From Saprospiraceae bacterium (GTDB taxonomy: Bacteria > Bacteroidota > Bacteroidia > Chitinophagales > Saprospiraceae): 64,000 nt of DNA. Under the pieces are notes generated by a model, which worked only from the letters and a program-made list of their open reading frames with translations, was not told the DNA's origin and did no database searches. The stretch is taken from positions 1 through 64,000 of the forward strand of contig JALHLK010000003.1 of assembly GCA_022844565.1 (NCBI GenBank), written 5' to 3'. Made by a program: the position numbers and the translations under genes. Below, one piece after another: positions 1 through 64,000 of the stretch (position 1 is the stretch's first letter; every line of letters begins with the position of its first letter).

Positions 1-540
1 ATAACTCTTTTAGTTTCACCGACTTCGTGAAAAATCAAGATGAATCTAAAAGCTGCCAAAACTTTGTTGACCCTTTAATTTCTGCGATGTTTTATTGCCG
101 TAAATAGCCAAACTCCAGTCAACGGATTAAAATCCGTTGTTTCAATAATTACCGATGCTACGCATCTTTTTGGTACATTAAAGGTATAGCCAGCCTTACA
201 AAACTCTTGTAAATAATAATTTTAATTTAATCCATCGTTGTTCTATACTTCATATCTTTTTAGTACTTAGAGTCATAGGCTCGATACAATCTTGAAACCG
301 CAGATTAAAATCCGTTGTTAAAATAATTACCCATACTACGCATCTTTTGTATACATTAAAGGTAAAGCCTTACAAAACTCTTGTAAACAACGATTTAGTT
401 CCATCGTTGTTCTATACTTCGTATCTTTTTAGTGCTTAGAGCCATAGGCTCGATACAATCTTGAAACCGCGGATTTCAATCCGTGGTAAAAACAACAAAG
501 TATTAATTAGTGCCATAGGTACGACCTATTTAACATTCAA
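1..540. repeat. Degenerate tandem repeats of about 170-180 bp with small palindromes
   Basis: No gene is seen before position 607. A unit of roughly 175 bp is repeated, beginning near 121, 299 and (truncated) 468. Each unit starts with a palindrome of the CGGATTTCAATCCG type and carries 'TTACAAAACTCTTGTAAA' and 'ATAGGCTCGATACAATCTTG'. Short hairpins recur inside: GATGC-TAC-GCATC at 154-166, GAGCC-ATA-GGCTC at 439-451 and GTGCC-ATA-GGTAC at 510-522. The last resembles the arms of the element at 16785-17043. There is no coding potential and no obvious terminal duplication. These look like non-coding palindromic repeats of the kind dispersed in Bacteroidota genomes. Confidence 0.7.
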
Positions 541-606
541 GGTTTTGACCTAACAAGTGCAATACAAAGTCTTATTCCGAACCCTTTCCTTCCTCAGCTT
601 TCCACC

Positions 607-1656
607 TTACCTCCCAATCACCCTCCCACATCTCCAATTCAAATAATGGACCATCAGCCATAACTTTTTAAAAGCTGGATTGGTGGTTTGCTTATGGTGG
701 TATCGATAATAGATTTGCTGGACGATGACTGCCAGTCTGAATAATCCATAGACTTCATAAAACTTAAATTCTCCTTTATCGAATCCCATTTTATCACAAT
801 AGTATTGAATGATTTCGTCTCTTGTCATCATACCAGGTAGGTGCGTGGGTTGCCTTCTTATTGACTTCATGGCCCAGTCATCATCGGCTTGTACCCAATA
901 GGCTAGACTGTTGCCTAAGTCCATGAGGGGATCGCCCAAAGTAGCCATTTCCCAATCCAAGATACCAAGTACCTCAGTGGGTTCTAATGGATTTAATACT
1001 ACATTGTCAAGTCTAAAGTCATTGTGTATAAAGCATATTCTTTCATGTTTGGGCATATTGGATTCCAACCATTGGATGGTCTTTGTACATTTGGGTACAT
1101 TCCACGTTTTTGCTTTTTGATACCTACCAACCCATCCAGTGATTTGTCTCTGTATATATCCCTCACCTTTTCCAAATTGTATAAGTCCTGTCGAATGCAC
1201 GTCCAATTTATGTAACTCTATCAACTTGTCGAATACGCTTGTACAAAGGTTTTTACATTGTGTAGGTGATAATTGTACATCTTTTGGCAGGTTTGCTCTT
1301 GGTATAATACCCGTCAATTTTTCCATCAAATAAAATTCTCTTCCTATTACGGACTCATCATCACAGAAATGAATCATATTAGGAACATATGGATAATTGG
1401 GTTTTAATGCATTCATAATGTTGTATTCCCGCTTCATATCATGCGCACCCTTAGCTTTGGTACCACGTGGTGGACAACGGAGAATGTAAGTTTGAGATTC
1501 GTATTGAAGTAAATAGGTGAGATTAGATGCTCCTCCTTTGTACTGTAAAATGGATAGCTCACCATGGAGATTCGGGATGTGTTTATTTAAATACTGATGG
1601 AGCACTTGGGTGTTGATTTCATCTTCTTTTCGTATGTCTCCCGGTTTGTCGATCAT
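607..1656 (-). CDS. APH/choline-kinase-fold phosphotransferase (ACAD10/11- and LvaA-like)
   Basis: A 349-residue cytoplasmic protein of the aminoglycoside phosphotransferase-like family. The Brenner catalytic loop is visible as HNDFRLDN (about 211-218) and the metal-binding motif as LDWE (about 233-236). The N-lobe has a glycine-rich GGASNLTY (about 41-48). In this subfamily the kinase is linked, by fusion in animals (ACAD10/11) or by operon in bacteria (lvaA-lvaC), to an acyl-CoA dehydrogenase, and it phosphorylates 4-hydroxyacyl-CoA. Here it is the last gene of a minus-strand operon that contains such a dehydrogenase. A palindromic element separates it from the upstream GMC gene, so its expression may be partly uncoupled. 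The family call is firm; the acyl-CoA substrate is inferred from context. Confidence 0.85.
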   Translation of the reverse strand: MIDKPGDIRKEDEINTQVLHQYLNKHIPNLHGELSILQYKGGASNLTYLLQYESQTYILRCPPRGTKAKGAHDMKREYNIMNALKPNYPYVPNMIHFCDDESVIGREFYLMEKLTGIIPRANLPKDVQLSPTQCKNLCTSVFDKLIELHKLDVHSTGLIQFGKGEGYIQRQITGWVGRYQKAKTWNVPKCTKTIQWLESNMPKHERICFIHNDFRLDNVVLNPLEPTEVLGILDWEMATLGDPLMDLGNSLAYWVQADDDWAMKSIRRQPTHLPGMMTRDEIIQYYCDKMGFDKGEFKFYEVYGLFRLAVIVQQIYYRYHHKQTTNPAFKKLWLMVHYLNWRCGRVIGR

Positions 1657-1690
1657 ATTATATCGGTTATAGAACTTTATTTAATTGTTT

Positions 1691-1928
1691 AACTTGAAAA
1701 TCTAAAATGGGTTCCGTAGTGAGGGTCAAAAGTACAATAAAATCAGCACTTTTTCCGACAAATCATAGCCACAGCTATGGTGCATGACTGAAAGGTGCGT
1801 AGCAAAATTCGAGGGCACTCGAATTTAATGAAGGAACCGTCAGCTGATCTGACGGCTTATTCAATCTCATAAAAGGAATATTCTTAATTTTGAGCTGTAA
1901 TAGGAAATCCATTTTAGATTTTCAGGTT
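1691..1928. mobile_element. Miniature palindromic element, family A (copy 1)
   Basis: A 238-bp sequence with inverted ends: AACTTGAAAATCTAAAATGG on the left, and the complement of AACCTGAAAATCTAAAATGG on the right. The left 90 bp matches, in inverse orientation, the element at 20730-20900. It includes the inner hairpin CATAGC-CACA-GCTATG (764-779 of the second kilobase, i.e. 1764-1779). It encodes nothing. Its right end overlaps the last codons of the GMC oxidoreductase gene and supplies that gene's stop codon. It also separates that gene from the kinase gene. Confidence 0.75.
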
Positions 1929-3527
1929 TAATATCAAGTCAGAAGCTTTTTCGGCTATCATCATGATAGGTGCATTGGTATTGCCAGCGACTATTGTAGG
2001 CATGATAGAAGCATCTACTATTCTTAAGCCTTTGATATTGTGTACCGTAAGTTTATCTGAAACTACAGACATCTCGTCATTGCCCATTTTGCAGGTACCA
2101 ACAGGATGATATATCGTCTCAACTTTATTCTTAATTAAGTTAATTAGTTCATCTTCTGTCAATGAATTTGGAGCAATAATAGATTTAGAAAAGTCTGAAA
2201 GCGGAGAAGCTTGCATCACTTTTATGGCATCCATCCCGCCTTGCACCAATGTTTTTAAATCATCTTCATGAGATAGAAAATTAGGCTGAATGATAGGATA
2301 ATCTAAAGGGTTTTTACTCCGTAGATTGATAAATCCTACTGACTTTGGCTTTAATAAACTTGGTAAAATGGTAAATCCATCTACTTTTGGGTATGTACTT
2401 AAATCATATGGATCAGCATCAGGATTTGTTGTGATTTGTATAGGTGCAAAGTGAAATTGCATATTGACGTTTTGTGAGCCCAATACTTTATAAAATGCGT
2501 AAGCCTCTAAAGGACTAATTGACATAGCACCACCTTTGGTCATGAGCCATTTGAGAATCGCTATTGTTTGATTCCAGGGTTTTAAGTAATGGTTCACACC
2601 TTTTTGTGTTTTAGCAAGACTCGACACATTATAGAATAGGTGATCTTGCAAGTTTTTACCAACTCCAGGAAGATTAATTTTTGATTCGATACCGTGATAT
2701 TTGAGCTCTGATTTATCACCAATGCCAGAAAGCATCAGGATTTGTGGGGTTTGGAAACTCCCAGCAGACAGAATTACTTCTTTATTACAAAAAAAGAGTT
2801 GTTTTGAGCCACTGAGTAAATCTTGATATTCTAGGCCAGACACTTTATCATACTCAATAATCAACTTCAAAACCTGTGCATTGGTAATAACTTTTAGGTT
2901 TTCTCTATGAAGGATTGGCTTTAAAAAAGCATCAGCCATGCTCCATCTACTACCGTTTTTGATGTTAAATTGTAGAAAACCGGTTCCTACTTGGTCTTCA
3001 CCATTGTAATCCTCATTGATTGGTAAATTAAGTGCTTGATGGCAAGATTGTACAAATGCACTGGCAAAAGGCGTACGAAAATTCTTAGCAAATCCTATAT
3101 GCACAGGACCTTCTTGACTGTGATAATTATTTACAATATTCGCATTGTGCTCTGACTTTTTAAAATATGGTAAAACGTCTTCGTAACTCCAACCTTGATT
3201 GCCAAATGCTGCCCATTCGTCATAATCTTGGGAATTACCTCTCACATAAGCCATCGCGTTGGTACTACTAGACCCTCCTAGTGTTTTGCCACGAGGCAAG
3301 TATAGTTTTCTGTTATTCAAGTTAACTTGAGGTTCTGTTTCAAATCCCCAATCTACTTTAGATCGATGTAATTTAGCGTAAGCTCCAGGTATTTTTATTT
3401 CAGCCTTTTTATCGGGTCCACCAGCTTCTAAAAGTAATACATTTTGACTTGGATCTTGACTCAACCGATTGGCCAAAATGCAACCCGCAGTTCCTGCACC
3501 TACAATGATATAGTCAAATCGATTCAT
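1914..3527 (-). CDS. GMC-family FAD-dependent alcohol/choline dehydrogenase-like oxidoreductase
   Basis: A 537-residue flavoprotein. The N-terminal Rossmann motif GAGTAG (about 10-15) is followed by GMC signature 1 (PRGKTLGGSSSTNAMAYVRG) and signature 2 (SAGSFQTPQILMLSGIG). The C-terminal substrate domain holds the catalytic histidine in YHPVGTCKMG and the partner Asn in NTNAP. The family oxidises primary or secondary alcohols and passes electrons to O2 or quinones. Length is typical. The gene starts 6 bp after the acyl-CoA dehydrogenase stop, so the two are co-transcribed. The final residues NLKI and the stop lie within a family A palindromic element, so the natural C-terminus has been replaced. 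The substrate is not predictable. Confidence 0.88.
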   Translation of the reverse strand: MNRFDYIIVGAGTAGCILANRLSQDPSQNVLLLEAGGPDKKAEIKIPGAYAKLHRSKVDWGFETEPQVNLNNRKLYLPRGKTLGGSSSTNAMAYVRGNSQDYDEWAAFGNQGWSYEDVLPYFKKSEHNANIVNNYHSQEGPVHIGFAKNFRTPFASAFVQSCHQALNLPINEDYNGEDQVGTGFLQFNIKNGSRWSMADAFLKPILHRENLKVITNAQVLKLIIEYDKVSGLEYQDLLSGSKQLFFCNKEVILSAGSFQTPQILMLSGIGDKSELKYHGIESKINLPGVGKNLQDHLFYNVSSLAKTQKGVNHYLKPWNQTIAILKWLMTKGGAMSISPLEAYAFYKVLGSQNVNMQFHFAPIQITTNPDADPYDLSTYPKVDGFTILPSLLKPKSVGFINLRSKNPLDYPIIQPNFLSHEDDLKTLVQGGMDAIKVMQASPLSDFSKSIIAPNSLTEDELINLIKNKVETIYHPVGTCKMGNDEMSVVSDKLTVHNIKGLRIVDASIMPTIVAGNTNAPIMMIAEKASDLILNLKI

Positions 3528-3533
3528 GGTATA

Positions 3534-4739
3534 TTAGATTTTTAGGTTATATTTTTTAAATTCTGTGTTTGCTACTACCATTCTGTGAACTTCATCAGGG
3601 CCATCGGCCAATCTCAATGTTCGCGCATATCCATACATATTGGCTAGTAAAGTGTCATTGCTTACACCCATACCCCCAAACATTTGAATGGCTTGGTCGA
3701 TGATCTTGCATGCTACATTGGGTACTACTACTTTAATTTGAGATACCTCACTTTTTGCCCCTTTGACTCCGATGGTATCCAAGAGGTAAGCTGTTTTTAA
3801 AACCAGTAAGCGGGCCATGTCTATCTCCATCCTAGCATTGGCAATAATGTCGGCATTACCACTAAAATACGTCAAAGGTTTGCCAAATGCGATTCGCTCA
3901 GATGCTCGTTCTACCATCATCTTGAGGGCTCTTTCTGCCACACCTATCAATCGCATACAATGGTGTATTCTACCTGGTCCAAGCCTACCTTGAGCAATCT
4001 CGAATCCTCTGCCAGGACCAAGAATGATGTTTGACTTTGGTACACTGACATTGTCAAAATGTACCTCACCATGCCCATAAGGTGCATCGTATGTGTTAAA
4101 AACGGGTAACATTCGCTTTATATGCACTCCTTCTGCATCTAAAGGAACGAGTACCATGCTGTGTTGAGCATGTTTGGCTGCGGTGGCATCTGATAGGCCT
4201 AAAAATATAGCTAATTTTGCTTTTGGGTGACCAATACCTGTACTCCACCACTTTTTGCCATTGATGATCAAATGATCGCCTGACTCCGTAATCGATCCTG
4301 CGATATTGGTAGCGTCACTAGAAGCGACATCAGGCTCTGTCATACAAAATACAGACCGTATTTCACCATTCAAAAGGGGCTCTAACCACTGAGATTTTTG
4401 CTCATGGGTACCATATTTTTCGAGGACTTCCATATTGCCAGTATCTGGTGCATTACAATTGAAAATCTCAGATGCTAAGGCTGAATAGCCCATTATCTCA
4501 GCCAGAGGTGCATAATCTGTATTGGATAACCCACTTTCTGAGGGTAGAAATAAGTTCCAAAGTCCTTGTGCTCTTGCCATGGATTTTAATTCCTCAATTC
4601 TCGGGTTTATGGTCCAAGATGTCCAATCTTCATTGCCTTCATACCAGAGCTCGTTTTCATATGGTATCACATGTACGTCCATGAAGTTTTGCACTTTGGC
4701 TATATATTCTTGTGCTTTTGTGGAATGATCAAAATTCAT
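3534..4739 (-). CDS. Acyl-CoA dehydrogenase (ACAD11/LvaC-like)
   Basis: A 401-residue FAD enzyme with the acyl-CoA dehydrogenase fold. Visible motifs include CMTEPDVASSDATN in the middle domain, the helical-domain signature around GRIHHCMRLIGVAERAL, and the C-terminal FGGMGVSNDTLLANMYGYARTLRLADGPDEVHR. That C-terminal tail is typical of the ACAD10/ACAD11 branch rather than the short-chain degradative enzymes. In the characterised bacterial levulinate pathway this branch acts on 4-phosphoacyl-CoA. The gene lies 9 bp after the reductase-hydratase fusion and 6 bp before the GMC gene, and an APH-type kinase is in the same operon. The last 15 nt, AACCTAAAAATCTAA, match the end of the family A elements. 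Confidence 0.88.
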   Translation of the reverse strand: MNFDHSTKAQEYIAKVQNFMDVHVIPYENELWYEGNEDWTSWTINPRIEELKSMARAQGLWNLFLPSESGLSNTDYAPLAEIMGYSALASEIFNCNAPDTGNMEVLEKYGTHEQKSQWLEPLLNGEIRSVFCMTEPDVASSDATNIAGSITESGDHLIINGKKWWSTGIGHPKAKLAIFLGLSDATAAKHAQHSMVLVPLDAEGVHIKRMLPVFNTYDAPYGHGEVHFDNVSVPKSNIILGPGRGFEIAQGRLGPGRIHHCMRLIGVAERALKMMVERASERIAFGKPLTYFSGNADIIANARMEIDMARLLVLKTAYLLDTIGVKGAKSEVSQIKVVVPNVACKIIDQAIQMFGGMGVSNDTLLANMYGYARTLRLADGPDEVHRMVVANTEFKKYNLKI

Positions 4740-4748
4740 ATTATCAAA

Positions 4749-6260
4749 TTATTCTATTACCATACTAATCAACTCGGCTACACAGATAGGCTTGTCTTGG
4801 CCCTGAGCTTCGAAAGTTACATCTATAAATACTTTTCCACGGCCGTTTTCAATCTCCGTTTCCTTTAAAATCGCATGCATTCGCACCTTGCTATCCACGA
4901 TGATAGGAGACATAAATCTTACCTTATTGCACCCATAGTTGAGACTCAATTTTGCAGATTCTATGTCAAACATTGCATATAGGAATTTGGGAGAGAAGGC
5001 TAAAACATTAAATCCATGAGCGATTGTTTTTCCAAATGGAGATTCGCTTTTTGCACGTTCGGTATCGACGTGTATCCATTGGAAATCTTCGGTTGCTCTT
5101 GCGAAGTCATTGATTTTGGATTGATCCATTGTAACCCAATCTGAAGTTCCGAGTTTTAAGCCATAAGACTGTTTTAAATGATGTAAGTTCTTAAAAATGA
5201 ACTTTCCGTCTTTTTGTTGCACTTCAGAGACTTCCGATTTCTCCACTTTTTGAATTGGTGGATTTGACCTATTCGCTTCTTCATTGACGAGTACCACGGC
5301 CTTACCAATTACTTTTCTATTGATCATATCCCAAAGAGCGACTGGAGCTTCTTCTAGTGGATATGTTTTGTAAATGTGAGGTTTTAACTGCCCTTTTTGA
5401 AAATAATTAGCCAATTGCTGAAGATTTTTCATATTCAATCCAGGTTCTTTTTCGGCAAATTGGCCCCAGAATACACCGGTAATAGCACAAGATTTTAGCA
5501 AGGCTAAGTTGAGCGCTATTTCGGGTATTTTCCCTGCAGCAAATCCTACTACCAGATATCTACCATTGTAAGCTATTGATCTTAGTGCAGGCTCGGTATA
5601 TTGATCTCCTACAGGGTCATATATTACGTCTACTCCTTTTCCATTGGTGATGGTTTTTATTTTATCTCGAAAACCTTCTTCAGAATAGTTGATGATGTGG
5701 TCGGCTCCTTTTTCTTTGCAAATTAACAATTTTTCGTCATTCGAAGCTGCTGCGATTACAGTTGCACCCATAATTTTACCTAATTCTACGGCTGCGAGAC
5801 CTACCCCCCCAGCAGCGCCTAATACGAGTAGGGTTTCACCTTCTTTTAAGTATCCTCTATCTTTTAGTGCATGAAAGGAGGTGCCATAATTGTACATCAC
5901 AGATGATGCAGTGATAAAATCCATCCCTTCCGGCATTGGAAAAACCCTTTTTGCGATCACTTTAACTTCTTCTGCAAAGCCTCCCCAACCACATAAGGCA
6001 AAAACTTTATCGCCTTGTTTTACGTGTTTGACTGCCGATCCAACACTTTTTATAATACCTGAAACCTCTCCACCTGGAGAAAATGGCATCTCTGGTTTGA
6101 ATTGATACATGTTTTTGATCATCAGTGTGTCGGGATAATTGACACTACAAGCCACCACTTGTATTATTACTTCATTGTCATCAGGTGTTAACTCGGCTAT
6201 TTGGTCAATTACCAATTGGTCAGGGTCACCAAAACTTTTACACAATACGGCTTTTATCAT
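4749..6260 (-). CDS. Fusion: MDR-type NADPH:quinone/enoyl reductase + MaoC-like hydratase
   Basis: A 503-residue two-domain protein and the first gene of the operon. Residues 1 to about 330 are a zinc-less medium-chain dehydrogenase/reductase of the quinone-oxidoreductase type, with the nucleotide-binding GAAGGVG at about 148-154 and the VNYPD and GGEVSG landmarks. After a charged linker (about 331-365), residues of about 370-503 form a hot-dog MaoC domain with the hydratase motif in ARATEDFQWIHVD...FGKTIAHGF. MDR enzymes reduce activated double bonds or quinones with NADPH; MaoC domains hydrate enoyl-CoA. The two activities are normally separate proteins. No internal stop or frameshift breaks the join. 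Its place with an acyl-CoA dehydrogenase suggests consecutive steps of an acyl-CoA pathway. Confidence 0.85.
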   Translation of the reverse strand: MIKAVLCKSFGDPDQLVIDQIAELTPDDNEVIIQVVACSVNYPDTLMIKNMYQFKPEMPFSPGGEVSGIIKSVGSAVKHVKQGDKVFALCGWGGFAEEVKVIAKRVFPMPEGMDFITASSVMYNYGTSFHALKDRGYLKEGETLLVLGAAGGVGLAAVELGKIMGATVIAAASNDEKLLICKEKGADHIINYSEEGFRDKIKTITNGKGVDVIYDPVGDQYTEPALRSIAYNGRYLVVGFAAGKIPEIALNLALLKSCAITGVFWGQFAEKEPGLNMKNLQQLANYFQKGQLKPHIYKTYPLEEAPVALWDMINRKVIGKAVVLVNEEANRSNPPIQKVEKSEVSEVQQKDGKFIFKNLHHLKQSYGLKLGTSDWVTMDQSKINDFARATEDFQWIHVDTERAKSESPFGKTIAHGFNVLAFSPKFLYAMFDIESAKLSLNYGCNKVRFMSPIIVDSKVRMHAILKETEIENGRGKVFIDVTFEAQGQDKPICVAELISMVIE

Positions 6261-6387
6261 CTGTATTCGAATTTGAAGACAATATAGACAATATTTACAA
6301 ATTCTTTAAATTCTGCTGCCGATTATCACAAAATGTTAATATTCAAGAGGAGTTGCTTAATTGAAGTCCAAGTATTGAAATGCCAAC

Positions 6388-7089
6388 TCAAATAGAATTA
6401 AACTCTAATTTAAATCTCAAACCTTCTTCCATTTTTTGGATATAGGCATCTTTATCAAATCGGTAGAGGTATGATCCTTTCTTAGAGGTGTTGGTTTCTT
6501 TTTCTGGCAATCTATACAATATATCCATTGCCATCACTTTTGTATTGAAATTGCGCTTATCAAGTTTTCTATCCAAAATAGCTTCATACAGACTTTGCAA
6601 TTGCAACATGGTGAAACGCTCTGGCAAGAGTTCGAATCCTATAGGTTTTGTGGTGGTCCTTGCTCTTAATCTCTTTAAAGCCGCTGCTACCATGTGAGAA
6701 TGGTCAAAAATTAGATTTGGCAATTCTTCTATGGAAAACCAATGTGCTGAATATTTATCAATCAATTTGTCTTTGAAATCTTCACTATTGATCAATGCAA
6801 AATAAGGTACGGAAACGGTTCTTTCGACAGGGTCTCGATCTATGGTACTAAAAGCAGGCAATTGTTCCATGTAAATATCATCGAGGCCTGTTAATTTTTT
6901 TAAAACCCTTTTAGCGGCTTCATCTAGTGTTTCTTCATGAGTCATAAATCCTCCCATCAGTGACCACTGACCATGAAATGGTTCGAAATCGCGTTTGATA
7001 CACAGCAATTCTAATTTATCTTCGCTAAAACCGATGATAATGCAGTCTACTGCTAGATGAACTTTGTTTTTAGATTGATAACTTTTCAA
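6388..7089 (-). CDS. Nudix-fold winged-helix regulator (NrtR/AraR-like), catalytically degenerate
   Basis: A 233-residue protein. The N-terminal half is a Nudix domain, but the Nudix box (about 47-69) reads GFMTHEETLDEAAKRVLKKL where the catalytic consensus requires REUxEE. The metal-binding glutamates are replaced by V, K and L, so hydrolysis is unlikely. The C-terminal part (about 155-233) looks like the winged helix of NrtR-family repressors (ERFTMLQLQSLYEAIL, then RNFNTKVMAMDILY). In Bacteroidota such proteins are ligand-responsive transcription regulators, for example of arabinose genes. It sits 127 bp upstream of the acyl-CoA operon on the same strand and may regulate it. The ligand is unknown. 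Confidence 0.82.
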   Translation of the reverse strand: MKSYQSKNKVHLAVDCIIIGFSEDKLELLCIKRDFEPFHGQWSLMGGFMTHEETLDEAAKRVLKKLTGLDDIYMEQLPAFSTIDRDPVERTVSVPYFALINSEDFKDKLIDKYSAHWFSIEELPNLIFDHSHMVAAALKRLRARTTTKPIGFELLPERFTMLQLQSLYEAILDRKLDKRNFNTKVMAMDILYRLPEKETNTSKKGSYLYRFDKDAYIQKMEEGLRFKLEFNSI

Positions 7090-7228
7090 TTTCGTATTTT
7101 CAGCTTACAATATAAAGAGAAGTCAAAAATAGACATTATTTTAATATTATAAAATTGAGTTCATGCTGAAAGTTCTAAAAGCCACAAATTCACAAATATT
7201 AAATCTCAAATAATTTTGAGCAATTGAA

Positions 7229-7475
7229 TTAAACCCAGATTACGCATTAGAAATTAACTGCAAGAAAATTATGCTTCATATTAGTTTCAGTACTCAATTT
7301 TCCGTCCTCAATGCAGCTAAGGCTGCAAAAATTATTGGAGAAGCTAAAATCCAGTTGGTTTTAGTTCGCTGCTAAATTGATATTTCGGATATCAATTTTT
7401 TACGCAGCTCATGTGCTTCACTACTATTTTGCCTAATTTCCTTTCGAATAAAGTCCAATGCGTAATCTTGGTTAA
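7229..7475. mobile_element. Miniature palindromic element, family B (copy 1), flanked by TTAA
   Basis: The element proper is 7233-7471 (239 bp), with ends ACCCAGATTACGCATTAG and, as complement, CCAAGATTACGCATTGG. TTAA lies directly outside both ends (7229-7232 and 7472-7475). It shares most of its length with the copy at 21491-21663, but has an extra insertion between the inner hairpin TGCAGC-TAAG-GCTGCA (7312-7327) and the right arm. It contains no ORF. It occupies most of the 501-bp gap 7090-7590. Confidence 0.75.
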
Positions 7476-7504
7476 AATATTAGCTATGAACAGAAATACA
7501 GTTG

Positions 7505-7576
7505 AACTTATCTTTCCTTAACCTTCATTCTTAGCCTCTCTTAACCTTCTTAACCTGCTTAACCTTCCCTTGAAAC
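7505..7576. repeat. Degenerate CTTAACCTT-word tract
   Basis: Between the family B element and the MerC-like gene is a run of imperfect repeats of the words CTTAACC and CTTCTTAACCTG. It is one of several such word tracts in the window (10884, 14080, 49583, 51195), each built from a different word. No gene or RNA is seen in it. Confidence 0.55.
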
Positions 7577-7590
7577 CTTCACAATTACTC

Positions 7591-8007
7591 CTAATGCGCA
7601 ATCCTGCACAATTTCCTATTCCACCAATGTAATGCAATCAAGGTAGCTGAACCAACATACATGATATAACTGCCGATCACCTCACCCGACATCTCAGTGA
7701 GAATACCCGTAGTCAAGAGCGCCCAACCGATCCAAAGACCTATTTTGATTTTTGGATGATGTGCGTGGTATGAAGTAAGGAGTACAGCAAAAAATGCGAT
7801 TACTAAAAAGACATAATCCAAAGCTGCCCAAGCATGATCATGACCGTGGTGCCCATGATCATGCGAGTGATTATGACTCGCATACATCAATGGTTTGGCC
7901 ATAAAGAAGATGGGTGTAATCACACAATGTATCGTACAGAGTAAACTTGCACTGATACCTATTAAATCAGATTTTTCTATAAGGTAATTCCTGAGTTGTG
8001 TATACAT
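7591..8007 (-). CDS. MerC-domain membrane protein with His-rich loop
   Basis: A 138-residue inner-membrane protein with about four hydrophobic segments. The N-terminal part carries the MerC-type Cys/His pattern: C24, H27, C28 followed by P32. A histidine-rich loop (HNHSHDHGHHGHDH, about 45-58) lies between the first and second membrane segments. MerC-domain proteins in Bacteroidota are linked to transition-metal handling, and the loop suggests zinc, nickel or copper binding. The start codon overlaps the stop of the upstream His-rich lipoprotein gene (TAATG), so the two are translationally coupled and probably act together. The metal is inferred, not shown. Confidence 0.8.
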   Translation of the reverse strand: MYTQLRNYLIEKSDLIGISASLLCTIHCVITPIFFMAKPLMYASHNHSHDHGHHGHDHAWAALDYVFLVIAFFAVLLTSYHAHHPKIKIGLWIGWALLTTGILTEMSGEVIGSYIMYVGSATLIALHWWNRKLCRIAH

Positions 8008-8396
8008 TAGTTATTTGTATTTGTAGTCATAGAGGCTTTGATGCCTTCTAAAGCTGCTTTCCATGAAGTCTGTGCATCGAGCATTTGTTGATCTGTCAAG
8101 TTTGATTCATGATGTGCGTGATCGTGGTCGTGATCGTGGTCATGGTCATGGTCATGATTGTGTGGCAATTCTACCATACCTTTTTTCAAATCATCTAATT
8201 TTAGTTTTACTTCCGATCTCAATATTGAATCTTGTATTTGATCTACCGAGAGTACCAAAGTATTGTAAGTTTCTAAGGCTTCTTTTTGAATGACACGTGC
8301 CTGCTTAAGTTGTTCTGATTCCTCCGCAGGTGCATGTTTACAAGCAGGTGCAAAAGTGATGAGCACTAAATAGAAGAAAATTTGTTTTAAATCCAT
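8007..8396 (-). CDS. His-rich putative lipoprotein (metal-binding)
   Basis: A 129-residue protein with a short signal peptide ending in a possible lipobox (TFAPAC, C19). The mature part is helical, followed by a run of alternating His and Asp (about 79-96) and an acidic/polar C-terminus. HD repeats of this kind bind zinc, copper or nickel in periplasmic or surface proteins. It is the first gene of a two-gene operon with the MerC-like protein. A 17-bp palindrome overlapping its promoter suggests metal-responsive control. No enzymatic domain is recognised. Confidence 0.75.
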   Translation of the reverse strand: MDLKQIFFYLVLITFAPACKHAPAEESEQLKQARVIQKEALETYNTLVLSVDQIQDSILRSEVKLKLDDLKKGMVELPHNHDHDHDHDHDHDHAHHESNLTDQQMLDAQTSWKAALEGIKASMTTNTNN

Positions 8397-8416
8397 GACT
8401 GTATATTTTTTCCTTT

Positions 8417-8438
8417 TTACAACAATGTTGCAAAAGTA
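8417..8438 (-). promoter_or_regulatory. Palindromic operator overlapping a -7 element (Fur/Zur-like candidate)
   Basis: On the minus strand the sequence TACTTTTG (8438-8431) matches the Bacteroidota -7 consensus TAnnTTTG. It runs straight into the near-perfect palindrome TTGCAACA-T-TGTTGTAA (8433-8417). The palindrome begins 21 bp upstream of the His-rich lipoprotein start. An operator covering the -7 element and transcription start fits repression. The size and symmetry resemble operators of Fur-superfamily metal repressors; the regulator itself is not in the window. Confidence 0.55.
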
Positions 8439-8522
8439 AAGTTTTTTATTTTAGTATTTATTAAATTAACATTTTTTTCACTTCGAAAGCATGTTCTTCG
8501 TAGCATTAAGGTTTTTTTTCAA

Positions 8523-8530
8523 TATCTTTG
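8523..8530 (+). promoter_or_regulatory. Candidate -7 element for the lolD-recN operon
   Basis: TATCTTTG matches TAnnTTTG 22 bp upstream of the ATG at 8553. No convincing -33 TTTG is seen, so this is a modest call. Confidence 0.4.
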
Positions 8531-8552
8531 GGGTCAATTTGGAAGCACTAAG

Positions 8553-9212
8553 ATGATAAAAGCAAAAGATATTAAGAAAAACTATGGTCATGTCAAAGTC
8601 TTAGACGGGGTTGATTTAGAAATCGAACAGGGGAATATCGTATCTATTCTGGGAAAATCGGGGGCCGGAAAAAGTACTTTACTTCATATCATGGGCACCT
8701 TAGACATTGCGGACAGTGGTCAGGTGTGGATCGACGATGTAGATGTTAGCAAACAAAGTGAGTCTAAATTGGCTAAGTTTAGAAATAGTAATTTGGGTTT
8801 TATTTTTCAGTTTCATCATTTGTTAAACGAATTTACAGCGTTAGAAAATGTATCGATTCCAGCATTGATCAAAGATTCAAGTGATAAGACCATCAATACT
8901 AGGGCCAAAGAAGTACTAGAATACCTAGGCCTTGGACACAGACTAAGCCATAAACCCAATGAATTGTCTGGGGGAGAACAACAACGGGTAGCCGTAGCCC
9001 GTGCACTGATCAATAGACCCAAAGTGGTTTTTGCAGACGAACCTACCGGTAATCTCGATTCTACCAACTCCAAAGAAATGCATGAGCTATTTGTAAAACT
9101 CAAAAATGATTTTGGTCAAACTTTTGTCATCGTAACCCATAATGAAGAATTGGCCCAAATGAGTGATCAACGGTATTTTATGGCCGATGGCAAAATTAGC
9201 CAAATGAAATAA
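8553..9212 (+). CDS. lolD: ABC transporter ATP-binding protein, LolD type
   Basis: A 219-residue ABC ATPase. It has Walker [10 protein letters not shown] (about 34-42), the signature [15 protein letters not shown], Walker [10 protein letters not shown] and the switch histidine in IVTHN. Closest by layout to the LolD/MacB-type ATPases that power lipoprotein release or efflux, with a membrane partner such as LolCE. No permease is adjacent, as is common for lolD in Bacteroidota. recN follows after 14 bp on the same strand, so they form an operon. The ATPase call is firm; the Lol assignment rests on family resemblance. Confidence 0.85.
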
Positions 9213-9226
9213 AACCAATTGCAACG

Positions 9227-10879
9227 ATGATAAAAAGCATCCATATCAAAAATTATGCGCTCATAGATGAAGTGAAAATCAATTTTTCACAAAATTTAAA
9301 TATCATTACCGGCGAAACAGGTGCTGGTAAATCCATATTACTGGGTGCTTTAAGCCTCATCATGGGCAATCGAGCGGATACCAAAGTCCTCTTTAATCAG
9401 GATGAAAAATGTGTCGTTGAAGCCAACTTTAATATCAAATCTTACCATTTAGAACCCTATTTTGAAGCCAATGATATCGATTATGATGACGAACTGATCA
9501 TACGAAGAGAAATCATCGCATCGGGCAAATCTCGTGCCTTTATCAATGACTCACCTGTGACGCTTGAAGTGCTTAAACAACTTACAGATGAATTGGTAGA
9601 TCTGCACCAACAGTTTGATTCACTAGAGCTAAATACCGAAAAATTTCAAAGAGAAGTCTTAGACACCTTAGCAGGAAATGCGTCGCTCTTAATCTCCTAC
9701 AAAGAAATTTTCACACAATATAAAAAGAACACCAAAGAACTCGAAACCCTCGAAAAGCAAAAATTTGAAAAAGCCAAAGAACTAGAATTCAATCAGTTTC
9801 AGCTGAAAGAAATTAGTGATTTAAAATTGGTCGAGCACGAATACGAGGATCTCGAAAAAGAGCTCAACATCTTGACAAGTACCGAGGATATTAAAGCCAT
9901 AAGTGCCAAAATCACCAATGTTTTAGATCAAAACGAGCAATCCATCATCCCTCTACTTACGGAAATCTCAAGGGAAGCAAGAAGCCTAAGCGGCAAAGAT
10001 GAACGATTCCAAGTATTGGAAGAAAAACTGGAATCCATCAAAGCTGAGCTTAAAGAATTAGCTAGAGAAGCGGATGATATATTTGAATCCACGGAATACG
10101 ATGCCAAAAGAGTCAGTTTTGTTCAAGACCGTATTGCCGTGATCCACAAACTTCTCAAAAAACACGGCCTAACCTCCACAGAAGCCCTCTTAACACTTAA
10201 AGACGAATTTGCTGCCAAAGTCAAGGATCTTGACAGTACCGAAGACAAAATCAATGCACTTCATCAATTGATCCTTGACCAAGAAAAAGAACTCAATCAA
10301 CTTTCCACCAAAATCAGGACCAATAGATTAAAAGTTGCTGAGCAATTCAAAATCAATATACTCAGGATATTAGGTGATCTGGGTATGCAAAATGCCAACT
10401 TTGAAGCCTCCATTACGGAGACCTTCCAGTATCTCCCTCACGGCAAAGATCAAATTGTCTACCTCTTCTCTGCCAACAAAGGTGGTAAATTACTCCCCAT
10501 CAAAGATGCAGCATCAGGCGGGGAGATGTCTCGACTGATCCTCGTCATCAAAAGCTTAGTAGCAGGAGCTATGGCTCTACCAACCATGATTTTTGATGAG
10601 ATAGATACAGGCGTATCTGGCGAAATAGCCCATAAGATGGGATTAATCCTCCACCAGCTTGCTCAAAAACACCAAATCATCTCCATCACCCACTCCCCTC
10701 AAATCGCCGCCAAAGCTAATCAACACTACTTTGTCTACAAATCTGATATTCACGACAAAACCTATACCGCCATCAAAGTCCTCTCTCATGAGGAGCGTAT
10801 CATCGAACTTGCTAAAATGCTTAGTGGAAATCCTCCTAGCCAAGCTGCTATTGCGAATGCTAGGGAGTTGATGGGGTAG
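9227..10879 (+). CDS. recN: DNA repair protein RecN
   Basis: A 550-residue SMC-like ATPase of double-strand-break repair. The N-terminal head begins MIKSIHIKNYALIDEV and holds Walker A GETGAGKS (about 29-36). The central part is rich in charged coiled coil (about 160-370). The C-terminal head has the signature ASGGEMSRLILVIKSL and Walker B MIFDEIDTGVSGEIA. Length and order match full-length RecN. It is downstream of the LolD-type gene. The 480 bp after the stop codon contain only word repeats and a terminator for the opposing genes. Confidence 0.96.
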   Translation: MIKSIHIKNYALIDEVKINFSQNLNIITGETGAGKSILLGALSLIMGNRADTKVLFNQDEKCVVEANFNIKSYHLEPYFEANDIDYDDELIIRREIIASGKSRAFINDSPVTLEVLKQLTDELVDLHQQFDSLELNTEKFQREVLDTLAGNASLLISYKEIFTQYKKNTKELETLEKQKFEKAKELEFNQFQLKEISDLKLVEHEYEDLEKELNILTSTEDIKAISAKITNVLDQNEQSIIPLLTEISREARSLSGKDERFQVLEEKLESIKAELKELAREADDIFESTEYDAKRVSFVQDRIAVIHKLLKKHGLTSTEALLTLKDEFAAKVKDLDSTEDKINALHQLILDQEKELNQLSTKIRTNRLKVAEQFKINILRILGDLGMQNANFEASITETFQYLPHGKDQIVYLFSANKGGKLLPIKDAASGGEMSRLILVIKSLVAGAMALPTMIFDEIDTGVSGEIAHKMGLILHQLAQKHQIISITHSPQIAAKANQHYFVYKSDIHDKTYTAIKVLSHEERIIELAKMLSGNPPSQAAIANARELMG

Positions 10880-10883
10880 GCTG

Positions 10884-11181
10884 AAGGTCTTTGGCTATTG
10901 GACTTTAGCTGTTGGTCTTTAGTCTTTGGCAATTGTAAGTCTTTAGGTGATGGCCTTTAGTCTTCGGCTGCTGGTTTCTCGTTCTGACCGAATTTCGCTT
11001 CGCTTATTTAGTTTTTGGCGGCCGGTCTTTAGCTTGCTAACAATTAACTTGTGATCAAACTGTCAAACTTTGGTCTTTAGCTATTAGTCTTTAGCAATTG
11101 TAAGTCTTTAGGTGATGGTCTTTAGTCTTTGGCTGCTGGTCTTTAACTTGCTAACAATTAACTTGTGATCAAACTGTCAAC
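10884..11181. repeat. Degenerate GGTCTTTAG-word tract with a duplicated 90-bp block
   Basis: The gap after recN consists largely of variants of GGTCTTTAG, TCTTTGG and GTCTTTAGC. Within it, a block running from GCAATTGTAAGTCTTTAGG to TAACTTGTGATCAAACTGTC is present twice (about 10929-11065, longer, and 11094-11181). The same word reappears, partly inverted, at 14080-14307. No gene is seen between 10880 and 11361. Confidence 0.65.
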
Positions 11182-11221
11182 ATATTTCATGAGGTGTCAT
11201 AATTTCTAAAACCTAATATCT

Positions 11222-11254
11222 AAAAAAAATGCCCGACCAACCGACCGAGCACTT
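11222..11254 (-). terminator. Intrinsic terminator for the secreted-protein operon
   Basis: Read on the minus strand, AAGTGCTCG and CGGGCATTT form a nine-pair stem with two wobble pairs around a 10-nt loop, followed by a run of eight T. It lies about 110 nt beyond the stop of the gene at 11362-12327, in the right orientation. Confidence 0.6.
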
Positions 11255-11361
11255 TCTATAAATTTATTGTTTGATATTATGATCAAAGAGTTAGTAGTCT
11301 TTAGCTTATGATCTTAGTCTTTAGTATTCTAACATCTAAAACCTAACACCTAAAACCTAAT

Positions 11362-12327
11362 CTAATCCTCCACCAAAATCACCTTCTTACTCAACAGCTC
11401 CGTACCCGTATTCACCTGCAAGTGATACACACCTTTAGGCAAATCACTCACATCAATCTTAGTGATACCATTGGTACTCACAGCGGTTTTGGTGTGGACG
11501 CGACCGGCATTATCCATCAGGATGAGGTCAGTCATGTTGGCTTGCGTATTTGGTACTTGCAGCTGTACATTGATGACTCCTTTTGCAGGATTTGGGAAAG
11601 CCTGATAGTAGGTCTCCTTCAGAGGGTCGAGATTGATACTGCGTATATCGCTTGTCTTACGAGATAAGTCTAGGTCTACCATACCTAATCTATAGTAACA
11701 TACACCATCATTACTTCTTTGTGCGATGATGTTTTGGTCTACAAAGCTATACGATGTCTCTATACCTTGCTGTCCTCTTGCTGCTTGCTTGTCGATGGTC
11801 GTCCATGACTGTAGGTCGAAACTACGCTCTAACTCGAAGTGTGATGCATCTACCTCACTTGATGTACTCCAATTTAGGAGGGCATTGTTGCCTTCTAATT
11901 TGGAGGCAGTGAAGGATTTGAGGGTGATGGGGAGGACGATAGAACTAGAGCCAGCAGCATTAATACCTCCTAAATCAACTAAGAGTATACTGATAGAAAC
12001 CTGACCTTCTATGAAAGGTCCACCACCAAGTTGAAATGTACCTAAAGCAATAGGAGTATCACTACTAAATGAAATTTGACTTCCTGGATTAGATCCGTAA
12101 GTACCGGAAGCTATTTCTGTGATTCCAAAGTTTGCAGAAAAAGAAGTAACACTTGCACCTGAAATTGAAAAAAAAATACCACCAAATATCCTTTGTGAAA
12201 TATTTGTAGAACTTTCCATATTAATAGTTAAGGTAGAATTGTTCAATGTACCAACTAGATTTACCGTTTGCGAAGAAACTAATAAATTTAGACATAGAAT
12301 AGTTGTAATAAAAAATATCTTTTTCAT
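11362..12327 (-). CDS. Secreted protein with type IX secretion C-terminal sorting domain
   Basis: A 321-residue exported protein. A signal peptide (MKKIFFITTILCLNLLVSSQ) is followed by a beta-rich region of unknown function (about 20-130). Next is the fibronectin-like block frequent in Bacteroidota surface proteins (LPITLKSFTASKLEGNNALLNWSTSSEVD...FELERS, about 132-175). The last 80 residues form a type A sorting domain with FPNPAKGVINVQL, the DNAGR turn and the closing KKVILVED. Such proteins are exported across the outer membrane by the T9SS and usually attached to the surface. It follows the adhesin-like gene after 9 bp and ends before an intrinsic terminator. Confidence 0.85.
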   Translation of the reverse strand: MKKIFFITTILCLNLLVSSQTVNLVGTLNNSTLTINMESSTNISQRIFGGIFFSISGASVTSFSANFGITEIASGTYGSNPGSQISFSSDTPIALGTFQLGGGPFIEGQVSISILLVDLGGINAAGSSSIVLPITLKSFTASKLEGNNALLNWSTSSEVDASHFELERSFDLQSWTTIDKQAARGQQGIETSYSFVDQNIIAQRSNDGVCYYRLGMVDLDLSRKTSDIRSINLDPLKETYYQAFPNPAKGVINVQLQVPNTQANMTDLILMDNAGRVHTKTAVSTNGITKIDVSDLPKGVYHLQVNTGTELLSKKVILVED

Positions 12328-12336
12328 TTTATTTTA

Positions 12337-13947
12337 TTAATTGTGAGTTAAAAGTTTTGAAAGTGGGTTAATACCTCCAATATTTCTAAGAACCTGAGAT
12401 CTATCATCGGGGAAAATATTATAATTAACTTTTTTATCTAATGTAATATCTTGATTGTGATAACCTGTAATAAATGCTAATGGATTAACACCGCCTATTG
12501 CACTTAATATGGGAGATCTATCATCAGGAAAGATATTATATCTTATTATTCCGTCTTGATTTATATCTCCGGACCACATAGCTCTTTTATTATTTACATA
12601 TTTTTTCATAGGTTGGTTACCATTTACTGTAGGGAATACAATATCAATTGGAAAAGTTGTTATTGTAAAAACATTAACATCATTTGTGCTGGTAGTAAAG
12701 TCAAATTCATTAGGTGTACCATTTGTGGTCCAAGTTATTGGGTTAGTTCTAGTCATCAAATGGTTTCTATGCTTTATTCTTATTGAACCGGTAGGTTGAG
12801 TTAAACCACTTATTGATATTGTTGACCCTCCTGTTGTATTTATTACTGTTCCGTCATTTTTCACAAAACCACTTACTTGAGCATAAATAGTTGATGGGTT
12901 AGATGGGTCTACTATTTCCACTTTTATCCAATCTGTTACATTTGCCGGAATTGATGTAATAGTTTCCCCTGTTCCATATGGTGAAATTGAAGGAAAACCT
13001 GTTGGTGCAGTACCTAAACCAAGTGTAGGCAATTGAGTAGTCATTACATTGCTTACAGAGTCATAAGCACCCTGAAGAAAGGCTGATAAGATAAATTCCC
13101 TAATTCCCGCAGACTGTGCAAATATATCGTGGGTGCTAGGTACTGCACTTACAGTTGCCATGTTACTGCTTACACCTGTACCTTCAATCCAATTGCTACC
13201 TGTACGTCGATAGCCACTCATATTACCAATACCAATGACTTCAGCTGGTATATAAGTTGCAGCAAAAGTACCTGCGACAGTATTAGTAACTGGCCAATAT
13301 CTTGTAATATATGTATTTCCAACGTTATTTGGATGGACAGCATCAACAACTCTAGCAGATATAAAACCTGAGGTAGAAGAGCTAGGTGTAAAACTGATAG
13401 GAGAATAATCATCAACGTCACCAATTGGCAGTGTGAATGGATTGGATGTGTTATGATTTTTAATGACCACACCTGCTAGATCTGCTTCTATGTATCCGGC
13501 AAGGCTGCCAGCACCCAAAGTTGCCCCATTACCTAATATAAGTTTGTGAGCTCCTAACACCAAATTACTATTACCCGCTGCACCAAAAGTAAGTGCACCG
13601 TTTACAGTTAATGAGTCAGATAAAAGTACATCAAATCCACTCTTATCAATTGTAAGATTGTTGATAGCATCTCCATTAGTGGTGATGGTAGCATTGGCAG
13701 TACCTCCATTAAAAATGTAACTACCTCCTGTTCCAGATAAGATACCTGCAGCAGCGTTTATTAAGTTTCCCTTAATTTCAATCGTCCCTGAGTTAGCAAT
13801 GGTACCCGATTGATTGTCGACATTTCCTTCGACTACCAGCGTTGCGCCTGGCTGCACCGTTATGGTACCCCCTAGGTTTACAATCTGAGCTTGCAACATC
13901 CCAAAAGCCAGCATTGCGTTTATTGTGATAAATAATGTTTTCTTCAT
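12337..13947 (-). CDS. Large secreted surface protein with C-terminal dockerin-like repeats
   Basis: The ATG at 13947 is chosen because it opens a clear signal peptide (MKKTLFITINAMLAFGMLQAQ). An upstream in-frame ATG at 14049 adds only an implausible hydrophobic stretch. The 536-residue product is Thr/Asn/Gly-rich. Its N-terminal half resembles beta-helical adhesins (VNLGGTITVQPGATLVVEGN, many short NG/GT turns). At the C-terminus, two copies of a calcium-binding-like unit are seen: GDINQDGIIRYNIFPDDRS then DITLDKKVNYNIFPDDRS, each followed by IGGxNPL. The first has the DxNxDG loop; the second is degenerate. No type A sorting domain is present. It is co-transcribed with the T9SS protein downstream. 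Confidence 0.8.
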   Translation of the reverse strand: MKKTLFITINAMLAFGMLQAQIVNLGGTITVQPGATLVVEGNVDNQSGTIANSGTIEIKGNLINAAAGILSGTGGSYIFNGGTANATITTNGDAINNLTIDKSGFDVLLSDSLTVNGALTFGAAGNSNLVLGAHKLILGNGATLGAGSLAGYIEADLAGVVIKNHNTSNPFTLPIGDVDDYSPISFTPSSSTSGFISARVVDAVHPNNVGNTYITRYWPVTNTVAGTFAATYIPAEVIGIGNMSGYRRTGSNWIEGTGVSSNMATVSAVPSTHDIFAQSAGIREFILSAFLQGAYDSVSNVMTTQLPTLGLGTAPTGFPSISPYGTGETITSIPANVTDWIKVEIVDPSNPSTIYAQVSGFVKNDGTVINTTGGSTISISGLTQPTGSIRIKHRNHLMTRTNPITWTTNGTPNEFDFTTSTNDVNVFTITTFPIDIVFPTVNGNQPMKKYVNNKRAMWSGDINQDGIIRYNIFPDDRSPILSAIGGVNPLAFITGYHNQDITLDKKVNYNIFPDDRSQVLRNIGGINPLSKLLTHN

Positions 13948-14079
13948 ATTAGTTGTATTTTTAAAACTTGGCTCTAAGATAAAAATTATTAATTTAAGGT
14001 AAAGAAAAATATCAATATTTTTAATTAAATGGTAGAAAATACTTAGCAAGTGGTAGGGTTTATTGGGATACTACGGCTT

Positions 14080-14307
14080 TTTTTGGCTGATGGTCTTTGG
14101 CGTTTTAGGATTTTAGCGCATTGGATTGTTAGCTATTGGTCTTTAGCTAATAGTCTTTGGCTGATGGTCTTTAGTCTTTGGGGGCTGTTAGACTTTAGCT
14201 GCTAGTCTTTGGTATATGTCTTTCAGCTGGGTTCTCTGGTTAGCTTGTGAGTAATAAGCTAACCAAAGACCAAAGACCAAAGACCAAAGACCAAAGACCA
14301 AAGACCA
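14080..14307. repeat. GGTCTTTAG tract facing a perfect ACCAAAG heptamer array
   Basis: The gap 13948-14308 holds the promoter region of the surface-protein gene, then variants of GGTCTTTAG (14090-14215). Next comes a 9-bp perfect hairpin GGTTAGCTT/AAGCTAACC (14238-14264), then six exact copies of ACCAAAG plus four bases (14262-14307). The heptamer array is the reverse complement of the left-hand word, so the region could fold into one long imperfect hairpin. It ends 2 bp from the stop codon of the PLP-enzyme gene. Confidence 0.75.
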
Positions 14308-14308
14308 T

Positions 14309-15469
14309 TCAATCATTCCTGACCCTATCAAAAGCTTTTTTAAAATTAGCAATCAAATAATCAGCGTCCTCCAAGCCGATGTATATTCGGAATAATTGGA
14401 AAGGAATAGATGGATTGGGCCGGCCAGGGTTGTCATAAAATGCAAGAATTGGTAACTTAAGGGACTCGTATCCACCCCAACTTACAGCAAAGAAAAATTT
14501 ATCTAACGCATCATTAAAAGTATTGACATCTTCTTTACTTTCGGTGTGCAGTTCAAAGGAGAAAAGGCCTCCGCAACCTGACATTTGGCTTTTTGCCAAT
14601 TCGGCGGTTGCATCTGTAAATGGGTAGTAAATTTTTCGTACTAAAGGTTCTGTGCGGAGATATTCCAGTATTTTTAAGGCAGTTTCGTCAGATCGTTGTA
14701 ATCTCAGAGGTAAGGTCCTCAAGCCGCGCAACATAAGACTTGCATCATGTGGAGATATGGATGGGCCAAGAATCATGTATTCTGTATGGAATATTTTGGC
14801 AATCATCGTTTTATCAGCGCAAATCACACCAGCCATGACATCGCTATGTCCATTGAGGTACTTGGTGGCAGAATGTACGATGATATCGATGCCTAATTCT
14901 TTTGGTCTTTGATAGAGTGGGGTGCTGTAACTGTTGTCGATGATGGTTACGATGGAATGTTCTTTAGCAATAGCGGCAATAGCTCTTAAATCTTGTACTT
15001 CTAATGTCAGAGAATTTGGACTTTCTAGATAAATAACCTTGGTATTGGTCTTAATCATCTGCCTTAAAGCTTCCGTGGTGTCACTTTCAAAATAAGATAC
15101 TTCTATTCCAAACTTGGTTAAAAGGTCTTTGACCAATCGATTTGCCCAACTATACGGTTTTTTGATACAAAGTAAGTGGTCACCAGCTCGTAGTTGCGAA
15201 ATTAGGGCTGTCGATATCGCACCCATACCGCTACCTGTTATGAGTGCATCTTCACATTTTTCGAGGGCGGCAATCTTCTGTCTAAGTATTTTTACCGTTG
15301 GATTGTTGCCGCGGGTGTAGACAAAGTTATCTAACTCATCAGCAACTTTTCTTTTAAAATCATCAATAGAATTAAAAACGAAATTGCTCGTCTGATAGAT
15401 GGGAGGTACTACGGCGTCATGATATTCGCTGCGATCTTCACCAAGATGAAATATAATGTCGTCTATCAT
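14309..15469 (-). CDS. Cys/Met-metabolism PLP-dependent enzyme (cystathionine lyase/synthase family)
   Basis: A 386-residue fold-type I PLP enzyme. YTRGNNPT (about 51-58) is the phosphate-binding motif shared with the partner subunit, GSGMGAIS (about 79-86) binds the cofactor, D178 in IIDNSYSTP contacts the pyridine ring, and the Schiff-base lysine is K203 in HSATKYLNGHSD. The family includes cystathionine beta- and gamma-lyases and gamma-synthase; sequence alone does not separate them here. It overlaps the TonB-like gene upstream by 4 bp (ATGA), an odd operon partner. A heptamer repeat abuts its stop codon. Confidence 0.88.
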   Translation of the reverse strand: MIDDIIFHLGEDRSEYHDAVVPPIYQTSNFVFNSIDDFKRKVADELDNFVYTRGNNPTVKILRQKIAALEKCEDALITGSGMGAISTALISQLRAGDHLLCIKKPYSWANRLVKDLLTKFGIEVSYFESDTTEALRQMIKTNTKVIYLESPNSLTLEVQDLRAIAAIAKEHSIVTIIDNSYSTPLYQRPKELGIDIIVHSATKYLNGHSDVMAGVICADKTMIAKIFHTEYMILGPSISPHDASLMLRGLRTLPLRLQRSDETALKILEYLRTEPLVRKIYYPFTDATAELAKSQMSGCGGLFSFELHTESKEDVNTFNDALDKFFFAVSWGGYESLKLPILAFYDNPGRPNPSIPFQLFRIYIGLEDADYLIANFKKAFDRVRND

Positions 15470-16455
15470 TTTTTTGGAACGAGGGCTTGCGTTTGGTCAG
15501 AAAGCCTGAATGACAATTTACCGCATTGTTGAGCTGGAGCGGTTGTACTTACTTCATATATGTATCCATAAGCGGCTCTCAGTATTTGTTTAAGTGTAGA
15601 AGGATCTGTTATGGTACTTTCTAGTTCTAATATTTCAGCAAAACCTACTTTACCTTGTCTATCAACACATATCTTCACGGCAACTTTTCCACTTTTCACC
15701 TTAGGTAATGCTTTCCAATTTCTAAAAATAGGTTTTCGGCCGAATATGCTCTCTCCTTGACCATCATATGCTCCGGTACCATCTAGACGCTGACCCGAAC
15801 CTGAAGTATTGTCACTGCCTGATGAAGCTCCTTGACCGCTACCGCTATTACCTTTACCTGTTCCGGAGCCATCGCTCCTAGAAGCTGGATTTGTATTCGT
15901 GCCTGATGATGTAGAAGGCGTATTGCTGGTCACTGGGCCTCCACTCGGTTTTGAATCTGGCTCTCTACTTGGTGTTGGGGGTGCTGGAGGACTTGGTTTT
16001 GGTGTTTCTTTTACGACTTCTGGAATTCTTTCTGTGGTTGGTTTTTCGATTTCGATTTCTGATTCTATTACTTGAACAGGAGATTCATCTACCACGGTAG
16101 TTGATGTGACGGGTGGGGTAGGAGTTGGAGTCGGGATAGTAACTTTAGGTATTTCTACTTTTACATCTTCTCTAATAATTTCCATAGGTTTAGTGGGAGC
16201 TAATAGCTCAATCTCTTCTGTTTTGGGTCTTTTTTCACCTACATCGGCATGTGCATACTTGCTCAAGGAGCTTTCTTTCAGCTCAGTGAAATCTATAGTC
16301 ACCTTGTAAGGTTTTTCTGGGTCAGGATCTTTTACTTTTGTACTAAATGAATAGAAAAAAGTAATTAATAAAAGCAAAGTATGAAGGATCACAGAAGTTC
16401 TCATACTTTTACTTCTATTCCTTTTTTCAGTAATGAATGGATTATAGTGCTGCAT
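15466..16455 (-). CDS. TonB-like energy transducer / Pro-rich membrane-anchored protein
   Basis: A 329-residue protein. A positively charged N-terminus precedes a single membrane segment (about 18-38, SVILHTLLLLITFFYSF). A proline- and threonine-rich periplasmic stretch (about 85-175) and a Gly/Ser-rich linker (about 178-235) follow. The C-terminal domain (about 240-320) has the TonB/TolA-like pattern VAVKICVDRQGKVGFAEILE. It probably spans the periplasm and couples inner- to outer-membrane events. No ExbB/ExbD genes are nearby. The reading frame overlaps the next gene by 4 bp. Confidence 0.75.
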   Translation of the reverse strand: MQHYNPFITEKRNRSKSMRTSVILHTLLLLITFFYSFSTKVKDPDPEKPYKVTIDFTELKESSLSKYAHADVGEKRPKTEEIELLAPTKPMEIIREDVKVEIPKVTIPTPTPTPPVTSTTVVDESPVQVIESEIEIEKPTTERIPEVVKETPKPSPPAPPTPSREPDSKPSGGPVTSNTPSTSSGTNTNPASRSDGSGTGKGNSGSGQGASSGSDNTSGSGQRLDGTGAYDGQGESIFGRKPIFRNWKALPKVKSGKVAVKICVDRQGKVGFAEILELESTITDPSTLKQILRAAYGYIYEVSTTAPAQQCGKLSFRLSDQTQALVPKK

Positions 16456-16784
16456 CTTTATTTAGTAATCTGTTTTGTAATATTAGGTATAACGAAGATA
16501 AGAGGTAAAAGTAGTATATTTCAAGTTATTTAGAATGTTAAAAGTTTGGTTCTACTAAGATTTTAGTGGATAAAGGGTTTAAAGCTTTTAGCCTTGAGCA
16601 GTTAGCCATTAGCTCTAAATAAAGATTCTCCCCTTTAAATGATTCAAAAAAATCATGTAATGTGTTTTAATTATTGGCCTCTAATTTCTGAACTTTCCAT
16701 TAGATTTGCAGTTGAACCAGTAACTTAATAAAATTAAAACTTATTAATAATTTTGCTTCATGTTGATGTATATGAAAAAGGGCT

Positions 16785-17043
16785 AATATATCTGTCGTAC
16801 CTACGGCACTCAAGATAGCGCTTTTTTGCAAACAACGGTTTAAAAACCATTGTGACAAAATCTTTCGACCTTCTAGGTCTTTTAGAAAGGAATTTTTGTT
16901 GAAAAAAGTTTTAACTTTTTTGAAAGAAAAATTAATAAGAAAATCAAAACCCGTAAGCTTGACAAATTTTGTAACTGCGATTTTTAAACCGTAGGGGTGA
17001 AACTATAAATAATCATTAAGTGCCTTAGGTACGATCCATATTT
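16785..17043. repeat. Long inverted-repeat element with GTACC/GGCAC arms
   Basis: Of the 722-bp gap 16456-17177, this 260-bp part has ends AATATATCTGTCGTACCTAC and, inverted, AATATGGATCGTACCTAAGG. Inside are a second pair of imperfect palindromes (CGGTTTAAAAACCATTG near 16842; CGATTTTTAAACCG near 16979) and GAAAAAAGTTTTAACTTTTTTG. The arms match the GTGCCATAGGTACGA motif at 510-524. There is no coding capacity. The remainder of the gap shows only AT-rich sequence and a candidate promoter at 17144. Confidence 0.65.
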
Positions 17044-17143
17044 TTCCTCACAAATCAACTTATATTACCTTCAAATATTATCTCGAAATGCGTTCAATTT
17101 TAAAATTTCAACTTTTTTAACAAGCATTATGCTTTATTCTATT

Positions 17144-17151
17144 TATATTTG
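17144..17151 (+). promoter_or_regulatory. Candidate -7 element for the iorAB-type operon
   Basis: TATATTTG fits TAnnTTTG and ends 26 bp before the ATG at 17178. No clear -33 element is visible. Confidence 0.4.
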
Positions 17152-17177
17152 TCAGAACTAATTAAAATAAGAATATC

Positions 17178-17636
17178 ATGGCACAATTCAATTTGCGTGT
17201 AAATGGCCAAAAGAAGACAGTAGATGTAGATCCCGCTACACCGCTTTTATGGGTATTGAGAGATCATTTAGATTTGCTCGGTACGAAATATGGGTGTGGA
17301 GTCGCTGCATGTGGATCTTGTACAGTTCATATTGATGGTGTGGCAACTAGATCATGTGTGTTACCTATCGCTAGTATTGCAGATAAAAAGATTACCACTA
17401 TAGAAGGATTGTCTGAAGAAGGAGATCATCCTGTGCAAAAAGCATGGTTAGAACACGATGTACCACAATGTGGCTATTGTCAAAGTGGACAAATTATGAG
17501 TGCTGTGTCGTTGCTCAAGAAAAATGGTAATCCTACTGATGAAGAAATAGAGGATGCTATGAATGGGAATATCTGTAGGTGCGGTACATATGTACGTATC
17601 AAAGCTGCTATTAAAACAGCTGCTAAAAATTCTTAA
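17178..17636 (+). CDS. iorA: (2Fe-2S) small subunit of a xanthine-oxidase-family hydroxylase (IorA-like)
   Basis: A 152-residue iron-sulfur protein. The plant-type [2Fe-2S] ligands are in [11 protein letters not shown] plus a later C (about 38-60). The second, helical cluster is in CGYCQSGQ and ICRCGTY (about 100-138). This is the electron-transfer subunit of molybdenum hydroxylases such as isoquinoline 1-oxidoreductase and periplasmic aldehyde dehydrogenases. The large subunit follows after 24 bp. No cytochrome c gene, the usual third partner in proteobacteria, is present. Confidence 0.92.
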
Positions 17637-17660
17637 ATCCACACTAAAAATTAAGTAGAG

Positions 17661-19910
17661 ATGACAACAGTAAAAACAGGTATAGGTAGACGTTCATTTT
17701 TTAAGAGTACCGCTGTGGCAGGCGGAGGTTTGGTCCTCGGATTCAGTTGGTTGGCTGGATGTAGAACAGAAGCTAATAAAGGTATTGTTATGCCTAAAGA
17801 ATGGTTTAATATCAATGCATATTTGAAAATCGGGGATAATGGAGTTGTAACAATTATGTCGCCCAACCCGGAGATAGGTCAAAATGTGAAGACCTCGATG
17901 CCGATGATTGTAGCCGAAGAATTGGATATAGATTGGAAAAATGTAATCGTAGAACAAGCTAATCTAGATACAGATAAATATAAAGGTCAAATAGCAGGAG
18001 GTAGTATGTCGATAGCTGCATCTTGGGAAAGCCTGAGAATGGCAGGAGCTACAGCAAAATCCATGATCAAACAAGCAGCTGCTACAGCTTGGGGCGTACC
18101 TGTTGAAGAGTTGAAAACGGAGCTTGGATTTGTTTCTCATGAAAAAACCAATAAAAAAGCGCATTACGGTGAGTTTGCATCCGCTGCAGGTAAAGTAGAG
18201 GTGCCAAAAGAAGTAAAACTTAAAGAACCTAAAGATTATACCATCATAGGCACTTCAAGAAAAAATGTGGATGCCAAAAAGATCGTAACAGGCAAACCTC
18301 AGTATGGTATTGATTACACTGCCGAAGGAATGCAAATAGCGATGATCACGCACCCACCTGCATTTGGACTCCGATTGAAGTCATTTGACGATACTGCTGC
18401 AAGGACGATGCCAGGTATCAAAGATGTATTTAAAATCAAAGTGTATGAGGATGATCATAAAACTGAATGGTCAGATGTCTCTGCTTTTCCAGATTTAGTA
18501 GTCGTAGTTGGTAATACCACTTGGGAGGTGATGAATGCAAAGAAAGCCTTAAAGATAGAATGGGAGCCCATACCTTCAAAATCAGAAAGTATAGATGTTT
18601 TTGGAAGTATTGTGGAAGTTGTGACGCCTTCAGGTCTAGAAAACTCATCAACACATTTTGAGCAAATGAAAAACCCTACTTCTGTCAAAGTTAAGACGGT
18701 TAGAAAAGATGGTAATCCAGAAATGGCTTTTAAGAATGCAGCAAAAATAATAGAAAGAAGCTATAGTTGCCCTTTCTTGGCACACAATACGATGGAACCG
18801 ATGAACTTCTTTGCTGATGTGAAAGACGACAAAGCGTTACTCATAGGACCAATCCAGACGCCCGAATTTATGGAAAAAAGTGTGTCTCATAGATTAGGTA
18901 TACCCAAAGAAAATGTAGAAATCCATCTTTCGAGAATGGGTGGTGGATTTGGTAGACGTTTATATGGCCATTTCCTCGTGGAGGCAGCGGTAATATCACA
19001 AAAATTGCAAGCCCCGATCAAATTGATTTATTCGCGTGAAGATGACATGACATGTGGAGTATATAGACCCGCCTATTACGCTACATACAAAGCTGCATTG
19101 GACGAAAATAATCAGCTACTCGGTATTCATGTAAATGCAGGTGGTGTGCCAGAAAGTCCACTTGTGGCCAATAGATTTCCAGCAGGATGTGTGGATAATT
19201 ATCTAGCGGAAGAGTGGGAAATACCTTCAAATATCAGTGTCGGAGCATTTAGAGCTCCAAGGTCTAACTTTATAGCCGGTGCAGAACAATCTTTTATTGA
19301 TGAACTCGCTGAGGCCATGGGCAAAGATCCCATCGATTTTAGATTAGAATTGTTAGAGCGATCAAAAACAAAACCTGTAGGCGAAAATAATGAATATGAT
19401 GCAGATCGCTATGCGGGTGTATTAAAAATGGTACGAGATAAAACGAATTGGGGTACACAACAAGAAGGGGTGCACAGAGGAGTTGCTGCCTATTACTGTC
19501 ACCAAACTTATGTGGCACACGTACTTGATATTACGATGGAAAAAGATCAACCCGTGATCAAAAAGGTGACATCAGCAGTAGATTGTGGCATTGTCATCAA
19601 TCCTGATGCAGCTACCAATCTATCTCAAGGAGCAGTGATCGATGGAGTAGGACATGCTATGTACAGTACAATGACCTTTAAGGATGGCCAGCCCGAGCAT
19701 ACCAATTTTGGAACATACGAATTAATCAGGCATAAACAATCGCCAAAAGAAATTGAGGTTCATTTTGTAAAAAGTGAAATAAATCCTACAGGCATGGGAG
19801 AACCTTCAGGCCCACCTGTCATCGGTGCTTTGGCTAATGCATTGTACAAAGCCACAGGTAGAAGATTTTACCATCAACCATTTAATAAGGAATTGGGGGT
19901 GTTAGGATAG
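17661..19910 (+). CDS. iorB: Molybdopterin-binding large subunit (IorB-like), Tat-exported
   Basis: A 749-residue protein of the xanthine-oxidase/isoquinoline 1-oxidoreductase beta family. The N-terminus GRRSFFKSTAVAGGGLVLGF is a twin-arginine signal, followed by LAGC, which could be a lipobox. Molybdopterin-binding motifs are visible: GGGFGRRLYGHF, GAFRAPRSN, and near the C-terminus GMGEPSGPPVIGALANAL with the catalytic glutamate. It hydroxylates N-heterocycles or aldehydes in the periplasm; the substrate is unknown. Tat export of the complex implies the small subunit is carried along. It depends on a molybdenum cofactor (CDP type) made elsewhere. Confidence 0.9.
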   Translation: MTTVKTGIGRRSFFKSTAVAGGGLVLGFSWLAGCRTEANKGIVMPKEWFNINAYLKIGDNGVVTIMSPNPEIGQNVKTSMPMIVAEELDIDWKNVIVEQANLDTDKYKGQIAGGSMSIAASWESLRMAGATAKSMIKQAAATAWGVPVEELKTELGFVSHEKTNKKAHYGEFASAAGKVEVPKEVKLKEPKDYTIIGTSRKNVDAKKIVTGKPQYGIDYTAEGMQIAMITHPPAFGLRLKSFDDTAARTMPGIKDVFKIKVYEDDHKTEWSDVSAFPDLVVVVGNTTWEVMNAKKALKIEWEPIPSKSESIDVFGSIVEVVTPSGLENSSTHFEQMKNPTSVKVKTVRKDGNPEMAFKNAAKIIERSYSCPFLAHNTMEPMNFFADVKDDKALLIGPIQTPEFMEKSVSHRLGIPKENVEIHLSRMGGGFGRRLYGHFLVEAAVISQKLQAPIKLIYSREDDMTCGVYRPAYYATYKAALDENNQLLGIHVNAGGVPESPLVANRFPAGCVDNYLAEEWEIPSNISVGAFRAPRSNFIAGAEQSFIDELAEAMGKDPIDFRLELLERSKTKPVGENNEYDADRYAGVLKMVRDKTNWGTQQEGVHRGVAAYYCHQTYVAHVLDITMEKDQPVIKKVTSAVDCGIVINPDAATNLSQGAVIDGVGHAMYSTMTFKDGQPEHTNFGTYELIRHKQSPKEIEVHFVKSEINPTGMGEPSGPPVIGALANALYKATGRRFYHQPFNKELGVLG

Positions 19911-20156
19911 TGAAAGAAGTATTGATTACGAATTTGTCAAGAAGTTAATAAGAAGTTGGTGAAATAATGGTTTTGGACCCATGATCAAATCTAAAATTCA
20001 ATTGACTAAACGTTCAAATTTGAGCCTACTATTCTGATTTTATTTAGAGAAAATTTTGTGCTCTAGGGCACTATTTGAATGTTGTATTATTATTTATAGG
20101 TGCTTTGACATTAGTGTTTGATCATTATTTCATTGATTAGCAAGCAATTAATTTTT

Positions 20157-20184
20157 AATATTGTTTATTTGGATAAACAATATT
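20157..20184. other. Perfect 12-bp inverted repeat (hairpin), possible terminator or operator
   Basis: AATATTGTTTAT and ATAAACAATATT flank a 4-nt loop (TTGG). A third related word, ATTGTTTATTC, follows. It lies 247 bp after the iorB-like stop and has no T-tail, so a binding site is as likely as a terminator. The rest of 19911-20297 shows nothing else. Confidence 0.5.
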
Positions 20185-20297
20185 GAAAATTGTTTATTCA
20201 AATATAAACTATAAACTTACGTTTTACCATCTATGTGGCATTACATAATTTTCCTGTGTGGAATTTGGGTTTTTTAAAAACCAATTGATTTGAGCTT

Positions 20298-20676
20298 TTT
20301 CATTATCTTTGTGAAATGATTGTAGAAAAATGTTTATGATTTTACCCACTAACTCCCTAGAAAGGGAGAACCAAATCATAAACATTTTAAAATATGGCCT
20401 AAGGCTATCCTACAAAAATGTTTATGATTTTACCCACCAACTCCCTTGAAAGGGATAACCAAATCAAAAACATTTTAAAATATGGCCTAAGGCTATGCTA
20501 CAAAAATGTTTATGATTTTACCCACTAACTCCCTTGAAAGGGAGAACCAAATCATAAACATTTTAAAATACGGCCTATGACTCCTTTTAGTGACTGGTTA
20601 AAATATAAGTCATTTTTTCAGAAGTGCAAAATGTTATACACTCTTTCATTATCTTTGTGAAATGATTGTAGAAAAA
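20298..20676. repeat. Three tandem 88-bp hairpin units between 33-bp direct repeats (family E)
   Basis: Three units begin at 20326, 20414 and 20502; the first two are exactly 88 bp and the third is truncated. Each contains a palindrome with arms AAAATGTTTATGATTT/AAATCATAAACATTTT and an inner CTCCCT/AGGGAG hairpin, followed by ATGGCC-TAA-GGCTAT. The array is flanked by an exact 33-bp direct repeat (20298-20330 and 20644-20676). That repeat carries a promoter-like TATCTTTG and the words ATGATTGTAGAAAAA. The upstream copy would encode only seven codons before a stop; the downstream copy leads into the toxin gene. Confidence 0.8.
20650..20657 (+). promoter_or_regulatory. -7 element of the zeta-type toxin gene
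   Basis: TATCTTTG matches TAnnTTTG. It is 22 bp upstream of the ATG at 20680, the usual spacing in this phylum. An identical copy occurs at 20304-20311 within the 33-bp repeat. Confidence 0.5.
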
Positions 20677-20729
20677 AACATGAATATTGTAGCAGGTTGT
20701 AATGGTGCAGGCAAAACTACAGCGTGTCT

Positions 20730-20900
20730 AACCTAAAATCTATAATGGATTTCCTACTACAGCTCAAAATTACTGCAAAATCAGGCGTTTCACTCACTTT
20801 TTGCTTCGCACCATAGCAGTGGCTATGATTTGTCACAAAAAGTGCTGATTTTATTGTACTTTTGACCTTCGTTACGGAACCCATTTTAGATTTTTAGGTT
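20730..20900. mobile_element. Family A element (copy 2) inside the toxin gene
   Basis: 171 bp, from AACCTAAAATCTATAATGG to the complement of AACCTAAAAATCTAAAATGG. The inner hairpin is CATAGC-AGTG-GCTATG (20812-20827). Deleting exactly this interval restores codons reading A-C-L-T-I-L-P. No target duplication is evident. The right 90 bp match the left part of 1691-1928 in inverse orientation. Confidence 0.8.
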
Positions 20901-21036
20901 TACAATATTACCTGAAATAATTTTGTGCAAGGAATATGTCAATGCTGATGAAATAGCAAAAGGATTGTCACCATTCCAACCAGAAAAAGTTGCTATCCAA
21001 GCTGGTAGAATTATGGTGCAAAGAGTTAACGAATTA

Positions 21037-21209
21037 TACCTAAAAATCTAGAATGAAAATTCTGTTGCGGATTCAAACTACTTCAAAATAAGGCGCTTTG
21101 CTCACTTTTCTTCCTTCACCATAGCTGGAGCTATGATTCAGTCAGTAAAAGTGCTTATTTTATTGTATTTTGAACCCTCACGACGAATTTCATTCTAGAT
21201 ATTTAGGCA
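21037..21209. mobile_element. Family A element (copy 3) inside the toxin gene
   Basis: 173 bp including two bases beyond CCTAAAAATCTAGAATG and its inverted partner CATTCTAGATATTTAGG. The inner hairpin is CATAGC-TGGA-GCTATG (21120-21135). Removing 21037-21209 joins N-E-L to F-E-G-N-Q in frame. No target duplication is evident. Confidence 0.8.
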
Positions 21210-21266
21210 TTCGAAGGAAATCAAACTTTTGCTTTTGAAACCACCTTGTCCAGTAAAAATTATTTA

Positions 21267-21425
21267 GGAGCTGTAAAGAAATAACATATACATTTTGACT
21301 TGTTTTTTTGCTTTTTTTCATCGTTATAAATTCGTCAAGTAGCTAAGGCTATTCTCCTCATTTATGCCTCGAAAAAAAACAAAACTACTTCGTCAAATTT
21401 GTACACTATATTTCTTTACAGTTCC
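21267..21425. mobile_element. Miniature element, family D, with TTA duplication, inside the toxin gene
   Basis: 159 bp with 17-bp ends GGAGCTGTAAAGAAATA and, inverted, GGAACTGTAAAGAAATA. TTA precedes (21264-21266) and follows (21426-21428) the element. Removing it with one TTA gives N-Y-L-E-K-I in frame. It has an inner TAGC-TAAG-GCTA hairpin (21340-21351). No other copy was noticed in the window. Confidence 0.78.
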
Positions 21426-21486
21426 TTAGAAAAAATTTCAAAAGCTAAAGAAAATGGATTTAAAGTGACATTATTCTTTTTTTGGC

Positions 21487-21667
21487 TTAAACCCAGATTA
21501 AGCATTAGAAATGAACTGCAAGAAAATTACGCTTCATATTAGTTTCAGTACTCAATTTTCCGTCCTCAATGCAGCTAAGGCTGCACCTGCGGAATAAAAT
21601 TTCCGTGCTTCACTACTATTTTGCCTAATTTCCTTTCGAATAAAGTCTAATGCTTAATCTGGGTTAA
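21487..21667. mobile_element. Family B element (copy 2) flanked by TTAA, inside the toxin gene
   Basis: The element 21491-21663 (173 bp) has ends ACCCAGATTAAGCATTAG and, inverted, CCCAGATTAAGCATTAG. TTAA is at 21487-21490 and 21664-21667. Removing the element and one TTAA restores F-W-L-K-S-V-E-L-A in frame, which supports TTAA as a target-site duplication. The core hairpin is TGCAGC-TAAG-GCTGCA. Confidence 0.82.
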
Positions 21668-21919
21668 AAGTGTGGAATTAGCAAAGGAGAGAGTTAAGAT
21701 TAGGGTAAGTGAAGGAGGGCATAATATTCAAGAAGATGACATCGTACGTAGGTATGAAAGAGGATTAAAAAACTTATTTGAGCTATATTTACCACAAGTA
21801 CACAAGGCACTTATTTTTGATAATTCTAAGAATCAACCTGTAATATTTGCAGAAAAACTAGAAGACGGAACTATTTTTACATATGATGATGAAAAAATGA
21901 AAAGTATAAATTTATCAAA

Positions 21920-22102
21920 ATGAAAACAATGGAAAAAGTAATTGTAAAAGATGAAAAGGAAATGTCAGAATTTGCCAAAAAGGTATTGTCAGGCTTAATG
22001 CTAACCCGTGAAAGATTAATAGAATTTAAAAAGCAAAAAAACACGCCTTTGGTGATATCGAAAGACGGTAAAATCGTATGGATTCCAGCATCAGAATTGT
22101 GA
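21920..22102 (+). CDS. Small partner protein of the zeta-type toxin (putative antitoxin)
   Basis: A 60-residue charged protein whose ATG overlaps the toxin stop (ATGA), as expected for a toxin-antitoxin pair. The N-terminal two thirds are probably helical (EMSEFAKKVLSGLMLTRERLIEF). The C-terminus PLVISKDGKIVWIPASEL resembles the short 'dGK-v-IPa-El' tail of small proteins encoded beside zeta-like toxins in Bacteroidota. It is intact while the toxin is not, so it is now an orphan. Antitoxin function is inferred from position and pattern. Confidence 0.7.
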   Translation: MKTMEKVIVKDEKEMSEFAKKVLSGLMLTRERLIEFKKQKNTPLVISKDGKIVWIPASEL

Positions 22103-22104
22103 TA

Positions 22105-23013
22105 TTATTGCTCCTTCATAAAAACCTCCTTAACATTGTATAAACCAAAATGTCCAAAACCATTTTCCACATTTGATACCAAATTAACAGGCGTAGCGAA
22201 TGGATTTTCATTTGCATCATCATAAAGTTTCTTACTGATAAAGTGGTCGTATGACTTCTTGTTGAGGGCTACCACGGTGAGTTTAGGTTTTTTTATGAAA
22301 GTTGGTCCTATCAGATTCCTATTACTTGTACCTCTGTAATATTTTGTGCTAAGATTACCGTCTGATTTAATATAAGCATTCCTATTGGTGATGATATTTG
22401 GGTCATTAAATTCGAGTCTTCTTCGGGAATATACGGTATCTATTTTTTTGCACTCGCTGTCTAAACATCTTGGGTTGAGGGTGCTTAAAGACATTTCTAC
22501 ATAAAAGTTATTACGTTTTGGCTTAATATTAAATTCCACGATACTAAATTCTCCATCCATATCTTTACCCCCTTCTTCCGTGTAAATGGCATCCAAGATT
22601 TCTACGTTTTCAGGTACAGTATCTGTGACACTAATACTCTTGTATTTGGGATGAGCAGCGGTGATGGTAATGATATCTCCAACCTTTAAGGCGGCATTTA
22701 GGATAGCTTTATGATTGACTATTTGTGTGCTATTTTGGTCTTTTATCTCCTCTACTTTCATGACATTACTATTGTGAGTGACTTTGATGACAAGATTATC
22801 GGGCACTAGAAATGCTTGATTTGAAAATATTGGCAGCGACTCTGTAATTCTAAATAAAACGTCTCTTCTTCCTGCGATACCAGAACCATTGAGGACCAAT
22901 GATTCGACCTGCTTGGGAGGATCAATTTCCAATGTAGTTTCAAAGAAATTATCACAACTAACCAAAGAAGATATTAAGAAGAAGGATAAAATATAGTTCA
23001 ATTTTGTGTTCAT
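22105..23013 (-). CDS. DUF4249-type outer-membrane lipoprotein
   Basis: A 302-residue lipoprotein: signal peptide with lipobox LVSC (C20), then a beta-rich mature part beginning DNFFETTLEIDPPKQVESLVLNG. Its features and its location 12 bp downstream of a TonB-dependent receptor fit the DUF4249 family, which acts as the surface partner of a receptor in Bacteroidota much as SusD does for SusC. Cys193 and Cys198 region (CLDSECKK) may form a disulfide. It converges on the small toxin-partner gene, with stops 2 bp apart. The substrate is unknown. Confidence 0.8.
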   Translation of the reverse strand: MNTKLNYILSFFLISSLVSCDNFFETTLEIDPPKQVESLVLNGSGIAGRRDVLFRITESLPIFSNQAFLVPDNLVIKVTHNSNVMKVEEIKDQNSTQIVNHKAILNAALKVGDIITITAAHPKYKSISVTDTVPENVEILDAIYTEEGGKDMDGEFSIVEFNIKPKRNNFYVEMSLSTLNPRCLDSECKKIDTVYSRRRLEFNDPNIITNRNAYIKSDGNLSTKYYRGTSNRNLIGPTFIKKPKLTVVALNKKSYDHFISKKLYDDANENPFATPVNLVSNVENGFGHFGLYNVKEVFMKEQ

Positions 23014-23025
23014 TCTAATAAGTTT

Positions 23026-25407
23026 TTAAAAGTTAGCAGTGTAGGTGATGTAAGGGACTAAAGGAAACAAAGCTACTTGTTTTAACTTTGTTACTCGTTC
23101 GTTATTGATCGTTTCTGTATCGAAATAGACAAAGAATGGATTATTGTTAGCATATGTATTGTATGCTCCAAATGACCAAATTCTCTCATAATGTTTCTTT
23201 TGTTTGGTGAAGTTAAAACCAATATCCATTCTATGATACGGCCTTAATCTGAAGTTGTTGCGTTGTCCAAAAACATCATAGCTATTAAAATTGGAAAAAG
23301 GATTGGAAGCGTTTTGATTGTGTGATTCAACTTTTGTACCTGCAAGGGTCACTGCATTGCCCGTACCATAGACCCAAGTTGCAGCAAAATTTATCTTTTT
23401 GGTGATGTTGTAATTGGCTACGATAGAAATGTCATGCCTGCGATCAAATCTATAGGGAAATTTTCGCCCTTCGTCGATCTCATCAAACTGACGATAGGCA
23501 TAAGCCAAAGTGTAGCCTATCCACCCACTCAATCGGCCTTCTTTCTTCTGTAAAAAAACCTCAAGTCCATATGCTTCGCCATCACCTTGTGTGACTCTGT
23601 TTTGCCAGTCATCGCTTTGGAAAACACCTTGACCATCTTTGTAAGCGACAAGATTTTTCATTTTTTTGTAATAAATTTCTGTGCTGAACTCATACTCGGA
23701 GCCGAGTGACTTTGCAACTCCGAGGGCTACTTGCCAGCTGTCTTGGGGTTTGATACGGTCTGTGGTAGGTACCCATAGGTCGGTGGGGAGCCCTATACCT
23801 TCAAATGCAAGAAGGTTGATGTATTGCTGCATGGTAGCAAAGGAGCCTTTTATACTCCAATCTTTAGGCAACAACCATCTGCTACTAACTCTAGGTTGTA
23901 GCGAGTGATAACTTTTGTCTTTTAGTAGAAATGAGGCATAATGAAGGCCAAAATTGACTTTTAAGTTATTTGATATTGTCCAATCATCTTCAATGTAAAG
24001 TCCTGTTTCTACTGTTTTGATATTTTTTTGAGTAACCGTATCACTAAAGGAAAAGTTACCGTCCATATTATTGCTATATAGATTAAAACTCCCGGGCTTA
24101 AAAGTGTGATACACTGCATTGATCCCAAATTTTATGAAGTGTTTGGTATTTGGCGAATAGTCGAAATCGATTTTAGCACCATAATCTTCTATGCCAGACA
24201 AGTAATCTAAGCCCGTCACTTGAAACGGCTCGTTTACGCCCGATCTTCTTTCTCCAAATCTTATATCCGTACTTAGTCTATAGTCACTATATGTCAAAGT
24301 GGTATTCATAAAAAGTTTTGGATTGACAATATGATTCCATCGCAAGGCAGTTGTCAAGTTGCCCCATTGTAAGTCATTGCTATTAAAATTGAGTGTCGGT
24401 CGAAATTGATCAGGTTTTTCTTCAGTAGAAAAATAAAACTTGTCGGTACCCGTGTACGTACTCAGATAGATGCGATCCTTGTCTGAGAATTTATGATTGA
24501 TTTTGGCATTGAGGTCATAAAAGTAATATCCTACACTTCCGTCATTGCCTTCTCTCGAAAAGTTTTGTTTGATAAATGGCCTTGCCAGTACATCCAGATA
24601 AGTGCGTCGCCCTGATACCAGAAAAGAAGTCTTCCCTTTGTTGATCGGTCCTTCGAGTGTTAACTTTGAGGATATTAAACCGATAGAAGCCGTACCTTTT
24701 ATCTCATTAAGATTTCCCTCTTTCATATTGATTTCGAGTACAGATGAAAGTCTCCCACCATATCGCGCAGGATATCCCCCTTTGATTAGTTTTACATCTT
24801 TAATCGCATCGGCATTAAAAACAGAGAAAAATCCGAACAAATGGGAGACATTGTATACAGGCACACCATCCAAAAGTATCAAATTTTGGTCAGGACCTCC
24901 ACCTCTGACATAGATACCACTTTGTCCTTCGCCCCCTGATTTTACACCAGGTGTCAATTGCAATGCCTTTAGTATATCCACTTCACCCATTAAAGCAGGT
25001 ACCTTCTTGAGGGTCGTAATGGGTATTTCTACAGCACTCATTTGGGTCTCTTGTTCTATTCTTTTGGCTTTGTCAGCTGTGATTTCTACGACATCAAGAT
25101 TAACTTTTGAACTCAGCTGCACATTTATAAATAGATTACCACTGAGGTCTATCCTTTTCACAATCGTTTTATAACCTATATATGAAAACACGATATCGTA
25201 GGTTTTCCCAGATGGAAGGGAGATCGAGTAATATCCAAAATTGTTGGTAGACGTTCCTTCACTTGTATTTTCTAAAAAGATATTGGCACCGATCAATTTC
25301 TCTCCCGATTCTTCATCTTCTATGTATCCAGATATAGTATAAGTTTGACTAAAACCTTTATTAGAAAACAAAAAGAGTAAAGAAAAAAGTAAAGTTACAT
25401 TTTTCAT
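23026..25407 (-). CDS. TonB-dependent receptor with CarboxypepD_reg-like N-terminal domain
   Basis: A 793-residue outer-membrane receptor. After a signal peptide (1-20) comes a carboxypeptidase-regulatory-like beta domain (about 22-105, TISGYIEDEESGEKLIGANIF). The plug domain (about 118-225) has the LDGVPVYN and RGGGPDQNL landmarks. A 22-strand barrel with aromatic-rich strands runs to the terminal aromatic residue (YTANF). No SusC-type extra signature is seen. It is first in a two-gene operon with the DUF4249 lipoprotein. This pairing is typical of uptake of an unknown ligand, not necessarily a glycan. Confidence 0.9.
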   Translation of the reverse strand: MKNVTLLFSLLFLFSNKGFSQTYTISGYIEDEESGEKLIGANIFLENTSEGTSTNNFGYYSISLPSGKTYDIVFSYIGYKTIVKRIDLSGNLFINVQLSSKVNLDVVEITADKAKRIEQETQMSAVEIPITTLKKVPALMGEVDILKALQLTPGVKSGGEGQSGIYVRGGGPDQNLILLDGVPVYNVSHLFGFFSVFNADAIKDVKLIKGGYPARYGGRLSSVLEINMKEGNLNEIKGTASIGLISSKLTLEGPINKGKTSFLVSGRRTYLDVLARPFIKQNFSREGNDGSVGYYFYDLNAKINHKFSDKDRIYLSTYTGTDKFYFSTEEKPDQFRPTLNFNSNDLQWGNLTTALRWNHIVNPKLFMNTTLTYSDYRLSTDIRFGERRSGVNEPFQVTGLDYLSGIEDYGAKIDFDYSPNTKHFIKFGINAVYHTFKPGSFNLYSNNMDGNFSFSDTVTQKNIKTVETGLYIEDDWTISNNLKVNFGLHYASFLLKDKSYHSLQPRVSSRWLLPKDWSIKGSFATMQQYINLLAFEGIGLPTDLWVPTTDRIKPQDSWQVALGVAKSLGSEYEFSTEIYYKKMKNLVAYKDGQGVFQSDDWQNRVTQGDGEAYGLEVFLQKKEGRLSGWIGYTLAYAYRQFDEIDEGRKFPYRFDRRHDISIVANYNITKKINFAATWVYGTGNAVTLAGTKVESHNQNASNPFSNFNSYDVFGQRNNFRLRPYHRMDIGFNFTKQKKHYERIWSFGAYNTYANNNPFFVYFDTETINNERVTKLKQVALFPLVPYITYTANF

Positions 25408-25686
25408 AAAATTGGTTTTGACATATCTTTTACGCTCAATACAAATAAAATATTGATTTACAATCGATCTTTTTTATAATAATTAACATATCTATCGGAA
25501 AAGAGGTTAATAAAGTAGGCTTGATAACATCATTCAAGTGGACAAATTTAAAAAACTAATGTAGTTTAAATTATATTTATTGGAAAGGACTTGGTCTTGG
25601 TATACTTTTTATCCTAACATTTCTCCCTATTATATTTGAATTTTGTCTAATGTTTACGGACTTTTGCAGAAGTAATATAAAAGTGA

Positions 25687-26298
25687 ATGAATTTTCCTTC
25701 TAAATCTTTAGAAAAGGCGGTGCTCGCAATATCTAGCTTGCCAGGTATTGGTAAGAAAACAGCACTTAGATTGGTACTTCATATGGTACAAGATGAGTTT
25801 AGAAAATCAGAGAATATTGTAAATTCTTTGACCGACTTAAAGATTAATTTGAAGCATTGTAAAAAGTGTCACATCATCGCTGATAAAGACGTCTGCGATA
25901 TTTGCAGCTCCCCTTATCGAAATAAAAGACAAGTTTGTGTAGTAGAATCTCTCCGCGATGTAATGGCGATAGAGGATACGCAACAATTCAATGGAGTATA
26001 CCACATTTTAGGAGGTATTATTTCTCCAATCAATGGTGTAGGTCCATCTGATCTTAATATCGAAAGCTTGCTAATGAGGATAAATGAAGATCAAGTTGAA
26101 GAGCTGATTATGGCAATAAGCCCAACAATAGATGGCGATACTACGATTTTTTATATTTCAAAATTATTGGCTGCCCAGACGATTAAGATTACGACCATAG
26201 CTAGAGGAGTATCTTTTGGTGGAGAGTTGGAATATGCAGATGAGCTCACGCTTGGTAGATCCATTACCACAAGGATACCATACAGTACAAGCAAATGA
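25687..26298 (+). CDS. recR: Recombination mediator protein RecR
   Basis: A 203-residue protein. A helix-hairpin-helix region (SSLPGIGKKTALRLVLHM, about 17-34) is followed by a four-cysteine zinc site (CKKC...CDIC, about 58-75) and a Toprim domain (about 80-175) with VVESLRDVMAIE. It forms ring-like clamps with RecO/RecF in gap repair. Length and order are standard. It overlaps the next gene by 4 bp (ATGA), an unusual but clear coupling with a glycosyltransferase. The upstream 279 bp show no other gene. Confidence 0.96.
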   Translation: MNFPSKSLEKAVLAISSLPGIGKKTALRLVLHMVQDEFRKSENIVNSLTDLKINLKHCKKCHIIADKDVCDICSSPYRNKRQVCVVESLRDVMAIEDTQQFNGVYHILGGIISPINGVGPSDLNIESLLMRINEDQVEELIMAISPTIDGDTTIFYISKLLAAQTIKITTIARGVSFGGELEYADELTLGRSITTRIPYSTSK

Positions 26299-28205
26299 TC
26301 GATTTAAGTATTGTCATAGTCAACTATAATGTTAAGTTTTTTTTAGCGCAATGTATTGCATCCCTATATGAAAGTAGTGATACGCTCAAAAAAGAGATTA
26401 TAGTAGTAGACAATGCTTCGCAAGATGGTTCGGTCGAATTTATTAAAAGGCTTTATCCAACGATCATTTCTATTGAAAATAAAGAAAACTTAGGTTTTAG
26501 CAAAGCAAATAATCAAGCATTTAATATTTGTAATGGAAAATACATTCTCGTATTGAATCCAGACACCATAGTTAGTAAAGATACAATTCAGTTATGTTAT
26601 AATTTTTTGAAGGAGCATAGTGAATATGGGGCAGTGGGTGTAAAAATGGTAGATGGCAAAGGTAATTATCTTCCAGAATCAAAGAGGGGTTTTCCAAATG
26701 TAGGCTCAAGTTTTTTTCGGTTTGCAAATCTTGATAAAATCTTTCCGAAAAGTGTCTTTTTTAACCATTATTATTTGGGTAATTTATCTGAAAATGAAGA
26801 CCAGGATATAGAAGTTTTGACTGGAGCATTTTTATTTACTTCAAAAAGTATCATCAAAGAATTAAAGGGTTTTGATGAAGACTTTTTTATGTACGGTGAA
26901 GATATTGATTTGTCAAAAAGAATCTTTGAGCAAGGGGCCAAGATTAGGTTTCTGGCTTCCACTAGTATCATCCACTTCAAGGGCGAAAGCACTAAAAGGA
27001 ATTCACTGCAATATATTAAGCGATTTTATGGTGCGATGAAAATATATGCTGACAAACATACATCCAGTACCAGCTTGCCATTGGTAAAAGTAATGCTGAC
27101 GTTATCGATTATTTTCCTAGCTTTCTACAATGGAGTTAAGCTATTTTTGAAAAATAGTTTTGAATTGATCGTAGCATTTTTGATGACCTTTCTAAGTTTT
27201 GTGTTGACAAAAAGTTTGTGGGCGAGATACTATTTTGGTAATTCATCATATTTCGATGATCAAATATATGTCAATTTGATAGGTTATAGTGTGATCACCG
27301 TCTTATGTATTTGGTTTATGGGGTGGTTTGATAAAGTTTTTAAGGCCAAGTATTTGATAGTGGGCACAGTACTTGCACTTTTTATTTTGTTATCTATTTA
27401 TGCAATTCTTCCAGAACACCTAAGATATAGTAGGGCAGTTATTTTTATAGGACTTTTCTTTTCAAGTATATTTTATTGGATATACAAATTTTTTAAAAAC
27501 AGTTGGTTCAACAAAAAAAAATCAATGCTCTTCGTATCAAACATGATCAATAAGCCTAAACTTACATCGATCATAGACAAAAGAATTAAAAATTATACCA
27601 TTTTAGGCTTTGTCCATCCAACAGAAGGAAATACTGACATAAAATATTTAGAAAATATAGATCAACTCAATCGAATAGTTACAGATCACCAACCTGACTA
27701 CATCGTATTTGATGTCAAAGCTATCGGTATGAATAAGCTGTCCAAGTATATGACTACACCAGGATCACAGGTAAAATATTTATTGGCAAGTATTGATGAA
27801 AGTACATTCATCGAAACAAGTACAAGTAAAGAAAAAAGCGAAATTTGGGAAATAGACCCTTTGTACAATCTTGCAAAGCCACTTTATCGTCGTATGAAAA
27901 GGACTTTAGATTTTCTCGTTGGCTTATTGATGCTGGTTAGTACACCAATATTCATTTTTTTGCGAGATCATTGGTTTAACCATTCAAAACAACTCATCTT
28001 GGGCCAAAAAACCATTGTGGGCTACAGTCAATATCAAATAAATTTACCCATATTGCCTTCAGGAATTTATACTTCAAAATCTTTGATAGGACAAGTGGTC
28101 GGTGACGAAATTGTAGATTCGGAATTAAAATCCGATCTTTGCTATGCTAAATATTATCATCCCTGGATTGATGTTAATTTAATCATCAGAAGCTTTATAA
28201 AATGA
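26295..28205 (+). CDS. GT2 glycosyltransferase fused to a membrane sugar-transferase-like module
   Basis: A 636-residue protein. Residues 1-235 form a GT-A family 2 domain with VIVNYNV, VVDNASQDGS, the LNPDT metal motif and the acceptor-side MYGEDIDLSKR. Residues of about 265-400 contain several hydrophobic segments. The region of about 410-520 resembles the nucleotide-binding-like domain preceding polyprenyl-phosphate sugar transferases. It is followed by RRMKRTLDFLVGLLMLVSTPIF, reminiscent of the WcaJ/WbaP membrane anchor. The catalytic part of that second enzyme appears absent. It probably builds cell-envelope glycan. It overlaps recR and the amidohydrolase by 4 bp each. Confidence 0.8.
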   Translation: MIDLSIVIVNYNVKFFLAQCIASLYESSDTLKKEIIVVDNASQDGSVEFIKRLYPTIISIENKENLGFSKANNQAFNICNGKYILVLNPDTIVSKDTIQLCYNFLKEHSEYGAVGVKMVDGKGNYLPESKRGFPNVGSSFFRFANLDKIFPKSVFFNHYYLGNLSENEDQDIEVLTGAFLFTSKSIIKELKGFDEDFFMYGEDIDLSKRIFEQGAKIRFLASTSIIHFKGESTKRNSLQYIKRFYGAMKIYADKHTSSTSLPLVKVMLTLSIIFLAFYNGVKLFLKNSFELIVAFLMTFLSFVLTKSLWARYYFGNSSYFDDQIYVNLIGYSVITVLCIWFMGWFDKVFKAKYLIVGTVLALFILLSIYAILPEHLRYSRAVIFIGLFFSSIFYWIYKFFKNSWFNKKKSMLFVSNMINKPKLTSIIDKRIKNYTILGFVHPTEGNTDIKYLENIDQLNRIVTDHQPDYIVFDVKAIGMNKLSKYMTTPGSQVKYLLASIDESTFIETSTSKEKSEIWEIDPLYNLAKPLYRRMKRTLDFLVGLLMLVSTPIFIFLRDHWFNHSKQLILGQKTIVGYSQYQINLPILPSGIYTSKSLIGQVVGDEIVDSELKSDLCYAKYYHPWIDVNLIIRSFIK

Positions 28206-29383
28206 AAATGGATTTAAGAAATAAAATAAAACAACTTGCAACTCAATACAAGTCAGAAGTCATTGAAATAAGAAGACATCTACACCAATATCCAGAACTC
28301 TCGTTTGAAGAAGTGGAAACTGCTAATTTTATTAAATCAAAATTGGATGACAAAGGTATAATCTATACAAGTGGATGGGCGGGTCATGGCATAGTAGCTA
28401 CTATTACAGGACCCCATGCAGGACCGCGTAGAGCTTTCAGGGCAGATATGGATGCCTTACCCATACAAGAAGAAGGCGACAAAGTATACAAATCACAAAA
28501 CCATGGTAAAATGCATGCTTGTGGACATGATGTTCACTCAGCATCATTGCTTGGGGCACTTTTTATCATCAATGAATTGAAAGACGACTTGCATGGCTCG
28601 ATTGACTTCATATTCCAACCTGGCGAAGAAAAACATCCAGGAGGAGCTTCAATAATGCTAAAAGAAGAAGCTTTAGGAAAAAAATTACCCGACTTCATTC
28701 TGGCACAACATGTATTTCCTTCTTTGGCTGCGGGTAAAGTAGGTATAAAATCTGGGCAGTTTATGGCTTCTGCTGATGAGATATATATTACCGTACAGGG
28801 TAAAGGTGGGCATGCAGCAACACCTCACTTGGCAGTGGACACCATCTTAATTACAGCTCATATCATCACAGCTTTGCAGCAAATCATCAGCAGGAATGTG
28901 GATCCAACCTCCCCATCTGTATTGACGATAGGTAAAATCAATTCTACTGGAGGAGCGACCAATATTATTCCTAGTGAAGTAAAGTTAGAAGGTACATTTA
29001 GAGCACTCGATGAAGAGTGGAGACTAAAAGCACATCAACTAATTAGAACAACATGTGAAAATATAGCAATAGCAATGGGTGGTACTTGTGAGGTAAATAT
29101 TTTGGTAGGTTATCCAAGTCTAATAAATGATGAAAAAGTAACCAATGAAATCAAGGCCAAAATGACTGAATATTTAGGTGCTGACAATGTTGTTGATCTT
29201 CCTGTAAGATTAACGGCAGAAGATTTTGCATATTTTTCACAGCAGGCACCAAGTTGCTTTTATCGCTTAGGTACAGGGAATGTGAATAAAGGGATTACAA
29301 GCCAAGTACATACACCGACCTTCGACATTGATGAAGATGCTTTAGAAATCGGTATTGGCCTAGCTGCTTACTTAATATACTAA
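28202..29383 (+). CDS. M20D-family amidohydrolase (N-acyl amino acid hydrolase)
   Basis: A 393-residue metallo-amidohydrolase of the IAA-amino acid/N-acyl-L-amino acid hydrolase family. Metal-binding motifs are seen in RADMDALPIQEE, MHACGHDVHSASLLGA (Cys-Gly-His-Asp-x-His) and FQPGEEKHPGG. The dimerisation domain is inserted at about 180-300 (GKGGHAATPHLAVDT). It hydrolyses N-acyl amino acids or related amides in the cytoplasm; no signal peptide is visible. It starts within the stop of the glycosyltransferase gene (ATGA). Its last 12 bp overlap the convergent TetR gene. Confidence 0.9.
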   Translation: MKMDLRNKIKQLATQYKSEVIEIRRHLHQYPELSFEEVETANFIKSKLDDKGIIYTSGWAGHGIVATITGPHAGPRRAFRADMDALPIQEEGDKVYKSQNHGKMHACGHDVHSASLLGALFIINELKDDLHGSIDFIFQPGEEKHPGGASIMLKEEALGKKLPDFILAQHVFPSLAAGKVGIKSGQFMASADEIYITVQGKGGHAATPHLAVDTILITAHIITALQQIISRNVDPTSPSVLTIGKINSTGGATNIIPSEVKLEGTFRALDEEWRLKAHQLIRTTCENIAIAMGGTCEVNILVGYPSLINDEKVTNEIKAKMTEYLGADNVVDLPVRLTAEDFAYFSQQAPSCFYRLGTGNVNKGITSQVHTPTFDIDEDALEIGIGLAAYLIY

Positions 29384-30088
29384 TACCCCTTTTGGAACTG
29401 TTTTAGAAGTATATCTAATTACTAGTTGATCAAGGTAGTGACCTAAGAGTTCGAATAAGTCATTGTCAATATCCTCTGTAAACTTTAAATCTGTCAGCTT
29501 AGGAAGATGTTCCGCATTGTGTTTTGTATTTAATGCCATCGAAAATAACAAATTTGCTGTATTTTTTGGATATGGGTAGGAAGGATTAATTTCTTGAATA
29601 AGCCCACATATTGATAGACTTATTTCTTTATAAGCTTTGTAAAATCCTAAAGCATTTTCTTCGTCTACACTTTTACTTTGTGAAATCGCAGCACCTTCAA
29701 GGAGAACAATTTTGTATAAAATATCCTCATCTACGTAATCCGTATTTAAATCCCTCTGTGAGGAGGTAATGATTACGTAAAAAATCTTTTTAAGTTTGGT
29801 AATTGGATCTTCAATATTTGAGGTAGAAAACTCAATTCTAGCCTTCACATATTCCCAATAATAATTTACTAAATAATGTAGTAATAGGTGTTTGTTCTCA
29901 AAATATCTGTAAATGGAGGCTTCGGTACTTTGTATGCGTTCAGCTAATTTTTTAAAAGTAAAAGAAGTGATGCCCATTTCTTCAATCATGATAATGCTAT
30001 TCTTAAGAATATTCTTACCTAATTCAGACATCTGAGGGTCTTTGGTATATAAATGTTCGTTTACTTTTATATGTATTGCTATACTCAT
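29372..30088 (-). CDS. TetR/AcrR-family transcriptional regulator
   Basis: A 238-residue regulator. The helix-turn-helix lies at about 20-75 (ILKNSIIMIEEMGITSFTFKKLAERIQSTEASIYRYFENKHLLLHYLV), the canonical TetR pattern ending in YRYFxNK. The C-terminal ligand domain is helical and not assignable. Its ATG overlaps the stop of the ECF sigma gene (TAATG), so the two are translationally coupled. This pairing is uncommon and hints that the TetR protein modulates the sigma factor's regulon. Its 3' end overlaps the amidohydrolase gene on the other strand by 12 bp. Confidence 0.9.
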   Translation of the reverse strand: MSIAIHIKVNEHLYTKDPQMSELGKNILKNSIIMIEEMGITSFTFKKLAERIQSTEASIYRYFENKHLLLHYLVNYYWEYVKARIEFSTSNIEDPITKLKKIFYVIITSSQRDLNTDYVDEDILYKIVLLEGAAISQSKSVDEENALGFYKAYKEISLSICGLIQEINPSYPYPKNTANLLFSMALNTKHNAEHLPKLTDLKFTEDIDNDLFELLGHYLDQLVIRYTSKTVPKGVLVY

Positions 30089-30621
30089 TATGCTATCAAC
30101 TCTTCTTTATGATTAATTTTAAAAAATCCTTTCACTTTATGTTGTAACAATTTTCTGGCCTGAAAGATGCGACTTTTTACTGTTCCAAGTGGAATATTTA
30201 ATTCTTCCGCTACTTCTTCATATTTATGCCCTTGCCACATCATAACGAATGGAACCTTTAAATCGTGATCAAGTTGATTAATTATAGTGTGGAGTTCCTC
30301 CATCATCATGTCAGTTTCTCCTTGATTTTTTGCAGCAGTATTGTTGTTTTCTATTATAAAACTGTGGACGTCTCCATTAGGACTTGTTTGTATTTTCTTG
30401 CTTCTACGATAATTATTAATAAAAGAGTTTTTCATAATCGTAGACAACCAAGCCTTAATATTTGAGCCAGGAACAAATTTATCCTTATGCTTCATAGCTC
30501 GATAAATTGTTTCTTGAAAAAGATCTGATGCGTCCTCTTTGTTCTTGGTTAATTTTAAAGCAAACATTCTTAAATAATGTTGATTCGTATCTAAATTAGT
30601 TTGAAAAGTACACGTATTCAT
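30088..30621 (-). CDS. ECF RNA polymerase sigma factor
   Basis: The ATG at 30621 is chosen (177 residues) because family homology begins at about YLRMFALKLTKNKEDA. An in-frame ATG 72 bp upstream adds only a low-complexity stretch. Region 2 includes ASDLFQETIYRAMKH and region 2.4 LSTIMKNSFINNYRR. Region 4 includes HKYEEVAEELNIPLGTVKSRIFQARKLL. It directs RNA polymerase to a stress or environmental regulon. No anti-sigma gene follows; instead a TetR gene is coupled by TAATG. The 214 bp upstream separate it from the divergent Mrp operon. Confidence 0.9.
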   Translation of the reverse strand: MNTCTFQTNLDTNQHYLRMFALKLTKNKEDASDLFQETIYRAMKHKDKFVPGSNIKAWLSTIMKNSFINNYRRSKKIQTSPNGDVHSFIIENNNTAAKNQGETDMMMEELHTIINQLDHDLKVPFVMMWQGHKYEEVAEELNIPLGTVKSRIFQARKLLQHKVKGFFKINHKEELIA

Positions 30622-30826
30622 ATTATTTGTTTTATTTTTAATGTTATAAATGGTAGTAATACTATTATTGACAAAAGTAATAAATAATTTCATTACTTAT
30701 AATTTTTTAATAATTATTTAAGAAAAATCTTTTTAGTTCCTAATAGAACTTTAAGATAAATGGAGCTTGAGCTTTGTTCTTATGTAATGATTGTCTTTAA
30801 AATTAAATTAGTTCCTATGTTTTTTA

Positions 30827-30834
30827 TAATTTTG
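30827..30834 (+). promoter_or_regulatory. Candidate -7 element upstream of the conserved protein/Mrp operon
   Basis: TAATTTTG fits TAnnTTTG, 73 bp upstream of the ATG at 30908. It lies in the divergent gap between the sigma factor and this operon. Confidence 0.4.
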
Positions 30835-30907
30835 CAGGATCTAAGAGGCTTAATTGTGAAATAAAATTTTGAGCATCTCCTTTCTAAATCATAAAAGGTA
30901 AATTTAT

Positions 30908-31396
30908 ATGAAAGCAAATTTTGAAGATCTTTCTGAACAATCAAAACTTTGGATTTATTCGGCTGATCGATTCTTAAATGATGAAGAAAGTTTGATTATT
31001 GAAAATGAACTATCTACTTTTTTGAACGAATGGAATGCCCACGGTAGTCCAATCTTAAATTTTGGTAAACTCTATCACAAAAGGTTTTTAGTCATTTTTG
31101 CTGATGAAACCAAATCCTATGCAAGTGGCTGTTCGATAGACAAATCTGTACATTTTATAGAGTATATAGGGCAAAAATTAGGTATAGATTGGTTTAATAG
31201 GTTGCAGTTTCAATATATAAAAGATGATAAAGTAATTGCCATTAACGGTGCAAGTGATTTAAAAGATTTGATCAAAAATCAAGAAATTTCAGGTGATACC
31301 TTAATTTTTGATAATACGATAAAAGATAAGGGGCAATTTGAGAAAGAATGGACAAAGCCCTTGAAGGAAAGTTGGTTAAAACGATATTTAAAATGA
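30908..31396 (+). CDS. Conserved Bacteroidota protein of unknown function
   Basis: A 162-residue soluble protein. Related proteins are often labelled 'ABC transporter ATPase', but no Walker A, signature or Walker B motif is present, so that label is not supported. Recognisable features are LWIYSADRFL, FLNEWNAHG and ASGCSIDKSVHFIEYIG, the last with a conserved-looking Cys. It precedes the Mrp gene with a 4-bp ATGA overlap, a steady arrangement that suggests a linked role, perhaps in iron-sulfur metabolism (inference). Confidence 0.75.
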   Translation: MKANFEDLSEQSKLWIYSADRFLNDEESLIIENELSTFLNEWNAHGSPILNFGKLYHKRFLVIFADETKSYASGCSIDKSVHFIEYIGQKLGIDWFNRLQFQYIKDDKVIAINGASDLKDLIKNQEISGDTLIFDNTIKDKGQFEKEWTKPLKESWLKRYLK

Positions 31397-32484
31397 TAGA
31401 TAATAATAAAGTAGTAGAAGCGCTCAAAAAGGTAAAAGATCCTAAATCTGGTGTGGATATCATCAAAGCTAAGATGGTCGAGGACTTGAAAATAGAGGGT
31501 GATCAAGTGACATTTAGTATCGTGCTTAAAAGTAATGATAATGATGTAAAATCATCACTCAACTTTGCATGTATCTCGGAGATTCAAGCCATTTACCCAA
31601 ACGCAGATGTAAATATCCACCTAAAAATCAAATCAGATTATGCTGATGATAACACAAGCATACTCCCACAAGTAAAAAACATTATTGCTATAGCCTCGGG
31701 CAAAGGTGGTGTTGGTAAAAGCACCGTGGCTGTAAATCTTGCAGCTACACTTGCTAAGAAAGGTGCGAAAGTAGGAATTCTAGACGCGGATGTTTACGGC
31801 CCCAGTATTCCTACGATGCTAGGACTAAAAGGCGAAAGACCACGAATTGAAATTCTTTACGGCAAACATAAAATTGTGCCCCTTCAAGCGCATGGACTGT
31901 CGGTCATGTCTATCGGTTTTATTGTAGAACCAGAACAAGCAGTTGTACTCAGAGGGCCCCGACTTGGTGGACTCATCAGACAGTTTATCCAAGACTGTTT
32001 GTGGCCTGTCTTAGATTATCTTATTATCGACCTTCCTCCAGGCACAGGTGATGTACAGCTTACCCTCGTTCAGACGGTACCTGTCACTGGAGTAGTAATG
32101 GTGACAACTCCACAAGAGATAGCACTTATCGATGCAGTAAAAGCTATGAATATGTTTTTACTTCCCAATATCAATGTGCCAATAATCGGTGTAGTAGAAA
32201 ATATGTCTTGGTTTACCCCAGAGGAATTGCCCGATAACAAATACTACATCTTTGGTCAAGGTGGAGGAAAAACATTAGCCAAACAAGCAAATGCAGTATT
32301 GTTGGGCCAAATACCTTTGGTACAAAGCATCAGAGAGGGAGGAGACAATGGTACACCTATTGCTTTGCAAGAAGGACATATAGCGGCTAGCTACTATGAT
32401 TCACTCGCTACTAAGTTTGCACAGCAAGTGTATGTTAGGAATGAGTCATTGGAGCCTACGAGGATTGTGCATATGAAGGAGTGA
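31393..32484 (+). CDS. mrp: Mrp/NBP35-family iron-sulfur cluster carrier ATPase
   Basis: The ATG at 31393 overlaps the upstream stop (ATGA) and opens directly into the MIP18/DUF59 domain. A longer in-frame start at 31348 would overlap the previous gene by 49 bp. The product is 363 residues: DUF59 at about 1-90, then a ParA/MinD-type P-loop domain with the deviant Walker A GKGGVGKS (about 103-110), IDLPPGTGDVQLT and the Mrp motif VVENMSW. The CxxC often found in this family is not seen, which is common in some branches. It transfers Fe-S clusters to apoproteins. Confidence 0.93.
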   Translation: MIDNNKVVEALKKVKDPKSGVDIIKAKMVEDLKIEGDQVTFSIVLKSNDNDVKSSLNFACISEIQAIYPNADVNIHLKIKSDYADDNTSILPQVKNIIAIASGKGGVGKSTVAVNLAATLAKKGAKVGILDADVYGPSIPTMLGLKGERPRIEILYGKHKIVPLQAHGLSVMSIGFIVEPEQAVVLRGPRLGGLIRQFIQDCLWPVLDYLIIDLPPGTGDVQLTLVQTVPVTGVVMVTTPQEIALIDAVKAMNMFLLPNINVPIIGVVENMSWFTPEELPDNKYYIFGQGGGKTLAKQANAVLLGQIPLVQSIREGGDNGTPIALQEGHIAASYYDSLATKFAQQVYVRNESLEPTRIVHMKE

Positions 32485-32525
32485 TGAAAAGAATATAGCA
32501 TTATAAAGCATTAGCCGTAGACAAA

Positions 32526-32569
32526 GTAACATTTGTAACAATCATTAATAAGCTCACGCATTATTTTTG
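32526..32569 (+). promoter_or_regulatory. Crp/Fnr-type dyad plus -7 element of the SQR promoter
   Basis: GTAACA-TT-TGTAAC (32526-32539) is a dyad. TATTTTTG (32562-32569) fits TAnnTTTG. The dyad centre is 29.5 bp upstream of the first base of the -7 element. The same motif and spacing occur at 33816 and 36489. Confidence 0.6.
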
Positions 32570-32592
32570 ACCCTAATAAAAATTCAAAACAA

Positions 32593-33786
32593 ATGTCACA
32601 TTATCAAGTATTGGTTGTCGGTGGGGGCAATGCAGGTATCTCCATTAGTGCATATCTAAAAAATCAACGACCTGACCTACAAATAGCAATTGTCGATCCA
32701 TCAGAAAAACATTATTACCAACCCGCTTGGACACTTGTGGGAGCTGGGACTTTTGATATACAAAAAACCGAAAGAAATCAGAAAAACTATATTCCTAAAG
32801 GCGTTACTTGGATCAAACAGAGATGTGTATCGTTTCAACCGGATGACAACCAAGTAACCATTGGAGATGGTAGTCAAGTAAGCTACGATTATATGGTAGT
32901 TTGCCCAGGCATTCAATTGGACTGGGGAGCAGTCAAAGGTTTGGAAGAAAATTTGGGTAAAAATGGTGTTTGTAGTAACTACAGCTTTCAAACAGCCACG
33001 TATACATTCGAATGTATCAAAAATCTAAAGGGTGGCAATGCAATTTTTCACAATCCACATACCCCTGTCAAATGTGGAGGTGCTCCCCATAAAATTATGT
33101 ATATGGCAGCTGATTACTTTAGAAAACATGGTATTTTAAATAAAGTAAATATTGAATATTGGAGTGGGGCAGCAAGGCTTTTTGCAGTTGACAAATATGA
33201 GCAAACATTACTCAAAGTAGTAAAAAAAGGAAATATCAAACTCAATTTTAACTACAAATTACTTGAAATAGACGGGGTAAATAAAAAGGCAATTTTTGAA
33301 GGTTTTGCAGATAGTAATAAAGATCAAAAAGTAGAGGTAGCTTACGATATGATCCATGTGACACCTCCTCAATCGGCTCCAGACTTCATCAAGCAAAGTC
33401 CATTGGTCAATGCAGCTGGATGGGTAGATGTCAATGTAAACACCTTACAACACAATAAATATGCAAATATCTTTTCATTAGGAGATGCTGCTGGATTACC
33501 CATATCAAAGACAGGCGCAGCCATAAGAAAGCAAATGCCAGTTGCAGCAAATAACCTTTTATCTTTGCTTGACAAAAAAGCGTTAGATCAAGAATATACA
33601 GGATATACTTCTTGCCCACTTGTCACGGGTTATGGGAAGTTAGTACTTGCAGAGTTTGACTACAATAATGAACCACAAGAGACTTTCCCATTTGATCAAA
33701 GCAAAGAAAGATGGTCTATGTATCAATTAAAAAAACATGTACTTCCAAGAATGTATTGGAATGGAATTTTGAAAGGAAAAATGTGA
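32593..33786 (+). CDS. sqr: Sulfide:quinone oxidoreductase (SQOR/type II-like)
   Basis: A 397-residue flavoprotein of the FCC/SQR group. The FAD-binding GGGNAG is at about 10-15, and the second FAD site is ANIFSLGDAAGLP (about 291-303). Two cysteines lie in family positions: C161 in VKCGGAPHK and C341 in TSCPLVTGYGKL. They correspond to the pair that carries the trisulfide in mitochondrial-type SQR. There is no signal peptide; the enzyme is a peripheral membrane protein that oxidises sulfide to persulfide and reduces quinone. It opens the sulfur locus under its own dyad-bearing promoter. Confidence 0.92.
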   Translation: MSHYQVLVVGGGNAGISISAYLKNQRPDLQIAIVDPSEKHYYQPAWTLVGAGTFDIQKTERNQKNYIPKGVTWIKQRCVSFQPDDNQVTIGDGSQVSYDYMVVCPGIQLDWGAVKGLEENLGKNGVCSNYSFQTATYTFECIKNLKGGNAIFHNPHTPVKCGGAPHKIMYMAADYFRKHGILNKVNIEYWSGAARLFAVDKYEQTLLKVVKKGNIKLNFNYKLLEIDGVNKKAIFEGFADSNKDQKVEVAYDMIHVTPPQSAPDFIKQSPLVNAAGWVDVNVNTLQHNKYANIFSLGDAAGLPISKTGAAIRKQMPVAANNLLSLLDKKALDQEYTGYTSCPLVTGYGKLVLAEFDYNNEPQETFPFDQSKERWSMYQLKKHVLPRMYWNGILKGKM

Positions 33787-33815
33787 ATGTCACAAATTGC
33801 GTTATTTTGGAATAA

Positions 33816-33866
33816 GTAACAAATGTTGCCAATGGTGCATATTGGATGGATATATCTTTGCACCAT
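33816..33866 (+). promoter_or_regulatory. Crp/Fnr-type dyad, -7 element and inverted repeat of the dioxygenase promoter
   Basis: GTAACA-AA-TGTTGC (33816-33829) is followed by TATCTTTG (33853-33860). The dyad centre is 30.5 bp upstream of the -7 element, near -43 relative to the expected start site. An 8-bp inverted repeat ATGGTGCA/TGCACCAT (33832-33839 and 33859-33866) brackets the -7 element and could form an additional operator or a hairpin. Confidence 0.6.
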
Positions 33867-33922
33867 CAAAATTACTTAGAAGGTAATACTACATTAATTC
33901 ACAAATTAAATTTTTAATAATT

Positions 33923-35323
33923 ATGTTTTTTCAACACGTTTACGATAAGTCATTAGCACAAGCAAGTTATTTCATTGGATGTCAGAAAGCAGGAGTTGCT
34001 GCGGTAATTGATGCTAAAAGAGATGTGGATACCTATCTCGAAATTGCTCAGGCAAATAACATGAAAATAACCCACATTTTTGAAACCCATATCCATGCAG
34101 ATTTTTTGGCTGGTTCAAGAGAATTAGCAGCACTAACAGGGGGACAAATGTTTTTATCTGCAGAAGGAGGTCCTGATTGGCAATATGAGTTTGCACATAA
34201 TGGTGTGAAAGATGGGGATGTAATCATGGTAGGAAATCTTAAAATTGAAGTGGTACATACACCGGGTCACACACCAGAAAGTGTCAGCTTCATTTTGACA
34301 GATACTCCAGCTAGTCCAGAACCAGTAATGATGTTCACAGGAGATTTTGTCTTTGTTGGGGATATAGGTAGACCAGATCTTTTAGAAAAGGCGGCTGGAA
34401 TGAAAGGTACTCAAGATATTGGAGCTATACAAATGTACGATTCAATTAAAAAATTCAATAATTTGCCCCCATATATCCAAGTTTGGCCAGGACATGGTGC
34501 TGGATCTGCATGTGGCAAAGCGTTAGGGGCGGTGCCAAGTACTACTGTTGGTTACGAAAAGATAAGAAATTGGGCTTTTCAATATGAAGATAATAAGGAA
34601 GGATTTATCAGTTATTTACTAGCTGATCAACCAGAACCTCCTAAATACTTCGCTATGATGAAAAAGCTTAATAAAGTCGATAGAAAATTAATGACCTCTG
34701 TACCAAGTCTAAAACAACTTTCGTCAGCAGACCTACAAGAAGCGATGCAAAATGGTATCAAGATAATAGATGCTAGAAATAAGTCGGAGTTTGCGAAAGG
34801 ATTTATTCCTAAAAGTATCAATATACAAGGGAATAACTCATTCGCTACATGGGCAGGATGGTACCTTACCTATCAAGAACCCTTTATTCTCTTAGCAGAC
34901 CCTGCTCAACTCGATGACTTAACTCGAAAATTAATGAGAATCGGTCTTGACAATATCATGGGCTACATACCATCTACTGATGCATACACAGCAAATGGCG
35001 GCAAACTAAATACAGTAAATCTAATTGGTATAGAAGAACTTAAAGCGCTAAAAGCGGAAAATAATATCCAATTAATTGATCTTCGAGGTGCATCAGAATA
35101 TAAAGCTGGACACATAGAAGGAGCTGAGAATATTTTTGTAGGTACCTTAGAAAGTAACTTGGCAAAAATTGATAAAAGTAGAAAAACAATCATTCATTGT
35201 CAAGGAGGTGATAGAGCATCAATTGGCTATTCCCTACTAGCAAAAAATGGATTTGAAGATGTACTTAACTACTCTCCAGGGATGAATGAGTGGGTTAGCG
35301 AAGGCAATCCTGTCTTGAATTAA
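33923..35323 (+). CDS. Persulfide dioxygenase-rhodanese fusion (CstB-like)
   Basis: A 466-residue three-part protein. Residues 1-250 are an ETHE1-type metallo-beta-lactamase fold with THIHADFLAG (about 55-64), HTPGHTPES (H116), GDFVFVGDIGRPDL and WPGHGAGSACGKA (H191), which hold the mononuclear iron. A first rhodanese-like domain (about 265-360) has lost its active cysteine (FILLAD in the loop position). The second rhodanese domain (about 370-466) keeps it in IIHCQGGDRAS. The same architecture is found in Staphylococcus aureus CstB, which turns persulfide plus sulfane sulfur into thiosulfate. It probably takes the SQR product. Confidence 0.92.
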   Translation: MFFQHVYDKSLAQASYFIGCQKAGVAAVIDAKRDVDTYLEIAQANNMKITHIFETHIHADFLAGSRELAALTGGQMFLSAEGGPDWQYEFAHNGVKDGDVIMVGNLKIEVVHTPGHTPESVSFILTDTPASPEPVMMFTGDFVFVGDIGRPDLLEKAAGMKGTQDIGAIQMYDSIKKFNNLPPYIQVWPGHGAGSACGKALGAVPSTTVGYEKIRNWAFQYEDNKEGFISYLLADQPEPPKYFAMMKKLNKVDRKLMTSVPSLKQLSSADLQEAMQNGIKIIDARNKSEFAKGFIPKSINIQGNNSFATWAGWYLTYQEPFILLADPAQLDDLTRKLMRIGLDNIMGYIPSTDAYTANGGKLNTVNLIGIEELKALKAENNIQLIDLRGASEYKAGHIEGAENIFVGTLESNLAKIDKSRKTIIHCQGGDRASIGYSLLAKNGFEDVLNYSPGMNEWVSEGNPVLN

Positions 35324-35334
35324 AATTTCGACCA

Positions 35335-35466
35335 GTGCTCTGTCAAATTAAAGATCTAATACCTTGACAAATATTAGAAGCATAGCAGGACTACGCTGAG
35401 AATTTTTAACCTAGATATTTGGAAAAAGGACATCATTTAAATAACTTCTTTTTTTTGTCAGAGCAC
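35335..35466. mobile_element. Miniature palindromic element, family C (copy 1)
   Basis: 132 bp with inverted ends GTGCTCTG/CAGAGCAC. The middle (GCATAGCAGGACTACGCTGAGAATTTTTAAC, here abbreviated: GCATAGCAGGACTACGCT and GAATTTTTAAC) matches the copy at 57315-57472. It lies 12 bp after the dioxygenase stop, in the 306-bp gap 35324-35629. The remainder of the gap is AT-rich, with TAATTTTG at 35618-35625 just before the TauE gene. Confidence 0.72.
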
Positions 35467-35629
35467 CATTTTAGACCTTGACTGTTCAACCAAAAAATGT
35501 CCTTATTTTTTTAATTAGAGCGAATAGTCATTTAAAGTTTAATAAAATTTATACAAATTTGAGAGATCTTATTTTAAGTTTTCAATACTAATTGGATCTC
35601 TCTTCATTTTATTTCATTAATTTTGATAT

Positions 35630-36424
35630 ATGGAAATTATCGGTTTTGTGGCATCAATTGCCATCGGGATAGCTTTGGGGTTAATAGGCGGAGGAGGTAG
35701 TATTTTGACTGTTCCGGTGCTAGTCTATTTATTTCATATAGATCCAGTCTTGGCAACAGGATATTCACTTTTCATAGTTGGACTTACCAGTGCAATCGGG
35801 TCTATCAATTATTTTAAAAAAGGATTGGTTAATATGAAGACAGCCCTTGTGTTTGGAATACCTTCTATAATAGCAGTTTTTTCTACGCGAGCATTTATTG
35901 TACCAGCTATACCCAATGAAGTATTTCATTTTGGTGATGTGGTGGTGACAAAGAGTTTGATGTTGATGCTACTTTTTGCAGTATTGATGATTGCAGCTTC
36001 TTATAGTATGATCAAGAAGGATAAAGAAAGTAAGCAAGAAGAGCCAGGTGAACAGTCATTTAATTATCCTTTGATTTTTGTTGAAGGTTTGGTTGTGGGA
36101 GTGTTGACAGGTTTAGTGGGAGCAGGAGGAGGATTTTTAATCATACCAGCCCTTGTCATGTTAAGTAAACTACCAATGAAGGAAGCTGTAGGCACTTCCC
36201 TTGTAATTATAGCTGCAAAATCACTCATCGGTTTCTTTGGGGAAGGAGGAGAAGGGATAATCGATTGGACGTTTTTGTTTAAGGTATCAGCATTTGCTAT
36301 CGTTGGTATTTTCATCGGAAGTGCGCTCTCTAAGCGTATCAATGGAGCCACTCTTAAGCCAGCATTTGGCTGGTTTGTATTGGTCATGGGGGTTTATATT
36401 ATACTTAAGGAGACGATTCTTTAG
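35630..36424 (+). CDS. TauE/SafE-family sulfite/sulfonate exporter
   Basis: A 264-residue membrane protein with about eight hydrophobic segments in two repeated halves. The repeats show GLIGGGGSILTVPVLVYL near the N-terminus and GLVGAGGGFLIIPALVML in the middle, which is the TauE signature. The family exports sulfite or sulfoacetate-type anions. Position between the persulfide dioxygenase and a rhodanese makes sulfite or thiosulfate release the likely job. It has its own 305-bp upstream gap, partly filled by a family C element, and may be transcribed with or without read-through from the dioxygenase gene. Confidence 0.88.
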   Translation: MEIIGFVASIAIGIALGLIGGGGSILTVPVLVYLFHIDPVLATGYSLFIVGLTSAIGSINYFKKGLVNMKTALVFGIPSIIAVFSTRAFIVPAIPNEVFHFGDVVVTKSLMLMLLFAVLMIAASYSMIKKDKESKQEEPGEQSFNYPLIFVEGLVVGVLTGLVGAGGGFLIIPALVMLSKLPMKEAVGTSLVIIAAKSLIGFFGEGGEGIIDWTFLFKVSAFAIVGIFIGSALSKRINGATLKPAFGWFVLVMGVYIILKETIL

Positions 36425-36488
36425 ATTTATAAACTAACACTTCTTAATAAATTTTAGGATTTTAATAACAAACAACTTTGGGTGTTGT

Positions 36489-36533
36489 GTAACAATTGTT
36501 TCCAACACTCCAAACTTTCTACTCGTATTTTTA
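36489..36533 (+). promoter_or_regulatory. Crp/Fnr-type dyad plus -7 element of the rhodanese promoter
   Basis: GTAACA-AT-TGTTTC (36489-36502) precedes TATTTTTA (36526-36533, one mismatch to TAnnTTTG). The centre-to-element distance is again 30.5 bp. It drives the run of ten closely spaced genes from 36560 to 44165. Confidence 0.58.
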
Positions 36534-36559
36534 CATAAATTTTAAATAATAATAACAAA

Positions 36560-36880
36560 ATGGGTTTTTTAACAAATATGTTTTCAACAAGCGGTGGCTC
36601 AACAGCTAATCTTGAAGAAGTGATCAAAAATGGTGCTTTATTGGTAGATGTAAGGAGCAAGTCAGAGTTTCTATCTGGAAGTGCAAAGGGAGCCAAAAAT
36701 ATTCCTTTAGAAACTATCGTGCAGAGATTAGACGAATTTAAAGGCAAAGACAATATAGTTGTGTTTTGCAGAAGTGGCAATAGGAGCGAACAGGCCAAAA
36801 GAGTATTGGAATCTAAGGGTTTTAATAATGTCATCAACGGTGGTACTTGGCAAGAAGTAAACCAAATAATAGGTAAATAA
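36560..36880 (+). CDS. Single-domain rhodanese
   Basis: A 106-residue rhodanese. The active-site loop is CRSGNRS with C70 as sulfane-sulfur acceptor. The domain starts at LEEVIKNGALLVDVRSKSEF, and there is no second domain. The N-terminus (MGFLTNMFSTSGG) is hydrophobic but too short for a clear signal peptide, so it is probably cytoplasmic. It would shuttle sulfane sulfur between SQR products, thiosulfate and acceptors. It is first in the promoter-distal operon, 13 bp before the Usp gene. Confidence 0.92.
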   Translation: MGFLTNMFSTSGGSTANLEEVIKNGALLVDVRSKSEFLSGSAKGAKNIPLETIVQRLDEFKGKDNIVVFCRSGNRSEQAKRVLESKGFNNVINGGTWQEVNQIIGK

Positions 36881-36893
36881 AATAATAGTAGAA

Positions 36894-37727
36894 ATGAACG
36901 AATTAAATGTTGTGATTCCAACAGATTTTAGTGTGCAAGCAGAATATGCCTATTTGATGGTAAAGAATCTTGAGCACACTATGCCCATCCGGATCAACTT
37001 TCTACATGTATTGCAAGTACCTGACACCGTTACCATGGATGTCGAAGGTAACATTTTTACCTGTGGAGAAATCGATGTAGCGTATGTAGAAAAGCAAAGA
37101 GACATAGCCATGAGGAAACTAAACAACCTCAAAACGTTATATGGCAATGATATTCAAGTACATCTGAAGTTGGGTAAAATCACAGACGGTGTAATAGGGT
37201 TTGCCAACGAAATGAACATGGATCTGATAGTCATGGGTACGAAGGGGGCTTTTGGCCTTAAAGAAAAACTGTCGGGTACCAGTACTCAGATGATTGCTAG
37301 AAAATCTAACATACCTGTACTTTCACTCATGTGTGATAGAAGTGATCTCAAAATTGAGCATATTTTGCTTGTTCATGATTTTCATGTTCCTGAAAAGTTA
37401 GAACTTAGTGTTATGCACAAGTTACTTAACAATTTTGGATGCAAATTACACTTTTTACAAATTACTGCTGGAGACCCCGCCAAGGAAATGGCAGATTTCA
37501 ATATTAAGGCGGCTGAATTTGCACGTCTTAATGATATATCACTCTATGAAACTCACCTCATTCATGATAAAGATGTAGAAGCAGGTGTAATACACTTCAA
37601 TCAAATGCTGGATATGGACATGATTTGTATTGGTACTCACGGTAAAGGAGGCATATTCCATACCAGTGCTACTGAAAAACTCATCAATCATTTATTCAAA
37701 CCAATAATTTCTTTTCACTTAAATTAG
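36894..37727 (+). CDS. Tandem universal stress protein
   Basis: A 277-residue protein with two UspA domains. The first (about 1-145) keeps an ATP-binding-type GTKGAFGLKEKLSGTST. The second (about 155-277) ends in GTHGKGGIFHTSATEKLINH. UspA domains bind nucleotides and modulate stress physiology. Usp genes are frequent in Bacteroidota sulfur and redox loci, though their role there is unclear. It sits in the rhodanese operon with gaps of 13 and 11 bp. Confidence 0.88.
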   Translation: MNELNVVIPTDFSVQAEYAYLMVKNLEHTMPIRINFLHVLQVPDTVTMDVEGNIFTCGEIDVAYVEKQRDIAMRKLNNLKTLYGNDIQVHLKLGKITDGVIGFANEMNMDLIVMGTKGAFGLKEKLSGTSTQMIARKSNIPVLSLMCDRSDLKIEHILLVHDFHVPEKLELSVMHKLLNNFGCKLHFLQITAGDPAKEMADFNIKAAEFARLNDISLYETHLIHDKDVEAGVIHFNQMLDMDMICIGTHGKGGIFHTSATEKLINHLFKPIISFHLN

Positions 37728-37738
37728 TAATAAATAAT

Positions 37739-38296
37739 ATGTTAGAATTTATAACACAACCATGGTCTTGGTGGTTTTCTGGATTAGTTATTTCGAGTAT
37801 CATGTTTACATTACTGTACTTCGGAAAATCATTTGGATTCTCGTCTAATTTACGTACAATATGTACAATAGCTGGTGCTGGCAAAACGGTAAAATTCTTT
37901 AATTTCAATTGGAAGACTCAGATTTGGAATCTTTTATTTTTATCAGGTGCAATAGTGGGTGGTTTTATAGCGAAGCAATTTTTGAGTAATGGCGACGCTG
38001 TACAAATATCTTCTGCTACCATAGAAAGTTTGTCTCAATATGGTTTTCAAGCACCTAATTCATTTCAACCTTCAGAGATCTTTAGTTGGGAGGCTGTTTT
38101 CAGTATAAAAGGATTTTTGATACTTGCATTAGGGGGTATCATGGTAGGTTTTGGGGCAAGATATGCCGGAGGATGTACGTCGGGTCATGCCATAAGTGGA
38201 TTAAGTGACCTTCAAATACCTTCGCTCATTGCAGTTGTGGGCTTCTTTATAGGCGGCTTGGCAATGACTTTCTTCATCTTTCCTCTCATCTTTTAG
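37739..38296 (+). CDS. YeeE/YedE-family half-transporter (first subunit)
   Basis: A 185-residue membrane protein with about four to five hydrophobic segments. The family cysteine is in GARYAGGCTSGHAISG (about residue 145). In TsuA, the thiosulfate importer of the same family, conserved cysteines line the substrate path in one long polypeptide. Here the transporter is split into two adjacent genes, this being the longer half. It probably moves thiosulfate or another sulfur anion across the inner membrane. Confidence 0.87.
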   Translation: MLEFITQPWSWWFSGLVISSIMFTLLYFGKSFGFSSNLRTICTIAGAGKTVKFFNFNWKTQIWNLLFLSGAIVGGFIAKQFLSNGDAVQISSATIESLSQYGFQAPNSFQPSEIFSWEAVFSIKGFLILALGGIMVGFGARYAGGCTSGHAISGLSDLQIPSLIAVVGFFIGGLAMTFFIFPLIF

Positions 38297-38338
38297 TCTA
38301 TTACAAGCATTTAATCAAATCATAAATATTCAATTTCT

Positions 38339-38752
38339 ATGAAGCTATTAAAATTTTTACTTTTGGGTATCCTATTTGGAATAGTGATGGTCAAGTCGGA
38401 AGTGTTTTCTTGGTACAGGATTCAAGAAATGTTTAGGTTTCAAGCATTTCATATGTACGGCATCATTGGCACTGCTGTAATCACAGGCATCGTTGGGGTG
38501 TTTTTTATTAAAAAATACGGCATCAGAGATTATTCAGGCGATCAAATTTTATTTTTTCCAAAAGACAATTCGATTCCAAGATATCTTATCGGAGGTATTA
38601 TTTTTGGACTTGGCTGGGCACTTAGTGGTGCATGTCCAGGACCAATGGTTGTCAATATTGGCTTTGGATATCTACCTTTTATTGTAGTATTTGTTTTTGC
38701 CATTATAGGTACCTATCTTTATGGTTTGTTTAAAGACAAATTACCACATTAA
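38339..38752 (+). CDS. YeeE/YedE-family half-transporter (second subunit)
   Basis: A 137-residue membrane protein with about four hydrophobic segments. The conserved cysteine motif is SGACPGP (about residues 99-105). It follows the first half-transporter after 42 bp, and the pair should assemble into one unit. The diheme cytochrome gene starts 15 bp downstream, linking transport to oxidation of the sulfur compound. Confidence 0.87.
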   Translation: MKLLKFLLLGILFGIVMVKSEVFSWYRIQEMFRFQAFHMYGIIGTAVITGIVGVFFIKKYGIRDYSGDQILFFPKDNSIPRYLIGGIIFGLGWALSGACPGPMVVNIGFGYLPFIVVFVFAIIGTYLYGLFKDKLPH

Positions 38753-38767
38753 TCTTGTTTATGTGCC

Positions 38768-39832
38768 ATGAAAGAGAAAAAATTCAATGATGTTATAGGC
38801 GATTTTACGAATATTGTTTTTAAAGTGGTGATAATTACTTTAAGTCTAGTGGTCATGTTCATTATTAATATGAATACAGATTTAAAGGAGTTTCTGCCTA
38901 CCATTTATGAGCCAGCTAAAATGAGTACTGATACGGATAACGCTACAGAAAAGGCGGTTAAGAACAATCCACTGTGGGTAGCTCCAGACTTATCGACGAT
39001 CGCCGATGATGAGACGAGATGGGAGACCGAATATGGCAAAGATCTGATAGCCCACACGGCCAAATATTTAGGCCCAAATGGTACAAAATTAAAAATAAGC
39101 AATGGTTTAAATTGTCAAAACTGTCACTTAGAGGCGGGTACTAAAGCGTGGGGTAATAATTATGGATCAGTTGCCTCTACATATCCAAAATTTAGAGCAA
39201 GAAGTGGTAGCGAAGAAAATATCTACAAAAGGGTCAACGATTGTTTTGAAAGAAGCCTCAACGGTAAACCCTTAGATACATTAGGTAGAGAAATGCAAGC
39301 CATCAAAAAATACATTGAATTTATCGGAAGCAATGTACAGAAAGGTATGAAAGCAGAAGGATCTGGATTAAAAGATTTACCATTTCTCAATCGAGCGGTA
39401 AATCCTAACAAAGGAGCTATTGTTTACAAAGAAAAATGCCTCAGTTGTCATCAAACAAATGGTGAAGATGTTTTTGCTTTGGATGGTAAAGAATATGTGT
39501 ATCCACCTCTTTGGGGTAAAAATAGTTACAATGATGGTGCAGGATTATATCGAATTACTTTTTTTGCTAAATACGTCAAATACAACATGCCTTTAGGAGC
39601 AACACATGAAAAACCATTACTCTCGGATGAAGAAGCATGGGATGTTGCTGCTTTTGTCAATTCACAATCAAGACCACACATAAACGTCACAACCGATTGG
39701 CCAGATATCTCTAAAAAACCTGTAGACCATCCTTTTGGTCCATATATTGATACTTTTTCAGAACTTCAACATAAATTTGGACCTTGGAAACCAATACAAG
39801 AACAAATGAAATCACTTATCGCTGTTAAATAA
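38768..39832 (+). CDS. Membrane-anchored diheme cytochrome c, TsdA-like
   Basis: A 354-residue protein. One N-terminal membrane segment (about 16-35) anchors two cytochrome c domains in the periplasm. The heme sites are C116-x-x-C119-H120 (NCQNCHLEAG) and C224-x-x-C227-H228 (CLSCHQTNG). The stretch between them (RVNDCFERSLNGKPL) resembles the thiosulfate dehydrogenase TsdA and SoxA, and C159 in it is a possible heme ligand. The likely role is thiosulfate oxidation to tetrathionate or electron transfer from the SoxB-like partner. The precise reaction is inferred. Confidence 0.82.
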   Translation: MKEKKFNDVIGDFTNIVFKVVIITLSLVVMFIINMNTDLKEFLPTIYEPAKMSTDTDNATEKAVKNNPLWVAPDLSTIADDETRWETEYGKDLIAHTAKYLGPNGTKLKISNGLNCQNCHLEAGTKAWGNNYGSVASTYPKFRARSGSEENIYKRVNDCFERSLNGKPLDTLGREMQAIKKYIEFIGSNVQKGMKAEGSGLKDLPFLNRAVNPNKGAIVYKEKCLSCHQTNGEDVFALDGKEYVYPPLWGKNSYNDGAGLYRITFFAKYVKYNMPLGATHEKPLLSDEEAWDVAAFVNSQSRPHINVTTDWPDISKKPVDHPFGPYIDTFSELQHKFGPWKPIQEQMKSLIAVK

Positions 39833-39844
39833 TTAAGCAAAGTA

Positions 39845-41542
39845 ATGAGTCACAACAGAAGAAATTTTTTAAAAACATTTGGACTTTCAGCTGGGGCTGG
39901 ATTAATATCATCTGTTCCTATCAATAACTTAAGCCAACATTTTGAAGATAAAAATGAAAGCTTGGATGATCAAGACGCTATGAATGAGAGGGTAAGCTTG
40001 TCTTTACTTCAAACTACGGACATTCATTGCCAACTTCATTCACACGATGAATTGTTTTGGGAAAATGGTCAAAAAGTCTTTAGAAAAGCGGGAGGGTATG
40101 CTAATATTGCTACTTACCTTAATCAGTACAAAAAGAAAAATCCTGATACCTTCATTGTAGATACAGGTGATATGTTTCAAGGAAGCGAATTGAGTGTAAA
40201 AACGGAAGGTAAAGCCATTGTGCCAATACTAAATGAAATAGGTTATGATGCTTATATTCCTGGCAACTGGGAAGTGATTTATTACAAAAAGAACATGCAA
40301 AACTTGATGGGTATGCTTAATGCCCCAAAGATTTGTACCAACATGTATCACGATTTAGGTGGCGGTAAAAAGGGTGAGTTTATCTTCTCCCCTTATCATA
40401 TATGGTACGTGAAAGGCATTAAAATAGGCTTTTTATCTTACACTGACCATCTGGTACCAATTCGCCAATCCCCCAATTACAGTAGTGGAATCATTTACAC
40501 AAAGCCCGAAGACAATATTGCTTATTATACAGATGTCTTGAAAAATCAAGAAAAGTGTAACTTTATCATTGTACTTGCACATATGGGGCTATCACAACAA
40601 ATCCATCTAGCGAATCAACAAGTTTGTGAAGGGGTAGACTACATTTTCGGGGGTGATACCCACGAGAGGGTACGGGTGCCTATACAATGTAAATATTCAA
40701 AAGTGGTGGAACCCGGAGCTTTTGGTTCTTTTGTAGGTAAATTAAATCTGACATTTGAAAAAGGTAAATTGGTCAAAGAGGATTATGAGTTAATAGAAAT
40801 ATCAGAGAAAAAATATAAAGCTGATAAAAAGATGGCTCAATTAATCGATCAGTTAGAAAAACCTTACAAAGACGATATTAATAAAGTGATCGGTCATAGT
40901 ACCATCCCTTTAAACCGGTATTTTGTCATTGAAAACACCATTGACACACTTGTACTCAATGCGATCAATTGGCAAGTACCAGAAGTGGATGTAGTATTAA
41001 GTAATGGATTTAGATTTTGCCCGCCTAGATCTACACCTGATCAGACAGGCAATATACCGATCACAAGTGGATATATATACGACATGCTACCAGTAGATAG
41101 TACCGTACGAACCGCTAAAGTTTTGGGCATTCAAATCCTCCAATGGTTAGAAAAAGAACTAAACAATGTTTTTGCCAAAGATGCCTCAGAAAGATTTGGT
41201 GGTTGGTTAGTAAAGTTTGAAGGGATGAAAGTTGTATTCAACGCTTTTGGCGAAAAAGGAAAAAGGGTACAAAGTGTCACAATCGGAGGTCAACCGTTAC
41301 AAAATGATAAAACATACTCTTTGTGTGCATGTGAGCGAGATGGTGATCCTGTAGATATGTTATGCAGAATAAAAGGTGTGACCGATATGAAAAATACACC
41401 ATTTACATTGCATCAAGTGATGAAAAATTATTTAAAAGCTCACCCAGTTGTCACTCCAACTCCTAAGCACAATGCCATCGCGCTAGATGCTCCAGAAACC
41501 TTACTAACTCAAGTCACAGGCGTCGATTATCAATTTATATAA
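39845..41542 (+). CDS. SoxB-like thiosulfohydrolase / 5'-nucleotidase-family metallophosphatase
   Basis: A 565-residue dimetal hydrolase with a Tat signal (NRRNFLKTFGLSAGAGLI). Metal motifs in order are TDIHCQL (about 58-64), DTGDMFQGS (about 106-114), PGNWEV (about 139-144), LAHMG and GGDTHERV. A C-terminal nucleotidase-like domain occupies about 340-565. The W in GNWE replaces the His of 5'-nucleotidases (GNHE), a replacement typical of SoxB, which frees sulfate from SoxY-bound thiosulfonate. No soxYZ or soxXA is visible, so the carrier is unknown. A nucleotidase role remains possible. Confidence 0.8.
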   Translation: MSHNRRNFLKTFGLSAGAGLISSVPINNLSQHFEDKNESLDDQDAMNERVSLSLLQTTDIHCQLHSHDELFWENGQKVFRKAGGYANIATYLNQYKKKNPDTFIVDTGDMFQGSELSVKTEGKAIVPILNEIGYDAYIPGNWEVIYYKKNMQNLMGMLNAPKICTNMYHDLGGGKKGEFIFSPYHIWYVKGIKIGFLSYTDHLVPIRQSPNYSSGIIYTKPEDNIAYYTDVLKNQEKCNFIIVLAHMGLSQQIHLANQQVCEGVDYIFGGDTHERVRVPIQCKYSKVVEPGAFGSFVGKLNLTFEKGKLVKEDYELIEISEKKYKADKKMAQLIDQLEKPYKDDINKVIGHSTIPLNRYFVIENTIDTLVLNAINWQVPEVDVVLSNGFRFCPPRSTPDQTGNIPITSGYIYDMLPVDSTVRTAKVLGIQILQWLEKELNNVFAKDASERFGGWLVKFEGMKVVFNAFGEKGKRVQSVTIGGQPLQNDKTYSLCACERDGDPVDMLCRIKGVTDMKNTPFTLHQVMKNYLKAHPVVTPTPKHNAIALDAPETLLTQVTGVDYQFI

Positions 41543-41553
41543 AACTAGTTATC

Positions 41554-42012
41554 ATGAGAAATGTAATTTTTATTTTATTTGTTGTTGCTTTTTCTAATAT
41601 GGTCGTAGCACAAAAGCCAAAGAAAGGTAATAAAACAGAACAGAAAATCAAAAAAGTTAAAGAAGAACCTATGAAAATAGTTTTTCAAGTAGCTTCTGAT
41701 GACACTTTAGTTCACAAATCCATAATGAGGCAACTTGGTAATATTACTTCGGTAGATTCTACACTTGTCATTGAAGTGGTCTGTCATGGCCCAGGGATAA
41801 ACTTAATCCACAAAGATAGGACTAATTATGCCCAAAAAGTAAAAGAGTATACTTCAAAAGGTATCATCTTCAATGCATGTGAATTTACATTGAAGGAAAG
41901 GCAAATCCCAAAGGAAAAAATATTGGACGAAGCTAAATTTGTACAATCAGCTTTGATTCATATCGTCAAAAAGCAACATGAAGGCTGGAGCTATATAAAA
42001 ACTGGGTTTTAG
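41554..42012 (+). CDS. Secreted DsrE/DsrF-like protein
   Basis: A 152-residue protein with a signal peptide (MRNVIFILFVVAFSNMVVAQ) and a lysine-rich linker. Its DsrE-like domain (about 42-152) begins MKIVFQVASDDTLVHKSIMRQLGNI. A single cysteine in IIFNACEFTLKERQI occupies the position of the sulfur-carrying cysteine of DsrE-like proteins. The periplasmic location makes it a candidate sulfur carrier that could stand in for SoxY with the adjacent SoxB-like enzyme (inference). It is 11 bp downstream of the SoxB-like gene. Confidence 0.8.
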   Translation: MRNVIFILFVVAFSNMVVAQKPKKGNKTEQKIKKVKEEPMKIVFQVASDDTLVHKSIMRQLGNITSVDSTLVIEVVCHGPGINLIHKDRTNYAQKVKEYTSKGIIFNACEFTLKERQIPKEKILDEAKFVQSALIHIVKKQHEGWSYIKTGF

Positions 42013-42064
42013 GGTCTTTTAAATTAAATTTCTTTCCATTTTTTTCAAAATATGATAACCATCT

Positions 42065-43498
42065 ATGAGTTATACTGGTAAAATATTGTTGTCAATTTCG
42101 CTTTTTGTATGTGCTGCATATCCTATTTACAGCCAACACCAAGACATAAACGAAAAACCTAATATCTGGCAAGGTAAAAAGACGCTGTCTGTTGATACCA
42201 TTTCCTTACTCAATGCATTTAAAGCAGGTAATGTAGAAGGGCATTTTAGGTATTTTTTTAGCCACACCAATAATAATGATGGTTTGAGCGACTATTTTGC
42301 CAATGCTGTGGGTGGTGGTTTGCGCTACGAGTCAGGTAAGTTTAAAGGATTTCAAGTAGGGGTTAGTGGTTTTTATATCTTCAATATAGGATCATCAGAT
42401 TTAGAAATGAGAGACCAAGCCACAAATCAGTTAAACAGATACGAAATAGGACTCTTCGATTTAGAAGATCCTACAAATAAAGGAGATATAGACCGCTTAG
42501 AAGAACTCTTCATTAAATATAATTTTGGTAAATCATTTATAAAGTTCGGAAGACAGTTGATCAATACTCCATTTTTAAATCTACAAGATGGTAGGATGAG
42601 ACCTTCAGGTGTTGAAGGGGTTTGGGCCGAATTTAATGAATTTAAAAAGTTGCATTTAGAAGGAGGATGGCTTTATGCAATGTCTCCGCGTAGTACCGTC
42701 AATTGGTATCGTGCTGGAAACTCTGTAGGTATATATCCGATGGGTGTGACATCGGAAGGAAATAGGTCTAATTATCATGGCAATATTGCAAGTGAAGGTG
42801 TATTCCTTTTAGGGGCTCAATACCAATTAAATAAGTGGATTAACGTCAAACTTTGGGATGTACTCTTCGAAAATGTCAATAACACCAACCTCCTTCAAGC
42901 AGATTTTAAATACCCTATGAGTAAGTCTAATACGTTAATAGGAGGTATACAATTTATCCATCAGCAGACTGTGGGAAATGGTGGAAACGAAGATCCCAAT
43001 CTAACATATGCTAATAAAAATGCAAAAGCGACTGTATTTGGTTCGCAAATCGGTCTAAAAAGAGGTCAATTGGAGTTTACAGCCAATTATACCCACATAT
43101 TTGATCAAGGTAGATACCTTATGCCAAGGGAATGGGGTAGAGATCCATTTTATACCTTTATGCCTAGAGAGCGCAATGAAGGGTTTGGTGACTTAGATGC
43201 TTATGTAGGTAAAATATCTTATAACATCCCTAAGAATAGAATCAAAATTAGCAGTGGCTTAGGATATTTTAGGCTTCCCGATGTAAAAAACTTTACATTA
43301 AACAAATATGGCATGCCTTCTTATCTTCAATTTAACTTAGATTTGCGGTATTTATTCTCTGGTATGTTTAAGGGTTTAGATACTCAATTTTTGGTAGTTT
43401 CAAAAATTAATCAAGGTAACCTTTATGACGACCGTAGATTTGAAATCAACAAAGTAAACTTAATGTTGTATAACTTTGTTGTAAATTATCATTTCTAA
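42065..43498 (+). CDS. OprD-like outer-membrane porin
   Basis: A 477-residue beta-barrel protein. A signal peptide (about 1-24) is followed by amphipathic strands rich in aromatic residues, with the pattern FIKFGRQLINTPFLNLQDGRMRP (key residues FGRQ...DGRMRP) that is typical of OprD-family porins. The C-terminus ends in NFVVNYHF, a terminal aromatic. It would let sulfur anions or an organic substrate through the outer membrane. Its location in the sulfur operon favours thiosulfate or a similar anion. Confidence 0.82.
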   Translation: MSYTGKILLSISLFVCAAYPIYSQHQDINEKPNIWQGKKTLSVDTISLLNAFKAGNVEGHFRYFFSHTNNNDGLSDYFANAVGGGLRYESGKFKGFQVGVSGFYIFNIGSSDLEMRDQATNQLNRYEIGLFDLEDPTNKGDIDRLEELFIKYNFGKSFIKFGRQLINTPFLNLQDGRMRPSGVEGVWAEFNEFKKLHLEGGWLYAMSPRSTVNWYRAGNSVGIYPMGVTSEGNRSNYHGNIASEGVFLLGAQYQLNKWINVKLWDVLFENVNNTNLLQADFKYPMSKSNTLIGGIQFIHQQTVGNGGNEDPNLTYANKNAKATVFGSQIGLKRGQLEFTANYTHIFDQGRYLMPREWGRDPFYTFMPRERNEGFGDLDAYVGKISYNIPKNRIKISSGLGYFRLPDVKNFTLNKYGMPSYLQFNLDLRYLFSGMFKGLDTQFLVVSKINQGNLYDDRRFEINKVNLMLYNFVVNYHF

Positions 43499-43514
43499 TG
43501 TTAGATATTTTGGT

Positions 43515-44165
43515 ATGATTAAAGACATAAATAATAGTAAGCTGGAAGGCATATTTGAAAAAGAGTTTATCAAAGAGCTCTACCAGTACAGTGAATTGAA
43601 AAAATTTGTAGCCGGTGATGTCATAATGGATTACGGCAAATACATCAAAATGTTGCCTGTCATTCTAAGCGGTACAGTCAAAGTACTTCGCAAAGATGAT
43701 AATGGCAAAGAAATTCTCTTATATTATCTAGCAGACAATGAAAGTTGTAGTATGGCTTATGGATGTTGTATTACAGCTAAAAAGAGTGAGATCAAAGCTG
43801 TAGCTGAGGATGATGGCGAAATGCTTGCTATACCTTTTGAGAAGCTCAATGATTGGCTTTGCAAGTATCCAAGTTGGAGAAATTACATCTTCAATTCTTT
43901 CAATGACAGATTCAATGAATTATTATTATCTTTTGATACAGTTGCTTTTGGCAATATGGATACTCGAATAACCAACTATTTGGCGGAAAAACATAATAGA
44001 ACTGGCAGCGCAGTGATAAAAGTATCTCACTATCAAATTGCTGATGAGTTAGCTACCACAAGAGTAGTAGTCTCAAGAATTTTAAAACAATTTGAGAATG
44101 ATGGTAAAATGTTGTTGTACCGAAATGAGATTAAGTTGTTGAACTCGTTTTTTAAAGATAAATAG
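43515..44165 (+). CDS. Crp/Fnr-family transcription regulator with Cys cluster
   Basis: A 216-residue regulator, the last gene of the sulfur locus. The cyclic-nucleotide-binding-like domain (about 20-130) carries cysteines at 78, 84, 85 and 116 (ESCSMAYGCCITAKK). The C-terminal winged helix (about 150-212) has the recognition region TTRVVVSRILKQFEND. cAMP-contacting residues are not evident. Clustered cysteines suggest sensing of oxygen, redox or sulfane sulfur. Three dyads of Crp/Fnr size lie at upstream promoters of this locus and are its probable targets. Confidence 0.9.
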   Translation: MIKDINNSKLEGIFEKEFIKELYQYSELKKFVAGDVIMDYGKYIKMLPVILSGTVKVLRKDDNGKEILLYYLADNESCSMAYGCCITAKKSEIKAVAEDDGEMLAIPFEKLNDWLCKYPSWRNYIFNSFNDRFNELLLSFDTVAFGNMDTRITNYLAEKHNRTGSAVIKVSHYQIADELATTRVVVSRILKQFENDGKMLLYRNEIKLLNSFFKDK

Positions 44166-44315
44166 TTTTTAACCCAGATTGTTTTTTGTATTGAGTCCCC
44201 TCTCAAAAGTCTAATATCCACAAATTTTAATAATTGTAAAAAACAGGTATTCAATTATTTAAATTATACAAATTAACTTAAAACGAGTTTCTAGAATGTG
44301 CTCAAATATTTAAAT

Positions 44316-44807
44316 TTAAAAATTTTCTAACTTTGGGTTTTGATTTACTTTATCAAGGACCAAATCTCTTAAGTTATCACGAAAAGCAGCTACTTTTTCT
44401 AATAGTTCAGGATCATTACAAGCCAATATTTTAACGGCAAGAATTCCAGCATTCTTTGCAGCATTGAGAGCTACAGTAGCAACGGGTATACCATTTGGCA
44501 TTTGTAGGATAGATAAGATAGAGTCCCAACCGTCAATACTATTTGATGATTTAATAGGTACACCTATCACAGGAAGTGGCGAAATACTAGCAACCATACC
44601 TGGTAAATGTGCAGCACCTCCTGCACCCGCTATGATTACTTTTACACCTCTTAAATGAGCATTTTCTGCATAATCAAACATTCTTTTTGGTGTGCGGTGT
44701 GCAGAGACTACTGAAATCTCATATTTTATGCCAAAGTCTTCTAGAATATGAGCTGCCTGCTCCATGATTGGAAGATCTGAGTCCGAACCCATAATGATTG
44801 AAACCAT
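44316..44807 (-). CDS. purE: N5-carboxyaminoimidazole ribonucleotide mutase
   Basis: A 163-residue class I PurE of de novo purine synthesis. The signature SIIMGSDSDLPIMEQA is at the N-terminus, the active-site SAHRTPKRMFDYA at about 39-51, and GAGGAAHLPGMVAS at about 71-84. Length is standard. No purK is adjacent. It converges on the Crp/Fnr gene across a 150-bp AT-rich gap. Confidence 0.96.
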   Translation of the reverse strand: MVSIIMGSDSDLPIMEQAAHILEDFGIKYEISVVSAHRTPKRMFDYAENAHLRGVKVIIAGAGGAAHLPGMVASISPLPVIGVPIKSSNSIDGWDSILSILQMPNGIPVATVALNAAKNAGILAVKILACNDPELLEKVAAFRDNLRDLVLDKVNQNPKLENF

Positions 44808-44897
44808 AATCCTAAATTTTTAGCAAAGATAAACTTTGTGTGTGGTTTGTCAACAAAATTTAATTCCTAATTGGTAAACGACTAAATTTTAGAATAT

Positions 44898-45560
44898 TTA
44901 ATTTTCAATTTTCACCCCATCCAATAACTTATTCTCCAATGCAATTCTTACAAGCCCTGCCGTATTCCTGGCATTTAATTTAGAAAGTAAGCTAGCTCGA
45001 TGTGATTCTACTGTTTTAAGGCTAATATATAATGTATCTGCTATTTCCTGTGTTGTAAATTCTTCGATAATAAGTTTTAAAACCTCTTTTTCTCTCCTTG
45101 AAATTTTAGGTAATTCATTGATGGTCTTACTTCCAGCTTTTCGCTTATTCATCAGGCTTTTCATAATACTTTCCGTAACTTCTTTACTAAAGTAAGATTC
45201 TCCTTTAGCTACAGTGCGAATGGCTTTAAGTAACTCATCTCTTCCTGTGTTCTTGAGTATATATCCTTTTGCTCCATTATTAAGTATCTCCTCTATAAAA
45301 CTCTCTTCATTAAACATAGTAATAGCAATCACTTTCAGATCAGGTTGTATTTTTAGGATTTCTTTGCAGACTTCCACACCATTTATGTCTGGTAAATTGA
45401 CATCTAATAGAATAATGTCAATTTTATGGTTTGAAATAAAATTGATAACACTTTTACCATCATAGCACTTACCTACGATTTCCAGATCTTTCTCAGACTC
45501 GAGAATGAGTTGAATTCCATCTGCAAACATGGCATGGTCATCAGCAACTAATACTTTCAT
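44898..45560 (-). CDS. NarL/FixJ-type response regulator
   Basis: The ATG at 45560 opens the receiver domain (MKVLVADDHAMFADG); a start 54 bp upstream adds only a tail. The product is 220 residues: a receiver domain with the phospho-acceptor in IILLDVNLPDINGVEVC (about D54), then a LuxR-type helix-turn-helix (SRREKEVLKLIIEEFTTQEIADTLYISLKTVESHRASLL). It is a two-component output protein. The likely partner kinase is the divergent gene at 46331-48115, on the far side of a 770-bp gap holding a candidate RNA. Confidence 0.93.
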   Translation of the reverse strand: MKVLVADDHAMFADGIQLILESEKDLEIVGKCYDGKSVINFISNHKIDIILLDVNLPDINGVEVCKEILKIQPDLKVIAITMFNEESFIEEILNNGAKGYILKNTGRDELLKAIRTVAKGESYFSKEVTESIMKSLMNKRKAGSKTINELPKISRREKEVLKLIIEEFTTQEIADTLYISLKTVESHRASLLSKLNARNTAGLVRIALENKLLDGVKIEN

Positions 45561-45801
45561 TATTTGATTTTTGATATTTATTTGACGATTTAGAAGACTT
45601 ATTTCTGATATCATAACTTATAAAACATTTAAAACGTTGCAAAGATTTATATTCTTATGATGGTAGCTACTCAATTATTCTTATAAATCTAAGTAATTTC
45701 CATTCATCAAAGATACTTGTAATATGTATCAAGAATACCTATGGTAAACCCTTAAAAAAAAATCAGTATATGTGCTAATGTTTTGTTGATTGTTTAGGCC
45801 A

Positions 45802-45809
45802 TATCTTTG
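45802..45809 (+). promoter_or_regulatory. Candidate -7 element before the small ORF/RNA region
   Basis: TATCTTTG fits TAnnTTTG; TTTTG (45781-45785) upstream is a possible -33 element, at a slightly short spacing (16 bp). It lies 20 bp before the 28-codon ORF. Confidence 0.45.
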
Positions 45810-45828
45810 TATTGTTAATATCAATAAT

Positions 45829-45915
45829 ATGAAAGAAATAAAACCATCAAACACAAGTACTACCGAAACATATTTTCTTTCGATTATATTGTTCTTAATA
45901 TGTGTTTTGGGCTGA
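45829..45915 (+). CDS. Small ORF, 28 residues, hydrophobic C-terminus
   Basis: Reads MKEIKPSNTSTTETYF then a hydrophobic stretch LSIILFLICVLG. It is preceded by a good -7 element at sensible distance. A peptide of this kind could be a small membrane protein, a leader peptide, or chance. Codon use is ordinary for the window. Function unknown. Confidence 0.35.
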   Translation: MKEIKPSNTSTTETYFLSIILFLICVLG

Positions 45916-45971
45916 TTTATTCAAAAGTGAAAGTTAGTTTTTTTAATTCATCATCATAACGTGTAAGTGAG

Positions 45972-46062
45972 AAATTGGGATTTGCTGGGTATAAGTGCAC
46001 AAACAATACGATCCTTAGTTCCTAATATTATTATTAAATGACCCTATACCCAGCACCAATTT
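45972..46062 (+). ncRNA. Candidate structured RNA: long stem with 51-nt apical loop
   Basis: AAATTGG (45972-45978) pairs with CCAATTT (46056-46062), and TGCTGGGTATA (45983-45993) pairs perfectly with TATACCCAGCA (46045-46055). This gives 18 pairs interrupted only by a 4-nt bulge (GATT). The apical loop is AT-rich. An intrinsic terminator follows at 46190. Together with the promoter at 45802 they could define a 280-410-nt transcript between a response regulator and its probable kinase. No known RNA family is recognised; strand is inferred from the terminator. Confidence 0.45.
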
Positions 46063-46189
46063 TTCCGTGATGCAATTAAAAAGTTGATATAACCAGCGTA
46101 CTAAAATGAGTTAAATATTAAAAATTAGATTCATTTTATATTCTAGGTGTTAAAATAAAGGAGTAATACTCATTGGGATTGACTATTGC

Positions 46190-46230
46190 AAAAGAAGACG
46201 CTCAAAAAGTTGGGTGTCTTCTTTTATTTT
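46190..46230 (+). terminator. Intrinsic terminator
   Basis: AAAAGAAGAC (46190-46199) and GTCTTCTTTT (46216-46225) form a perfect 10-bp stem, followed by ATTTTTAT. It lies 100 bp before the histidine kinase, with no annotated gene just upstream, so it must end the small-ORF/RNA transcript. Confidence 0.65.
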
Positions 46231-46330
46231 TATGTAAAAACTCATCCTTATTTTTGTGTTAAAAAGCAATTTTACTACACTTTCGTCCTAAAGTATTGGC
46301 TAATTTAAATAATTGTAATATATTTGTTTT

Positions 46331-48115
46331 GTGCAACTTAAGTATGTAATATTTATACTAATTTATTTCTCTACCTTTCATTTGTCATTCACTTGGGGGC
46401 AAAGGTTATTAAAAAAAGGAGATACAGAATTAAAACTTCAAAAAAACCTTGACGAAACGAGAGCAAATCGAGACTACGAATTAATTGCTCACTCCTATTT
46501 TCATCTTGCAGAATTTTATCAATATCAGAATAATGATCTTGAAAAGGCATTTAAAAACTATTTAATAGCTCGGCAATATTATATCAGAGTAAGTAATTTT
46601 GACCAAATTAAGGTTATTGATGAATTCATAGCAGATCGAAACATTGATCTCGGATTTTACGAAGAAGGACTAAATCTATATGAAGAACTGATTTCTTATT
46701 ACACTGCAAAAGGTGATAGTAATGAAATTGCCAAAATCTATCATAAGTGTAGTAAAGCATCCAAGCAACGAGGTGACTTAGAAAGTCAGATGAATTATCA
46801 AAATAAGTTGTCACTTTTCAAAGGTAAGGCAAATGCTGACCTGATCATTTCAATGATGATTGACAAAATAGAAAACTATATTCAATTAAAAGATAGAGAT
46901 AGTGCACTTATTGTTGCTTATCAAACGGCTATTTTGGCATCAAAAAGTAAAAATGATCGGGCACTAAGTAAAGTTTTTTATTACATTGGGATCATCAACC
47001 TTCTAAGCAATGACAAAGAAAAAACTTTCAAATATCTTGAAAAAAGCCTTGAATTTTCACCAAGCCAACAATTTAGTTCTGATAAAAAAGATGTCTTTTT
47101 TTCGCTGGCACAAGCTTATGAGAAATATGGTGAAAATGAAAAGGCATTAAAATATTACAAATCATATTCTTTTTTGAATGATAGCATTTTAAATCACAAT
47201 AGAATAGCTGCGGTCAATGAAATGGCTCAAAAGTTTAACATCTTAGAAAACAAAAAAAAGGTATCAAGTATTGAAATTGAAAAAGAGTCTGCTCTAAATT
47301 TGAATACTAGGCAAAGTAAATTGCTATATTTCGTAAGTGCGTGGGTATTGTTACTTTTATTGTTTATATACTTTCTAGTGAGGTTTTATATGCAAAAAAT
47401 CAATACAGAAAAAATCATCAATGATCAACAACATCAAATTGACGTTCAGAAAATTCAAGATCTCGAAAACAAAATAAAAATCAACTCCATGCAAGCAATG
47501 ATTCTTGGAGAAGAAAAAGAAAGAGAACGCATTGCAAAAGATTTGCATGATAGTTTGGGAGGATTGCTGAGCACAGTGAAATTGCAATTTGACAATGTAA
47601 GAGCTAAAATGAATGGTAGCTTACACAATGAGCAATATGACAAAGCATCAGACTTACTTGATACCGCAGTAAATGAAGTAAGGACCATTTCTAAAAACCT
47701 GCAACCTGCAGCATTAAAAAGATATGGCCTTGTAGCTTCAATCAATGATTTAATCTCAAGATTTTGTGGTGAAAATATGCCCGAGATATATTTTCAACAT
47801 TATGATTTGCCCGATCAAATTGAGGAATTGGTATCCTTGAGTATATACAGAGTAATTCAAGAATTACTCAACAACTCTATTAAATATGCTAACGCCAAAG
47901 AAATCTTAATCCAACTCAATGGCGAACTCGATGCAATATCGATCCAATACGAAGACGACGGCAATGGTTTTGATGTATCGACTATACCTAAGAAAGGCAT
48001 GGGTTTAGAAAATATTAATAGTCGTGTCAATTACTTAAAAGGTACCATATCTATTGAAAGTGTGCCTGATGAGGGTATATCGGTGATGGCGAGGATACCA
48101 TTGGTGATAGATTAA
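46331..48115 (+). CDS. TPR-containing sensor histidine kinase (HisKA_3 type)
   Basis: A 594-residue kinase starting with GTG. A signal peptide/anchor at the N-terminus precedes about 280 residues of tetratricopeptide-like helices (about 45-300) in the periplasm. A transmembrane segment (about 331-352) and a short coiled coil lead to the HisKA_3 domain with the phospho-acceptor in RIAKDLHDSLGG. The ATPase domain has the N-box NELLNNSIKYA and G-box EDDGNGFD...KGMGLENI. This is the NarX/LytS-like layout common in Bacteroidota with TPR sensors. It probably phosphorylates the divergent NarL-type regulator. Confidence 0.92.
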   Translation: MQLKYVIFILIYFSTFHLSFTWGQRLLKKGDTELKLQKNLDETRANRDYELIAHSYFHLAEFYQYQNNDLEKAFKNYLIARQYYIRVSNFDQIKVIDEFIADRNIDLGFYEEGLNLYEELISYYTAKGDSNEIAKIYHKCSKASKQRGDLESQMNYQNKLSLFKGKANADLIISMMIDKIENYIQLKDRDSALIVAYQTAILASKSKNDRALSKVFYYIGIINLLSNDKEKTFKYLEKSLEFSPSQQFSSDKKDVFFSLAQAYEKYGENEKALKYYKSYSFLNDSILNHNRIAAVNEMAQKFNILENKKKVSSIEIEKESALNLNTRQSKLLYFVSAWVLLLLLFIYFLVRFYMQKINTEKIINDQQHQIDVQKIQDLENKIKINSMQAMILGEEKERERIAKDLHDSLGGLLSTVKLQFDNVRAKMNGSLHNEQYDKASDLLDTAVNEVRTISKNLQPAALKRYGLVASINDLISRFCGENMPEIYFQHYDLPDQIEELVSLSIYRVIQELLNNSIKYANAKEILIQLNGELDAISIQYEDDGNGFDVSTIPKKGMGLENINSRVNYLKGTISIESVPDEGISVMARIPLVID

Positions 48116-48256
48116 GTAACAGGAAACCCTTCATTTTTTCTTGTATAATGATTACAATGGTTTCAAGTCAATTATAAAAGGTACATACCAATTTAAACTT
48201 AGGTCAAGTGAACCTAATTCACATTGTTAAGTTTATTCCCAATACTTTCTATAATT

Positions 48257-49582
48257 ATGCAACACAAAATCAAAATCTTCTGGTTCCGTCGTGACCTCCG
48301 CCTTAATGACAATGCTGGATTATATCGAGCGCTGACAGCTGATGCCACACCTGTTCAACCAATTTTTATTTTTGATAAAAACATTTTGGATCACTTGCAA
48401 AGTAATGACGCCCGTGTTAATTTTTTGGTAGATACAATAGGCGTTTTAGCAAAAGAATTGGAAGCTCTTGGGAGTTCTTTAAGAGTATACTATGGTAAAC
48501 CTGAAGAGATTTGGCAGGAAATATTGTCAGAATTTGAAGTCGAAAGTGTTTATATTAATCATGATTATGAACCTTATGCCTTAAAAAGAGATGCTGCAGT
48601 CAAGTCTATCCTAATAGAAAAAGGGATAGAATTACACAGTTTTAAAGACCATGTCATTTTTGAGAAAGATGAAGTGGTCAAAGACGACGGAAAACCTTAT
48701 ACGGTATTTACACCGTTTAAGAAAAAATGGTACGACAAACTTAACAGTAGGGTAGAAAATGGAGAATACTACTATTTAAAAGCGTATCCTACGGAAAAAT
48801 ATTTTTCTAATCTCACTAAATCATCCCCATTTATTATCCCAACGCTTAAGGAAATGGGTTTCGCTCCTTCAGAAATAGGGATACCTCCAACCGTTGTACC
48901 ACAAAAAATCATAGCCAACTATGACGAAACTCGTAATTTCCCTGCAATAAATGGGACTTCTCGATTGGGTATTCACTTCAGATTTGGCACATTATCCATA
49001 AGGGAGAAAGCATTAAAAGCTCTTGACTTGAATGCTACTTATCTGAGTGAATTGATATGGAGAGACTTCTACAGTATGATTTTAAGTCACTTTCCAAACA
49101 TTGTGCACAATTCTTTCCGTCCTGAATATGACAACATACAGTGGGTAAATAATCCCCATCAAATGGAAGCTTGGAAGTTAGGGAAGACGGGCTATCCCAT
49201 TGTTGATGCTGGGATGAGAGAACTCAATGCGACAGGGTATATGCACAATAGGGTAAGAATGATCACGGCAAGCTTTTTGACAAAACATTTATTGATCGAT
49301 TGGAGATTTGGAGAAGCTTATTTTGCAGAAAAGCTACTGGATTTTGATTTGGCAAGTAATAATGGGGGTTGGCAATGGGCGGCTGGTAGCGGTACTGATG
49401 CGGCCCCATACTTTAGAATATTTAGTCCAGCAGCTCAGCAAGAAAAATTTGATAAAAATTATATTTACGTCAAAAAATGGGTACCTGAGTTTGGCACCAA
49501 CGCTTATCCAAAGCCAATAGTAGATCACAAAGAGGCACGTGACAAATGTTTAAAAGTATATAAGGAAGGGCTTAATAGATAA
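48257..49582 (+). CDS. phrB: Deoxyribodipyrimidine photolyase (cryptochrome/photolyase family)
   Basis: The ATG at 48257 starts MQHKIKIFWFRRDLRLNDN, the canonical photolyase N-terminus; an upstream start at 48224 adds only 11 unlikely residues. The 441-residue protein has the antenna-binding alpha/beta domain (1-130). Its FAD domain includes TRLGIHFRFGTLSIREKAL, GYPIVDAGMRELNATGYMHNRVRM and DFDLASNNGGWQWAAGSG. It repairs cyclobutane pyrimidine dimers using blue light. A TIGR03643 gene, often found with photolyases, is 1.3 kb downstream. Confidence 0.94.
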   Translation: MQHKIKIFWFRRDLRLNDNAGLYRALTADATPVQPIFIFDKNILDHLQSNDARVNFLVDTIGVLAKELEALGSSLRVYYGKPEEIWQEILSEFEVESVYINHDYEPYALKRDAAVKSILIEKGIELHSFKDHVIFEKDEVVKDDGKPYTVFTPFKKKWYDKLNSRVENGEYYYLKAYPTEKYFSNLTKSSPFIIPTLKEMGFAPSEIGIPPTVVPQKIIANYDETRNFPAINGTSRLGIHFRFGTLSIREKALKALDLNATYLSELIWRDFYSMILSHFPNIVHNSFRPEYDNIQWVNNPHQMEAWKLGKTGYPIVDAGMRELNATGYMHNRVRMITASFLTKHLLIDWRFGEAYFAEKLLDFDLASNNGGWQWAAGSGTDAAPYFRIFSPAAQQEKFDKNYIYVKKWVPEFGTNAYPKPIVDHKEARDKCLKVYKEGLNR

Positions 49583-49665
49583 TTGATAATCGATAATTGA
49601 TAATGGTAAATTGTTAATTGTTAATGGTAAATTGTTAATGGTTAATTGTTAATTTTCAATTGTTT
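49583..49665. repeat. Degenerate TAATTGATAA / TTAATGGTAAATTG word tract
   Basis: Directly after the photolyase stop, ATAATTGATAATCG and then TGGTAAATTGTTAAT are repeated imperfectly about eight times. It is followed by a CTAAAACC-type stretch to 49758. No hairpin terminator is seen. Confidence 0.6.
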
Positions 49666-49758
49666 GATTTACTTTAGTATGAAAAATCAAAGTCTTTAGG
49701 TTTTCTTATAAACTAAAGCTTATATTCTAAAATCTAGCCCCTAAAACCCAAAACCTAA

Positions 49759-50805
49759 TCAATTACTAGGCACAAATTCTTTTTGAACCAAAAGTGTGAT
49801 GTTTCTTCTTACCAAATCACCCATGCTCTTATCTTTTAAAAAATCGTTGGTCATATGGTGTTTGGCCAATTCCTGTCTCAATTGTATTACCTTCTCATCA
49901 GTTGATATGTGATCGAGGCTCATACAATCCAACAGCTGTAAAAGTTTTTCAGATGAACTTTTTGCTCTTCGGGCTATATTAGTACGCTCTTCATGTTGGT
50001 ATTGTTTTACCGTTTCGGGTGTCAAATACTTAATACCCATTAATATGATAGGGTTGTTTTCTTTAAAATATTGCGGTAAATAAAAGCTTTTTCTACCCTC
50101 ATAGCTTTGTTGGTCAAAATCAATAGCCCTTATCCTGTACTGCATACCTTCAATATCGGGAGTAATATCAACGATGAAGTTGTAAGCTCGCATATCTCCT
50201 AAAAGACGGATGAAGCACCGCTCATTAAACTTTATGAATTCCTTGGCAATCCTAATTTGGTCAAATTTTGACACATCGAGATTTTCATTTGCGAATGTAT
50301 CACCTGGTATTCCTGCAATGTGTTCCTCTATAATGGTAGATTCATTAAGTAAATAAGTAACTCGATTAGGTGATAGGATGTCTTCCAATTCTAGTCCATA
50401 CACGCGGGAAGCATCTACTTTTTTGATATAAAAGTGATCATAATTGTCATTTAACTTATTGATTATGCGGATTCTATATGGTTTACTATTGCCAAATACA
50501 CAAAAGTCGATTCGGCTGACGCTCAAATGCTCTATGATCTCTAAATCTCCATCCAACTTCAATTGCGCATAAATTTTGCATAAATTGTAGTGTACTTCTT
50601 CGATCTCATGTTGATTATAAAAAACAGTCTCCCATAAAGTATCTTTACCAAACCTGTCAATTAAAGGCACTCGAGCTATACTTCTATCCATATCATCATA
50701 ATTGATAGGTAAGTCTGTATATCGATTATGTTGCTTTAGATAACTGAGCAGTTGAGGAGTGAGACTATAAAAATACTTTTTTTTCGAAGGCTTATTCCCG
50801 TTCAT
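49759..50805 (-). CDS. Conserved protein with protein-kinase-like active-site motifs
   Basis: A 348-residue soluble protein that I cannot place in a named family. The segment LGDMRAYNFIVD (about 202-213) has the spacing of a kinase catalytic loop (D-x4-N) and AIDFDQQ (about 227-233) sits where a DFG/DFD metal motif would follow. YIKKVDASR (about 126-134) could supply the ATP lysine and IIEEHIAG (about 158-165) a hinge. No glycine-rich P-loop is evident. An atypical kinase or pseudokinase is therefore plausible. It is divergent from the TIGR03643 gene with 104 bp between. Confidence 0.55.
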   Translation of the reverse strand: MNGNKPSKKKYFYSLTPQLLSYLKQHNRYTDLPINYDDMDRSIARVPLIDRFGKDTLWETVFYNQHEIEEVHYNLCKIYAQLKLDGDLEIIEHLSVSRIDFCVFGNSKPYRIRIINKLNDNYDHFYIKKVDASRVYGLELEDILSPNRVTYLLNESTIIEEHIAGIPGDTFANENLDVSKFDQIRIAKEFIKFNERCFIRLLGDMRAYNFIVDITPDIEGMQYRIRAIDFDQQSYEGRKSFYLPQYFKENNPIILMGIKYLTPETVKQYQHEERTNIARRAKSSSEKLLQLLDCMSLDHISTDEKVIQLRQELAKHHMTNDFLKDKSMGDLVRRNITLLVQKEFVPSN

Positions 50806-50909
50806 CCTAATTTTTTAATAAAAAAACTTAATAAAAGTAGTACAAATATACTGATTTTGAACATAAGATTCAAAATTCTATTTACATCGATAGTAATAAT
50901 AAAATATAA

Positions 50910-51200
50910 ATGCCTACCAAACAATTCAGCAATCTCTCTCAATTTGAAATAGACCGCATCGTAGAAATGGCATGGGAAGACCGTACACCATTTGACGCGA
51001 TCAAAGTACAGTTTAGTCTTGCTGAAGCTGAAGTCATCCAATTGATGCGTCAAGAAATGAAGCTTTCTTCGTGGAAAATGTGGAGAGCCCGAGTACAAGG
51101 CAGGGCTACCAAACATCTAATGAAAAGAGGATTTGAAGTTGGTGGCTTCAAATGCACTTTACAAAAACATATCTCCCTCAATAAAATTAGTAAGCGCTAA
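50910..51200 (+). CDS. TIGR03643/DUF2805-family protein
   Basis: A 96-residue basic protein. Typical features are the N-terminal FSNLSQFEIDRIVEMAWEDRTPFDAI, then LMRQEMKLSSWKMWRARVQGR, and the closing KH. The first part looks like a small helix-turn-helix module. The family is frequently encoded close to photolyase/cryptochrome genes, as here. Function is not established; a light- or DNA-repair-related role is inferred from neighbourhood. A CTAACACC word tract (about 51195-51250) follows it. Confidence 0.85.
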   Translation: MPTKQFSNLSQFEIDRIVEMAWEDRTPFDAIKVQFSLAEAEVIQLMRQEMKLSSWKMWRARVQGRATKHLMKRGFEVGGFKCTLQKHISLNKISKR

Positions 51201-51251
51201 CACCTAAAATGTACCACCTAATACCTACTCCCTAACACCTAACCCCTAGAT

Positions 51252-52151
51252 TTATAAATACCCCCACTTTTTCATACTTTTAAAATTCTCCACCATGCTA
51301 TCCATTGGTTTTTTACCTTGATAAGCTTCTTGTTCGATGATGAATAAGTTTGCACCACCTTTTTTGGCTAAATCCATGATTTCTGTCATAGGAAGAAGAC
51401 CTTCACCTAAAATACAACTTTCGAAGCTTCCTTCTTTTTGTCCTGCAACTTGATCCTTGACGTGAATGTTTATGTATCTACCAGGATACTTTGCAATGAT
51501 ATCTTTTGCTTTGGCTCCAGCTATATACATATTTCCGATGTCTAATTGCATGGATACCGAATTAGGGTCTGTATTTTTATTCATGATATCCCACAGTGTC
51601 TCACCGTTAAGTTTTTCATTAAACTCAAATTCGTGATTGTGATAACCAAACTGCATTCCATGACTTTTACATAGATCCCCGCTCTTATTAAATATATCAA
51701 GCACCTTCATTAAGGTATCATAATCAGACCTCCAAGCTTTTTCCATACTAGGACTAATCACATATTTTTGACCCATGAAAGCAGCGTTTGCTACCAATTT
51801 CTTCCAATCATCATTTAAGTCTTTAGCTTTTTCATCCCAATGTGAAGAGCGTAAAACGGTATGACCTGAAGGCATTTCCATATCAAGATCGTCCAAGACT
51901 GTTTTAAACTCTTTTGGGGTCCAGCCATAGAACTTGTGGTCAACGTAGTTGGCATGTTCTACAACTTTGTAACCCATTTTTCTCAGGGCTTTTAAAGTGC
52001 CAAGTGGATCTTTTTTCATATCCTCTCTTACGGAGTACAATTGTATACCAGTTTTGATACCTTTTTTCTTATAAGAATCAATGAGAGGGTTAGATAGTGC
52101 CATTACACCCAATATGCCACCACTATTTTTGATAAATTTTCTTCTATTCAT
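51252..52151 (-). CDS. Tat-exported sugar phosphate isomerase/epimerase-like TIM barrel
   Basis: A 299-residue xylose-isomerase-like TIM-barrel protein. The N-terminus NRRKFIKNSGGILGVMAL is a twin-arginine signal. The barrel starts at KTGIQLYSVREDM. Metal-ligand candidates are in YHNHEFEF, LDIGNMYIAGA and IEQEAYQG. Exported members of this family are widespread in Bacteroidota and likely act on sugars or sugar derivatives in the periplasm. It is divergent from kduD across 233 bp, so it may share control with uronate use (inference). Confidence 0.85.
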   Translation of the reverse strand: MNRRKFIKNSGGILGVMALSNPLIDSYKKKGIKTGIQLYSVREDMKKDPLGTLKALRKMGYKVVEHANYVDHKFYGWTPKEFKTVLDDLDMEMPSGHTVLRSSHWDEKAKDLNDDWKKLVANAAFMGQKYVISPSMEKAWRSDYDTLMKVLDIFNKSGDLCKSHGMQFGYHNHEFEFNEKLNGETLWDIMNKNTDPNSVSMQLDIGNMYIAGAKAKDIIAKYPGRYINIHVKDQVAGQKEGSFESCILGEGLLPMTEIMDLAKKGGANLFIIEQEAYQGKKPMDSMVENFKSMKKWGYL

Positions 52152-52384
52152 ATCTATTTATATTATTGTAAGTAATTATTATGATTCCTAATATTAACTC
52201 CAAATATATAGTTTTATTGAAACTTTTGATATTTCAATAGATTTCTTTTTCATGATTAAATTTCAAGTTGTAAAATGAAAAGGTTTTGAGACCTTAAAGA
52301 ATTTTATATTTTATGGATTTTAGAAAGGTTATTAAGGTATTTGTTAGAATTTTGCGTTATTAAATCCATAAAGTGTACTCAAAT

Positions 52385-53149
52385 ATGAATGATCTTTTTA
52401 GTCTTGAAGGTAAAACTGCTTTAGTAACAGGGTGTTCTAGAGGGATTGGCAAAGGAATAGCTATAGGTTTGGCAAAAGCGGGTGCCAAAGTCATAGGCGT
52501 AAGCTCCTCTGTTCTATCAGATGACAATACGTTAGAGTCTGATATTGAGAGCTTTGGGAATAAATTCGATTATTACGCTGCGGATTTGAGCAATAGAGAA
52601 GACATATACCATATGATTAATCAAGTAAGGTCAGATGGACACAAGGTTGATATTTTGATTAATAATGCAGGTTCAATAAGAAGGGCTGAGGTTGCAAATC
52701 ATAGTGATGAGGACTGGGATTATGTGATGAAGACCAATCTGGACTCAGCTTTTATTCTAACTAGAGAATTTGGTAAAGACATGATTGAGCGAAAATCTGG
52801 AAAGGTGATTTTCATCGCTTCATTGCTTAGTTTTCAAGGAGGCATCAATGTACCTGGATATGCTGCAAGTAAAGGGGCAGTAGCAAGTTTGATCAAAGCC
52901 TTTTCTAATGAGTGGGCAAAACATGGTGTCAATGTGAATGGTATCGCACCAGGTTACATTGCCACAGATAATACAGAGGCATTAAGAAATAACGAGGAAA
53001 GAGCTACTCAAATATTGGCTAGAATACCTCAAAACCGATGGGGTAATCCTGATGATATGGTGGGGCCCGCAATCTTTTTAGCTTCAAAAGCTGCAAACTA
53101 TGTAAGTGGTGAAATTTTAGTAGTAGATGGAGGATGGATGGGTCGATAA
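52385..53149 (+). CDS. kduD: SDR dehydrogenase, KduD-like (2-deoxy-D-gluconate/5-keto-uronate reductase)
   Basis: The ATG at 52385 (MNDLFSLEGKTALVTG) is preferred to a GTG four codons upstream. The 254-residue classical short-chain dehydrogenase has TGCSRGIGKGIA for the cofactor, NNAGSI, the catalytic YAASK and a C-terminal YVSGEILVVDGGW. The sequence pattern and the adjacent kduI (41 bp downstream) support KduD, which reduces 2,5-diketo-3-deoxygluconate in pectin/hyaluronate uronate breakdown. Other pathway genes are not in the window. Confidence 0.88.
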   Translation: MNDLFSLEGKTALVTGCSRGIGKGIAIGLAKAGAKVIGVSSSVLSDDNTLESDIESFGNKFDYYAADLSNREDIYHMINQVRSDGHKVDILINNAGSIRRAEVANHSDEDWDYVMKTNLDSAFILTREFGKDMIERKSGKVIFIASLLSFQGGINVPGYAASKGAVASLIKAFSNEWAKHGVNVNGIAPGYIATDNTEALRNNEERATQILARIPQNRWGNPDDMVGPAIFLASKAANYVSGEILVVDGGWMGR

Positions 53150-53190
53150 GGATCAGTACTTTTCATATTGTAAAATAAAAAAATAATATT

Positions 53191-54024
53191 GTGAAACTAA
53201 TTGAAAATGTAGGAAAGGAGCAACTTCAGTATGGAGACTCTGAGTTTATAAGAGAAAATTTTTTGATTGAGGAATTGATGGTTCCTGATGAAATCTTATT
53301 GTTTTACACACCATACGACAGAATCGTAGTCGGTGGTGCTAGTCCTATTAACAAAGATTTAAAATTAGATAATTATCCTAGATTGCTCAAAGCAGATTTT
53401 TTCTGTGAAAGACGTGAATTGGGTATTATCAATATAGGTGATTCGGGTAAGATATTAGTGGATGGTATTACGTATGATTTGGAAAAATATGCCTGTTTAT
53501 ATCTAGGAAAAGGGACAAAAGACATCACTTTTTTAAAAGCAGATAGCGACTTGGTACCTCTATTTTATCTCGTATCAACTTCTGCGCATTCCATCCATCC
53601 TAATGTTTATATACCCAAAGAACAAGCTATACCGATGACAATTGGAACGAAAGAAGGTGCAAATGAGAGGACAGTATACAAATACATTCACAATGACGGA
53701 GCGCAAAGTTGCCAATTGGTTATGGGCCTTACCAGGTTGCATCCAGGAAACATTTGGAATACCATGCCTCCCCATGTCCATGATAGACGAAGTGAAGTAT
53801 ACTTTTACTTCGAGGTGCCAGATAATCAAGCAGTCTTTCATTTTTTAGGCGAGCCAACGGAAATAAAAACCTTGATCACTAGAAATCACCAAGCCACTTT
53901 ATCACCACCTTGGTCTATACATTCTGGTGCGGGCACTTCAGCGTATTCATTTATTTGGGCGATGGGTGGAGAAAACAAAGACTACACTGATATGGATGTA
54001 TTAAGCCTTAATGAGATAAGTTAA
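53191..54024 (+). CDS. kduI: 5-keto-4-deoxyuronate isomerase
   Basis: A 277-residue cupin-type isomerase with a GTG start. The zinc site is visible in TMPPHVHDRRSEVYFYF, and the C-terminal cupin strand is SIHSGAGTSAYSFIWAMGGEN. Length is exact for KduI. It converts 5-keto-4-deoxyuronate, the product of pectate or hyaluronate lyases, to the substrate of KduD. It ends 40 bp before an intrinsic terminator, closing the two-gene operon. Confidence 0.95.
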   Translation: MKLIENVGKEQLQYGDSEFIRENFLIEELMVPDEILLFYTPYDRIVVGGASPINKDLKLDNYPRLLKADFFCERRELGIINIGDSGKILVDGITYDLEKYACLYLGKGTKDITFLKADSDLVPLFYLVSTSAHSIHPNVYIPKEQAIPMTIGTKEGANERTVYKYIHNDGAQSCQLVMGLTRLHPGNIWNTMPPHVHDRRSEVYFYFEVPDNQAVFHFLGEPTEIKTLITRNHQATLSPPWSIHSGAGTSAYSFIWAMGGENKDYTDMDVLSLNEIS

Positions 54025-54064
54025 CGAAGAATAAAATATTTTTTTTGCTTTGACTTGAATAGAT

Positions 54065-54098
54065 GGGAGTTGGTGTTTGTCAACTCCCTTTTAATTTT
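54065..54098 (+). terminator. Intrinsic terminator of the kduD-kduI operon
   Basis: GGGAGTTG (54065-54072) pairs with CAACTCCC (54081-54088) around an 8-nt loop, followed by TTTTAATTTT. Confidence 0.8.
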
Positions 54099-54120
54099 GA
54101 GATAATAGTACCAAGACTTA

Positions 54121-54148
54121 TTATAAAATAGTGCAAACTATTTTATAA
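54121..54148. other. Perfect 12-bp inverted repeat
   Basis: TTATAAAATAGT and ACTATTTTATAA flank GCAA. It lies 23 bp after the kduI terminator. It is symmetric and AT-rich, so it may be a binding site or a second, bidirectional terminator. Confidence 0.45.
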
Positions 54149-54390
54149 TTTTAGTTTGGTTTATACCGAGATAGATTGAAAATAGCACAATTTTGATCAA
54201 GCAAAGATTGGATTTTATTGACAGCATTATCGGTATTAGACAGTCTAAAAGTGACTTCTAAGTATTTTATAAAATAGAAATTTAATGGCTCTATTTTGTT
54301 TTTTATGGAAAATTGCTTTTGGCACTTCTGATTCCACATTAAAAGATTTCTCAATTCAAAAATCGCTTATTCGCTCTTTTTGAATTTCAA

Positions 54391-54560
54391 GTCATTTCGA
54401 ACGAAGTGAGAAACCTCAAACACCCATTTTACTCTTATTGAATTTTTCTATATTGTGGAAAAAAAGGATATTTCTTTCATCAGGTTTTTATTCTCAACAT
54501 TTGAAAATTCTCTACATTTGAAAATTTGAACATTGAAAACATGCCCGAAACCCGAAACTT
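54391..54560. repeat. Intergenic repeat words: GTCATTTCGAACGAAGTGAG and ACATTTGAAAA
   Basis: The 551-bp gap 54025-54575 holds, besides the terminator and hairpin above, GTCATTTCGAACGAAGTGAG (54391-54410), a sequence dispersed in many Bacteroidota genomes. It also holds repeats of ACATTTGAAAATT and CCCGAAAC just before the lepB stop. No gene is seen. Confidence 0.5.
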
Positions 54561-54575
54561 CAATTAATTATTTAC

Positions 54576-56147
54576 CTATTCACTTTTTCCTGCGTACTTA
54601 AATACTCTATCCCAATTGATACCTTTACCAAGTGACCCTTCTTTTGCAGACATCCAAATGAAGATTGGTTTGCCAACTATATGGTCATGAGGTACGAATC
54701 CCCACATCCTGCTATCTTCTGAGTTATGTCTATTATCACCCATCGCCCAGTAATAATCTTGTTTGAAGGTGTATTGATTTACTTGTTTGTCATTGATATA
54801 GATTTTATAGTCTTTCACTTCCAGCTTATTACCTTCATATACTGCAATCGCTCTCCAATATATTGATAAATTAGCCGTATCTATTTTGATAGTTTGACCT
54901 TGTGCAGGTATTAAAATAGGACCATAATTATCAGCAGTCCAATCCTTATAGCGCTCATCGTGTGGAAATATACCCTCATTTCCATTTGCTTCTAAGAGTT
55001 GTAGCAATGCTCCAGCATTCTTTAGCTTACTCACTTGATCGTTGTCCAATGCTAAAATAGGTATACCATCTATGACACCGGCTTGATCTATTTGATTGAT
55101 ACCCCATTTGTCTAATGTACCTGCATTAACCTTATTGTTGAAATTTACATAATAATTGTATTGTATCTTTATAGGATTTTTTACAGCTTTACCATTGACA
55201 AATACTTGTTTGTTGATGATTTGGAGCGTGTCCCCTCCTATCCCCATACATCTTTTTATGTAATGGTCTTTTTTGTCTAACGGTCGGGTGATAAGATTGC
55301 CTTTTTGAAATTGTTGTTGCAATTCTGGGTCATTCGTCTCTTGTACTTGTCTCGGAAAATAACTTCTTTGGCTAGTCAAATAGATACTATCTCCCACCGG
55401 CCAATTAAACACAATCGGTTTACCCACTTCTATTTTTTCTAAAGCAGGAAACCGGAAGGCCTTGAGGCTAGGTTTTTCTAAATAGGACTCCTTATCAATG
55501 ATTGGAATTCTATTATGTAAAAGTGGAATCATCGCTATCGTACTCGGAGTGCGAATACCATAATGAGCTTTTGACACAAATAAATAATCACCAACATTGA
55601 GTGATCCCTCCATTGACGGTGTAGGTATTACAAATGCTTCTATCAAAAACATCCTAATAAAAGTAGCAGCAAAGACAGCAAAAAATATGGATTCTACCCA
55701 TTCTCTCCATGCTGGTTTTCTATACGGATTTTCTTTATTTAATTTTTCTATTGCATATTTGTCCTTTTCATTAATTGCTTTATCATATTTTGCTTTAAAA
55801 GCATTTTCTTCTGTCAAGATCGGGCCTAGGTATTTACTCCCATCAATAGCCGTTTTATAAAAAATGGCTGGAGCTGCAAAAACGGAGGCAGCTGTGTGTC
55901 CGAATGAAGTCTTGCCAAATGATCTCATTAGATCCACAGCCATGGCACAGTAGGTAAAAAAATTGACGATAGGTACATACATCCAAATCGTGTTGATAGG
56001 TTTTTTGCCTATTAACTTGGCCCACTCCACAAAGTTTACCCCTGGGATAAGTGCTTTTTTAGCTTCAACACCTGCCTTGGGGAATAGGAAATATAGACTT
56101 ATAGAAGTCAAGATGTATACTACTAACAAATAAATAAAATACGCCAC
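54576..56147 (-). CDS. lepB: Signal peptidase I, large Bacteroidota form
   Basis: A 523-residue membrane protease. Two to three N-terminal hydrophobic segments (about 1-115) precede the usual anchor (about 152-172). The catalytic serine is S179 in IPTPSMEGSL and the catalytic lysine K298 in HYIKRCMGIGGDTL. Box E is GDNRHNSEDSRMWGFVP near the C-terminus. The protein is about twice the length of enterobacterial-type enzymes because of the added N-terminal segments and a long insertion between the serine and lysine regions. It removes signal peptides from exported proteins. Confidence 0.93.
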   Translation of the reverse strand: MAYFIYLLVVYILTSISLYFLFPKAGVEAKKALIPGVNFVEWAKLIGKKPINTIWMYVPIVNFFTYCAMAVDLMRSFGKTSFGHTAASVFAAPAIFYKTAIDGSKYLGPILTEENAFKAKYDKAINEKDKYAIEKLNKENPYRKPAWREWVESIFFAVFAATFIRMFLIEAFVIPTPSMEGSLNVGDYLFVSKAHYGIRTPSTIAMIPLLHNRIPIIDKESYLEKPSLKAFRFPALEKIEVGKPIVFNWPVGDSIYLTSQRSYFPRQVQETNDPELQQQFQKGNLITRPLDKKDHYIKRCMGIGGDTLQIINKQVFVNGKAVKNPIKIQYNYYVNFNNKVNAGTLDKWGINQIDQAGVIDGIPILALDNDQVSKLKNAGALLQLLEANGNEGIFPHDERYKDWTADNYGPILIPAQGQTIKIDTANLSIYWRAIAVYEGNKLEVKDYKIYINDKQVNQYTFKQDYYWAMGDNRHNSEDSRMWGFVPHDHIVGKPIFIWMSAKEGSLGKGINWDRVFKYAGKSE

Positions 56148-56305
56148 GGTGCAATTTTTTAATTAAGATGCAAATATAATTTTAAAAGTGTGTATTTTCG
56201 ATAAAATTAGGTGAACTCTAAATATTTATAGATGAATAGATATAAAATTTTGGAAAAGGACCAAACAAAGATGTTATTTTTGCTGTTCAATTATAAAAAA
56301 TAGGA

Positions 56306-56779
56306 ATGTTAGTTAATACACTTATTGTTTTTGCAACGGTACTGGTAATGGAATTTGTGGCTTGGTTTGCTCATAAATACTTGATGCATGGTTGGTTGTG
56401 GATTTGGCACGAAGATCACCACAAACCACATTTCGAAAAAGAAGGTTTCTTCGAAAAAAATGATCTTTTTTTCTTGGTTTTTGCGATCCCGAGTGCGATT
56501 TCTTATATCGTTGGTTCCAATTTTGCAGAATGGGGTTGGTTGTTTTACGTGGGAGTTGGCATATCAATATATGGGTTGATATACTTCTTAATTCACGATG
56601 TCTACATTCATCAGCGGTTTAGGTGGTTTAAGCAGTTAGACTCAAAATACAGTAGAGCAATCCTGAGGGCCCATGGTGCACATCACGTGAAAACTACGAA
56701 AGAAGATGGTGAGAGTTTCGGACTCCTTATAGTGAATCCAAAATATTTTCAAAAGAAAAGTAAAGTTTCTAAAGTTTAA
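56306..56779 (+). CDS. crtZ: CrtZ-like carotenoid hydroxylase (fatty-acid-hydroxylase superfamily)
   Basis: A 157-residue membrane di-iron hydroxylase. Histidine boxes are H23-x4-H28, H35-x2-HH39, H97-x4-H102 and H123-x2-HH127, separated by hydrophobic segments. This arrangement and size match CrtZ, which hydroxylates the rings of beta-carotene to zeaxanthin. No other carotenoid gene is adjacent. A glycosyltransferase that could act on hydroxylated carotenoids is encoded on the opposite strand beyond the next gene. Confidence 0.88.
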   Translation: MLVNTLIVFATVLVMEFVAWFAHKYLMHGWLWIWHEDHHKPHFEKEGFFEKNDLFFLVFAIPSAISYIVGSNFAEWGWLFYVGVGISIYGLIYFLIHDVYIHQRFRWFKQLDSKYSRAILRAHGAHHVKTTKEDGESFGLLIVNPKYFQKKSKVSKV

Positions 56780-56813
56780 CCCTATTTTTACACCATATCA
56801 AAATTAAATAATC

Positions 56814-57254
56814 ATGTATTCAGGTCTTGTACACGCACATTCTGGTTTAAGATGGATTTTTTTAGTGGTGATTCTCCTTACCCTTGTTTTAGCACTCACA
56901 AAGTGGCTAGGTAAAAAACCTTTTTGGGAAGAACATAAAAAATGGGCTTTGATCACCTTGATTATTGCACATATTCAATTAATCTTAGGCTTAGTGTTAT
57001 ACTTTATTAGTCCAAAAGTAATTTTTGAAGGTGCTGCCATGAAGGATAGTGTTGCTAGGTTTTTTCTAGTTGAGCACATAAGTATGATGATTTTGGGTAT
57101 TATACTCATAACGATTGGCTACATGCGGGCGAAAAGACAATTACCTGAGAACAGTGCCAAAACGATCACAATATTTTATGGTATTGGTTTGATAGTGATT
57201 TTATATATGATTCCTTGGCCAGGATCTATTTATGGTGTGGTATCATGGTTTTAG
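56814..57254 (+). CDS. Four-helix membrane protein, possible cytochrome b-like
   Basis: A 146-residue membrane protein with four hydrophobic segments. Histidines occur in positions that could ligate heme: VHAHSGLRW at the start, IAHIQLILG in the second helix and VEHISMMILG in the third. Similar Bacteroidota proteins are annotated as cytochrome b, but I cannot confirm heme binding. It lies 34 bp downstream of the CrtZ-like gene and is probably co-transcribed. Confidence 0.65.
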   Translation: MYSGLVHAHSGLRWIFLVVILLTLVLALTKWLGKKPFWEEHKKWALITLIIAHIQLILGLVLYFISPKVIFEGAAMKDSVARFFLVEHISMMILGIILITIGYMRAKRQLPENSAKTITIFYGIGLIVILYMIPWPGSIYGVVSWF

Positions 57255-57314
57255 GACTTGTTTTATATCTTACGAAAATTCAATAAGTATCTTTTTTATC
57301 TTGAAATTGCACAA

Positions 57315-57472
57315 GTGCTCTGACCAGATAATGATTTAAATTAAAATGGAAGTAATTTTTTAAAATATCAAGGCAAAAATTTGCGGCATAGCAGCGCTAC
57401 GCTAAGAATTTTTAACGAAGAGATTTTGAAAAAGGACGACATTTTATTGAATTTTTTATCAGGACAGAACAC
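57315..57472. mobile_element. Miniature palindromic element, family C (copy 2)
   Basis: 158 bp with ends GTGCTCTG/CAGAACAC. The inner part, GCATAGCAGCGCTACGCTAAG then GAATTTTTAAC, matches the copy at 35335-35466. It lies between two convergent genes. Its right end carries the stop codon and last few codons of the glycosyltransferase gene. Confidence 0.72.
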
Positions 57473-58733
57473 TAGTATACTTTTGTATAAAATCAAGTAG
57501 ATGGCTGGAGTTTTTATCTTCTTCCATCATTTTTTCTGATATTTTTTTCGAGGCTTGTTTGTATGCTTCATTTTGCCATAAATCTTTAATCTTTGTTTTT
57601 AGTCCATTTTCATTGATTTTATCGATACTTGGACCTTTTGGACCCGCACCGATCTGATATGCTATATCATTCCACACATATTGGTCGATGATATGTGGGA
57701 TGATCATCGTGCTACAGCCATATTTTAAGACCATATGTAGCGTGCCAAAACCACCGTGGTGTACAGTGCAATAAATTTTTGGTAACAACCATTCGTATGG
57801 TATATTATCAACGAATAAAACAAGGTCACTTTTAGTATCAGTTTTAATTAAACCACCGCCTGCGGTATTAATCAAAACGGGGATTTTTAGATCATCAAAA
57901 ACTTTTAAGAATGTCTCCGTAGTTTGTTGAGGATTTTTATTGATCATACTTCCAAAAGATAAAAATGCTAATTTAGGATGCCGTTCTACAAAATCAAGCA
58001 ATTCCTTAGAAGGGTGCCATTCCTTCATTCTATCTCTTTCATAGTATCCCAACACTTTTACATGTTCGGGCCATTTTTTGTATGGTTGAAATAAAGTTGG
58101 TGAAATAGTGTACATAAAAGGTAAGCTCATATATCGTTGAATTATAAGTGAACTGGTCAATTTTTCTTTCAAATTCCACTCTTTACTCATAGTTTTAACC
58201 ATGGTTGCTAATCCAAAATTTGCAATTCGATATGTCAATTTCCTGAATATTTTTGGTAAAACTGAAAAACCTAAGCTATTTCCATTGGGGTGGTAGTGCA
58301 AATAATACGGTACTGGACTAACCATAATTGAAATTTTTCCATCTTGCATACTCCAAAATGGTGGATAGATACATTTTGGGTGATGGATCACCACATCAGG
58401 ATTTTCATTCATGAAGTAATCATATTGCTGCTTTGAAAGTGTCTTATTTACACCAATACTCATTTTATACAATCGATAATACGCACCAAATTTACTCCCA
58501 AAACCCTGAGATCCCGTCATAATATCTTTACCCTCAGCACTATCCAATAACTTGAGGAAATCAGGCGTATACGCTAGAAATGGAATGTTTTTATCTACCA
58601 AATGTGCATATTGCTCTGGGAAAGCCATGACTATGTCGTGTCCTTGATCCATCAATAATTGACCTAGTGCAAGGAAAGGTTCGACGTCTCCGCGTGTGCC
58701 AATGGCGGTGATGAGAAATTTTAATTTATTCAT
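57459..58733 (-). CDS. GT1-family glycosyltransferase (UGT/MGT-like)
   Basis: The ATG at 58733 begins MNKLKFLITAIGTRGDVEPFLALG, the typical N-terminus of sterol/macrolide-type GT1 enzymes; a start 27 bp upstream is less likely. The 424-residue GT-B protein has its donor site in LAFLSFGSMINKNPQQTTETF and TVHHGGFGTLHMVLKYGCSTMIIPHIIDQ. It transfers a sugar from UDP-sugar to a lipid or small hydrophobic acceptor. A nearby CrtZ-like hydroxylase makes a carotenoid acceptor possible. Its last codons and stop fall inside a family C element. Confidence 0.87.
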   Translation of the reverse strand: MNKLKFLITAIGTRGDVEPFLALGQLLMDQGHDIVMAFPEQYAHLVDKNIPFLAYTPDFLKLLDSAEGKDIMTGSQGFGSKFGAYYRLYKMSIGVNKTLSKQQYDYFMNENPDVVIHHPKCIYPPFWSMQDGKISIMVSPVPYYLHYHPNGNSLGFSVLPKIFRKLTYRIANFGLATMVKTMSKEWNLKEKLTSSLIIQRYMSLPFMYTISPTLFQPYKKWPEHVKVLGYYERDRMKEWHPSKELLDFVERHPKLAFLSFGSMINKNPQQTTETFLKVFDDLKIPVLINTAGGGLIKTDTKSDLVLFVDNIPYEWLLPKIYCTVHHGGFGTLHMVLKYGCSTMIIPHIIDQYVWNDIAYQIGAGPKGPSIDKINENGLKTKIKDLWQNEAYKQASKKISEKMMEEDKNSSHLLDFIQKYTSVLS

Positions 58734-59043
58734 TTTAAATATTTGTTGTCCAATACCCACTAACTCTTATAACCTGTACCTTATTACTGCTGTAGATGGC
58801 GTGACTATAATATTCATGGAAAGACTCTTAATCATATTTCCTAATCCACCTCTTTCATTTTGCAGTGTAACTTAATACAGTTCATACCTTCTTTCTATTT
58901 TCATCTTTTTGATAATTTTTCGAAAGTTACTAACATTTTTGTTGTCAACTTATATAGTGGGACCACATTATAGGCGAATTAGCAGTTCAAAATTATTGGC
59001 TTTACCTCTTTCATCACAATTGACGAGACTAAAAATGCAAAAG
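58734..59043. other. Intergenic region without recognised feature
   Basis: 310 bp of AT-rich sequence upstream of the GT1 gene and after the EamA gene stop. No repeat, terminator or ORF is convincing. Confidence 0.5.
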
Positions 59044-59880
59044 CTAAGTTCCTAATCTCCTGACCCAAATCATTCTAAATATTAAAGAAGACAAGATAAT
59101 ACCACCCCCGATAAAAGCCCAAACTGACGGTACTTCGCCATAACCTAAAATGACCCAGATTGGACTCAATAAAGGCTCAATCATAGCGATTAAAGAGCTA
59201 TCAATGGCAGGTATATGTCTTTGGCCATAAGTAAACAGAATAAAGCCTAAGCCCAATTGGACAAATCCTAAATACAATAAATACACTAATTCAGTACCTT
59301 GTGGATAGGGTGAAGCTTGAAACCAAGGAATCATGAATAAAATAACAATTATATTGCCATAGAATATAGATCCTCCTTGATACTTCGCCTCATTTTTACG
59401 TTGTGAAAGTACGAGTCCAGTCCACATAATGCCGGAGATGAATGCCAAACCTATGCCCAATAGGTTGTCTGGCTTTTCAAACTCATCCATTAAAAATAGT
59501 AACAACCCAAAAATACACAGGATCACCGTTAAAATATCTATTCGTCTCAGTTTGGTTTTTAATAAATAGGGCTCCAAGATTAATACATAAGCAGGTGCTG
59601 CATATTGTATAAAAATAGCATTTGCTGCCGAAGTAAGTTTTGTAGATGTAACAAAGCAAAATATCAGTGGGGCATAAAATAATGCTCCTATGACAGTAAG
59701 TTTATTGACGTATAATGCTTGTTTACCAAGAATTAACAGAAATGCAGTTGCAGAGAATAAACTTCTATAAAATAGGATGGTAAAAGCATCTTGGCTTAGT
59801 AATTTGATAAACAGTCCCGCCGTACTCCAAATGGTTGCAGCAATAATGGTCGCATAGATGCCTTTTGTTCTTTGATCCAT
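59044..59880 (-). CDS. EamA/DMT-family transporter
   Basis: A 278-residue membrane protein with ten hydrophobic segments in two EamA repeats (AATIWSTAGLFIKLLS near the N-terminus; GIMWTGLVLSQRK in the middle). The family exports metabolites or moves nucleotide-sugar-like solutes. Its ATG overlaps the stop of the glycosyltransferase upstream (TAATG), making it the last gene of a four-gene cell-surface cluster read from 63268 to 59044. Substrate unknown. Confidence 0.88.
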   Translation of the reverse strand: MDQRTKGIYATIIAATIWSTAGLFIKLLSQDAFTILFYRSLFSATAFLLILGKQALYVNKLTVIGALFYAPLIFCFVTSTKLTSAANAIFIQYAAPAYVLILEPYLLKTKLRRIDILTVILCIFGLLLFLMDEFEKPDNLLGIGLAFISGIMWTGLVLSQRKNEAKYQGGSIFYGNIIVILFMIPWFQASPYPQGTELVYLLYLGFVQLGLGFILFTYGQRHIPAIDSSLIAMIEPLLSPIWVILGYGEVPSVWAFIGGGIILSSLIFRMIWVRRLGT

Positions 59881-61016
59881 TAGTTGTTTAATTTTTCTAC
59901 AAAAGTCAGTATTTTTTTCACATTAATCTGCTCATTTAAATTAATTTCTGCAAAACTTCTTAAATCTTTAGTTATATTTTCGTAATGAGGGATATTAGTC
60001 AAATGCCAATCAAATATTTTAGTTAAAAGTTTAACATCAATAGACTGATCCTGTAATAATAAAATCGAATTTAGGTTTACAAATCCGGGATCTACTATAT
60101 TGGTGAAAAAGGGCAGTCCGTAAGCGGCAAACATTCTATGTTTAAGTGCTTGTGTGTACAGAATATTTTTAGATTCTGAGTTAATAATAACACCAACACC
60201 CATGTGATTTTGGTTAATTAGCTGTGTAAGTTTATCTTCATATTGGAATCCTGTAAAGTTTACAAATTCAGTTAATTGTAAAGAATCTACTTGGTCTTGA
60301 AGGCTTTTTTTTTGAGGGCCATCTCCTACGATAGTCAAGAATATTTTTTTATCTTTTGATTGATCGTTGTATCTTTTAATTGCTATTATTAAATCCGGCA
60401 AGGCAAGTAATCTCCATAGTGAACTAACGCTTATTAATTTAAGTGTTTTTAAATTTTTGTCAAATTGAGTTTTGAGTTTGAATTTAGACGTATCAACTGA
60501 GTTTATAATGGATATAACAGGTACTCCAAATAGCACTTTTTCGGGGCCTAAATGGGTAATAAAATCACATCTTTCGCTTAGGTTTTTTGGCAATAAATAT
60601 TGGGCCAAAACTTTTTTCAATCCTTTATATTCGTGTATGTATGGGTAAGTAGGAAGATCAACTATAATTTTAGCATTTGGGAATTTTTCTCTTAGAGATA
60701 TTAAAAATCTATTTAAACCAATTGCTAAAGGTATATGTCTAATGAAAATGAACTGATAATCGAGATTATCCACTATCCTCGTTACAACAGTATGGCAATA
60801 CTTGAAAAAGAAAAGATTTAAATGATAATCCAGAAATTTCGAATATGTACCTATCTTAGTTACTTTTTTAACTTCTGCTACTGTAATAGATTCTACATTG
60901 TATCCTTGATTTTGCCACGCTACTTTTTGATTTTGAAGCTTATTAAATATACCTAAATGACTTTCATTTTCCAAATCAATTTTATAAATAAATAAAACCC
61001 TCTTCACCTTATTCAT
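59880..61016 (-). CDS. GT4-type glycosyltransferase
   Basis: A 378-residue GT-B enzyme. The C-terminal half shows the GT4 donor-site pattern: LISVSSLWRLLALPDLIIAI, TIVGDGPQKKSLQDQV, FTGFQYEDKLTQLI and a modified EX7E region around NSESKNILYTQALKH. The N-terminal acceptor domain is divergent. It overlaps the deacetylase-like gene upstream by 8 bp and the EamA gene downstream by 1 bp (TAATG). It likely adds a sugar to an envelope polysaccharide. Confidence 0.8.
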   Translation of the reverse strand: MNKVKRVLFIYKIDLENESHLGIFNKLQNQKVAWQNQGYNVESITVAEVKKVTKIGTYSKFLDYHLNLFFFKYCHTVVTRIVDNLDYQFIFIRHIPLAIGLNRFLISLREKFPNAKIIVDLPTYPYIHEYKGLKKVLAQYLLPKNLSERCDFITHLGPEKVLFGVPVISIINSVDTSKFKLKTQFDKNLKTLKLISVSSLWRLLALPDLIIAIKRYNDQSKDKKIFLTIVGDGPQKKSLQDQVDSLQLTEFVNFTGFQYEDKLTQLINQNHMGVGVIINSESKNILYTQALKHRMFAAYGLPFFTNIVDPGFVNLNSILLLQDQSIDVKLLTKIFDWHLTNIPHYENITKDLRSFAEINLNEQINVKKILTFVEKLNN

Positions 61017-62286
61017 AACAAGCCAATTTGGATTGAAAAATAGGATGATTATTTATACATATTTCACCAAGTTGCTGCTCTTGATAATATTTTATCGTAT
61101 CAATTTTGTATCGGTTTATTTGTTTTTTGGATTCATACCATTGAGCAGAATCCATCCAAACAAGTGGCTTTCCCAAGACACTAGAAATCCTATTGGCTTC
61201 CCAATTCCAATAATAAAACGCATAACTAGTCCCAACCTTAAATCCAACATGTAGATTGAATCCAGTAGAGCTATCTATTTCGATACCCAATCTTTCCAAT
61301 AATGGAATAGTATCTTTATAGTCAATATGGAGGAAATGTTGCCTCGATTTTGTTAATTTGCTTTTTGTCATCTCAGATAGAAGTTCAATTTCAGTTTTTA
61401 CCTTTTCAAATGAATAGGCTGTTTCAAAACTGGGATGGATTCCAATCTCAATACCTCGAAGGTGACATTCATTAATTAAGGAAACAATTCTTTCATACGA
61501 TTTTTTACTTTTTGGGAAATCGAATTTATGTTTTCCTCCACAAAGAATGTAAATTATTCCGTTACTTGAAAAATGATCCAAGAAGGAAAGATCAATTTTA
61601 TTATTGAACAAAGCTTTAAAAAATTCTAAACCTCCTTTTAATGGTCTGTTGCCCTTGACTAATATAGATAAAAATATTCGAATATTCTCCACAACAGAAA
61701 GCTCATCAAAGTGAAGGTAATCAATATCAAAGGTAGGGATTATTTCAAATATGTGCTTGGGCTGGTGGTCCGGAATAAACAACCTGACAAACCAAAGTAT
61801 CAAATCATCAAGAAAAGGCTGGTGATATAGATCATGTTTCACAACAAACAAGTCTTCTTCAGGCATTAAATCCCATTCATTTCTTTGATGTTTAGGAAAA
61901 ACTACTTCTTCATACCTGCTCCAATGGAAGAACAGCGTTTCAAACAAATCTGCATAAATTATTTTATCAATTAAAAGCGTATCTTTTTTAGATTCATTTA
62001 CACTAACAAAATTTAACATTTTGCCACCATCTAAAACTTGATGTAACTCAAAAATTGCTGATGTATCAATCTCTTTTAATAACAATTTCTTTAGTGCAAA
62101 CATCTTAAATTGATGCTCTTGATTGATAGCATCTTTAGAGTAAAGTAAGTCTGCTATTTCAATCTTATTTGCACTTGAAAAGTGGATTGTATCTTTACAA
62201 AAAGGATGGATATTGATATTGGTGAGGACATAGTCTAACTTTGTTTGTTCTATCTCTTTGTCGTAATATATCAGAATTTCTTTCAT
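61009..62286 (-). CDS. Polysaccharide deacetylase-like protein
   Basis: A 425-residue soluble protein. The NodB-like domain is visible at about 180-425 with TFDIDYLH (metal Asp motif), EIGIHPSFE (second metal motif H-P-S) and WMDSAQWYESKK. The N-terminal 180 residues form an extra domain found in Bacteroidota capsule loci. It would deacetylate N-acetylated sugars in a surface glycan or its precursor. It sits 10 bp after the GNAT gene and overlaps the GT4 gene by 8 bp. Confidence 0.8.
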   Translation of the reverse strand: MKEILIYYDKEIEQTKLDYVLTNINIHPFCKDTIHFSSANKIEIADLLYSKDAINQEHQFKMFALKKLLLKEIDTSAIFELHQVLDGGKMLNFVSVNESKKDTLLIDKIIYADLFETLFFHWSRYEEVVFPKHQRNEWDLMPEEDLFVVKHDLYHQPFLDDLILWFVRLFIPDHQPKHIFEIIPTFDIDYLHFDELSVVENIRIFLSILVKGNRPLKGGLEFFKALFNNKIDLSFLDHFSSNGIIYILCGGKHKFDFPKSKKSYERIVSLINECHLRGIEIGIHPSFETAYSFEKVKTEIELLSEMTKSKLTKSRQHFLHIDYKDTIPLLERLGIEIDSSTGFNLHVGFKVGTSYAFYYWNWEANRISSVLGKPLVWMDSAQWYESKKQINRYKIDTIKYYQEQQLGEICINNHPIFQSKLACYE

Positions 62287-62296
62287 TTCAACGCGT

Positions 62297-63268
62297 TTAT
62301 ACCTTATTCAAAAGTGATAAAAAGGCTCTAAATAGTCTATTTTTGACTTTTATTACTTGGTAATACGGGGTGAGATTACCCCCAAAATCGCGATAGAATG
62401 ACTCAATTCGTTTCAGGTCACTACCTTCAAAATCCAAAGAAATATTTTGTTCCGCGGCATAAACAATAGCTTGCCACAGTAGCAAAGAAGTAGCTCCTCT
62501 ATGGGGTTCTAAGATGGTACCATGACTTATCAAATACGCAGTAGAAGGGTCTTGTACCAATAGTAAAGACGTATGTACTAGGCCATTAGGATCTTTTACG
62601 CAAAATAATTTTGATAATTTTTTTGAATTTAAGTTATGGTACATTTTGTTGTAAACCTCGAGATCTACATGGTGACTGACCTTCGCTCTTTTAAAAGAAT
62701 CCATTACCAAATTGTGATGTTGGCCGATATCGGTATACTCTTCAAAGATTAAGTCTGTTTTTGCTTTACTGATACCGTTTCTTTTTTTTTGTTCAAGATT
62801 TTTCCAGGCTGTTTCGATATCAATAGGGTGCTTCAAACGATATGTGTACCTAACTTTTGCGTCATAGCCATCCCATTTGAATATCTGAGTATCCGTGATA
62901 TCAGGATGTAGTCGTAGGTTTATATAAGATGCATCAGGGATAGAGGAAATCAATAGAGATGTTATTTCTTTTTGAGTGGATATTATATTTTTTTCATAAG
63001 AATTTGAGACACCATTTATCCAAATACCATGATATGGTGTCATATTGGGGTTTAATATGATTTTTATGCCATATTTAGTTTTATAGTGATACACAATCGC
63101 CCCAATAATTTTACCAGTATGATCACTTAAAGTATTGACCGACCATGAATTGCATACAGCATCTAACCAAAGTGGGTACATAAACACTGATATACTTTTG
63201 TCTGAGTTACAAATTTCTTCCCAGCCAATTTTATTATTTTTATTCAAAGAAAACTTGGTATTTGACAT
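62297..63268 (-). CDS. FemAB-like GNAT acyltransferase
   Basis: A 323-residue protein with a FemAB/GNAT-like double fold. The C-terminal half has HTSLLLVQDPSTAYLISHGT and GATSLLLWQAIVYAAEQNISLDFEGSD...FYRDFGG, the usual acyl-acceptor pattern of this family in capsule loci. Such enzymes attach an acyl or aminoacyl group to glycan or peptidoglycan precursors. It is the first gene of the four-gene surface cluster and is divergent from the SPOR-domain gene. Confidence 0.82.
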   Translation of the reverse strand: MSNTKFSLNKNNKIGWEEICNSDKSISVFMYPLWLDAVCNSWSVNTLSDHTGKIIGAIVYHYKTKYGIKIILNPNMTPYHGIWINGVSNSYEKNIISTQKEITSLLISSIPDASYINLRLHPDITDTQIFKWDGYDAKVRYTYRLKHPIDIETAWKNLEQKKRNGISKAKTDLIFEEYTDIGQHHNLVMDSFKRAKVSHHVDLEVYNKMYHNLNSKKLSKLFCVKDPNGLVHTSLLLVQDPSTAYLISHGTILEPHRGATSLLLWQAIVYAAEQNISLDFEGSDLKRIESFYRDFGGNLTPYYQVIKVKNRLFRAFLSLLNKV

Positions 63269-63397
63269 ATACCCCAGTAATTACAATTAAAAATGTTAAT
63301 GCCCAAAGATAGCATTCTTGCAGTAAACACATTGAAATTGTGTGCCAAAATGAAGTATTCTCCATAAAATTAAAATAAAATAAGCACAAATTTGTTT

Positions 63398-63405
63398 TAT
63401 CTTTG
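63398..63405 (+). promoter_or_regulatory. -7 element of the SPOR-rodA operon
   Basis: TATCTTTG fits TAnnTTTG and lies 39 bp before the ATG at 63445. Confidence 0.45.
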
Positions 63406-63444
63406 TGGCAATATCCAATTCGATTTAAAAAGTATTAAACTAAA

Positions 63445-63873
63445 ATGAATTCTAAAAATAAATTGTTGTTTTCCTTTCTTTTTTCTTTCCTTTCTTTTTT
63501 AGTCATGGACGTAAAAGCCCAAGGAAACGTCACCTTGGAGGAAACGGGATCAATTTCTACAATGATGGAGAAATTTGTAAAGTTTAATTTGCAAAATGGA
63601 ATGGTCGATGGTTACAGAATTCAAATCATCACTACAACAGATAGGAGAGAAATGGATGAGGCAAGAAAGAATTTTCTCAGATTGTTTCCATCATTACCTA
63701 TCACGTGGAAACATATTGCTCCAAATTATCAGGTTAGGGTAGGAGCATATTGGAATAAAAATGATGCCATTAGTGCAGTTCATGATATAAGAAAGCATTT
63801 CCCGATGTCTACACCTGTTTCTGAATTAATAGATAAAAAAGAATTCTTGTTAATCGAGAGCAATACCAAGTAA
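63445..63873 (+). CDS. SPOR-domain protein
   Basis: A 142-residue exported protein: signal peptide (about 1-26, ending VKAQ), then a SPOR-like domain (about 55-140) with GYRIQIITTTDRREMDEAR and YQVRVGAYWNKNDAISAVHDI. SPOR domains bind denuded peptidoglycan at division or elongation sites. The gene stops 3 bp before the rodA start, which supports a cell-wall role. Confidence 0.88.
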   Translation: MNSKNKLLFSFLFSFLSFLVMDVKAQGNVTLEETGSISTMMEKFVKFNLQNGMVDGYRIQIITTTDRREMDEARKNFLRLFPSLPITWKHIAPNYQVRVGAYWNKNDAISAVHDIRKHFPMSTPVSELIDKKEFLLIESNTK

Positions 63874-63876
63874 ATA

Positions 63877-64000
63877 GTGATAAAAAAGTCTGTAATAAAG
63901 TCGGGTTATGATGGTCTGAGTATAGTGATTTTGTTGAGCCTTATTGTCGTAGGATGGTTGATGGTTTATGCAGCATTATATGATGGTGAGAATATTTACA
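63877..64000 (+). CDS. rodA: Rod-shape-determining protein RodA (5' part, runs off the window)
   Basis: A GTG at 63877 opens a frame to the end of the window (41 codons). It reads through GYDGLSIVILLSLIVVGWLMVYAALYD, the first transmembrane segment of RodA, in which a hydrophobic run ends in GWxxxYAAxYD. RodA is the SEDS peptidoglycan polymerase of cell elongation. It follows the SPOR gene by 3 bp. Confidence 0.8.
   Translation, partial: MIKKSVIKSGYDGLSIVILLSLIVVGWLMVYAALYDGENIY

Follow-up and report, generated by a model that had tools for sequence, protein, structure and literature searches.

Comparison with relatives shows a conserved gene in Saprospiraceae that is linked to a divergently oriented response regulator of the NarL type; the gene's predicted parts are a promoter, a covarying stem, a nearly invariant 3' tail and a terminator. 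The predicted product is a free-standing, structured RNA of about 420 nt, lying here at about 45815-46231 of the window (the whole 64,000-nt stretch that was analysed). The first-pass annotation had proposed a regulatory RNA from the position between divergent two-component genes, and the comparative evidence now supports this proposal well: the stem carries compensatory changes, the regulator adjoins the RNA in 45 of 45 loci, and the RNA also stands free where no kinase follows. The most economical reading runs from the regulator to the RNA and on to an action in trans through the tail; we give a probability of roughly 0.6 to the RNA serving the two-component system as its dedicated output and acting in this way.

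Locus, fold and covariation

The features of the locus are as follows.

44898..45560, minus strand: NarL/LuxR-type response regulator, with the conserved start MKVLVADDH (Response_reg 5e-28, GerE 2e-16)
45740..45785, plus strand: operator-like element, degenerate copy, GGTAAACCC..TCAGTATATGTGCTAATG (copy and spacing read by eye)
45802..45809, plus strand: -7 promoter element TATCTTTG (from the sequence; a similar element is found here in relatives with a loose pattern)
45829..45915, plus strand: small ORF of 28 codons, MKEIKPSNTSTTETYFLSIILFLICVLG, its C-terminal half hydrophobic
45969..45993, plus strand: 5' arm of the main stem, with a bulge at 45979-45982 (folding, covariation in relatives)
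45994..46044, plus strand: apical loop of 51 nt (folding)
46045..46065, plus strand: 3' arm of the main stem (folding, covariation in relatives)
46168..46189, plus strand: 3' tail of 22 nt, nearly invariant, ACTCATTGGGATTGACTATTGC, with the most conserved core GGATTGACTA (conservation in relatives)
46190..46231, plus strand: intrinsic terminator, hairpin 46190-46225 plus T-run (covariation)
46331..48115, plus strand: histidine kinase with HisKA_3 and HATPase_c domains

The intergenic region (45616-46330) has the divergent response regulator on one side and the HisKA_3 kinase on the other. A longer ORF of the regulator extends to 45614, and a UvrY/SirA/GacA model scores 151 bits on the regulator, under the model cut-off of 280. 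The N-terminal part of the kinase is TPR-like (under Pfam cut-offs), and the protein has a hydrophobic segment that by eye looks transmembrane. Near the RNA locus there is also a Crp/Fnr-type regulator (43515-44165, plus strand), followed by an AIR carboxylase gene (purE-like) on the minus strand. The RNA region is single-copy, its sole match in its own genome being itself. It had been said to match no recognised RNA, which agrees with the Rfam searches: no family reached its gathering score in the window or in six relatives, and all matches of a permissive search fell far under their cut-offs.

The stem that had been described from the letters alone, with 18 pairs, a 4-nt bulge and a 51-nt loop, is reproduced exactly by folding, with 45972-45978 and 45983-45993 pairing with 46045-46062, and the helix can be extended to 45969/46065 (11/11 complementary in I5, 9/10 in I14). 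The whole transcript (45809-46232) folds at -99.7 kcal/mol (z -4.8), a value equalled by none of 100 shuffles, and the stem region by itself gives z -3.07, equalled by 2 of 200. Across 52 loci, with 30 shuffles each, the leaders have a mean z of -3.65, and 43 of them lie below -2. The strong terminator likewise stands, and it is the only one in 45500-46500 (1 found vs 0.2 expected from shuffles).

Compensatory changes in homologues, which the first-pass annotation had named as a check, are present. When the joined arm pairs of 17 loci were aligned, 12 of 14 stem pairs showed two-sided changes (24 cells), which none of 500 shuffles reached, and sliding the partner by 1-3 columns lowered the pairing from 83.6% to 36-43% (at most 43.3%). 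This alignment is without the window, which has another bulge, and without L076, L077, L086, L087, L094 and L099, whose arms are shifted (6/23), and it holds L062, L068, L100, L080, L091 and L102 partly off register, which lowers the score. Swapping arms between loci points the same way: in 36 of 45 loci, window included (L072, L074, L075, L079, L083, L096, L098, L101 and L103 left out), a locus's own arms paired at a mean of -22.9 kcal/mol vs -10.9 with the arms of other loci, although the arms were picked by folding and are thus biased toward pairing. No equally good arm from another clade existed for 27 of these 36 loci, while nine had some; the window's own arms pair at -27.8 kcal/mol, equalled by none of 31 other-clade arms. 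The terminator covaries as well (11/15 pairs two-sided in 42 distinct sequences), as terminators commonly do. At its apex the closing pair (alignment A1, columns 56/61) splits evenly between A-U and U-A, with 21 each among the 42 distinct sequences, a clean two-sided switch. Many apical loops of the main stem contain a C-rich stretch, e.g. ACCCCAAA or ACCCTAAA, which recalls the C-rich loops of sRNAs.

The conserved tail and the search for its partners

The most conserved part of the RNA, absent from the first-pass annotation, is the tail at 46168-46189, directly 5' of the terminator. A DNA search of 199 genomes of the family matched 27, the RNA's own genome among them. What 22 of the 27 non-window rows have in common is one block, the 22-nt motif directly 5' of the terminator; the other five look like chance. 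Allowing one optional base and one R, the tail motif was found in 44 further stretches among 84,980 bacterial and archaeal species (one genome each), whose titles are mostly Saprospiraceae, the rest being Saprospirales, Chitinophagales, Chitinophagia, Aureispira and Bacteroidetes/Bacteroidota; these 44 loci were selected by the tail motif, so the invariance of the tail among them is partly circular.

With a covariance model of tail plus terminator, 76 of the 398 genomes searched in the family gave a match at E<=1e-3, and in 58 of the 76 it reached E<=2.1e-6. Outside the family, the best match at the order level was 3.8e-6 (198 genomes, own family partly included), and the phylum-wide search (296 genomes) gave one match beyond 1e-5. 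These two outside-family matches lack the regulator, the kinase and the tail core within 3 edits and were rejected, and no convincing RNA match was found outside the family in the order- and phylum-level searches. Five outside-family loci (L136-L139 and L271), without regulator or kinase and without the tail core within 1 edit, were put down to chance; two of them, L138 and L139, match the core at 2-3 edits. The own-family matches L140 and L141 also lack regulator, kinase and the core within 1 edit. In L271 (G645, another family), a partial CTCATTG..ACTATTACA precedes a terminator and adjoins tRNA-like sequence, with no regulator or kinase nearby. Among the diverged relatives reached by the model search, GGATTGACTA, or one change of it, is kept best; the tail variants are ATATTTAGGATTGACTATTG in one genus, AACTCAGAGGGATTGACTATTGC in two loci and degenerate forms in four loci of another genus. 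A mobile or viral origin was discarded, the tail motif being absent from viral contigs and the RNA single-copy.

Predicted folds do not make the tail stand out as open: it exceeds the leader only slightly (0.45 vs 0.40), being the more open of the two in 37 of 52 loci. The tail, not the stem, is likely to be the business end of the RNA. Besides the tail, an element resembling AGTTRGTTTT recurs on the 5' side of the main stem, in 37 of 55 leaders (e.g. L091, L102, L073, L081 and L084; at most 2 changes allowed), a count that stands without a valid control. This element could wobble-pair with the tail core, at a level that overall is not above shuffles, or it could be a protein site.

The complement of the tail did not lead to a conserved target, either as a 20-mer in 150 genomes or as a 12-mer in 25. 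That the tail is antisense to a conserved mRNA was rejected on the 20-mer search (up to 3 mismatches), as the sites among the matches listed were scattered and fell in RNA-less genomes too; these listed matches exceed those of the reversed control, itself a poor control that contains stop codons. The exact 12-mer complement had 56 sites, 34 of them away from the RNA, vs 13 for the reversed control, and reading the contexts of all 34 placed them mostly within or antisense to ORFs. A few 12-mer complements lie upstream of signal-peptide-like starts (L226 in G172, L260 in G135, and L236 with its sister L256 in G109/G188), too few for a claim; the L236/L256 sites come after tRNA-like sequence, and the gene at L260 is short or interrupted.

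Pairing of the tail within the locus was no better supported. Against the regulator mRNA the mean z was 0.05 (41 loci). Against the kinase mRNA, a short window with the tail shuffled gave a mean z of -0.66, with 5 of 26 loci, the window among them, below -2, and the longer stretch up to the kinase start with the mRNA shuffled gave a mean z of 0.07, with 1 of 33 below -2. A pseudoknot between tail and leader likewise found no support (mean score 17.1 vs 16.4; 53 loci). Searches of 20 genomes for CsrA (PF02599) and Hfq (PF17209) matched neither in any of them, the controls being positive in 3 of 14 and 5 of 14, respectively, and we therefore take the RNA to be neither a Csr sponge nor an RNA of the Hfq type.

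Regulator, operator-like palindrome and leader ORF

A divergent NarL-type response regulator adjoins the RNA in all 45 loci, window included. It was seen directly, upstream on the opposite strand, in 40 of 44, and for the contig-cut L062, L070, L093 and L103 it appears once more of each contig is included (as L011, L006, L013 and L159). Of 20 further regions, 15 have the regulator; L152 and L155 end with their contigs, and L154, L156 and L157 are weak model matches that are probably chance. Two contigs of G017, C64 and C67 (L152 and L153), both end at the RNA tail, with the kinase on one and the regulator on the other, which is an assembly break. In 33 of the 45 loci the kinase lies downstream of the RNA in the same orientation. 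Among the 12 without it, L063, L065, L082 and L089 are contig-cut (a longer stretch of L065, L014, has the kinase), and seven loci from three lineages (L061, L080, L099 and, via L017, L094; L083; L091 and L102) have a convergent ORF of at least 120 aa next after the terminator; by this criterion the next gene of L072 is undecided. Since the regulator always adjoins the RNA and the kinase does not, the RNA is tied to the regulator and not to the kinase, and since a convergent gene takes the kinase's place in seven loci, the RNA is free-standing.

Close relatives of the regulator occur in 65 genomes of the family, of which 38 are without the RNA by the covariance model, and 20 of these 38 were examined. 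The tail was found within 1600 nt upstream of the regulator in none of the 20, and four had loose operator matches that look like chance; the kinase is downstream on the same strand in 15 and divergent in five. A tree covers 69 regulators, with six left out for being masked, interrupted or incomplete. One branch of this tree, weakly supported (68/59; 66% of 200 bootstrap trees), has all 50 regulators that come with the RNA on the same side.

The -7 element that had been placed at 45802 is there, at 45802-45809. Upstream of it, the relatives carry an operator-like palindrome, AGGGG-N-CCC-N-TGGGTG, and its loose form (AGGGG-N2-5-CCC-N10-20-TGGGTG, up to 3 changes) was found in 38 of 45 loci vs 5.8 of 45 in dinucleotide shuffles. 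The seven loci without it include three that are contig-cut and the window itself, which has the degenerate copy only. Between the start of the palindrome and the end of the -7 element there are 69-76 nt, the latter having been sought by a loose pattern that was applied only to the stretch 50-95 nt downstream. In a search of 26 genomes, a strict operator pattern turned up at 10 distinct sites, of which nine lie at the RNA promoter and one lies elsewhere (G002); it was without a match in 16 of the 26 genomes and missing at the RNA promoter in 17. This distribution fits a regulator with one main target, to which it would bind at the palindrome.

The same annotation had allowed at most a 28-codon ORF in the transcript. 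The ORF is indeed present, at 45829-45915 on the plus strand, and we would amend the reading of it: judging from the comparison of leaders, it is probably a real gene for a small membrane protein. In 21 of 55 leaders, some of them near-copies, there is a hydrophobic ORF, 25 codons or longer, whose start is no more than 70 nt from the promoter; shuffles give 1.35, and if only ATG starts are counted the figures are 18 vs 0.6. The dN/dS of the small ORF is 0.18 (L086/L087), 0.19 (L060/L085), 0.35 and 0.48 in two other pairs, and 0.28-0.95 across ten pairs of one clade; several of the dS values exceed 1 and leave the ratio unsure, and in the window's own trio (own genus) dS is saturated and the ratio not measurable. 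The leader peptide evolves fast, differs between lineages and is missing in others: by the same criterion, 34 of 55 leaders have no such ORF, yet keep tail and terminator. The 28-aa ORF had no NCBIfam match at E 0.01, short peptides being hard to match.

Possible roles and known counterparts

In the mechanism that we propose, the membrane kinase would sense a signal and phosphorylate the regulator. Once phosphorylated, the regulator would bind the palindrome, whose start is some 70 nt ahead of the -7 element's end, and would turn on the RNA, the main or even the sole gene under its direct control. The stem would stabilise the RNA, and the tail would pair with target mRNAs without Hfq, with the core GGAUUGACUA as the seed. 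In somewhat more than a third of the leaders studied, window included, the 5' part would also encode a small membrane peptide, which may feed back on the kinase. More tentatively, and at somewhat under even odds, one structured and partly peptide-coding RNA may be the system's sole direct output, making it an independent counterpart of Gac/Rsm and agr/RNAIII that works without CsrA and Hfq and has a new partner for its tail, either a set of mRNAs or an RNA-binding protein.

Instead of a pairing seed, the tail could be a site for a protein, with the RNA sequestering an RNA-binding protein (compare RsmY/RsmZ and RsmA). Its conservation over 22 nt exceeds the usual seed length, with the caveat that the selection of loci was partly circular, and this fits a protein site, as do the lack of a recurrent complementary target in the 150- and 25-genome searches and the AGTTRGTTTT-like elements in 37 of 55 leaders, for which there was no valid control. 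We nevertheless consider sequestration unlikely: CsrA had no match in any of 20 genomes and no candidate protein emerged, and each RNA has a single copy of the full tail, while RNAs that titrate a protein have several binding sites. If the tail were just part of an ordinary 3' UTR, the RNA would essentially be the mRNA of a small kinase-modulating membrane peptide, in the manner of MgrB, a small membrane peptide that exerts feedback on a kinase. The hydrophobic ORF near the start of 21 of 55 leaders (1.35 expected), with dN/dS of 0.18-0.95 where measurable, agrees with this, but 34 of 55 leaders dispense with the ORF while keeping tail and terminator, and conservation is far higher in the tail than in the peptide, which makes such an mRNA improbable.

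That the RNA is a regulated leader of the kinase gene, an attenuator or a riboswitch, is suggested by the 33 of 45 loci in which the kinase follows in the same orientation. The seven loci of three lineages in which the RNA is kept with a convergent gene next make this very improbable, and pairing of the tail with the leader or with the full stretch upstream of the kinase was not above shuffles, even if five of 26 loci had z below -2 in the short-window test. A hairpin and terminator that arose by chance in an AT-rich gap, or an element conserved only as DNA, is contradicted by the compensatory changes, the family-wide conservation and the fold z of -4.8, and we regard its probability as close to negligible.

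The favoured reading, with the RNA as the regulator's output acting through its tail, has partial precedents. GacA is a response regulator of the NarL type, as is the regulator here (Response_reg plus GerE). GacA is described as controlling only rsmY and rsmZ (PMC4866733). The regulator here may likewise act on an RNA gene alone: the strict operator pattern is found almost only at the RNA promoter, with 16 of 26 genomes having no strict match; unlike in Gac/Rsm, the Saprospiraceae RNA adjoins its regulator, is one RNA, has no CsrA match beside it, carries a small ORF in many loci and matches nothing in Rfam. RNAIII of Staphylococcus lies divergently beside two-component genes, and its peptide is delta-hemolysin. 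PMC9266662 gives it as a large structured RNA of 514 nt, the main effector of the two-component system agr, that encodes a small peptide. The likeness is that of a large structured RNA beside two-component genes, also with a small peptide ORF, and the differences are the lack of an Rfam match, the phylum, the peptide, and a conserved part that is the 3' tail and not C-rich loops. Two-component control of the Saprospiraceae RNA, as for RNAIII, is what we infer from its position and the conserved palindrome.

In Vibrio, LuxO drives the Qrr RNAs, which act by base pairing and use Hfq and sigma-54 (PMC12101431). There too a response regulator drives a small RNA, whereas here no Hfq match was found and the promoter has a -7 element of the Bacteroidota type. 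Closer in phylum are GibS and FopS, small RNAs of Bacteroides and thus of Bacteroidota; FopS has 14 paralogues, is bound by RbpB, carries a 5' seed in a single-stranded stretch ahead of its terminator, and has been deposited in Rfam (PMC11697453). The likeness to the present RNA would lie in a seed stretch before the terminator; the Saprospiraceae RNA differs in being single-copy, much longer, tied to a two-component system and without an Rfam match. A full-text search of open-licence PMC papers brought up no account of an RNA of this kind in Saprospiraceae. Two-component control of an RNA is a known idea; as far as searched, the novelty lies in this family and in the way its parts are combined.

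Two-component-controlled regulatory RNAs are best known from Proteobacteria and Firmicutes, and Saprospiraceae are common in wastewater. If the reading is true, Saprospiraceae would have a family of RNAs devoted to a single two-component system, which would offer a route to learning how an RNA acts without Hfq or CsrA, and how a conserved RNA acquires and loses a peptide-coding function.
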